From positions 1-43,236 of the forward strand of contig JACZQZ010000007.1 in the NCBI GenBank assembly GCA_022545455.1: a stretch of 43,236 nucleotides of DNA, written 5' to 3'. The notes beneath the pieces were generated by a model that saw only the letters and a program-made list of their open reading frames with translations, had not been told where the DNA came from and ran no database searches. Positions 1-43,236 of the stretch are shown in pieces (the stretch's first letter is position 1; each line of letters begins with the position of its first letter). Made by a program: the position numbers and the translations under genes. This stretch comes from Pseudomonadota bacterium (GTDB taxonomy: Bacteria > Pseudomonadota > Alphaproteobacteria > Rhodospirillales > 2-02-FULL-58-16).

Positions 1-2156
<2,156 letters not shown>

Positions 2157-2163
2157 GAGCGGC

Positions 2164-2526
2164 CTATTCGCCCCCCTCTTCGTCGGTACCGTCCTTCTCG
2201 ATGGTACATTGTAGCGGATGCTGTGCCTGGCGCGCCAGTTCTATGACCTGGGCGACCTTGCTTTCGGCCACCTCGTAGGTATAGACGCCGCACACCCCGA
2301 CCCCGCGCTGGTGTACATGGAGCATGATGCGCGTGGCCTCCTGCTGGGCCATGGCGAACACCGCCTCCAGGACATTGACGACGAATTCCATGGGCGTGTA
2401 GTCGTCATTGAGCATCAGGATCTTGTACATGGACGGCTTCTTGGTCTTCGGCCGGGGCTTGGTGATTACACCCGTGGCGGTGTCGCCGTCGTCGATGGGT
2501 CCCTGGGTACCGGTCTTTCTCGCCAT
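2164..2526 (-). CDS. clpS: ATP-dependent Clp protease adaptor ClpS
   Basis: 120 aa; [62 protein letters not shown] is the ClpS core; adjacent to clpA. Confidence 0.97.
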
Positions 2527-2884
2527 CGCTCCATACTCGCCGGTCCGGGGGGCGGACGAACGCTGCCCCCGGTTATTATATATTCGCTTTCGGGAGGTTT
2601 GGGGAAGAGCCTGCGGACGGACCCGCGGGTGAAACGGTCCCCCGGGCAGACGATGCGTCCCGGTTGCGGCCCGGGACCGCCCCGGCCGCCCGCCGCCGGC
2701 GGGGCCGGCTCCGGCCCCCGGGCTTTATCTCAACCCTTTGACCTCCCGACGTTTTTTTTGCCCTGGCGCGCCGTCCGCGCCAAGCCGATCATAGCACATT
2801 TTCGCCCTCCGTGCCCATAGGCACCTGTTCGCAAAGTGCAAAGGGGGGCGCCGGCGCGGGGCCTGACGCCCCATCGAACGGGCG

Positions 2885-2922
2885 AAAAAAAATGCGCCCG
2901 GCGGACGAAGCCACCGGGCGCC
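2885..2922 (-). terminator. Rho-independent terminator of the phasin gene
   Basis: On the minus strand GCGCCCGG-loop-CCGGGCGC is followed by ATTTTTTTT, 37 bp after the phasin stop. Confidence 0.8.
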
Positions 2923-2958
2923 AATCGCTGCTGCCCGATCAGGGGAGGATGGGGAAGC

Positions 2959-3525
2959 TCAGGCAGCAAGCGGCTTGGTGAATTTCTCCACCGCCACGGT
3001 CACGCGGGCGGTGATCGGCGCCGAGGCGTTTTCGGCCAGCTTCGCCGACATGTCCGAAAGCCGGCGGCTCTCGGCAACGAATTTCTCGTACTGGGCCTGA
3101 GCCAGGCCGGTCTGCAGCTCGACCACCTCGGGCAGGGTCTTGCAGCCGAACAGTGCCTTGGCGGCGCCCACGGCATCCTCCACGGAGGCCCGGGCGAGGC
3201 CGAGCCACACGTCGTTGAGGTCCTGCACGCCCTTGGCCAGGATGGCGCCCGACGTCATCACCGCCTGGACGTTGTCCTTGCCGAAGCCGGCCAGGTCACC
3301 GTAGCCCTTGAAGGCGCCGGCGCCGGCCTTGACGGCGGTCTCGACCTGTTCCCGGCCCATGGCGACGGCCTTCTCGTAGCCCTTGGCTGCCACCTGGGCG
3401 CCCGCCTTGACCACGGTCTCCACGGCTTCCGCGCCGGTGGCCACGGCGGCCTCGACGGGTTTGGCGGGTTTGGCGGGTTTGGCGGTGCCGGCCTTGCCGG
3501 CGCTGTATTTCCTCGCAGCGGTCAT
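2959..3525 (-). CDS. phaP: Phasin family protein (PHA granule associated)
   Basis: 188 aa, Ala-rich helical protein with phasin_2-like composition (GYGDLAGFGKDNVQAVMTSGAILAKGVQDLNDVWLGLARASVED...). PhaR-box-like site upstream. Confidence 0.85.
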   Translation of the reverse strand: MTAARKYSAGKAGTAKPAKPAKPVEAAVATGAEAVETVVKAGAQVAAKGYEKAVAMGREQVETAVKAGAGAFKGYGDLAGFGKDNVQAVMTSGAILAKGVQDLNDVWLGLARASVEDAVGAAKALFGCKTLPEVVELQTGLAQAQYEKFVAESRRLSDMSAKLAENASAPITARVTVAVEKFTKPLAA

Positions 3526-3594
3526 CTAAATTCTCCGAATTCCAAAAAAGTTCCAAATCCAGTGCCCGTGCACGGGCCGGCGGGCATCGACCGG

Positions 3595-3609
3595 AATGCT
3601 GCACTGCAC
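3595..3609 (-). promoter_or_regulatory. PhaR-box-like site upstream of phasin
   Basis: AATGCTGCACTGCAC; resembles the CTGC-N3-GCAG PhaR motif and sites at 26488 and 28064. Confidence 0.5.
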
Positions 3610-4004
3610 CATCAACCCCGAATATAGTCCTGATTTTGCCCATGTCAAGGGTTTTTTGTGCACCGCAACATATCCGAAGTATAATTATAACACATTGTTA
3701 TTATTGAAAATTATCTTGAACACTCGAAAGCCTTCCATAAATTTTTCGCACCCGCACGCGAAATCGGGGACGCCATCGGAGGACGGGCGCCGGCGGTGTC
3801 AGGGCAAAACCGGGCACCGGCGTTAACGGTTTGTTATCGGCATTGGGTTAGGAACGTCGGGGTAGGTTCGATGGAAGGGTGCCTTGGTGCGAAGTCGCGA
3901 AAATGCCGCGGAAACGGCTTGAGACGGCCCCCGGGTTTGCGGCTACAATCAAGGCAACAGGGAGTGCTGGTAAAGACCTCCCGGGGAAACCGATAAGGGG
4001 TATC

Positions 4005-5234
4005 ATGAGGGTCGACGGCAGAGACCGGTTCCTCCGCCTAGCCGCGGCGTGCGTTTGCGCGGTGGGCATTTCCGTCCTTTCCGCCTCCCCCGGCCTGGCA
4101 AAATACGCGTCCGTCATCATGGACGCCGAGACCGGCCGCGTGGTCCACGCGGTGAACGCGAACACCCGTAACTACCCGGCGTCCCTGACCAAGATGATGA
4201 CGCTGTACATGGTCTTCGCGGCCCTGGAGGACGGCCGGCTTTCCATGGACCAGCGCCTGAAAGTCTCCGCCCGCGCCGCCCGTCAGCCGTCGTCCAAGCT
4301 GGGGCTGCGCAAGGGGCAGACGATCACGGTCGAGCAGGCCATCCTGGCGATGGTGACGAAGTCCGCCAACGACGTGGCGGCGACCGTCGCCGAGGCGCTG
4401 AGCGGCAGCGAGCGCAATTTCGCCCTCGCCATGACGGCCACCGCGCGCCGGCTGGGCATGGAGCGGACCATCTTCCGCAACGCCTCGGGCCTCCCCCATC
4501 GGGGGCAGCAAAGCACGGCCCGGGACATGGCGGTCCTCGCCCGCGCCCTGATCATCGACTTCCCGCGGCATTACCGTTTCTTCTCGACCAGGACATTCAC
4601 CTTTGGCGGCGTCCGCCACCGCAACCACAACAAGATGATCGCCACCTACGACGGCGCCGACGGCATCAAGACCGGCTACATCCGCGCCTCGGGCTTCAAC
4701 CTGGTGGCCTCGGCCACGCGCGGCGGCCGCCGGCTGATCGGCGTCGTTTTCGGCGGCCGCTCGCCGAGGGCGCGGGACCGCCACATGGCGAAGCTTCTGG
4801 ACAAGGGTTTCAGGGTCCTGAACGGCACGCCCACACAGACGGCGGCGGCCGAGGGGACGCGGAAAAAGAAGGCCCGGCCGGCGACACGGAAACGGCGCGC
4901 CTCGACGCGCCCCGCCTCGGCCTCCAAATCCGCCGCCGCGCCCGCCAGGAAATCCAAGAGTCAGTGGGGCATCCAGGTCGGGGCCTACATGCGCTATTCG
5001 CCGGCCTACGAGAGGGCCGTCAAGGTGGTCGAGAGGCTGCCGAGTCTCCTGGAAAACGGCACCATCAAGGTCGTGCCCCTGAAGATCCGCAACCGCCGGC
5101 CCGTGTACCGGGCGCGCATCCTCGGCCTCAGCAAGAAACAGGCCTACCGCGCCTGCCGCATCCTCAAGAAGCGCAAGATGGACTGCATGGAGATGCGCCT
5201 CAAAGGCCTCCAGATGGCCTTCGCCGGCTCTTAG
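4005..5234 (+). CDS. D-alanyl-D-alanine carboxypeptidase (S11 family) with C-terminal SPOR domain
   Basis: Signal peptide, then NYPASLTKMMTLYMVF (SxxK), SAND and KTGYIRASGFNLVASA motifs; C-terminal SPOR-like WGIQVGAYMRYSPAYERAVKV. ATG at 4005 taken as start rather than 3879. Confidence 0.93.
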   Translation: MRVDGRDRFLRLAAACVCAVGISVLSASPGLAKYASVIMDAETGRVVHAVNANTRNYPASLTKMMTLYMVFAALEDGRLSMDQRLKVSARAARQPSSKLGLRKGQTITVEQAILAMVTKSANDVAATVAEALSGSERNFALAMTATARRLGMERTIFRNASGLPHRGQQSTARDMAVLARALIIDFPRHYRFFSTRTFTFGGVRHRNHNKMIATYDGADGIKTGYIRASGFNLVASATRGGRRLIGVVFGGRSPRARDRHMAKLLDKGFRVLNGTPTQTAAAEGTRKKKARPATRKRRASTRPASASKSAAAPARKSKSQWGIQVGAYMRYSPAYERAVKVVERLPSLLENGTIKVVPLKIRNRRPVYRARILGLSKKQAYRACRILKKRKMDCMEMRLKGLQMAFAGS

Positions 5235-5704
5235 AAGACCCGCCCCTGCCCCGGAGAAGGCGCCCCGCCGCCTGCCCGGTCCCGGCCGCGCGGGCCCGCC
5301 ATCCAGACCCCGACGAGACGCAGATACGTCCGCTTGTGGCGCCGCCGCCACGACGCCAAATCCCATTCCTCGGGCGAGGCAGCGACACCAGGGCGGGCCA
5401 TGAAGGCGAGGGCCCGGACCGGGCCGCGCCGCGCCCCCCGCACCGGCAACGCCTCCAGCTCATAGGCGTCGCTTTCGAAATTGGCGATGCGGGCCGCCTG
5501 GGCGGCATCGATGCCGGAGACCAGACGGCCCTCGACCCGCCCGCCGGGCGCCGGCACCAGCATGGGGTACCAGGCGCCGGCGACGTAGAGGCGCCGGTAG
5601 CCGTCGACGACGGCGGCCTCCATGCGCGCCGGGGGCACGGGCTGGCCGACAACGCGGGCCAGCACGTCCCCATCCATCAGGGTTCCGTAAAAGAAGTACT
5701 CCAC
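5231..5704 (-). CDS. Gamma-glutamylcyclotransferase / AIG2-like family protein
   Basis: 157 aa; MEYFFYGTLMDGDVLARVVG start is typical of the AIG2 family (YGTL motif). Confidence 0.85.
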   Translation of the reverse strand: MEYFFYGTLMDGDVLARVVGQPVPPARMEAAVVDGYRRLYVAGAWYPMLVPAPGGRVEGRLVSGIDAAQAARIANFESDAYELEALPVRGARRGPVRALAFMARPGVAASPEEWDLASWRRRHKRTYLRLVGVWMAGPRGRDRAGGGAPSPGQGRVF

Positions 5705-5709
5705 GGCGC

Positions 5710-6450
5710 TTACAGGCGCACGGAAGACGCCAGCACGGCCCCCCGCGAGGCCATGAAATAAAGGCCCAGGTGATGGGTCAGGGTCTGGGGATGAGAGGCC
5801 GTTTCCTGGAGGCCGAGGGACAGCGCCGCCTCCCTGGGCAGGTCGTAGGTGGCGCAGCCGGCCTCGTAGACGACGATATCGCGCAACGCCGGCATCATGG
5901 CGTGGTTGCGCGCCGACAGCATGGTCAGCACGAAGTCCATGACGCAGATGTCGGTGCAGATGCCGACGATGACGATGGCCTCCAGGCCATTGTCGTTGAC
6001 CCAGCGGACCATGCCGTTCTCGCCGCTATCCAGGGCTTGGGCGCCGACGAAGCCGTTGATGCAGTCCTTGCGCATCAGCGTCGCCTGGGGACAGTCGTGG
6101 AACCACGCCAGGGCCGGCACCAGCTCTTCCTCGCCGGTGCCCCTCTCGCAGTGGGGCGGATAGGGCGGTTCCGGTTTGCCCGGCTCGTGGGTGTCCAGGA
6201 ACGCGGCGATGGGCAGGCCGCGCCCGGCGAAGACGCGGGCCAGGCGGTCCGTCTCCTCCACCATGCGGCTGACCTGGGCGTTGGGCTCGCGCGGCGCCAG
6301 GGCGCCGGCGCCCACGGTGGCGAAGCCGTTGACCTCGTCGACGACGACCAGGCCGCATTTCAGGCCCCCGGTGTCGAAGGCGCAGAGCGCCACCGGCAGC
6401 TGTTCACGCACGGCGTCGAGCGCCGCCTCCTCGGTCACGGTATCGGCCAC
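5710..6450 (-). CDS. Isochorismatase / cysteine hydrolase family protein (nicotinamidase-like)
   Basis: 246 aa; LVVVDEVNGF, EEELVPAL, VGICTDICVMDFVLTMLSARNH with catalytic Cys. Confidence 0.88.
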   Translation of the reverse strand: MADTVTEEAALDAVREQLPVALCAFDTGGLKCGLVVVDEVNGFATVGAGALAPREPNAQVSRMVEETDRLARVFAGRGLPIAAFLDTHEPGKPEPPYPPHCERGTGEEELVPALAWFHDCPQATLMRKDCINGFVGAQALDSGENGMVRWVNDNGLEAIVIVGICTDICVMDFVLTMLSARNHAMMPALRDIVVYEAGCATYDLPREAALSLGLQETASHPQTLTHHLGLYFMASRGAVLASSVRL

Positions 6451-6511
6451 GAATTCGCCTCCTTTCGCCGCCGGCCGCCACGCCGGTCCCCCATATATAG
6501 GCAGTGTGCCC

Positions 6512-7900
6512 TCAGGAAAACCGGGGAATCTCCAGCCCGCTGGCGCGAAGCTGGTCGGCCAGGGTCCCCTTGAGCCGCTTCAGTCCCTCTTCACTGTCGG
6601 ACTCGCAGCGGGCGACGAGAACGGCCTGGGTGTTGGAGGCGCGCAGAAGCCACCAGCCGTCGTCCGATTGCACGCGGACCCCGTCGATGTCGTGCACGGT
6701 GATTCCGTCCATGCCCTTGAGGCGCTCGCGGACCTCCTCTACGACCTGGAATTTGCGTTCCTCGTCGCAGGGAAACCGCACCTCCGGCGTGTTGACCATC
6801 GCCGGCAGGCGGTCGCGCAACTCCGCCAGGCTTTCGTCCGAACGGCCCAGCACCGTGAGCAGGCGCACGCCCGCGTACAGGGCGTCGTCGTAACCGTAGT
6901 AGCGGTGGGCGAAAAAGATATGGCCGCTCATCTCGCCGGCCAGCGGCGCGCCGGTCTCCGCCATTTTGGCCTTGATCAGGGAGTGGCCCGTGCGCCACAT
7001 CAGGGGCGTGCCGCCGAGGCGCGCGATCTCGTCGAAACACGCCTGGCTGGCCTTGACGTCGGCGATAATGGTGGCGCCGGGCAGGTCCTCAAGCACGTCC
7101 CGCGCCAGGATGGCGAGCAACTGATCCCCCCACAGCACCCGGCCCAGGGAATCGACGACGCCGATGCGGTCGCCGTCGCCGTCGAAAGCGATCCCGAGGT
7201 CGCATTTCTCGGCGGCGACGGTTTGTTTGAGCTGCTCCAGGTTGGCTTCCACGGTAGGGTCCGGGTGGTGGGCCGGAAAGGTGCCGTCGACGCGTTCGTT
7301 GAGCAAAATGTGCCGCCCCGGCAGGTCGGCGCACAACATCGTCAGGGCGTCGCCGGCGGCGCCGTTGCCCGCGTCCCAGGCCACGGTCAGCGGCTTGACC
7401 GGATCGAAGTCGCGGGCCAACCGTTCCACGTACTCCTCGATGACCCGCCGGTCGAGCACCTTGCCGCGCCCGGACGCGAAGTCGCCGGCGGCCGCCACCC
7501 GGCCCAGTTCCTGGATGGCGTCGGCGAAAAAGGGCCGCCCCTTGAGGACCATCTTGACGCCGTTGTATTCGGGCGGGTTGTGGGAACCGGTGATCATCGC
7601 CCCGGCGTCGGTGGCCAGCGCATGGGTGGCGTAATAGAGCATCGGAGTCGGCCCCAGCCCGACCCGCAGCACCTTCAGACCCGAAGCGGCCAAGCCGTCG
7701 ACGAGGGCCGCCTCCAGGTCCAGCGAGCTCAGTCTCCCGTCGTAGCCGACGGCGATGGTGCGGCCGCCTTCGCCGATGACCATGGTGCCGAAGGCACGGC
7801 CGATGGCGCGGAGGTCCGCCGCCCCTAAGGTGTCGTCGACGATGCCGCGGATGTCGTATTCGCGCAGGATCGTCGGGTCCAGCGTGTGCGCTTCGGACAT
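6512..7900 (-). CDS. Phosphomannomutase / phosphoglucomutase
   Basis: [25 protein letters not shown]..., metal-binding DGDGDR, active-site GSHNP. Start at 7900, inside the longer ORF. Confidence 0.94.
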
Positions 7901-7917
7901 GGGCCCGCTCCCGCCCT

Positions 7918-9237
7918 TCATTTCTCCGGCGGCGAAGGCCGGCCGACGCAGGTGTAGTGGAAACCGGCCGCCGCCATCTCGTCGGGATTGTAGATGTTGC
8001 GCAGGTCCACCATCACCGGACTTTTCATCAGCGATTTCACGTGATCGAAATCCAGTGCCCGAAACTCGTTCCATTCGGTGATGATGGTCAGCGCCTCGGC
8101 ATCGATCATGGTGTCGTAGGCGTTGTCGCACCAGACCACGCCGTCGAGCACCGCCTTTGCCTCTTCCATGCCCACCGGATCGAAGGCGCGCACGGTTGCC
8201 CCGGCGGCCTGCAGGGCGGACACGATGTCGAGGCTCGGGGCCTCGCGCATGTCGTCCGTGTTGGGCTTGAAGGTGAGCCCGAGCACGGCGATGGTCTTGC
8301 CGTCCACGGACCCGCCGCAGGCGTCCACGATCTTTTGCGCCATTTGCTTCTTGCGCGCGGTGTTGATTTCGGTCACCGCCTCGACGATGCGCATACGGCC
8401 GCCCAGTTCCTGGGCCGTGCGCACCAGGGCCACGGTGTCCTTGGGGAAGCAGGAACCGCCATAGCCGGGACCGGCATGCAAAAACTTGCGCCCGATGCGC
8501 CCGTCCAGGCCGATCCCCCTGGCCACGTCGTGGACGTCGGCGCCGACCTTCTCGCACAGGTCGGCGATCTCGTTGATGAACGTGATCTTGGTGGCGAGGA
8601 AGGAGTTGGCGGCGTACTTGATGAGCTCGGATGCCGGGCGCGAGGTGAAAAGGATCGGTGTCTCGATCAGAAACAAGGGCCGGTAGAGTTGGCGCATCAC
8701 CGCGTTGGCGCGTTCGCTGTTGGAACCGATGACCACCCGGTCGGGACGCATGAAATCATTGATCGCCGAGCCTTCGCGCAGGAACTCCGGGTTCGAGACC
8801 ACGTCGAACTCGGCGTCCGGGCGGGCCTCGCGGATGATCCGCTCCACCTCGTCCCCGGTGCCCACGGGCACGGTGGATTTGTTGACGATCACCGTGTATC
8901 CGCCGATGGCGGCGGCGATCTCCCCGGCCGCCTCGTAGACGAAAGACACATCGGCGTGCCCGTCGCCGCGGCGGCTCGGTGTCCCGACGGCGATGAAAAC
9001 CGCGTCCGCCCCGTCCACCGCCTGGTCCAGGTCGGTGGTGAACGACAGCCGCCCGCCCCTGACGTTGCCCGCCATCAGGCTGTCCAGCCCCGGCTCGTAC
9101 AGGGGCAGCTCGCCCCGGTTCAGGCGGTCGATCTTGTCCGCATTCTTGTCGACGCAGACCACGTCGAGGCCGAATTCGGAAAAGCAGACACCGGAAACAA
9201 GGCCCACGTATCCGGTGCCGATCATCGCAACATGCAT
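7918..9237 (-). CDS. ugd: UDP-glucose 6-dehydrogenase
   Basis: 439 aa; [50 protein letters not shown]. Confidence 0.96.
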
Positions 9238-9316
9238 GGCTCCGTCCTTCTTCCGCCGGCGGCCCCGTTCCGCGAAGACACCGCAAGGAGCGACGGCGCG
9301 GGGCCGGCGGCGGGAT

Positions 9317-10180
9317 TCACGCGTAATCCTTCAGCATGGCGCGGACGTCGCCCGCCAGATCGTCGCGGGTCAGCGCGAAGGCGACGTTGGCTTCGAGGTA
9401 CCCCAGCTTGGTGCCGCAGTCGAACCGTTTCCCGGAGAACCTGAGGCCGTGGAAGGGGACCTCGCCGATGGTCCTGGCCATGGCGTCGGTGAGCTGGATT
9501 TCGTTGCCGGCGCCGCGTTCGTGCCGGTCCAGATGGGGGAAAATCTCGGGCCCGAGAATGTAGCGGCCGATGATGGATAGGGTCGACGGTGCGTCCTCCG
9601 GCGCCGGTTTCTCCACCAAGCCCCTGGCGCGGGCCAGGCGGCCGTCGTCCTCCACCACGTCCAGGATGCCGTAGCGCATGGTGTGGGCGCGCGGCACGTC
9701 CTCGACCGCCACCAGATTGCCCCCGGTCTCCCGGTAGACCTCCATCATCTGCTTGAGGCACCCGGGCTCGGCAAGGATAAGGTCGTCGGGCAAGAGGACC
9801 GCGAACGGCCCGCCGCCAACGAAGCCGCGCGCGCACCACACGGCATGGCCCAGCCCCAGCGGCTGGCGCTGGCGGGTATAGAATACCCGCCCGGGCATGC
9901 AGTCGAGCACCGAGCGCAACGCCTCGTCCTTGCCCCGTTCCTTCAGTACCTGCTCGAGCTCGACGGCGTGGTCGAAATGGTCCTCGATCAGGCTCTTGCC
10001 GCGTCCGGTGACGAAGATGAAGTCCTCGATCCCGGCCTCGCGAGCCTCCTCCACCGCGTACTGGATCAACGGCTTGTCCACCACGGCAAGCATTTCCTTG
10101 GGCAGGACCTTGGTCGCCGGCAGGAACCGGGTTCCCAGCCCGGCCACCGGAAACACGGCCTTGCGTACAGGCTCGACCAT
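9317..10180 (-). CDS. galU: UTP--glucose-1-phosphate uridylyltransferase
   Basis: MVEPVRKAVFPVAGLGTRFLPATKVLPKEMLAVVDKPLIQYAVEEA; start at 10180. Confidence 0.96.
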   Translation of the reverse strand: MVEPVRKAVFPVAGLGTRFLPATKVLPKEMLAVVDKPLIQYAVEEAREAGIEDFIFVTGRGKSLIEDHFDHAVELEQVLKERGKDEALRSVLDCMPGRVFYTRQRQPLGLGHAVWCARGFVGGGPFAVLLPDDLILAEPGCLKQMMEVYRETGGNLVAVEDVPRAHTMRYGILDVVEDDGRLARARGLVEKPAPEDAPSTLSIIGRYILGPEIFPHLDRHERGAGNEIQLTDAMARTIGEVPFHGLRFSGKRFDCGTKLGYLEANVAFALTRDDLAGDVRAMLKDYA

Positions 10181-10557
10181 GGGCGTCCCCCGGAATGGTG
10201 GTGCTGTTCGGACATACGGCCGCGGCGCGTCCGCGGGCGCGGTCTTTGTGCCACAGCGAACCGGACACCGCAACCCAAGCCTTCGCCGCCTGGCCGGATG
10301 CCGCCGGCCGGACCGGCGTCGGCCCGGCCGCCCGGCGATCGGCGGCGCCGCGCAGATCACCTCGAATTTTAATAAAATACTAGATAATAAAAAACCGAAT
10401 AATTTAATTATAGAAGAATTTTATTTTGTTATTGTTAAAGTATTTATTCTTTACAAATAAGTAAAGCTAATATATAGACTTGCACATTGTCTGGCCATAT
10501 TTCGAACCGATTTTATTTTTACCAAAATTTATCGACGTTGTCTGGAGAGGAAATCCG

Positions 10558-11496
10558 ATGCCGATCACGACCACCAACGCCCGGCCCTCACGCGCGCCCC
10601 GCAAGACCCATCCGCTGACCCCACGCCTCGGCGTTGTCCTGTTGCCGTTGTTCGTGGCCGCATGCGGGTTGCCCCCCGCCGTCACCATCGCCTCATTGGC
10701 CATCGACGCCATCAGCCTCGCCGTAAGCGAGAAGACCGTCGCCGACCATGCCCTTTCCCAGATCGCCCAGAAGGACTGCTCGATGTGGCGCGGCTTCACG
10801 GGCGACGGACTATGCATCGACGAAGACAGCACCTTCGCCGTGGCCGCCGCCGATGGGCAGCCGACGGCCGGCGGCGCGGCCTCCGCTGATCTGGTGTCGT
10901 TCACCACCGCCTCGGGCCCCACCGAGGACGAGTTGATGAATCTGGCCATGCTCGACGCCGAATCCGACCTCCTCGAGCCGGCCGAGCCGCAATCGGCCGA
11001 TTTCACCACCGCCTCCGCACCGGCGGAGGAAACGGCGCCCCCGTCGGGGTTCGTCCAACCGGCGACGGAAGTAGCCGCCGTCGATACGGCCGGCGCGCCC
11101 GGGACCGTGGATCACGTACAGCCGGCGGCCACCGCGGACCGGCCCGCGCCGCGCCGGGAATGGGTGCCCGCGGCAATGGTGGGTCCGGGCCTGTACTACG
11201 TGATCGGCACGTTTTCGCGGTGGAACAACGCCAAGCGCCTGGCGGCGCGGCACGGCACGCTGGCGCCTTCCGTCGTCACCGCGAAGCTGGACGGCCGCAG
11301 GGTGTTCCGGGTGGTGATTGGACCCTTCGGCCCCAGTGAACAGGAGGACATGCGCGCGCTCATCCGCCGGTCCGGCATCTACGACGCCTGGGCCGTACGC
11401 ATGAACTCCGCCGAGTGGTCCGTCGCCAGATCGACCGGCACCGCCAGGAACCGGGTACACTCGATCGCCCAACTGACCAAGCCGTCGAGCTTCTGA
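10558..11496 (+). CDS. SPOR-domain lipoprotein (hypothetical)
   Basis: GAGAGG ribosome-binding site before ATG 10558; lipobox-like LPLFVAAC; C-terminal SPOR (YYVIGTFSRWNNAKRLAARHG...VFRVVIGPFG). Confidence 0.8.
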   Translation: MPITTTNARPSRAPRKTHPLTPRLGVVLLPLFVAACGLPPAVTIASLAIDAISLAVSEKTVADHALSQIAQKDCSMWRGFTGDGLCIDEDSTFAVAAADGQPTAGGAASADLVSFTTASGPTEDELMNLAMLDAESDLLEPAEPQSADFTTASAPAEETAPPSGFVQPATEVAAVDTAGAPGTVDHVQPAATADRPAPRREWVPAAMVGPGLYYVIGTFSRWNNAKRLAARHGTLAPSVVTAKLDGRRVFRVVIGPFGPSEQEDMRALIRRSGIYDAWAVRMNSAEWSVARSTGTARNRVHSIAQLTKPSSF

Positions 11497-11524
11497 CCGC
11501 GCCGGCCCGTCGCCGGCTTCTCAC

Positions 11525-11549
11525 GTCGAAACGACCCGATCGTTTCGAC
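11525..11549. terminator. Hairpin between convergent genes (possible terminator)
   Basis: GTCGAAACGA-CCCGA-TCGTTTCGAC, 10-bp perfect stem; no U-tract. Confidence 0.4.
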
Positions 11550-11558
11550 CCCCGGGGC

Positions 11559-11582
11559 TAGTGGCCTGTATACAGGCCACTA
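11559..11582. repeat. 24-bp perfect palindrome
   Basis: TAGTGGCCTGTA|TACAGGCCACTA; overlaps the stop codon of the J-domain gene. Confidence 0.85.
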
Positions 11583-12317
11583 CTTCCCGAGCAGCACGTC
11601 CTTGGCTTGGTTGATCTTGGCGGCGAGATAGGTGGACCCCCCGTGATCGGGGTGCAGCCCGGCCATCAGCCGGTGGTAGGCCTCCTTGATCTCCTCGGTG
11701 CCGGCGCCGGGATCGAGGCCCAGGATGCGGTAGGCCTCGTCGCGGCTCATGGGCCCTTCGCCGAAGGCCTCCGCCCCGCGGCCGCCCGCCTTCGCCGCTT
11801 CCTCCCGCCAGTCGCCGTGGACCCGGTTCAGATAGGCCTCCAGAACCTGCGTCGATTGTTGGTCTTCGTCCCAGCACGTCTTCAGCAACTCCAGCAGTTC
11901 CGCCAGCGACATCTGGTCCAGGCGCCGTCCGGCGTAGGTCCCGGCAATCACCTCGCCGGTCATGGCACCGCTGTCGTGATCGAGAAACATGCGCAGGAAC
12001 CGGGTCTCGACCTCCGAGGCCTGTCCCGTCCCCGCCCCGGGGCCTCCGTGCATCGCCGCCGACATGCGCGAATAGGCCTTGGCCGTACGGGCCAGGGCCC
12101 GCAAGCGCAGGAACCACGGCAACAGCGCCGGCAGGGCGAACAGGGCCCAGGCCAGCCGGCCGGTAAGGACCAGATACAGGGCGACGCCGACGATGAGCGC
12201 AGAGGCAAGCCGTTTGAGGACCTTGGCCAGAAGCCTGGGGTCGGCCCGGGTGAACCAGTGCCCGGCCAGGATCAACCCGGCGAGCAGGGCGATGCCGAGG
12301 AGAAAATAGGGCAACAA
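11580..12317 (-). CDS. Membrane-anchored J-domain protein (DnaJ/Tim14-like)
   Basis: N-terminal TM segments; C-terminal DEAYRILGLDPGAGTEEIKEAYHRLMAGLHPDHGGSTYLAAKINQAKDVLLGK with HPD. Confidence 0.9.
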   Translation of the reverse strand: MLPYFLLGIALLAGLILAGHWFTRADPRLLAKVLKRLASALIVGVALYLVLTGRLAWALFALPALLPWFLRLRALARTAKAYSRMSAAMHGGPGAGTGQASEVETRFLRMFLDHDSGAMTGEVIAGTYAGRRLDQMSLAELLELLKTCWDEDQQSTQVLEAYLNRVHGDWREEAAKAGGRGAEAFGEGPMSRDEAYRILGLDPGAGTEEIKEAYHRLMAGLHPDHGGSTYLAAKINQAKDVLLGK

Positions 12318-12330
12318 GACCTCAGATCTC

Positions 12331-12497
12331 CTTATACCAAGGAGTGTTGATCATGACCCATAGAGACGGCTTACCAAGGTTTTCGGCGAGGAGTGTGCGC
12401 CGTGGCGATGCGGTGCATCGTCAAAACTTTTCGACGCCCCCCGACGAGCCGCCTACGCGATCTCTGTGAGTCATGATCAGCGCCCCTTGGTATTATA
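12331..12497. repeat. MITE-like/REP foldback element with imperfect terminal inverted repeats
   Basis: TTATACCAAGGAGTGTTGATCATGACCCA at the left is inverted as TGAGTCATGATCAGCGCCCCTTGGTATTATA at the right. Confidence 0.6.
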
Positions 12498-12517
12498 CCA
12501 ATATTCGAAAATATTGG
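12498..12517. repeat. Hairpin CCAATATT-CGAA-AATATTGG adjoining the foldback element
   Basis: 8-bp perfect stem with 4-nt loop; the following TATTGGTGTCAGCGGGCC resembles TATCGGTATCAGTGGGCC at 31561. Confidence 0.6.
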
Positions 12518-12619
12518 TGTCAGCGGGCCATTGAGGCCCCGTCTCGGCGCCGGGCATTGCCGCCCGGTGGGCCGGGCGCGCCCCGTGCCCGTCTCGGTGC
12601 CGACTCCATCCGAGCCCGG

Positions 12620-13342
12620 TCATTTCGACGGATTCTGAACCTGGTGGGCGATTTTCAGGATCTCGCCGCCGCGGCGCTTGGCCAGATCCTCGAGGGCGGG
12701 ACGGCCGCCGGCGGCATAGACGGCAACCGCGCTCAGGAGATCCCGCAACACATTTGCGCTAGAGGAATCGAACCGGCAGTAGGCGCCGTTGGTGAGGCGG
12801 GCCATCTGCTGGAAGGCGAAGCCCGCCACCGGGTTGTCGCCCTCGTGGAACATGAAGGCGGGCACGCCGAGCAGCCCCAGTTCGCCGGCAAGGGCGCCGA
12901 GGTGGTCCACGTCCTCCTCCATGGAATCGCCGACGAAAACGACGGCGTTGACCTTTTTCCCCTTCGTCTCGTTGATGGCGTGGCGCAGGACCTTGCCGAT
13001 CTGGGTCTGTCCGGCCAGGCACAACACCGACGTCATCAGCCGGTTGAGCTCGGACGATCCGGTCAGCCATCCGCTGACCCTGAATTCCCCGAAGCCGCGG
13101 TAGAAAGCAAGCTGGATTTCCAGCCCGCCGAGGGCCGCCGTCTCGACGAACATCTCTCCCTGGATCTGGGCGGCCCGGTCCCACATGGGCTCGCGACTGG
13201 CGGTGGCGTCCATGGCGAAGATCAGCCGCCCCCGTTCCCCCGTCGCCTTGGCGACGGGCGCCTCCGCCACCTTGCGCAGGAAGGCCGCGACGTCGTCCCG
13301 GGACGCCGTCTTGGTGGGGACTTTGCTGTTGCCGCTCGCCAT
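12620..13342 (-). CDS. VWA-domain protein (hypothetical)
   Basis: 240 aa; RLIFAMDATASREPMWDRA (MIDAS-like DxTxS) and NAVVFVGDSMEEDVDHLGALAGELG. Confidence 0.8.
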   Translation of the reverse strand: MASGNSKVPTKTASRDDVAAFLRKVAEAPVAKATGERGRLIFAMDATASREPMWDRAAQIQGEMFVETAALGGLEIQLAFYRGFGEFRVSGWLTGSSELNRLMTSVLCLAGQTQIGKVLRHAINETKGKKVNAVVFVGDSMEEDVDHLGALAGELGLLGVPAFMFHEGDNPVAGFAFQQMARLTNGAYCRFDSSSANVLRDLLSAVAVYAAGGRPALEDLAKRRGGEILKIAHQVQNPSK

Positions 13343-13409
13343 TGCCGATCTCACCGGGTGGAGGGATGTGAAATAGTGCCCAAACGGGCCCGCTCCTCCT
13401 CTTTTTAGA

Positions 13410-14243
13410 TTACCCCGTGGCCGAGCCCCGTGCCAGCGACGCAAAGCGGATGCCCTCGACCAGTGTCCGTACCTCCTGGCGCGCCGCGATCTGCGACAGC
13501 GTCAACGCGTCCGGGCCGGCCACGTCGCGCAGGTCCATCATGGTGAGGCCGCGGAGGAAAAGCTCGCGGAAGACCACCCGCTCGCCGAAACCGGGGACGA
13601 GGCGGAAGCCCAGGCGCGTCGAAAGCTCGCGCAAAATGCGGGCCATCCGGCGCTTGTTGCGGGCATCCAGGCTGCTCAACCGGTTGCGCATGACGATCCA
13701 GTCGATGAAACCGTTGTCGCGTTGGGCCCGCGTCATCTTCTGCTTCCACACCATCTCGGCGTACTGGCTGGGTCCGATGATCCGCATGCTGTCGCCGTCG
13801 ACGCGCGCCAGCACGTCCAGATCCATGAAACTGTCGTTCAGCGGCGTGATCAGGGTGTCGGCGTACGAGTGGCCCAAACGGGTGAGGCCGGCATCGTTGC
13901 CCGGCGTGTCGATGACAATGACGTCGTGGAGCGGCGCCAGTTGCTCGATCAGCGAGGACAACCGATCCTCCTCGGCCCGCGCGGCGCCCGACGGGGCGTC
14001 CGTGCGCGCCTGGATCACCGCGTGTACGGGCATGGGCAGCCTGCGCCCGGGCGCCGCCGCGAAGGCGCGCCGGTTGTCCATATAGCGCGTCAGCGTCCCC
14101 TGGCGCACGTCCAGATCGATGCTGGCCACCGACCGGCCGAGCTTAAGAAGGGCGACGATCAGATGCATGGACGTGGTGGACTTGCCGGTGCCGCCCTTTT
14201 CGTTGCCGACGACGATGACGTGCGCTCCCTTGCCGGCGGTCAT
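13410..14243 (-). CDS. mipZ: Division-plane positioning ATPase MipZ (ParA family)
   Basis: MTAGKGAHVIVVGNEKGGTGKSTTSMHLIVALLKLGRSVASIDLDVRQGTLTRYMDNR: deviant Walker A KGGTGKST and MipZ-like context. Confidence 0.92.
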   Translation of the reverse strand: MTAGKGAHVIVVGNEKGGTGKSTTSMHLIVALLKLGRSVASIDLDVRQGTLTRYMDNRRAFAAAPGRRLPMPVHAVIQARTDAPSGAARAEEDRLSSLIEQLAPLHDVIVIDTPGNDAGLTRLGHSYADTLITPLNDSFMDLDVLARVDGDSMRIIGPSQYAEMVWKQKMTRAQRDNGFIDWIVMRNRLSSLDARNKRRMARILRELSTRLGFRLVPGFGERVVFRELFLRGLTMMDLRDVAGPDALTLSQIAARQEVRTLVEGIRFASLARGSATG

Positions 14244-14725
14244 TCCCGGCCTCCCCTCAGGCGGGCGCCGGCGTTCGGACGGTTGGAAGGGATGAATCCC
14301 AGGACCATGCCTTTCCACACCCGGATTGTTGGAACGGACCGACTCTAGCGCCCGCCCCCGATCGGGGCAACACGCGCCGGAAGGGCTCTTTTGTCCTAGT
14401 GGTTAGGCCAGGGGTGGCATAGACAACGCTTCGTTCCCGTCCGCGGCGCGGCGCGCGGAACGCCGGCGAAGGTGTCGCAAACTTCCGGCCCCGGCCTTCG
14501 CCGTCGATGGGCTCCGCCGGATCGGTCCTGCCAAAATATGGGGATCGGATTAGCGTGAACATCAGGTCGGATACACCAACGACGGATGGCGGCCACCTCC
14601 GCCCTACCTCGGTTCTCCTTCCGCCTCCCTCGCAAGGGACTGGTGGTGGGCCGGGGAGTATACGGGGGGTGGACGCGAAGGCCCGCTGCCCTTCCCAGGT
14701 GTCGGGAGCCTAAAGAGGCGCGGCG

Positions 14726-14754
14726 ACGTCCGCTTTACCCCTGAAAGCAGACAT
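14726..14754. repeat. Intergenic palindromic repeat, TGTCCGCTT family (copy 1)
   Basis: ACGTCCGCTTTACCCCTGAAAGCAGACAT. Confidence 0.65.
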
Positions 14755-14772
14755 CAAGATGAGTGCCGCTTA

Positions 14773-14802
14773 ACGTCTGCTTGTGACCCTTAGCGGACAT
14801 TC
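14773..14802. repeat. Intergenic palindromic repeat, TGTCCGCTT family (copy 2)
   Basis: ACGTCTGCTTGTGACCCTTAGCGGACATT. Confidence 0.65.
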
Positions 14803-14840
14803 GGGCAAGTGTTGGGGGAAGCATGTGCAACCAGGCGGCA

Positions 14841-15611
14841 CTAACGGTATTTTGCGTAGATAGCTTTCAGTCCACCACTGGCCCGCAATTCGCCAAGCGC
14901 ATGATTGAATTTTTCCGCGAGCTCCCGATAACCCGGCCATTTTTTACTGAAACACAGATGGTAGGGACGGAGGGCGAAATCCCTCAACGGGATATATTCG
15001 AACGCTCCCGCCATCCCGGCTTCGGCGGCGAGGAATTGCCCGGTTTCCAAAGTAAGGTACAGGGCATCGAACCTTTCTCGGACCAACATTGGGATCGCAC
15101 TCCTGATTTCTGGCACGCCGACAAAAGAAATTCCGGCCTTGTTCAGGAATTTGTTAGCTGCGAATCCAGTGACCGCGCCGACGCTGACATTATGCAAATC
15201 CTTGAGTGCTGAAATCGGAGAGCCCTGGTAGGTTTTTTTGACGATGACCCCTTTGGTTGCGTAACTGATGGGGGCAGAATAATGGACAAAGCTTTCCCGT
15301 TCTTTTTTGTAGCCGCAGGAAAATACGCCGGTGGCTTTACCCATTTTTGTGGTTTTGACGGCCCGCTTCCACGGCAGAAATTCAACCTGGATGGGGATGC
15401 GGAGACGGTCAAAAACAGCTTGGACGACCTCATAAGATGAACCGCGTGCTTCACTGTCCGGCGTGAGATATTGATAAGGTGGAAAATCGTCGGCAACGAA
15501 CAAAATCTCCGCCGCCAAAGCAGGACGTGGCGACAACAGAACCAACCCCGTCAAAAATATCCAGGCCGATAAAGTGTCTTTCGGCCGCGAGCGCGTATTT
15601 CGTGTTTTCAT
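14841..15611 (-). CDS. Periplasmic solute-binding protein (SBP_bac_3-like)
   Basis: Signal peptide MKTRNTRSRPKDTLSAWIFLTGLVLLSPRPALAAEILF; SYEVVQAVFDRLRIPIQVEFLPWKRAVKTTKMGKATGVFSCGYKKERESFVHYSAPI. Confidence 0.85.
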   Translation of the reverse strand: MKTRNTRSRPKDTLSAWIFLTGLVLLSPRPALAAEILFVADDFPPYQYLTPDSEARGSSYEVVQAVFDRLRIPIQVEFLPWKRAVKTTKMGKATGVFSCGYKKERESFVHYSAPISYATKGVIVKKTYQGSPISALKDLHNVSVGAVTGFAANKFLNKAGISFVGVPEIRSAIPMLVRERFDALYLTLETGQFLAAEAGMAGAFEYIPLRDFALRPYHLCFSKKWPGYRELAEKFNHALGELRASGGLKAIYAKYR

Positions 15612-15781
15612 CCGATAGCTCCCGGTTATCCGATAGCTCCCGGTTGGCCGCCAAGTCTTAGAGAAATTTTCGTCATCGGAGTATATACGATTTTCGTCGG
15701 TTGGCGGTGTACAGAAGCCCATTCGGTCAATTTTGCCACCATCCAGACGCACCTCTCCGAGGATTGGACGTGTACCCTTGG

Positions 15782-15810
15782 AATGTCCGCTTATGGCTAT
15801 TAGCAGACAT
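15782..15810. repeat. Intergenic palindromic repeat, TGTCCGCTT family (copy 3)
   Basis: AATGTCCGCTTATGGCTATTAGCAGACAT. Confidence 0.65.
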
Positions 15811-15828
15811 CCTGCCGCCTAGTGATTT

Positions 15829-15857
15829 ATGTCCGCTTTGCCCCCAAAAGCGGACAT
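15829..15857. repeat. Intergenic palindromic repeat, TGTCCGCTT family (copy 4)
   Basis: ATGTCCGCTTTGCCCCCAAAAGCGGACAT. Confidence 0.7.
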
Positions 15858-15939
15858 TAGCGTGCGTACTGAACAAAGAACGCTTGGAAGTCCGACCCTA
15901 GTAAATGGGGGGCGTCCAACATCCCCGGAGAAACGACCG

Positions 15940-15960
15940 CCTTATACCAAGGAGCGCTGA
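15940..15960. repeat. TATACCAAGGAGCG repeat (partial REP-like copy)
   Basis: CCTTATACCAAGGAGCGCTGA; shares its core with 12331-12350 and, inverted, with 31585-31601. Confidence 0.5.
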
Positions 15961-15972
15961 AACCGGCGTTCT

Positions 15973-16539
15973 TTACTGAGCCTCTGGCCCGGCGCGCAGC
16001 CGCTCGTTCGCCTCTTCGAACAGGCGCATGTTCTTCTCTATGTCGTAGGGGCTCTCCTCCAGGGTCTCCGGGTCCCATTCGCTGCGCGGCGTCTCGAAGA
16101 AATCACCGCCGTAAACGTGGATCGCCGCGGTCACCTTCGCCAGGGGGTTGATCACGGCGTGGATCACCTTCTCCCCCAGGGCGACCGTGTCCCCGTCCAC
16201 AAGGTCCTTCGTTCCCGCTTCCTGGAGACCGTTGCCGTCGCGGCGGTAAAACACATTGTGCTCCTGCCCTCCGTAGATGCCGATCACGGCCCACATCCGG
16301 TGATCGTGAGGCAGAAAGCGCATATGTGGCCCGAAACCGATGTTGAGAACGGTCAGATCGTCGGCATGGTAAAGCGTCTGGACCCCGGCCAACCGTGGTT
16401 CCCCGAGCGCCCCGATGACCTCGTTCGGTGTCGCTACCACCTTGGCAACGATTTCCCGAACGGCTTTGTGTGCATCGCCCTCGCGAAGCGCCGATTTGCA
16501 CTCTTCGACGAGGCGTTCAACCTGAAACATTGGAAGCAT
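15973..16539 (-). CDS. Cupin-fold predicted metal-dependent enzyme (cysteine dioxygenase-like)
   Basis: 188 aa; GPHMRFLPHDHRMWAVIGIYGGQEHNVFYRR...EKVIHAVINPLAKVTAAIHVYGGDFF. Confidence 0.75.
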   Translation of the reverse strand: MLPMFQVERLVEECKSALREGDAHKAVREIVAKVVATPNEVIGALGEPRLAGVQTLYHADDLTVLNIGFGPHMRFLPHDHRMWAVIGIYGGQEHNVFYRRDGNGLQEAGTKDLVDGDTVALGEKVIHAVINPLAKVTAAIHVYGGDFFETPRSEWDPETLEESPYDIEKNMRLFEEANERLRAGPEAQ

Positions 16540-16715
16540 CTCCGGTCAGTGAGCACTATGGACGGGCATTTCCCCAACGCCCCGGAAACCGACGCCATGG
16601 TACCCGGGCGATTGGTTCCACGGAAGGCGATTCGGTCACCCGCCGGCTCGATCCGCCGCAGGATTTCCGCGAATGGATCCCGGGCCGCCACGCGCCGGAA
16701 GACCCCTTGTCGGGT

Positions 16716-17732
<1,017 letters not shown>

Positions 17733-17897
17733 CCCCGGAGCTTGGCCCCGCGGGGTGCATGGGGCAACCCGTTTCCGGTTCAATTTTTGGTGATGTGGGG
17801 CGGACCCGGGCGGCCGGGCGGTCCGCCGCCCGCTTGACCGGCCGGCGGCCGGCGCACAAACTCCGCTCCCCGGATCGCTAATACTCAAGGGGCAGGC

Positions 17898-19013
17898 ATG
17901 GCGGACACCATCGACTGCGCGGTGATCGGCGGCGGCGTGATCGGCCTGGCGGTGGCGCGGGCACTGGCGCTCAAGGGGCGCGAGGTCGTCGTCGTGGAGG
18001 CGGCCGAGACCATCGGCACGGGCGCCAGCTCGCGCAACAGCGAGGTCATTCACGCCGGCATCTATTACCCCAAAGACAGCCTCAAGGCCCGGCTGTGCGT
18101 CAAGGGACGGCAGTTGCTTTACGCATACTGCGCCGCGCACGGGATCGAGCACCGGCGTTGCGGCAAGCTGATCGTCGCCACCGAGGAGAGCCAGATCCCG
18201 GCCCTGGAGGACCTGCGCGCCCGCGCCGGGGCCAACGGGGTGGTTGACCTGGAGTGGCTGGACCGGGACGGGGTCTCGGCGCTGGAACCGGCTCTGCACG
18301 CCGTGGCCGCGATGCTGTCGCCGTCTTCCGGCATCATCGACAGCCACGCCTTCATGCTCGCCCTCCAGGGGGACGCCGAGGCCGCCGGGGCCGTGATCGC
18401 GTTCCTCAGCCCGGTCACGGGCGGGCGGATCGCCGGAGGCAACGGGGACGCCCGCGTGGTCATCGAGGTGGGCGGCGCCGAGCCGGCGACCTTGGCCTGC
18501 CGCACCCTGGTCAACTGCGCCGGCCTGGGCGCCCAGGCCGTGAGCGCCGCCATCGAAGGGGTGCCGGCGGCCACCATCCCCCGGCGCTACCTGGCCAAGG
18601 GAAACTATTTCTATTTGTCCGCCAGGCCCCCGTTCGAGCGCCTGATCTACCCCCTGCCCCTGCCCGCCAGTCTGGGCCTGCACTACACCCTGGATCTGAG
18701 CGGACAAGGGCGATTCGGCCCCGATGTGGAATGGGTGGACGAGATCGACTACGCCGTCGATCCCGGCCGGGCGGCCTCTTTCTACGCCGCCATCCGCGAA
18801 TATTGGCCGGCGCTCGAGGACGACGCCCTCAGGCCCGGCTACGCCGGCGTCCGCCCCAAGATCCAGGCGCCCGGCCAGCCGCCCGCCGATTTCGTCATCC
18901 AGGACGCCGGCGTGCACGGCGTCCGGGGCCTGGTCGCCCTGTACGGCATCGAGTCGCCGGGGCTCACATCGTCGCTCGCCATCGCCGAGGAGGTGGCGGC
19001 GATGCTCGACTAG
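17898..19013 (+). CDS. FAD-dependent oxidoreductase, L-2-hydroxyglutarate oxidase (LhgO)-like
   Basis: DCAVIGGGVIGLAVARALALKGREVVVVEA (Rossmann), SSRNSEVIHAGIYYP, C-terminal GIESPGLTSSLAIAEEV. Confidence 0.9.
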   Translation: MADTIDCAVIGGGVIGLAVARALALKGREVVVVEAAETIGTGASSRNSEVIHAGIYYPKDSLKARLCVKGRQLLYAYCAAHGIEHRRCGKLIVATEESQIPALEDLRARAGANGVVDLEWLDRDGVSALEPALHAVAAMLSPSSGIIDSHAFMLALQGDAEAAGAVIAFLSPVTGGRIAGGNGDARVVIEVGGAEPATLACRTLVNCAGLGAQAVSAAIEGVPAATIPRRYLAKGNYFYLSARPPFERLIYPLPLPASLGLHYTLDLSGQGRFGPDVEWVDEIDYAVDPGRAASFYAAIREYWPALEDDALRPGYAGVRPKIQAPGQPPADFVIQDAGVHGVRGLVALYGIESPGLTSSLAIAEEVAAMLD

Positions 19014-19091
19014 AGCCGACTTCCCCTTTCCCAACCGGCCCCCTGTTGCGTTACAACTGGACATGCACCAAATGGAATCAGGAAAGCGCGC

Positions 19092-20156
19092 ATGTTGGTT
19101 CCACGGGTAACAGCCGTTCTGGCGTTCGTCCTCCTCGCTCTGGCCCCCGCCGGCGCCCAGGAGCCGGGCCAGGGCGGCGCTCAACAACCGCAGAACCAGG
19201 ACGCCGCCCCGGCGCCCGATTACCGCGAGGAGATGCGCCGGTTCATCCAGGCCATCGGCGCCTTCGCGCGGCAGAACCGGCGGGACTTTCTGATCATCCC
19301 CCAGAACGGCCTCGAGCTGCTGGCGAAAGTCGACGCCATCGACACGAGCCAACGATCCCCGGCCCGCACCTATATGCGTTCCATAGACGGCGTCCTTCAG
19401 GAGGCCCTGTACTTCGGCGACCCGGACTTCGACAAGCCGCCGCCGGCAGAGCGCCAGGAGAAACTCCTGAAACTGACCGAACTGGCCCGGACGAACGGAC
19501 TCCGGGTCCTGGTGATGGACTACGGCCGGAAGGCGAAGACGGTAAACGACTCCCACCGGCGCAACGCGGCCAAGGGCTATGTCCCGTTCGTCGCCCATGC
19601 CCGCGCCCAGGAGCTGGGCAGCCTGCCCCGCTATCCCAAGCGCCCCTTCCACGAAAACGGCGCCAGCGTGCTGTCGCTGAAGTCTGTCAGGAACTTTCTG
19701 TATCTGCGGACGTCCGCGCCCTTCGGCCGGCAGGACGAGTTCGCCATGGCCCTGCGCGGCACCAACTTCGACATGGTGGTCGTCGACGTCTTCCACGGGC
19801 GAACCCCCCTGACCAAACAGGCCGTCGAAGGCCTGAAGTACAAGAAGACGGGCGCGCGGCGGCTTGTGCTGGCCTACATGGACATCGGCTCGGCGGCACG
19901 CTACCGCCACTACTGGAAGCCCTATTGGCGCGAGGGCGCGCCGCGGTGGATCCGCGGACCGTTTTGGAGAGACCCGGACAAGTACTATGTCGAGTACTGG
20001 CGCGCCCAATGGCAGAAGATCATCACCGGCGACACACAGTCCTACGTGTACGGCATCATCGATCTGGGCTTCGACGGCGTGGTCCTGGGCGGCGTCGACG
20101 CGTACCGCTATTTCGAAAGCGGCGGCGAACTAGAACTCGAACGCGCCGGGCAGTAA
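19092..20156 (+). CDS. TM1410 / glycoside-hydrolase-114-like secreted protein
   Basis: Signal peptide; FLIIPQNGLELL, LVLAYMDIGSAARYRHYWKPYW, FDGVVLGGVDAYRYF consistent with the TM1410-like family. Confidence 0.75.
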   Translation: MLVPRVTAVLAFVLLALAPAGAQEPGQGGAQQPQNQDAAPAPDYREEMRRFIQAIGAFARQNRRDFLIIPQNGLELLAKVDAIDTSQRSPARTYMRSIDGVLQEALYFGDPDFDKPPPAERQEKLLKLTELARTNGLRVLVMDYGRKAKTVNDSHRRNAAKGYVPFVAHARAQELGSLPRYPKRPFHENGASVLSLKSVRNFLYLRTSAPFGRQDEFAMALRGTNFDMVVVDVFHGRTPLTKQAVEGLKYKKTGARRLVLAYMDIGSAARYRHYWKPYWREGAPRWIRGPFWRDPDKYYVEYWRAQWQKIITGDTQSYVYGIIDLGFDGVVLGGVDAYRYFESGGELELERAGQ

Positions 20157-20260
20157 CACGGCCGCCGGACCGTGGCCGGCGGATGCGGCGCCACGCCGCT
20201 TGACGCGGCGCGCGCAATGGCCATCATGCCCCGCCGGGGACTCGCACAGGGGAGGCGGCC

Positions 20261-20860
20261 ATGACCAGGACCATCCAGTACTATTACTCCCTCAACTCGC
20301 CCTGGACCTATCTGGGCGGCGTGCGGTTGGAGGAAACGGCCCGCCGCCACGGGGCGACCATCGACCACAAGCCGGTAAGCCTGCAGGAGGTCTTCCCCGT
20401 CTCGGGCGGCCTGCCGTTGGGCAAGCGCGCGCCCCAGCGCCAGGCCTACCGCCTGGCTGAACTGGCACGCTGGCGGGACTTCCTGGGGATGCCGCTGAAT
20501 TTGCAACCCCAGTACTTTCCGGCCGCCGAGTGGCCGGCGGCGGGCATGGTGATCGCGGCCAGACAAGGCGATCAGGATTGCGGCAGGCTGACCAACGCCA
20601 TCCTGAAGGCGGTCTGGGTCGAGGAACGGAACATCGCCGACACCGGGACCCTCAGGACCATCGCCGGCGAGATCGGCATGGACGGCGACGCCCTGCTGGA
20701 GGCGGCCGAAAGCGCACCGGTGGCCGCCGAATACGAAGCCAACACCGCCGAAGCCATCGAGCGCGGCGTGTTCGGCGCGCCCACCTACGTCTTCGACGAC
20801 CAGATGTTCTGGGGCCAGGACCGGCTCGATTTCCTGGACAGGGCGCTGGCGGACAAATGA
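20261..20860 (+). CDS. DsbA-fold 2-hydroxychromene-2-carboxylate isomerase-like protein
   Basis: YYYSLNSPWTYLGGVRLEETARRHGATIDHKPVSL...ERGVFGAPTYVFDDQMFWGQDRLDFLDRAL. Confidence 0.88.
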   Translation: MTRTIQYYYSLNSPWTYLGGVRLEETARRHGATIDHKPVSLQEVFPVSGGLPLGKRAPQRQAYRLAELARWRDFLGMPLNLQPQYFPAAEWPAAGMVIAARQGDQDCGRLTNAILKAVWVEERNIADTGTLRTIAGEIGMDGDALLEAAESAPVAAEYEANTAEAIERGVFGAPTYVFDDQMFWGQDRLDFLDRALADK

Positions 20861-20992
20861 CTCCGGCGCCGCGCCCTTAGACTCCCCGAAAAAGTCCTGC
20901 TAACCGGCACCCGCCCGGCCATCGGCGGGATGCCCGCGCCGCCTGCCGGCACAGGTGGTGATAGCGCTTCCCCGCGCGCCGTGACCCCCGAA

Positions 20993-21143
20993 GGAACCCC
21001 GGAGGCACCATCCGCGCCCCGGCACGGTTGTGTAACCCCTCTAGGCGGGTCTCCCGGGATTCGGTATTTTAACGGTCGGGTTCCGCAACCAGGGGAACAT
21101 AGTGGAGGGAAGTATACGATGCCCGAAAAAGGAATCTACATCG
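20993..21143 (+). repeat. Duplicated promoter/5' leader, copy 1
   Basis: Aligns without gaps (offset 1627) to 22620-22770, about 150 bp with roughly a dozen mismatches by eye. Confidence 0.92.
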
Positions 21144-21193
21144 GGGGCAGGCCGGCGGGCGGACCGCTTCCGCAGGAGTGCCTACGGAGATGA
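21119..21193 (+). pseudogene. Internally deleted relic of the 22746 gene (24 codons), possibly now a coupled leader ORF
   Basis: MPEKGIYIGGRPAGGPLPQECLRR* versus MLEKGIYI...(33 aa)...RGGPPAGKSLKAF; in-frame at both parts. TGA overlaps ATG of the downstream gene (ATGA). Confidence 0.7.
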
Positions 21194-21882
21194 AGGCGTT
21201 CGTGCGAACGGCGTTGGTCATGGCGGCTCTCGGACTGGGTGCCGCGATGGCCGCACTGCCCACTCCTTCCCTGGGCGCGCGCGCAATCCCGAACGACGCG
21301 GACGTTGCGGAATTCACCATCATGGGACACCGCTTCCGCATCCCCAGGGTCTACCTTTCGGAATCTCACCAAGTCGTGGAACGCACCCCCGAATACAAGG
21401 GGGACTCGGTTCTCATGGAGGCCGCCCTGCCGGACCTTGTCCCCATCACCGAGCGGGACACCGATTACTACAAATGGGGCAAGGGTCGTTCCGACGTAAT
21501 CACCTTCCATATTTCGGCGGAGCCCGGCCATGCGGGACCGGACGAGGATTACTTCAAGCAAGATTACCTGAGGAAATGCGGCGGTCCGAAGAACGGGTAT
21601 CTGGTGTGCCCCCACAGATCTGAACTTTTCGAGCACCGTGAGGTTCTTGTGCGGGTTGAAGGGAAACGCAGGCTTGCCTTCGAATGCACGAAGGAGGGCG
21701 CCAGGCCCTCTCCCCACTGCAGAATAACTCTGCCACTTCTGGACAATGTCGAGCTCTATATCTCATTTTCGAGAAAGCATTTCGGCGATGCGGACCGCAT
21801 CCTCGCGCGGGTTTACGACCTGGTCTGCAGCTTCCTCGTGGCCGGCCCCGCGCGGGAACTCACCGTCAACCACTGCGACTAG
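21190..21882 (+). CDS. Secreted protein of unknown function
   Basis: Signal peptide MKAFVRTALVMAALGLGAAMAALPTPSLGA; no family recognised for the mature part. Confidence 0.75.
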   Translation: MKAFVRTALVMAALGLGAAMAALPTPSLGARAIPNDADVAEFTIMGHRFRIPRVYLSESHQVVERTPEYKGDSVLMEAALPDLVPITERDTDYYKWGKGRSDVITFHISAEPGHAGPDEDYFKQDYLRKCGGPKNGYLVCPHRSELFEHREVLVRVEGKRRLAFECTKEGARPSPHCRITLPLLDNVELYISFSRKHFGDADRILARVYDLVCSFLVAGPARELTVNHCD

Positions 21883-21900
21883 ACCAACCAAACGGAGGAT

Positions 21901-22068
21901 ATGTTGAAAAACGACACGGATTTACAGGCCGTCCTCGATCGGGGGAAGGCGTTGCTGGACAAAGGCGACGTGGCCGGATACTGGAACCTCATGTCCCGAC
22001 ACAGCGGCTTCGCCCGGCTTGCCGGGGACGTAGCGAGCGGCTCAGAGACCGATGAAAAGGGTGCTTAG
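21901..22068 (+). CDS. Small hypothetical protein (55 aa), possibly a truncated gene
   Basis: GGAGGAT ribosome-binding site, then MLKNDTDLQAVLDRGKALLDKGDVAGYWNLMSRHSGFARLAGDVASGSETDEKGA*; below the length threshold of the ORF track. Confidence 0.5.
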   Translation: MLKNDTDLQAVLDRGKALLDKGDVAGYWNLMSRHSGFARLAGDVASGSETDEKGA

Positions 22069-22563
22069 GACGACAACGCTGAGCATCCACACGAACACGC
22101 CGCTGAAAACCACCACGCCAAGCCGTCTTTCGAGGGACCGGCTGCCGAATATCAAGGAAAATTGCCGCGATCCCAGCAGCCGCGCCTCCAGGAAAATCAG
22201 GATCAGGGCGATCCCTCCCCAAATCAGAAAATGTGCGCCCCTTACATCGAAATGATACCTAAACGCCATAATCAACCCTGCGGTGAAGAGAAACGGCGCG
22301 GGAAGAATGAGTGCGCCGTGAAGAATAAACGTCGGCCGCCGGACATCGCGAATCGGCCGGCGCGAGAGGCGGCAGAAAAGCCAAAGATGGGCAACCATCG
22401 AGAGCAATAAAATAAGGACGAAGACGGTGAGCACGGAGTACAGCGGTTCCGTGGGCGAATCGCCAATCCACGCCGACCCGGCCCAGATCACTCCAACCCC
22501 GGTGGCCATCACGAACAGGAAAACCCAGGCCAGGAATCGCACCGGATCGCGTTTTCCCGTCAT
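22042..22563 (-). CDS. Hypothetical multi-pass membrane protein
   Basis: 173 aa with about 4-5 hydrophobic segments (FLAWVFLFVMATGVGVIWAG, VLTVFVLILLLSMVAHLWLF, FLIWGGIALILIFLEA, VVVFSGVFVWMLSVVVLSTLFIG). Confidence 0.7.
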   Translation of the reverse strand: MTGKRDPVRFLAWVFLFVMATGVGVIWAGSAWIGDSPTEPLYSVLTVFVLILLLSMVAHLWLFCRLSRRPIRDVRRPTFILHGALILPAPFLFTAGLIMAFRYHFDVRGAHFLIWGGIALILIFLEARLLGSRQFSLIFGSRSLERRLGVVVFSGVFVWMLSVVVLSTLFIGL

Positions 22564-22619
22564 CTTTTTTCCTTGAATTCCGATTGCCCCCTCCCGTCAC
22601 GCGCACCGCAACCGCCGAA

Positions 22620-22770
22620 TGAAACCCGGAGGCACCATCCGCGCCCCGGCACGGTTGCGTAACCCGTCTAGGCGGGTCTCCCGGAATTTAGTATTTTAAC
22701 GGTCAGGTTCCACAACCAGGGGAACATATTGGAGGGAAGTATACGATGCTCGAAAAAGGAATCTACATCG
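22620..22770 (+). repeat. Duplicated promoter/5' leader, copy 2
   Basis: See copy 1 at 20993-21143. Confidence 0.92.
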
Positions 22771-24200
22771 AAATCAAGTCGGTGCAATTGACCGATGACA
22801 TTGGCGTGTTCGGCAAACTGCATTCCTATCTGGTCTTTCGCGACGGCAAAGGCAATGCCCGCGTCATCCGCGGGGGACCGCCGGCGGGCAAATCGCTCAA
22901 GGCGTTTGCAAAGGCCGCCGCCGGCGGCGACATCGAAGTCCAGGCCGACGTTGCCTTGCAACGGTCGAAGGACAGATACGGACCCGACGACACGCCGCAA
23001 TCCCGCCATGCCCGCAAGCTGGACCTTGGCGGCCGTGAGCCGGAGGAAGTCTGGAAAGGCATGGTCGAAAGGGCGAAGGCGATCAACGGGGCCGAGATAG
23101 ACTATGACGTGATCACACAGAACAGCAATTCGGTGACGCGCGCGGCGTTGGAAGCGGGTGGCGTCGATCCCAACAAATCCATCCCGGCCGGCATCGATAA
23201 GGGCGACCTCACCGGGTTCGACAACGATCTCTCGAAGCCTAAAGATATTTTCGACACGATGTTCGACGAGAAAGACGACGAACCCCTGGACGACCCCAAC
23301 CTGGCTTCCCGGGACGATGGAGACGGCAAGGAAAAACGCACCGCCGTCTTCCGTGCCCGGCGCGAAACGGCCCTCACCCGGAAATTCGGCGCCGACGCCG
23401 ACGATCTAAGGAATTCATCTCCCGAGGCCCGCAAGTTCCTGGACGCCGTGGCCAAGCCCGGCAGCAAGGCCGATGAAATCCTCCTCAAGCCCGTCTCCAA
23501 ATGGACCGACGACGAACTCGGTGTGGTCATGGGCACCCGCCTCGACCTGCCGTCGGGCCACCCGGAGCGCAACCGGATGGCGGACAAGGAGACCGAGTTC
23601 TTCAAGCGCTTCCATAGCGCCGGCACGACCCCTCCCATCCCCAAGGACCCCACCCCGGCCCGGGCACCGGACGGCGGCGACTTGGCGTCCGCCCTCAGGC
23701 GCGTCGGCGCCCAAGTGGTGCGCGCCGCCGGCAGGGACGGCCTGCCGCCGGCGCTCCGCGACCTGCAGCGGGGCATCAACTTCAAGCGCGACGCGGCGTC
23801 GACGTTGACGGTGGACGGCGCCTTCGGCCCACGCACCCGTTCCGCGCTCAGGCGCGCCACGGCCGACCTGGGGTCGGCCGGAGTGGAGCGGTTGTTGGCG
23901 CTCGGGCGCTTCCATGGTTTCGCCGAGAACGCGGAGCGCGACGGGCCCGCCGGTCTCGAGGGCACCCTGGAGGCCGTCTTCGCGGGTTCGGGGCGCACCC
24001 GGGCAAGGCCCGTCGGGGCGCTCAAGCGCATGCTCAACGACCTGGGCCAGATCCACTTCGGCCGCGACGCCTGGAAGCCGCTCGACGACGGCGGGGGGCG
24101 GATCGGACCCGAGACCACGTCGGCCTTCGCCAAGGTCCTGCGGGCCGCCGGGCCGAAGCTGCTCACCGAGCGCTTCGGCCGCTTCCTGGGAATCCTCTGA
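22746..24200 (+). CDS. Hypothetical protein; papain-like/NlpC-permuted-looking N-terminal domain, C-terminal peptidoglycan-binding-like repeat units
   Basis: 484 aa; GGAGGGA ribosome-binding site. HSYLVFRDGKGNARVIRGGP...IDYDVITQNSNSVTRAALEAGGVD; C-terminus has LQRGINFKRDAASTLTVDGAFGPRTRSALRRA and LNDLGQIHFGRDAWKPLDDGGGRIGPETTSAFAKVL. Confidence 0.75.
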   Translation: MLEKGIYIEIKSVQLTDDIGVFGKLHSYLVFRDGKGNARVIRGGPPAGKSLKAFAKAAAGGDIEVQADVALQRSKDRYGPDDTPQSRHARKLDLGGREPEEVWKGMVERAKAINGAEIDYDVITQNSNSVTRAALEAGGVDPNKSIPAGIDKGDLTGFDNDLSKPKDIFDTMFDEKDDEPLDDPNLASRDDGDGKEKRTAVFRARRETALTRKFGADADDLRNSSPEARKFLDAVAKPGSKADEILLKPVSKWTDDELGVVMGTRLDLPSGHPERNRMADKETEFFKRFHSAGTTPPIPKDPTPARAPDGGDLASALRRVGAQVVRAAGRDGLPPALRDLQRGINFKRDAASTLTVDGAFGPRTRSALRRATADLGSAGVERLLALGRFHGFAENAERDGPAGLEGTLEAVFAGSGRTRARPVGALKRMLNDLGQIHFGRDAWKPLDDGGGRIGPETTSAFAKVLRAAGPKLLTERFGRFLGIL

Positions 24201-24411
24201 GCGGGACGGGTGGGGCCGCGCCGGGGCGAAGAAAACGGCGCGGCGCGGACCTACGCTTCGGCATCGTGACGGAAGCTGCTTGTGGCGAGCGCTGCGGCGC
24301 GGGCTTAGGGCACACGGCCCCAGGAAAAAGCGGGAGGTCAGGGGACTTACGCGCCCCCGCCCGGCGTAGCCGCTATCCGTTGAGGGCTCGCCAACCCCCG
24401 CAACCCCGCCC

Positions 24412-25137
24412 TCAGGCCATGTACTGGCCGCCGTTGACCGAGAGGGTGGACCCGGTGATGAAGCCGGCCTCGTCGGCGGCCAGGAAAACGACGCACCGGG
24501 CCACCTCTTCCGGTTCGCCCAGGCGGCCGACCGGAATGTAGGCGAGGATCTTGGTTTTCAGCACCTCTTCGGGCACGGCGCGCACCATTTCGGTGCCGAT
24601 GTATCCGGGCGCGACGGCGTTCACGGTGACGCCCTTGGCGGCGTTCTCCTGGGCCGCGGCCTTGGTGAAGCCGATGATCCCGGCCTTGGCGGCGGAGTAG
24701 TTGGACTGGCCGAACTGACCCTTCTGGCCGTTGATCGAGCTGATGGTGATGATGCGGCCGAAGCCGCGTTCGCGCATGCCCCCGATGACGGCGCGGGTCA
24801 TGTTGAAGACGCTGCTTAAGTTGGTGTCGATCACCGCCGACCATTGCTCGTGGGTCATCTTGTGGAGCGTCGCGTCCCGGGTGATGCCGGCGTTGTTGGC
24901 CAGCACCTCGACCGGGCCCAGGTCGGCCTCGATCCGGGCGACGGCCTCGGCGCAGGCGGCGAAGTCGCCGACATCGAACTTGTAGACGGGAATGCCGGTA
25001 TCGGCGGTGAAGGCGTTCGCGGCGTCGTCGTTGCCGGCGTAGGTCGCCGCCACGTTGTGGCCGGCGTCCTTCAGGGCCTCCGAGATTGCGCGGCCGATGC
25101 CGCGCGTGCCGCCCGTGACGATCGCTACACGGCCCAT
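24412..25137 (-). CDS. phaB: Acetoacetyl-CoA reductase
   Basis: SDR fold TGGTRGIGRAI, NNAGITRDATLHKMTHEQW, YSAAKAGIIGFTKA; adjacent to phaA. Confidence 0.96.
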   Translation of the reverse strand: MGRVAIVTGGTRGIGRAISEALKDAGHNVAATYAGNDDAANAFTADTGIPVYKFDVGDFAACAEAVARIEADLGPVEVLANNAGITRDATLHKMTHEQWSAVIDTNLSSVFNMTRAVIGGMRERGFGRIITISSINGQKGQFGQSNYSAAKAGIIGFTKAAAQENAAKGVTVNAVAPGYIGTEMVRAVPEEVLKTKILAYIPVGRLGEPEEVARCVVFLAADEAGFITGSTLSVNGGQYMA

Positions 25138-25223
25138 TCTATCCTCCTGTTTTTTTTGGAAAACCGTTCGACGAAATGTGTGCGGAGCCGCCGGGGCGCC
25201 GCGCGCTCAGATGTGCCCCGCGT

Positions 25224-26399
<1,176 letters not shown>

Positions 26400-26487
26400 T
26401 GGATGTCTCCTCGATCAGGATCCGCAGCGGTTGGTGCGCGGCGTGGCGGCCGTTATAGGGCCGCCCGGACGCCGAAACAAGGGACGG

Positions 26488-26502
26488 AATGCTGCACCGC
26501 GA
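26488..26502 (-). promoter_or_regulatory. PhaR-box-like site upstream of phaA
   Basis: AATGCTGCACCGCGA; half-site identical to the phasin and phaR sites. Confidence 0.35.
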
Positions 26503-26511
26503 AAAAAATTT

Positions 26512-27801
26512 TCAGGTCATGGCCGCCTTCAACCAGCGCGCCAGGGGTCCGTACAAAATCGTCGCCGCGCGGCCGCCGGCGACCATGCCGATATGGCCGG
26601 CGCCGAGCACCCGGCGCTCCGCCCGCGGCAGGGCCTCGGCGAGCGGCGCCGCCGACGCGGGCGGCACGATGTGGTCCTTGCCCGGGATCATCACCAGCGA
26701 CCGTGCCTGCACCTCGGCCGGCAGCACCGGCCGGCCGGCGATGCGCCAGGCGCCGCGCGCCGGCCTGTTTTCCACGTACCAGCCGACCAGGCATTCGTGC
26801 GCCACCGGCCCGGCCAGGGGCACCCCGTCGTTGAGCCAGTCCTCGAGGACGACGAAGTGGCGGGCCTTCTGCGAGCGCCCGTCCAGGGCGGCGAACCGTT
26901 GGAACTTGCGCGACGTGAGATAGGGGTCCAGGCTCATGAACATGGCCTGCAGGACATCCACCGGCAGGACGCCGAGATGCTCCATCATCATGGCCAACTG
27001 GGGCGCCATGGCCTTGAGCAGGCGGATCTTGCCCGTCTGGCCGGCGTGGAAATCCCACGGCGTGCCCATGAGGGCGAGCGCGGCGACCCGATCGGGCCTG
27101 CGCTGGGCCAGCGCCAGCGCCAGCAGACCGCCCATGCAGTAGCCGATGACGCCGGCCGGCCGGCCGGCCAGGTCGACGGCCGTGGCCAAGGCCGCTTCCA
27201 GACGCCCGGCGACGTAGTCGGACAGGGTGAAGGCCCGCTCCGCCGCGCCGGGGGCGCCCCAATCCACCAGAAACGGCCGGAACCCGCGCGCCGCCAGGGT
27301 GCGCACGAGGCTGCGTTTTTCGGTAAGATCCAGGATGTAGGCCCGGTTGATCAGCGACGGGACGACCACCAGGGGGACGCCGCCGGCCCCTGTCGCCGCG
27401 CCCGCGCCGTAGTCGAGAAGCCGCGTCGACCCCTCGCTCCACACAACGGGCGGATCGGCCGGCCGCGCCCGGCGGGCATGGCGGCGATAGGCCCGCACCC
27501 CGTCGGCGAATGCGCCGAGCCGCCGGCAGGCCTCGGCGTCGACGGCGCCCGCGAAGGCGTCAGGATCGACGCGGCCGAGATCCTCCCTTAGCGCCGCCGC
27601 GGCCTCGGCGAGTTCCGGCCTCCAGGGCAGCGACCCGCTTTTCAAGGGCCCCAAGGCGGCGCGCGCACTCAGCCAGATCATCGTCTGCAGCGCCACGTGC
27701 AGCGGCAGGGGCCTGGGCCCCGGGGGCACGGCCCGCGGCGCCGGAGGGGCCGGCGTCGGGCTTTTGCTTGGTGTCGGTGCCATCGCGTTTCGGGGTTTCA
27801 C
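26512..27801 (-). CDS. phaC: Poly(3-hydroxyalkanoate) synthase PhaC (class III-like size)
   Basis: Lipase-like GYCMGG, NRAYILDL, FLVDWGAPG, GKDHIVPP. True start uncertain (27801, 27783 or 27681). Confidence 0.93.
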   Translation of the reverse strand: MKPRNAMAPTPSKSPTPAPPAPRAVPPGPRPLPLHVALQTMIWLSARAALGPLKSGSLPWRPELAEAAAALREDLGRVDPDAFAGAVDAEACRRLGAFADGVRAYRRHARRARPADPPVVWSEGSTRLLDYGAGAATGAGGVPLVVVPSLINRAYILDLTEKRSLVRTLAARGFRPFLVDWGAPGAAERAFTLSDYVAGRLEAALATAVDLAGRPAGVIGYCMGGLLALALAQRRPDRVAALALMGTPWDFHAGQTGKIRLLKAMAPQLAMMMEHLGVLPVDVLQAMFMSLDPYLTSRKFQRFAALDGRSQKARHFVVLEDWLNDGVPLAGPVAHECLVGWYVENRPARGAWRIAGRPVLPAEVQARSLVMIPGKDHIVPPASAAPLAEALPRAERRVLGAGHIGMVAGGRAATILYGPLARWLKAAMT

Positions 27802-28000
27802 CGCCCTTTGCCGCGCCTTCGGGCGGCACCGTCGCGGACTGGGCCATGGAGGCGAAGGCGGCGGCGCCCGTATTCATCAACTCGATCGTCCGGGCCATGA
27901 GTTCGGCGACCTCGCGGTCCTCGGCAAGGCCGGCCAACTGCTCCTGCCAAAGGTCCAGGTACCGTTGGGCCAGCCCGTGCAAATCCGGAGGGTCCGACAT
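27560..28000 (-). CDS. Small PHA-synthase-associated protein (PhaE-like N-terminus plus coiled coil)
   Basis: MSDPPDLHGLAQRYLDLWQEQLAGLAEDREVAELMARTIELMNTGAAAF...LGALEKRVAALEAG; immediately upstream of and overlapping phaC. Confidence 0.7.
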   Translation of the reverse strand: MSDPPDLHGLAQRYLDLWQEQLAGLAEDREVAELMARTIELMNTGAAAFASMAQSATVPPEGAAKGGETPKRDGTDTKQKPDAGPSGAAGRAPGAQAPAAARGAADDDLAECARRLGALEKRVAALEAGTRRGRGGAKGGSRPRRS

Positions 28001-28063
28001 GGCCTTTCCACGTGTCCCGCGACAGTCATTATACCGCGCCCGGCGAGGGCGGGGGAAATTTCA

Positions 28064-28078
28064 CTGCAATGCAGCATT
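28064..28078. promoter_or_regulatory. PhaR box in phaC/phaR intergenic region
   Basis: CTGCAATGCAGCATT contains the exact palindrome CTGC-N3-GCAG. Confidence 0.65.
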
Positions 28079-28143
28079 TTCCGCGAGGCTTTTTTATGGT
28101 ACCAATGGCGGAGACGCGCAAGGCCACTTGGGACAACCCGGCC

Positions 28144-28761
28144 ATGGCTGACACTTCCCGGGGCGACGGTTCCGGTTCGGAAAAGACGCCGGTCACCATC
28201 AAGAAGTACGCGAACCGGCGCCTCTACAACACGGCGACCAGTAGTTACGTGACCCTTGACCACCTGTCGCAGATGGTCAAGGACGGCTGCGACTTTGTCG
28301 TCTACGACGCAAAGACGGGCGACGACATTACGCGCTCCGTGCTCACCCAGATCATCGTCGAGGAGGAATCGAAGGGACAGACCCTGTTGCCCGTCAGCTT
28401 CCTTCGCCACCTGATCAGCTTTTACGGCGACAGCCTGCAGGCCCTGGTGCCGCGCTATCTGGAATACAGCATGCAGTCGTTCGCCCGCAATCAGGAGCAG
28501 ATGCGTCATTACATGAGCGACGCCATGGGCGGCATCATGCCCTTTGCCCAGTTCGAGAAGATGGGGGAGCAGAACGCCGCCCATTTCGAGCGTGCCATGA
28601 AGATGTTCACGCCGTACTACGGCACCGAGGCGGCCAAGAAAAACATCGGTAAAACGGAAGAGCCCGAACCCCACCAGGAGCAGCTGGAAGAACTCCGTGC
28701 CAAGCTCAACCAGATGCAGGAGCAGTTGGACGCCCTGACCGGCAACGGCCGTGAATCCTGA
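28144..28761 (+). CDS. phaR: Polyhydroxyalkanoate synthesis repressor PhaR
   Basis: PVTIKKYANRRLYNTATSSYVTLDHLSQMVKDGCDFVVYDAKTGDDITRSVLTQIIVEEE. Start may be 28105. Confidence 0.95.
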   Translation: MADTSRGDGSGSEKTPVTIKKYANRRLYNTATSSYVTLDHLSQMVKDGCDFVVYDAKTGDDITRSVLTQIIVEEESKGQTLLPVSFLRHLISFYGDSLQALVPRYLEYSMQSFARNQEQMRHYMSDAMGGIMPFAQFEKMGEQNAAHFERAMKMFTPYYGTEAAKKNIGKTEEPEPHQEQLEELRAKLNQMQEQLDALTGNGRES

Positions 28762-29164
28762 GGGCCGCGGGCTGCGCAAAAACACCATCCCGTGAAGTCC
28801 CGGACCGGGGACGGAGCGGTCAGCAAACACCTTCGCTTTCGGTAGCGTGGCGCCTTCCGGGCGCGCCGTCCGGCCGACCCGTGTTTGCGGCTTCACGGAC
28901 TCTTGAACATGCACACCAACAATTGTATATCTTTATGGATCCTAACGTTTTAATGTTGGGCACAATGCGATAGGATATACATGCCGCCGCATGGCCGCGG
29001 TCCAGGAAAGGGTGTCCGCCGGCCGTGTCCTCGTCATCGAAGCGATCGAAACGCAGGGCGTGACCGAAGCCACCACGTGGGGGATTGGCCGCCAACGCCG
29101 GTTTCCTTCGCGACGGGGCGAACGATGAAAAGCGCACACCCAACGTGATCTTGGAGGAACCCAC

Positions 29165-29572
29165 GTGCCTCGGAAAGCCAGGAAAATAGAGTCATTGCCA
29201 CGCGGTAGCACGACGATCAACCGTGCGACCGAAACCGACCGCTACGTGGGCGGCCGCATCCGCGAGCGCCGCATCATGCTGGGTTTGAGCCAGCAGCAGA
29301 TGGCCCACATGATCGGCGTCACCTACCAGCAGACCCACAAGTACGAGCGCGGCATCAACCGCATATCGGCGGGGCGGCTGTTCGAAATCGCCCGGGTGTT
29401 GAAGGTCCCGGTGAGTTATTTCTTCGAAGGTTTGGGAGACCGGCCCGAAGGAGGAACCCTGACCGGACGTCAGCGCATGTGTCTTGAGCTGGCGCGCAAT
29501 TTCGCCCGGATCACCAACGAGCGCCACCAGGAGGCCCTGAGCCGGCTGGCGCGCACCCTGGCCCGGGAATAA
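29165..29572 (+). CDS. XRE-family transcriptional regulator
   Basis: 135 aa; GGRIRERRIMLGLSQQQMAHMIGVTYQQTHKYERGINRISAGRLFEIARVLKVPVSYFFEG; GTG start after GGAGG. Confidence 0.92.
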   Translation: MPRKARKIESLPRGSTTINRATETDRYVGGRIRERRIMLGLSQQQMAHMIGVTYQQTHKYERGINRISAGRLFEIARVLKVPVSYFFEGLGDRPEGGTLTGRQRMCLELARNFARITNERHQEALSRLARTLARE

Positions 29573-29588
29573 CGTCCGCGCCCCTAGC

Positions 29589-30662
29589 CTACGCCCCGGG
29601 GGCCGCGGGGGCGTCCCCCGTGGTTCCGGCTTTCGGCACTAGCCGCCCGAGGGCCCAGCGGGCCGCGTCCCTGACCAGGGGCGAGGAATCGTCCAGGCGC
29701 TCGCGGGCGGCCCGGGCGAGGGCGCGGTCGGCGCTGTTGCCGATGGCGATCAGCACGTTGCGCACGAAACGGTCGCGCCCGGTGCGTTTGATCGGGGACG
29801 CGGCGAAGGCCCGGCGGAAGGCGGCGTCGTCGAGGCGCGCCAGGTCGGCGAGGCGCGGGCTGTCCGTCTCCGCGCTGGCGGCAAACGCCTCGTCCGGCGT
29901 CGGCGCGGCGAACTTGTTCCACGGACAGACGGCCAGGCAGTCGTCGCAGCCGTAGATACGGTTGCCCATCCGCTCGCTGAGGCCGGGGGCGATGGGGCCC
30001 TTGTGCTCGATGGTCAGGTACGAGATGCAAAGTCCCGGATCGATCCGGTAGGCCTCGGCCAGGGCGCCGGTGGGACAGGCCCGCTGGCACAGGTCGCACG
30101 ATCCGCAGTGGTCCGTTTCCGGGGCGTCGGGCGGCAGGGTGAGCGTCGTGAACACCTCGCCCAGGAACAGCCACGAGCCGAAGGCGCGCGAGATCAAATT
30201 CGTGTGCTTGCCCTGCCAGCCGACCCCGGCCCGCGCCGCCAGGGGCTTCTCCATGACCGGCGCGGTGTCGACGAAGACCTTGACCTCGCAGTCGAGCGTC
30301 TCCGCCATCCAGCGCCCGAGCCGCTTGAGGCGCTTTTTGAGAACGCGGTGATAATCGACGCCCCGGGCATACACACTTACCGTGCCCCGGTCGCGCCGGG
30401 CGAGCGATGCCAGGGGATCCCCCCTGGGGCCGTAGTTGGTCCCCAGGACGACGATGCTCTGCGCCTCGGGCCACAGCGCCCGGGGCGCGGCGCGCCGGGC
30501 CTGGGTGTCGGCCATCCACGCCATGTCGCCGTGCAGGCCGCGGGACAGGAACTCGGCCAGATGGCGCTGGTCGGCCTCGGCCGCCTCGGCGGCGCAGAAG
30601 CCGACCGCCTCGAACCCGATCGCGCACGCCTTGTCGCGGATGACCTGCGTAGTGGCCTGCAT
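29589..30662 (-). CDS. queG: Epoxyqueuosine reductase QueG
   Basis: CGSCDLCQRACPTGAL and CDDCLAVCPWNKFA 4Fe-4S motifs, HEAT-like C-terminus. Confidence 0.95.
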   Translation of the reverse strand: MQATTQVIRDKACAIGFEAVGFCAAEAAEADQRHLAEFLSRGLHGDMAWMADTQARRAAPRALWPEAQSIVVLGTNYGPRGDPLASLARRDRGTVSVYARGVDYHRVLKKRLKRLGRWMAETLDCEVKVFVDTAPVMEKPLAARAGVGWQGKHTNLISRAFGSWLFLGEVFTTLTLPPDAPETDHCGSCDLCQRACPTGALAEAYRIDPGLCISYLTIEHKGPIAPGLSERMGNRIYGCDDCLAVCPWNKFAAPTPDEAFAASAETDSPRLADLARLDDAAFRRAFAASPIKRTGRDRFVRNVLIAIGNSADRALARAARERLDDSSPLVRDAARWALGRLVPKAGTTGDAPAAPGA

Positions 30663-30852
30663 CGGCTAAATTGTACTCCCTGGCATGATGTCGCGCACCG
30701 TTCCCTCGCCAGCCCGGGCGCGGATGTGCTATTCAGCCCGCGCCGTGTCGGTGCCACCAATGGTGCCACGGAATGGCGCCCGGCGCACCGTTCTTTGCGC
30801 GATGCCCGCGGGGCGCACGGACACGAGGCGTGTTCATGGAGGAATCGACGCC

Positions 30853-31560
30853 GTGACGGCCAAGGCCGTGGTTCTTCTCAGCGGCGGACTGGACTCCGCC
30901 ACCGTGCTCGCCATCGCGCAAGATGAGGGCTTCGAGGCGTGCGCCCTCACCTTCCGTTACGGCCAGCGCCATGACGTGGAGGTCGAGGCGGCTGGGCGCA
31001 TCGCCGCCCGCGCCGGGGTCACGCACCACGTCACCGTGGACATGGATCTGCGCACCTTCGGCGCCTCCGCCCTTACCGGCGACATCGAAGTCCCCAAGGA
31101 CCGCTCCGAGGCCGACATCGGCACCGGTATTCCGATCACCTACGTCCCGGCGCGGAACACCATCTTCCTCGCCTATGCCCTGGCCCAGGCCGAGGTGTCG
31201 GGCGCCTTCGACATCTTCATCGGAGTCAACGCCCTCGATTACAGCGGCTACCCGGACTGCCGGCCGGCGTACATCGCGGCCTTCCAGGCGATGGCCAACC
31301 TGGCCACCAGGGCCGGCGTGGAGGGAGGAGGAAAGACCGTCATCCACACGCCGCTGATCGACCTCACCAAGGCCCTGATCATCCGCAAGGGCCTGGAGCT
31401 GGGCGTCGACTTCGCCCTCACGGTGAGCTGCTACGATCCCGGCCCGCCCGCAGACGACGGGATCCAGCACTGCGGCCGCTGCGACGCCTGCATCGTGCGC
31501 CGGAAAGGCTTCGCCGGGGCGGGCGCCCGGGACCCGACCCGGTACGCCGATAGTCGATAA
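30853..31560 (+). CDS. queC: 7-cyano-7-deazaguanine synthase QueC
   Basis: [38 protein letters not shown]-terminal [14 protein letters not shown] zinc site. GTG start assumed. Confidence 0.95.
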
Positions 31561-31602
31561 TATCGGTATCAGTGGGCCTGAAACGCGCTCCTTGGTATTA
31601 AC
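31551..31602. repeat. REP-like repeat overlapping queC stop
   Basis: TAGTCGATAATATCGGTATCAGTGGGCCTGAAACGCGCTCCTTGGTATTAA; shares TAT(C/T)GGT(A/G)TCAG(T/C)GGGCC and CTTGGTATTA with 12481-12530. Confidence 0.6.
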
Positions 31603-31663
31603 CGCCAATCGTCGGACCCCGGCCGTCAGGCCGTGATGGCGTTATTTTTTTTATCCCTCGGCG

Positions 31664-31720
31664 GCCCTCTGCGTCCTCGGCGTTTGTATTTTTAACGCGG
31701 AGGACGCGAAAGGACGCAGA
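31664..31720. repeat. Inverted repeat CCTCTGCGTCC...GGACGCAGAGG
   Basis: CCTCTGCGTCC (31664-31674) inverted as GGACGCAGAGG (31710-31720). Confidence 0.7.
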
Positions 31721-31828
31721 GGAAAAGACAGGGCGCATCAACCCACAAAGTGCGCCAAGCGTGTGGCGCACATGTCGAGCATCTCTTCGCCTTGGTGTCT
31801 TCTGCAATCGGATGGTCGAAGGAGTCCC

Positions 31829-32293
31829 CTACCCCCGCCCCCGGTAGGGCGCGACGCCGGGGTCGGGAATCCACAGGCCGGCGGGCGGGTCGCCGGTCTG
31901 GTAGTAGACGTCGATGGGGATGCCGCCGCGCGGATACCAGTAGCCGCCCATGCGCAGCCATTTGGGCCGCACCTCTTCCGTCAGCCGCCGGGCGATGGTC
32001 ATCGTGCAGTCCTCGTGAAAGGCGGCGTGGTTGCGGAACGAGGCCAGGTATAATTTGAGCGACTTGCTTTCCAGGATCGCCCGGTCGGGCACGTAGTCGA
32101 TGACCAGACAGGCGAAATCGGGCTGCCCGGTCACCGGGCACAACGAGGTGAACTCCGGGCACGTGAAGCGCACCACGTAATCGGCGCCGGTTTCGGGGTT
32201 GCTCACCGTTTCCAGCACGGCCTCGGCGGGCGAGGCCGGGATGCCGGCGGCGCCGCCGAGCCGGGTCAGGTTCTGGTATCTGTTGTCGGCCAT
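31829..32293 (-). CDS. queF: NADPH-dependent 7-cyano-7-deazaguanine reductase QueF
   Basis: [54 protein letters not shown]. Confidence 0.96.
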
Positions 32294-32301
32294 GTCGTGT
32301 C

Positions 32302-33429
32302 CTACACCGGCTCGATGTCGCCCGCCGCCCGTTCCCCGGCGAACGCCGCGGCGAACGCCTCGAAGGTGCCGTTGCCGATGGCCCGCCTGAGCCCCACCAT
32401 CAGCTCCTGATAATAATGCAGGTTGTGGCGGGTCAACAGCATGGCGCCGAGGATTTCTTTCGAGCGCACCAGGTGACACAGGTAGGCCCGGCTGTATCGG
32501 GTGCAGGCGGGGCACGGGCAGTTGGCGTCGAGCGGCCGGGAATCCTCCGCGTGCCGGGCGTTGCGCAAGTTCACCGTGCCCCGCCGGGTGAAGGCCTGGC
32601 CGGTGCGCCCCGACCGGGTGGGCAGCACGCAGTCGAACATGTCGGCGCCGCGCGCCACCGCCCCCACCAGGTCGTCCGGCTTGCCGACGCCCATGAGGTA
32701 GCGTGGACGGTCCTCCGGCAACAGTGCCGTGGTCAATTCCAGGGTGTCGAACATCAGCTCCTGACCCTCGCCGACGGCGAGGCCGCCGACGGCGTAGCCG
32801 TCGAAACCCAAGGCGGTCAGCGCTGCCGCGGACTCCCGGCGCAAATGGTCATGGACCCCGCCCTGGACGATGCCGAAAAGGCCGGCCCCGGGGCGTTCGC
32901 GGAACGCCGCCCGGGACCGTTCGGCCCAGCGCATGGACAGGCGCATGGACCGGGCGCACACCGTCTCGTCCGCCGGGTAAGGGGTGCATTCGTCGAGCAC
33001 CATGGCGATGTCGGCGCCCAGGGCGCGCTGGATGTCCACCGCCCGTTCCGGCGACAGCGCGTGGCGGGCGCCGTCGATGTGGGAGGTGAAGACGACGCCG
33101 TCTTCGCGCACCTCACGCAACTTGGCCAGGGACATCACCTGGAAGCCGCCGGAATCGGTGAGGATGGGCCCGGGCCAGTTCATGAACCTGTGCAACCCGC
33201 CCAGTCTTTCCACCACCTCGACACCGGGACGCAGCATCAGATGATAGGTATTGGCCAGGATCACCTGGGTACCGGTCTCCGCCACCGTCTCGGGCGTCAC
33301 CGCCTTGACCGTGGCGCCCGTGCCGACGGGCATGAAGGCGGGGGTGTCGATCATCCCGTGGCCGGTGTGCACCTGGCCGAGCCGGGCCCGGCCGTCGGTG
33401 GCGAGGACCTCGAACGAGAGCCCGCTCAC
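32302..33429 (-). CDS. tgt: Queuine tRNA-guanine transglycosylase
   Basis: [38 protein letters not shown]-terminal [17 protein letters not shown] zinc site. GTG start overlapping queA stop. Confidence 0.95.
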
Positions 33430-34466
33430 GGCGTCCGCTCCAGCAGGCAGCAGTCGCCGTAGGAATAGAAGCGGTAGCCCTCCCGTTTCGCGTGCTCGTA
33501 GGCCCGCTTCATGCGCGCCGTGCCGGCGAAGGCGCAGACCAGCATGAACAGGGTCGTGCGCGGCAGGTGGAAATTGGTGAGCAGCACGTCGACGATCCTG
33601 AACCGGTATCCCGGCGTGATGAAGATGTCCGTGTCCCCGGCAAAGGGGCGCAGGCGCCCGTCTTCCGCGGCCGCGGCCTCGAGCAGCCTGAGCACGGTGC
33701 TGCCCACGGCCACCACCCGGCCGCTGGCGGCGTTGACGGCCTCGGCCGTCGACGCCGGGACCTCGCCCGATTCGGGGTGCATCCGGTGGTCGTCGGTGTC
33801 CGCGACGCGCACCGGCAGGAAGGTCCCCGCGCCCACGTGCAGGGTGAGGAACGCCGTCTCGACGCCGCGCGCCTCGAGGGCCGCCATAAGGCCCGGCGTG
33901 AAGTGCAGGGCCGCCGTCGGCGCCGCCACCGCGCCGTCTTTCTCGGCGAACATGGTCTGGTAATCCTGCCGGTCCCGGGCGTCGCCGAGGCCGGGGCGCT
34001 TGATATAGGGCGGCAGGGGCATGAACCCGTGGCGCTCCAGGGCCGCCATCAGGTCGCCGCCGGCCCGGGTGAAGGCCAGGGTCACCTCGCCGTCCACACC
34101 CTTGGCGGCGACCTGGGCGGCGAAGCCCGGCGCGAAGTCCACCCTGTCGCCCACGTGCAGCTTGCGCGCCGGCTTGGCGAAGGCGAGCCATACCGCGGGA
34201 TCGATCTGGCGGTGCAGGGTCACTTCCACCCTGGCCTGGCCGCACCGTCCGGGCAGGCGGGCGGGGATCACCCGGGTGTCGTTGAAGACGACGATGTCGC
34301 CGGCGCCGAGGAGGCCGGGCAGGTCGCGCACCGTATGGTCGCGCAGCCCGTCGTCCCCGTCCGCCGCCCGGCCCACTTCCAGGAGCCGCGCCGAGTCCTT
34401 GGGGACCGCGGGCCGTTGCGCGATGCATTCGCGCGGCAGGTCGAAATCGAAATCATCCACGTTCAT
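33426..34466 (-). CDS. queA: S-adenosylmethionine:tRNA ribosyltransferase-isomerase QueA
   Basis: [71 protein letters not shown]. Confidence 0.96.
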
Positions 34467-34718
34467 GGGTCGGGACGGTGTGGCGGGACGGCACGCAACC
34501 TACAGAGATTCGCGGCAAAGGACAAACGCGCCGCCGCGCGCGGGCCGATGTGACGGCGCCCGCGAACCTTACCGATTTGTAACCCGCCGGAAAGCGTCCC
34601 GTAAGGCGATCGAACGTAGTGTCTCCGGCAACCGGCCGGTGTGCGGCGGGAGCGAACGGCCCAATGGGGGGCGCGCTTCGCCCCGCCGTCCGCAACCGGC
34701 CAACAGAGGAGAAGGACG

Positions 34719-36257
34719 ATGAAGACACAGGAATACGCAAACCGCGGGCGCACCGCCGGCAGGGTGGCGGCCGTGGTGGCGGTGCTTGCCATCGCCGGCG
34801 GGGCGGTCGCGATCGGCACCTCGAATGCGCTCACGGCCGGCACGGCGCCGGCGGCGGCGGTGACCGGTAGCGCCCTGCCGGTGAGCTTCGCCGATATGAT
34901 CGAGAAGGTCAGCCCGGCGGTGGTCAACATCCGGGTGACGGCCGGGGGCTCCGCGACCCCGGCGCGCATGGAGCCCCGGGAATTCCACGGGCCCAAGGAC
35001 ATGCCCGAGTTCTTCCGGCGCTTCTTCGGCGACGAGTTCGGAAAGCGTTTCGGCGGCGAGTTCGGAAAGCGTTTCGGCGGCGATCACGGGCGCCGGTCCG
35101 GGCAACACCGGATGCGGGGCATGGGGTCGGGCTTCATCATCGACAAGGGCGGCTACATCGTGACCAACGACCATGTGGTCCGCGGGGCCGAGAAGATCCT
35201 GGTCACCCTCAAGGATGAAGAGCAGTACGAGGCGACGCTGATCGGGCGCGACCGCAAGACCGACCTGGCGCTGATCAAGATCGAGGCGGACCGGGATCTG
35301 CCCTTCGTTCCCTTCGGCAATTCGGACGCGGCGCGTGTCGGCGACTGGGTGGTGGCGGTCGGCAACCCGTTCGGCCTCGACCACACGGTGACCGCCGGTA
35401 TCATTTCGGCCCGCGGCCGCGCCATCGGCAACGGCCCCTACGATGACTTCCTGCAAATCGACGCTCCCATCAACAAGGGCAATTCCGGCGGCCCGGCATT
35501 CAACCTCCGGGGCGAGGTGATCGGCGTCAACACCGCCATCTTCTCACCCACCGGCGGCAGCGTCGGCATCGGCTTCGCCATCCCGTCGTCGCTTGCCCAG
35601 GAGGTGATCGCCGACCTCAAAGACGACGGCACGGTCGAGCGCGGCTGGCTCGGCGTCAACATTCAGGCGGTGAACAAGGACATGGCGGCCAGTCTGAGCC
35701 TGGACAAGGCCAGGGGCGCCATCGTCTCCAGGGTCGTCCCCGACAGCCCGGCGGCGGACGCCGGCCTCGAACAGGGCGACGTGATCCTCGCCGTCGACGG
35801 ACGGCCCGTGCGCACCGTCCGCGACCTGCCCAGGCTGATCGCCGGGATCGAGGGCGGCAAGTCGGCGAAACTCACCGTCTGGCGCGACGGCAAGGAGAAG
35901 ACCGTGCGCGTCCGGATCGGCCGCATGCCCGAGTCCATGCGCCTCAGCGGCGGCGAGGCCGAGGTCCAGGGGATGCGCCTTAGCGGCTTGGACCCGGCGG
36001 TCCGCCGCACCTATGGGATCGGCGACGACATCGCCGGCGTCGCCGTCATCGGCGTCGCCGCCGACAGTTGGGCGGCGAAAAAGGGCCTGGCCGCGGGCGA
36101 CGTGATCGTCTCGGTAGGCAACGCCCGGGTGTCGTCGCCCGCCGACGTGGCCGCCGAGATCGGGCGGGCCCGGAAGACACGCCAGAAGGCGGTGCTGCTC
36201 TTGGTCAACCGGGAGGCCGAGGAACGCTTTGTCGCGCTTCCCCTGAAGGCCGCTTGA
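34719..36257 (+). CDS. degP: Periplasmic serine endoprotease DegP/HtrA (Do-like)
   Basis: GSGFIIDKGGYIVTNDHVV, QIDAPINKGNSGGPAFN, two C-terminal PDZ regions. Start at ATG 34719. Confidence 0.94.
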   Translation: MKTQEYANRGRTAGRVAAVVAVLAIAGGAVAIGTSNALTAGTAPAAAVTGSALPVSFADMIEKVSPAVVNIRVTAGGSATPARMEPREFHGPKDMPEFFRRFFGDEFGKRFGGEFGKRFGGDHGRRSGQHRMRGMGSGFIIDKGGYIVTNDHVVRGAEKILVTLKDEEQYEATLIGRDRKTDLALIKIEADRDLPFVPFGNSDAARVGDWVVAVGNPFGLDHTVTAGIISARGRAIGNGPYDDFLQIDAPINKGNSGGPAFNLRGEVIGVNTAIFSPTGGSVGIGFAIPSSLAQEVIADLKDDGTVERGWLGVNIQAVNKDMAASLSLDKARGAIVSRVVPDSPAADAGLEQGDVILAVDGRPVRTVRDLPRLIAGIEGGKSAKLTVWRDGKEKTVRVRIGRMPESMRLSGGEAEVQGMRLSGLDPAVRRTYGIGDDIAGVAVIGVAADSWAAKKGLAAGDVIVSVGNARVSSPADVAAEIGRARKTRQKAVLLLVNREAEERFVALPLKAA

Positions 36258-36336
36258 GAAGGGATGCCGGGGCCGGGCGCGGCCGCCCCTGTCTGCCGCT
36301 CCCCTGCAGGGGCGCCGGCCGGCCCCGGTTATCCCG

Positions 36337-36367
36337 CCCGCCGGCCGCCGTGGCCGGCGGGTCATTT
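36337..36367 (+). terminator. Rho-independent terminator-like hairpin after degP
   Basis: CCCGCCGGCC-GCCGT-GGCCGGCGGG, 10-bp perfect stem, then TCATTTT. Confidence 0.65.
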
Positions 36368-36473
36368 TCGGCCTCGGTTCCCGAGACCACGGCATATGAC
36401 AGTCCTTCGGCGGCCTGTATCATAATAGGATGGTATTAGCCGGCTGCTGAAAACGGACGGAGGGTTCCGGGCG

Positions 36474-37151
36474 GTGCGTGTCCTGATCATCGAGGACGAT
36501 CCCGAAGCCGTCGAGTACATGGTCAAGGGCCTGAAGGAAAGCGGCCACGTCGCCGATCACGCCATCGACGGCGAGGACGGCTTCCAGATGGCCCAGGGCG
36601 AAGAGTACGACGTCCTCGTGGTCGATCGCATGCTGCCCAAACTGGACGGGCTTTCCCTGGTCGGGCGCCTGCGCGCCGAGGGCAACCAGACCCCGGTCCT
36701 TTTCCTCAGCGCGCTGGGCACGGTGGACGACCGGGTCAAGGGCCTGAGGGCCGGCGGCGACGATTATCTGGTCAAGCCCTACGCCTTTTCCGAGCTTCTG
36801 GCGCGCATCGAGGCCCTGGTGCGGAGGCAGCGGCCGGCGGAGGCGCAGACCAGGCTGCGCGTCGGCGATCTGGAGATGGACCTGCTGGCGCGCCGGGTGG
36901 TGCGCGGCGGCACCAGGATCGAGCTGCAGCCGCGCGAGTTCCGCCTGCTCGAATACCTGATGAAACACGCCGGCCAGGTGGTCACCCGGACGATGCTCCT
37001 GGAGAACGTGTGGGAGTACCATTTCGATCCCCAGACCAACGTCATCGACGTCCACATCAGCCGCCTGCGCGCCAAGATCGACAAGGGCTTCGCGCGGCCC
37101 CTCCTGAACACGGTGCGCGGCGCCGGGTACTGCATCCGTGAGACCGAGTAG
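36474..37151 (+). CDS. OmpR/PhoB-family response regulator
   Basis: GTG start; VLIIEDDPEAVEYMVKGLKE, VVDRMLPKLDGLSLV, winged-helix LEYLMKHAGQVVTRTMLLENVWEYHFDPQTNVIDVHISRLRAKID. Confidence 0.94.
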   Translation: MRVLIIEDDPEAVEYMVKGLKESGHVADHAIDGEDGFQMAQGEEYDVLVVDRMLPKLDGLSLVGRLRAEGNQTPVLFLSALGTVDDRVKGLRAGGDDYLVKPYAFSELLARIEALVRRQRPAEAQTRLRVGDLEMDLLARRVVRGGTRIELQPREFRLLEYLMKHAGQVVTRTMLLENVWEYHFDPQTNVIDVHISRLRAKIDKGFARPLLNTVRGAGYCIRETE

Positions 37152-38508
37152 GCTGCTCCGGACCTCCACCTTCCGCTTGGCGCTGGGATACCTGGTGCTG
37201 TTCGGTCTTTCCGTGGCGGCGCTGCTGGGGTTCATTTACTGGAACACCACCGGCTTCATCGCCCAGCAGACCGACGAGACCATCGCCGCCGAGATCACCG
37301 GCCTCGCCGAGCAATACCGCCGCACCGGGCTGGCGGGTTTACGGAGGATCGTCAGGGAGCGCAGCCGCGATCAGCGCCAGAGCCTGTATCTGTTCACCGA
37401 TCCCGACCGCCGGTCCATCGCCGGCAATCTGGACTCCTGGCCGACGGTGCAGGCGGGGCCGGGCGGCTGGCTCGACTTCGCCTACGAACGCCCGGTCGGG
37501 GCGCGCGTCGAGACCCACCATGCCCGCGCCCGGCACCTGCTGCTGCGCGGCGGCTTCGAGCTGCTGGTCGGCCGCGACGTCGAGGAGCGCCACGCCCTGG
37601 AGCAGCGCATCCGCGACTCCCTGATCTGGGTGGTGGCGCTGACCATCGGCCTGGGCCTTGTCGGCGGCGTCGTCATGAGCCGCAGCTGGCTCCGCCGCAT
37701 CGACGGCATCAACCGCACCAGCCGCGACATCATGGCCGGCGACCTCGGCCGCCGGGTGCCGGTAAGCGGCAGCAACGACGAGCTCGACCGGCTGGCCCAG
37801 AACCTCAACGCCATGCTCGACGAGATCGAGCGCCTCATGGCCGGCATGCGCCAGGTCACCGACAACATCGCCCACGACCTGCGCAGCCCCTTGAACCGCC
37901 TGCGCAGCCGGCTCGAGGTGACGCTGCTGGAACCGCCGTCCATCGAGTCGTACCGCGCCGCCCTGGAGCGCACCATCGAAGACGCCGAGGACCTCCTGCA
38001 CACGTTCACCGCCCTGCTCGGCATCGCCCAGGCCGAATCCGGGGCCAAGCCGGAAGACATGGCGGACCTGGACCTGGACGCCCTGGCCCGGGACGTGGCC
38101 GAGCTTTACGAGCCGGTGGCCGAGGACAAAGGGCTGTCGTTGACCCTGGTGTGCGGCGACGGGCTGACGGTCAAGGGCAACCGCCATCTGCTGTCCCAGG
38201 CGCTGGCCAACCTGGTCGACAACGCCATCAAGTACACGCCCGGGTCCGGCGCCGTCATCATCACCGCCCGGGACGCCAGCGGGGCCGTCGAGGTGGCGGT
38301 CGCCGACACCGGCCCCGGCATCCCCGAGGGCGAGCGCGACCGCGTGCTGGACCGCTTCGTGCGCCTGGAATCCAGCCGCCGCAGCCCGGGCAGCGGATTG
38401 GGCCTGAGCCTGGTCGCGGCGGTGGCCCGGCTGCACGGCGCGGACCTTACACTCGAGGACAACCGGCCCGGCCTGCGCGCGGTCATGCGGTTTCCCACAC
38501 GGCCGTGA
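37138..38508 (+). CDS. Sensor histidine kinase
   Basis: Two TM segments, HAMP, NIAHDLRSPLNRLRSRLEV H-box, DNAIKYTPGSG, DTGPGIPEGERDRV; 14-bp overlap with the response regulator. Confidence 0.94.
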   Translation: MRPSRLLRTSTFRLALGYLVLFGLSVAALLGFIYWNTTGFIAQQTDETIAAEITGLAEQYRRTGLAGLRRIVRERSRDQRQSLYLFTDPDRRSIAGNLDSWPTVQAGPGGWLDFAYERPVGARVETHHARARHLLLRGGFELLVGRDVEERHALEQRIRDSLIWVVALTIGLGLVGGVVMSRSWLRRIDGINRTSRDIMAGDLGRRVPVSGSNDELDRLAQNLNAMLDEIERLMAGMRQVTDNIAHDLRSPLNRLRSRLEVTLLEPPSIESYRAALERTIEDAEDLLHTFTALLGIAQAESGAKPEDMADLDLDALARDVAELYEPVAEDKGLSLTLVCGDGLTVKGNRHLLSQALANLVDNAIKYTPGSGAVIITARDASGAVEVAVADTGPGIPEGERDRVLDRFVRLESSRRSPGSGLGLSLVAAVARLHGADLTLEDNRPGLRAVMRFPTRP

Positions 38509-38554
38509 GAGCCCGGCGCAAGGGCCGGCGGGTCCCACCGCTTAGGCTCGATCC

Positions 38555-38590
38555 AAAAAATAAGGCCCCCCGCCGGGGAGGGCCTTATTT
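38555..38590. terminator. Bidirectional Rho-independent terminator
   Basis: AAAAAATAAGGCCCCCCGCCGGGGAGGGCCTTATTT: stem AAATAAGGCCC/GGGCCTTATTT. Confidence 0.75.
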
Positions 38591-38798
38591 CGCCGCGGCA
38601 ACGGGAGGAGGAGGGCACCCACGACCTGCCACGGCAGAAATAGCGCCGGTCGCCGCGCCGAAGGGTCGGACCAGGACCCTGCAAGGACCGCCAGTAGCGG
38701 CCAATCCCCGCCCCCCGGAGGGACAACAAGGGGGGTGCCCCCCGGCTATACGGTATGCGGGGAACGCCCCCGCGCCCCCGGTATCACACCGGACCTTT

Positions 38799-39833
38799 TC
38801 AGGCGACGGCCGCCCGCCGGGCGGCCACACCTTCCATTGCGGCCGCGGCGGGCAAACGCGGATACAGCCCGGCCTGAAGAGCGCGCTGGCGGGTCAGGGC
38901 CAGCACGGTGTCGATGTAGGGCGTGGGGACGCCGGTAAGACGGCCCAGTTCCTGGACGGACGTGAGCAGGGCGTCGATCTCCATGGGGCGGCCCCGCTCC
39001 AGGTCCTGGAGCATGGATGTCTTGTGGGCCCCGACCTGGGCGGCGCCGGCGATGCGTTTGTCCATGCTGATGCGGAACTCCACGCCCAGGGATTCACCGA
39101 TGGCCTGGGCCTCGCCCATCATGTTGCGCGCCAGCGCCAGGGTGCCCGGGTCCGCCGTGATCACGTCGAGGGTGGTCAGGGTGAGGGCGCTGATCGGGTT
39201 GAAGCACAGGTTCCCCCACAGCTTCTTCCAGATGTCGTCGCGGATGTTGTCGCGGATCGGCGCCTTGAGGCCGGCGTCGGTCAACGCCTCGCCGAGGCGC
39301 AGGCAGCGGCGCGAGATCGAGCCGTCGGGCTCGCCCAGGGTGAACTTGTCCCCATAGACGTGACGGATCACGCCCGGCTCGACGATTTCCGTGGCCGGAT
39401 ACACGACGCAGCCGATGGCGCGTTCGGGGCCGATCAGGTCCCATTGCCGGCCGCCCGGATCGACGCTTTCCAGACGGTGGTCCTCGTGGGGGCCCGGGAG
39501 CTTATGGAAGTACCACCAGGGAATCCCGTTCATGGCCGTCACCACCGCGGTGTCCGGCCCGAGCAGGGGCGCCATGCGCCCGGCCACCTCGCAGGCCTGA
39601 TGGGCCTTCAGGGTGACGATGACATAGTCCTGGGGACCGGCCTCGGCGGGATCGTCCGTACAGGTCGGATGGATGATCCGCTCGGCGCCGTCGATGCGCA
39701 GCCTGAGACCCTTGGTTTTCATTGCCTCGAGGTGGGGGCCGCGGGCGATCAGCGTCACGCCGTATCCGGCCTCCGCCAGGTGCAGGCCCAGATACGCCCC
39801 GATGGCGCCGGCCCCGTAAATGCAGATCTTCAT
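38799..39833 (-). CDS. 2-dehydropantoate 2-reductase family protein (PanE/ApbA-like)
   Basis: MKICIYGAGAIGAYLGLHLAEAGYGVTLIARGPHLEAMKTKGLRL; KLWGNLCFNPISALT. Start at 39833. Confidence 0.9.
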   Translation of the reverse strand: MKICIYGAGAIGAYLGLHLAEAGYGVTLIARGPHLEAMKTKGLRLRIDGAERIIHPTCTDDPAEAGPQDYVIVTLKAHQACEVAGRMAPLLGPDTAVVTAMNGIPWWYFHKLPGPHEDHRLESVDPGGRQWDLIGPERAIGCVVYPATEIVEPGVIRHVYGDKFTLGEPDGSISRRCLRLGEALTDAGLKAPIRDNIRDDIWKKLWGNLCFNPISALTLTTLDVITADPGTLALARNMMGEAQAIGESLGVEFRISMDKRIAGAAQVGAHKTSMLQDLERGRPMEIDALLTSVQELGRLTGVPTPYIDTVLALTRQRALQAGLYPRLPAAAAMEGVAARRAAVA

Positions 39834-40050
39834 GCGAATACCCCCCGCTTTCGAACGATCAGGACGGAATACGCGTTCCCGGCCCTGTCCACGCCGGTTC
39901 CCCCCAGACCCCGGATTTTTCCGGGTTTGGAGAGTGATGTTTTCACATTCTCGGATTGGATTCAATAAGTACTTGAAAAACACTATTGAATTTGGTAAAT
40001 TTACAGCATATACAAGTTATATTATTGAAATATTATAAAACGAGGCAGCC

Positions 40051-41499
40051 ATGGGCCGGGATACCATGCTGGGACACAAATTGCGCCGGCTGCGCCGCGA
40101 GCAGGGGCGGACCCAGGCGCAGATGGCCAGCGCCATCGGCATCTCCACCAGCTACCTGAACCTGATCGAGAACAACCGGCGGGCCGTCACCGTTCCCGTT
40201 CTGCTCAAGCTGGTGCAGGCCTTTGACATCAACCTGCGCAGCTTTACCGAGGACGACGAGGCCCGCCTCGCCGGCGCCCTGGTCGAGGTCTTCAGCGATT
40301 CCCTCCTCGAGGAGCACACCGTGAATGAAGCCGACCTGCGCGAGCTTGCGGCGCGCCTTCCCGACGCCGGACGCGCCGTGCTCGACCTGTACCGGGCGTA
40401 CCGCAGCGCCCGGGACGACGCGCAGACCCTCGCCGAACGCCTCTCGGACGGACGCGCCAGCGGGCTCGAGGCCACCGCGCCCCCGTCCGAGGAGGTCACC
40501 GACTTCATCCAGGAGCGCACCAACCATTTCCCGGAACTGGAGGAAGCGGCCGAACGGCTGTGGCGGGAGGCCGGCCTCGACCACAGCAACCTCCATCGGG
40601 GCCTGGTCGATCATCTGGCGCAGATGTACGCCGTCGAGGTCGAGACCACGGCGGTCGAGGCGAGCCGGGGCGCGGTCCGGCGGTTCAATCCGGTGACCCG
40701 CAAGCTGCAATTGTCCGAGGTGCTGCCGGCGAACAGCCGCGACTTCCAACTGGCGCACCAGATCGGGCTGTTGTCCTGCGGCAAGATCCTCGACCGGCTG
40801 GTGGCCGGAACCAAGCTGTCGACGGCCGATGCGGAATCCCTCTGCCGGGTGGCGCTCGCCAACTACTTCGCCGGCGCCGTGGTCCTGCCGTATGTCCCCT
40901 TCCTCGAGGCGGCGCGCACGCTCCGTTACGACATCGAGCTGCTTGGGCAACGGTTTTCCGCCGGTTTCGAGCAGGTCTGCCACCGGCTCACCACCCTGCA
41001 CCGTCCGGGCGCCACGGGGGTGCCCTTCCACCTGCTCCGCGTCGATATCGCGGGCAACATCTCCAAGCGTTTCAGCGCCTCAGGGATTCACATCGCGCGC
41101 TTCGGCGGCGGCTGTCCGCTGTGGGCGGCGCACGCCGCCTTCCTCACCCCGGGCCGCATCCTCACACAGGTCTCGCGCATGCCCGACGGGGCGACCTATT
41201 TCTGCATCGCCCGCACGGTGACCAAGGGCGGCGGCGGCCACCACGTGCCGCCAAGCACCTATGCCGTGGAGGTCGGATGCGAGATCGGCCATGCGCGGGA
41301 GCTCGTCTATGCCGACGGGATTTCGCTGGACAACGGCACCGCCGCCGTGCCCGTCGGCGTCGGCTGCCGCATGTGCGAGCGCATGGACTGCCGGCAGCGC
41401 GCCTTCCCGCCGCTCCAGGACCGGCTCAACGTGGACGTCAACGTGCGCGGCCTGTCGGCCTACGTCTCGACCGGGCCGGAGCCGGCGCCGGGCGCCTGA
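40051..41499 (+). CDS. XRE-family regulator with DUF2083/ImmA-like domain (short-chain fatty acyl-CoA regulator type)
   Basis: LGHKLRRLRREQGRTQAQMASAIGISTSYLNLIENNRRAVTVPVLLKLVQAF; C-terminal Cys-rich GVGCRMCERMDCRQRAFPPL. Confidence 0.9.
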   Translation: MGRDTMLGHKLRRLRREQGRTQAQMASAIGISTSYLNLIENNRRAVTVPVLLKLVQAFDINLRSFTEDDEARLAGALVEVFSDSLLEEHTVNEADLRELAARLPDAGRAVLDLYRAYRSARDDAQTLAERLSDGRASGLEATAPPSEEVTDFIQERTNHFPELEEAAERLWREAGLDHSNLHRGLVDHLAQMYAVEVETTAVEASRGAVRRFNPVTRKLQLSEVLPANSRDFQLAHQIGLLSCGKILDRLVAGTKLSTADAESLCRVALANYFAGAVVLPYVPFLEAARTLRYDIELLGQRFSAGFEQVCHRLTTLHRPGATGVPFHLLRVDIAGNISKRFSASGIHIARFGGGCPLWAAHAAFLTPGRILTQVSRMPDGATYFCIARTVTKGGGGHHVPPSTYAVEVGCEIGHARELVYADGISLDNGTAAVPVGVGCRMCERMDCRQRAFPPLQDRLNVDVNVRGLSAYVSTGPEPAPGA

Positions 41500-41551
41500 G
41501 GGCGTGTCCCTCATAAAGATCGGCGTAGTCGGGTTTTGACCGGCGTTCCCG

Positions 41552-41579
41552 CTGTCCGCTCATAGCCAGAAGCGGACAT
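41552..41579. repeat. Intergenic palindromic repeat, TGTCCGCTT family (copy 5)
   Basis: CTGTCCGCTCATAGCCAGAAGCGGACAT. Confidence 0.65.
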
Positions 41580-41609
41580 GATCGCCTTGCCGTCCTTGGG
41601 GTCCCAGAC

Positions 41610-42692
41610 CTAGACGAGGTGCCGCGCCACGACCTCTTCGTTCCAGCGCATGCCCAGCCCCGGCCCGCGGGCGGTGACGAAGCCATCCTTGAGGTCCGCC
41701 GGTTCCTCCAGCAAGGGCGCCGCCTTGTTCAGGCACTCCAGCCAATGGGCCGTGGGCGTCACGGCGAGGGCGTGGGCGCTGGCCTCGACGAAGGCATGGC
41801 TGGAGACCGGCAGGGACGCCGCCTCCGCCTGGGCCATGGCGCCGAGCCACCCCGTCATGCCGCCGATCTTCATGACGTCGAGCATGGCGTAGTCCGAGGC
41901 GCCGGCGGCGATGGCAAGGGCCATACCTTCCGGGAACCACCAATTCTCGCCGGTCTGGATGGGCACGCTCGACTGGGCGCGGACTTGGGCGTGGCCGGCC
42001 AGGTCCTCGGCCGGCACCGGCTCCTCCACCCAGTGGAGGTCGTATTCGGCCAGGCGCTCGATGCGGCGGATGGCCTCCGCCACGTCCAGGGACTGGTTGT
42101 AGTCGACCATGAGGGCGATGTCGGGGCCGATGATCTCGCGCACCCCGGCCACCGCCGCCACATCGTCCTCCAGATCGCCTATGCCGACCTTGAGCTTGAG
42201 GCCCGGGAAGCCCTGGGCCAGGGTCTCCTCCAGGGCGGCGCGGTCCGCCATCGGGTCGACGACACCGTAGCTGTCGTAGGCCTTGATGGGTTTCGGCGCG
42301 CCGCCCAGGAGCGTCGCCACGGGGAGGTTCCGGGCCCGGCCGATGGCATCCCAAAGCGCCATGTCCAAGCCCGCCAGCGCCATGCCCACCAGGCCCTGGC
42401 GGCCGAGCAGGCGGAACGCCGCCTCGAAGTCCCGCGCCCGCTCCCGGGGCGCCACGGGCTTGCCCTTCACCATGTCCTCCACATTGGCGAGGAAGTTGAC
42501 CATGGGCCCAAGGGCGCGCGGCGTATAGGCGAACACATATGCCGAGCCGGTGACGCCCTCCTCCGTTGCCACGTCGACGAGGACAAGGGGCGCTGTGGGC
42601 AGAAACCCGGACGCCGTGCGCATGGGCCGCTCCAGGGGCAGGTCGACAGCCCTGGCGGTGACGGCGCGGATGGTCAGGTCGTCGGCGAGCAT
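41610..42692 (-). CDS. Mandelate racemase / muconate lactonizing enzyme family protein (enolase superfamily)
   Basis: LALVDVATEEG-type N-domain, GLKLKVGIGD, ALMVDYNQSLDVAEA, HWVEEPVPAEDL, IQTGENWW. Confidence 0.92.
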   Translation of the reverse strand: MLADDLTIRAVTARAVDLPLERPMRTASGFLPTAPLVLVDVATEEGVTGSAYVFAYTPRALGPMVNFLANVEDMVKGKPVAPRERARDFEAAFRLLGRQGLVGMALAGLDMALWDAIGRARNLPVATLLGGAPKPIKAYDSYGVVDPMADRAALEETLAQGFPGLKLKVGIGDLEDDVAAVAGVREIIGPDIALMVDYNQSLDVAEAIRRIERLAEYDLHWVEEPVPAEDLAGHAQVRAQSSVPIQTGENWWFPEGMALAIAAGASDYAMLDVMKIGGMTGWLGAMAQAEAASLPVSSHAFVEASAHALAVTPTAHWLECLNKAAPLLEEPADLKDGFVTARGPGLGMRWNEEVVARHLV

Positions 42693-42732
42693 GGGAACCT
42701 CCGGGGCGGGTTGCGTCCGTTCAGATTTGGAT

Positions 42733-43236
42733 TCATGGTTGGACGACCTCGTTGTTGGAGGAACCGCCGATCAGGGTTATCGCCGTAATGACGAGTATGG
42801 CGCTCGTGATGATGAGGGAAACCGCGAAACTTTGAGTCAGGCCGTAAACGGAGCCGGCAAACACCGGCCCGATCATCTGTCCCGTGGCAAAAGACGCCGT
42901 CATGACGGCGATATGACGCATGACGTCTTCAGGCGGTGCACTGCGATGCGCCTCTTTCATGCCCGCCATCGTGATGATCATGAACGTTCCGCCGACGCAG
43001 AGGCCGGCCGTGATGATCGTGAAGATGTGTGGATGAATGACCGGCAGGAGAAGCCCTATCGCCATGACGACCTGGCTTGCGGCCCATATTTGCCGATTGG
43101 AATACCGCTTTTGAAACCTTGCGGCGAGGAGCGTGGACACGAATGCCGCCGCACCGAACACCGGCCAACTCCAACCGAATATCAAGGGAGACTGAACGAT
43201 TTCGCGGGCCATGACGGGCAGATATGTGGCCGGAAT
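42733..43236 (-). CDS. MFS transporter (5' end cut by window edge)
   Basis: Open frame from the window edge (IPATYLPVMAREIVQSPLIFGWSWPVFGAAAF...) with repeated TM segments, e.g. VFAGSVYGLTQSFAVSLIITSAILVITAITLIGG. Confidence 0.8.
   Translation of the reverse strand: MPATYLPVMAREIVQSPLIFGWSWPVFGAAAFVSTLLAARFQKRYSNRQIWAASQVVMAIGLLLPVIHPHIFTIITAGLCVGGTFMIITMAGMKEAHRSAPPEDVMRHIAVMTASFATGQMIGPVFAGSVYGLTQSFAVSLIITSAILVITAITLIGGSSNNEVVQP

Follow-up and report, generated by a model that had tools for sequence, protein, structure and literature searches.

Why does this locus carry two nearly identical gene leaders 1627 nucleotides apart, of which one opens a long gene and the other seems to open very little? 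In the window (the whole stretch of 43,236 nucleotides analysed here), the upstream leader had been predicted to drive a paralogue of the downstream 484-aa gene that decayed by internal deletion. Our results suggest a different history, to which we give a probability of about 0.68: effector-immunity pairs would have displaced one another by recombination via shared ends, and the repeat would be the 5' cassette of a mosaic locus whose leader was captured by a new effector.

The duplication itself is real. Pairwise alignment of 20973-21143 with 22600-22770 gives an ungapped direct repeat of 171 nt at an offset of 1627, with 91% identity, slightly longer than the predicted ~150 bp. The ribosome-binding site (RBS) and the first eight codons are common to both copies, and the downstream copy opens the 484-aa ORF, as the original prediction had it. 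The other direct repeats within the same 9 kb span 20-40 nt at 70-85% identity, and the leader repeat is far outside chance. Its parts are the following.

20973 to 21118, + strand: leader copy 1, with upstream box, putative promoter, 5' UTR and RBS GGAGGG; 91% identical to copy 2
21008 to 21027, + strand: conserved box CCATCCGCGCCCCGGCACGG containing an imperfect dyad (CCGCGCC-CC-GGCACGG); putative operator
21042 to 21070, + strand: putative promoter (TAGGCG - 17 nt - TATTTT), proposed from the sequence and the leader alignment
22591 to 22745, + strand: leader copy 2, the repeat within a divergent intergenic region, with an upstream flank of the type of this genome (G000)

In the leader alignment, the first hexamer of the putative promoter reads TTGACG in the copies of the sister genome G001; a scan for the sigma-70 consensus did not call a promoter in the leader. 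The genomes are metagenome assemblies, that of the window (G000) having 2.76 Mb in 191 contigs and 92.6% completeness. A search of related genomes for the leader, the check proposed with the prediction, revealed more copies in the genome itself, exactly one (C160:3281-3451), and in two sister species (n=3: G001 C31, G001 C25 and G002 C8). The three congeners G000, G001 and G002 have three, two and one full copies, respectively. A search of the seven other family genomes covered found no leader, and farther out there was a single short match of 32 nt (G037). The full leader is confined to these loci and is not a generic genome-wide repeat. At 0-1 mismatch, the 20-nt box is found only in the leader copies and at one phage terminase operon in each of G001 (C5) and G002 (C108). 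These operons encode phage-type small and large subunits and have the leader box and a TTGACA hexamer upstream, the part shared with the leader covering 37 nt (G001:C5 2155-2191; G002:C108 5631-5669). It is possible that leaders and terminase operons of the sister genomes respond to a common regulator.

What follows the leader differs between the two copies in the window.

21119 to 21193, + strand: mini-ORF of 24 codons (MPEKGIYIGGRPAGGPLPQECLRR, then stop), whose stop overlaps the next ATG (ATGA)
21190 to 21882, + strand: signal-peptide gene, 230 aa, predicted periplasmic, with six invariant cysteines; intact, with homologues in relatives
22746 to 22769, + strand: first eight codons of the 484-aa gene (MLEKGIYI), homologous to the start of the mini-ORF; 23 of 24 nt identical to the upstream copy

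The upstream copy does read MPEKGIYI joined to GGRPAGGPL, followed by PQECLRR and a stop. It was said to front only a relic, but an intact gene, overlooked in that prediction, starts at the very end of this reading frame. The mini-ORF (MPEKGIYIEGRLAGKPLPRERLRK and variants) is found without indels in five of the six leader copies, in three species, and in all five its TGA overlaps the start of a signal-peptide gene, an overlap kept across homologues as in a translationally coupled leader ORF. The downstream leader of the window is the only one to lack it, its first eight codons running straight into the 484-aa gene. Since the same 24 codons are present in all copies but the downstream one, the mini-ORF is an old and fixed part of the leader. 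We do not claim a functional peptide, because pN is close to pS: comparison of the five copies detected no purifying selection on the peptide, and variable sites number 8, 7 and 4 at codon positions 1, 2 and 3. The signal-peptide gene is under purifying selection (dN/dS about 0.3-0.5). Its homologues are found in G000:C160, G001, G025, G033, G034 and G043, and the six cysteines are invariant in 7 sequences. The signal-peptide genes behind the mini-ORF begin with MKAF and a hydrophobic stretch, and then belong to two unrelated types: a six-cysteine protein of 230-256 aa (window, C160, G001 C25) and one of about 363 aa that resembles a lipoprotein (G001 C31). The contig of G002 C8 ends soon after the start of the gene behind its leader.

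Could the mini-ORF still be what remains of a 484-aa paralogue, shortened first by an in-frame loss of about 33 codons and later by that of everything else but the leader? Several observations are in line with this. The native start of the N-terminal domain (N-domain) family of the 484-aa protein in other genomes, GIYxE, resembles that of the mini-ORF, the peptide is free of purifying selection, and the DNA of the mini-ORF tail, compared in frame with the long gene, outscores 97-100% of control comparisons. The matching stretch, GGPPAGKSL, sits in a window-specific insertion missing from the other seven members of the N-domain alignment. The DNA-level match is suggestive at most, and as protein GGRPAGGPL and GGPPAGKSL do not match significantly: the shuffle p is 0.07, 6 of 26 unrelated protein segments of the window do as well, and the mini-ORF copies of the sister species match the 484-aa gene at the level of noise (p about 0.6). 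Moreover, the form with the mini-ORF is found in three species and five of six copies, always overlapping the start of a signal-peptide gene that is intact in the window, whereas the fused form is found in one copy with a flank specific to G000. If the deletion happened at all, it predates the genus and is not the recent decay of a local paralogue. We find this reading doubtful. Conservation of start, stop overlap and length without indels across five copies could also betray a true regulatory leader peptide, or a 5' UTR acting as an attenuator or riboswitch on the signal-peptide gene. We regard such regulation as very unlikely, given that amino acids change as fast as silent sites. We rejected a riboswitch or structured leader on the basis of an Rfam search of the leader, which returned no family, and of a predicted structure weaker than that of shuffled sequences (z +1.6 and +2.1).

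Displacement of an effector, our preferred reading, draws on the rest of the locus.

21901 to 22041, + strand: stub, the first 47 codons of an effector-like gene (MLKNDTDLQAVLDRGKALLDKGDVAGYWNLM...), in an ORF that runs to 22068; homology to the long genes ends at 22041
22042 to 22563, - strand: polytopic membrane protein of 173 aa, encoded divergently to the 484-aa gene; its stop codon abuts the break of the stub
22746 to 24200, + strand: 484-aa effector-like gene; its N-terminal domain is variable, its C-terminal one shared

Comparison with sister loci, where the gene is intact, identifies this stub as the true relic of the locus. There is a decayed gene as predicted, but of another effector type and downstream of the signal-peptide gene instead of at the upstream leader. 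The 47 codons share 64% and 60% identity with the beginnings of two long effector-like genes, in G000:C160 and G001:C25 respectively, and the base that follows the end of homology, 22042, is the last of the stop codon of the antisense membrane gene. The locus has a truncated older effector directly after a retained partner gene, as expected in displacement arrays. The signal-peptide protein is a candidate immunity protein that would now be orphaned, in agreement with the order signal-peptide gene then effector-like gene observed in C160, G001 C25, G025 and G034.

The new module would have come with a partner gene of its own at the break. Proteins of 170-178 aa with 4-5 predicted transmembrane segments are encoded divergently upstream of the same effector N-domain in G001:C31, G018 and G023, and the 173-aa protein is a candidate for the immunity protein of the arriving module. 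In the effector-like protein, residues 1-163 form the variable domain (GIYxE...HSYLV...VIRGGP...QNSNS), with G5, E9, H26 and VIRGGP invariant in the alignment and QNSNS present in most members. The shared domain, from about residue 213 to 484, has a weak and partial Pfam match to PG_binding_3 (residues 337-383; 25.8 bits for a curated cut-off of 24.6). Neither the N-domain nor the signal-peptide and membrane proteins could be assigned to a family in Pfam, NCBIfam, PHROGs or PDB, and the structure models were of unusable quality (mean pLDDT 43 and 37). In G001 C31, the pair of membrane gene and effector stands behind a different stub, with a lipase-like motif (GHSLCGGQ) that Pfam did not recognise, after the leader-driven lipoprotein gene. 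The return of this anatomy of stub, membrane gene and effector in another species, with other sequences, speaks for a real displacement. A remnant of a module is also visible in G002:C9 (about 650-1220), where a truncated antisense membrane gene is joined to part of the shared 3' domain.

The effector-like genes are alike at one end and different at the other. Their last 260 codons keep 89-93% nucleotide identity between loci (dS 0.17-0.27), and their N-domains are saturated (dS 2.27) or unrelated. Old and new effectors have this stretch in common, residues 167-484 of the 484-aa protein being 79% identical in amino acids to the older type. A second shared block, the 5' cassette of about 240 nt, lies upstream of the variable modules and ends sharply. 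Between the upstream leader of the window with its gene (W_up) and the copy in C160, each 30-column window from -150 to +90 has 27-30 identical positions, and identity then drops to about half; between G001 C31 and C25, 25-29 of 30 are identical from -180 to +120, and the sequences are then unrelated. The original prediction had seen in the repeat a recombining accessory cassette. This view holds for the effector-like paralogues and for the leader kept while gene bodies change, but not for the decayed copy of the 484-aa gene.

The leaders cluster by genome and not by locus. The C160 leader is of the window type, 110 of 111 positions being identical to leader copy 1 from the box to the ATG, and its gene body is orthologous to that of G001 C25 (dS 0.13). 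The bodies of W_up and C160 have a dS of 0.94, even though their leaders differ at 1 of 111 sites. A tree of the six short leader sequences gives a bootstrap of 92 to W_up with C160 and of 98-100 to the two G001 copies. This clustering indicates copying or gene conversion of leaders within genomes. The downstream leader of the window shares its upstream flank with C160 (40 of 49 positions), compared with 17-20 of 49-50 for G001 and G002. The simplest reading of these sequences is that the arriving effector captured a leader of the G000 type through recombination at its GIYxE-like start. Because gene conversion could mimic capture, the direction of copying is something we can only infer.

These elements can be assembled into a model. 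The cassette would consist of the box, the promoter, a short UTR, the 24-codon mini-ORF and the first codons of the signal-peptide gene. It would normally start a transcript whose first real gene encodes a periplasmic candidate immunity protein, and ribosomes finishing the mini-ORF at the ATGA may restart on this gene by translational coupling. The next gene would encode an effector-like protein whose N-terminal domain varies and whose C-terminal domain is shared and resembles peptidoglycan-binding ones. In the window, a second module, made of the antisense membrane protein and a divergent effector with another N-domain, would have replaced the older effector downstream of codon 47. What remains of the older pair would be the signal-peptide gene, now a candidate orphan immunity gene, and the stub of 47 codons. 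In the divergent intergenic region, control of the arriving effector would have passed to a leader copy with its first eight codons, most probably through recombination at the similar start GIYxE.

Part of this pattern could instead be an artefact, if contigs were mis-joined at the near-identical leader or at the repeated 3' domain. In metagenome assemblies a near-identical leader of 240 nt could have been mis-joined, and the contigs C160, C84, C59 and G001:C31 end inside the 3' domain. The flanks also raise the question. Genes for DsbA and a NifU-like protein flank one effector locus in G001; in G000 these two flanks are apart, with DsbA on the window and the NifU-like protein on C84. Synteny with G001 and G002 breaks at 24404, just before a phaB-like gene (24412-25137, - strand), and at the matching site neither genome has an effector-like gene. 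Both the break and the differences from G001 in the flanks could stem from recombination that truly took place between effector loci, or from contigs mis-joined at the near-identical leader. Yet, the two leaders of the window are unlike in their flanks and at 9% of their sites, the order of stub, membrane gene and effector is found again, with other sequences, in another sister assembly, and that of signal-peptide gene and effector recurs in other genomes, which makes an artefact improbable. A more biological objection is that the effector proteins are lysis or tail parts of prophages, not toxins, and that the box is an element of phage late-type promoters. The box and first promoter hexamer do precede the terminase genes of G001:C5 and G002:C108, and in G043 a phage tail protein carries the N-domain of the older effector. 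We give this objection little credence: multiple N-domains paired with signal-peptide or membrane proteins fit effector-immunity pairs better, the effector proteins had no match among 50,697 phage records, and we saw no phage genes around the locus in the window. It is a long shot that the cassette is a mobile regulatory unit with a phage-type upstream element, by which unrelated immunity and effector genes would be co-controlled with the packaging operon of a resident prophage, and effectors made with, perhaps even carried by, phage-derived particles.

Directly downstream of the break in synteny, the window has a group of genes of polyhydroxyalkanoate type (24412-28761), with phaB-, phaA- and phaC-like genes recognised by eye and a PHB accumulation regulator confirmed by Pfam.

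Delivery by type VI (T6SS) or type IV (T4SS) secretion was considered and rejected. Searches of G000 (92.6% complete) found neither the sheath gene VipB nor VirB4, and among 60 relatives these genes are uncorrelated with the effector family. VipB is present in 4 of the 60, none of which carries the family. VirB4 is present in 8, overlaps only partially with the effector carriers, and was not found in G024 and G053, relatives that carry effectors and have near-complete genomes.

Effector-immunity modules are already known to displace one another, mostly in T6SS clusters. In Vibrio cholerae, sequential displacement of T6SS effector genes gives arrays of immunity genes (PMC5361080). There too, a new module replaces the old effector by homologous recombination via a conserved part of the gene, keeps the old immunity gene and may leave partial effectors. 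In contrast to V. cholerae, the conserved part of the effector is here the 3' end and the variable part is N-terminal, the stub and the orphan gene lie upstream, a cassette with promoter and mini-ORF is also shared, and no T6SS was found in G000. Polymorphic toxin systems (PMC3482391) likewise combine a constant carrier part, interchangeable domains and small adjoining candidate immunity genes, but what varies in the classical ones is the C-terminal toxin domain, and here it is the N-terminal one. A similar domain layout is that of the T4SS effectors of Xanthomonas type (XVIPCD; e.g. PMC6759196), with a variable enzyme-like N-terminal part, a conserved C-terminal part and an adjacent candidate immunity gene. 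Unlike them, our effectors had no database match to a known translocation domain, and VirB4 was not found in G000, G024 or G053. Orphan immunity genes and exchange of effector modules are also features of the Rhs effectors of Serratia and their exchangeable immunity proteins (PMC10539506). Those are T6SS modules, whereas here the constant part is PG_binding_3-like and no sheath gene was found in G000. The locus is ordinary in principle, as a case of effector displacement, and unusual in its shared promoter/mini-ORF cassette and its N-terminal variability. The process appears to be the same here, in a lineage in which no T6SS or T4SS was detected, and the cassette provides a second block of homology, at the 5' end. 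If our reading is right, the locus illustrates how an incoming module can acquire a functional promoter, and it draws attention to candidate domains for toxins, immunity and carriers that no catalogue lists yet.

N-domains of these effectors are also found joined to other proteins. On two Paracoccus plasmids (L107 3001-3435, L108 4001-4426), RTX calcium-binding repeats follow the N-domain of the 484-aa protein. This arrangement suggests type I export there, and a domain that is exported and can join different carriers. In G043:C27 (3883-6144), the N-domain of the older effector comes after its signal-peptide gene and continues into a phage tail protein (phrog_394, E 1.6e-49). A second tail protein gene follows the fusion, and upstream lie a lysozyme-like stub and another signal-peptide protein, in an arrangement that resembles a displacement array.
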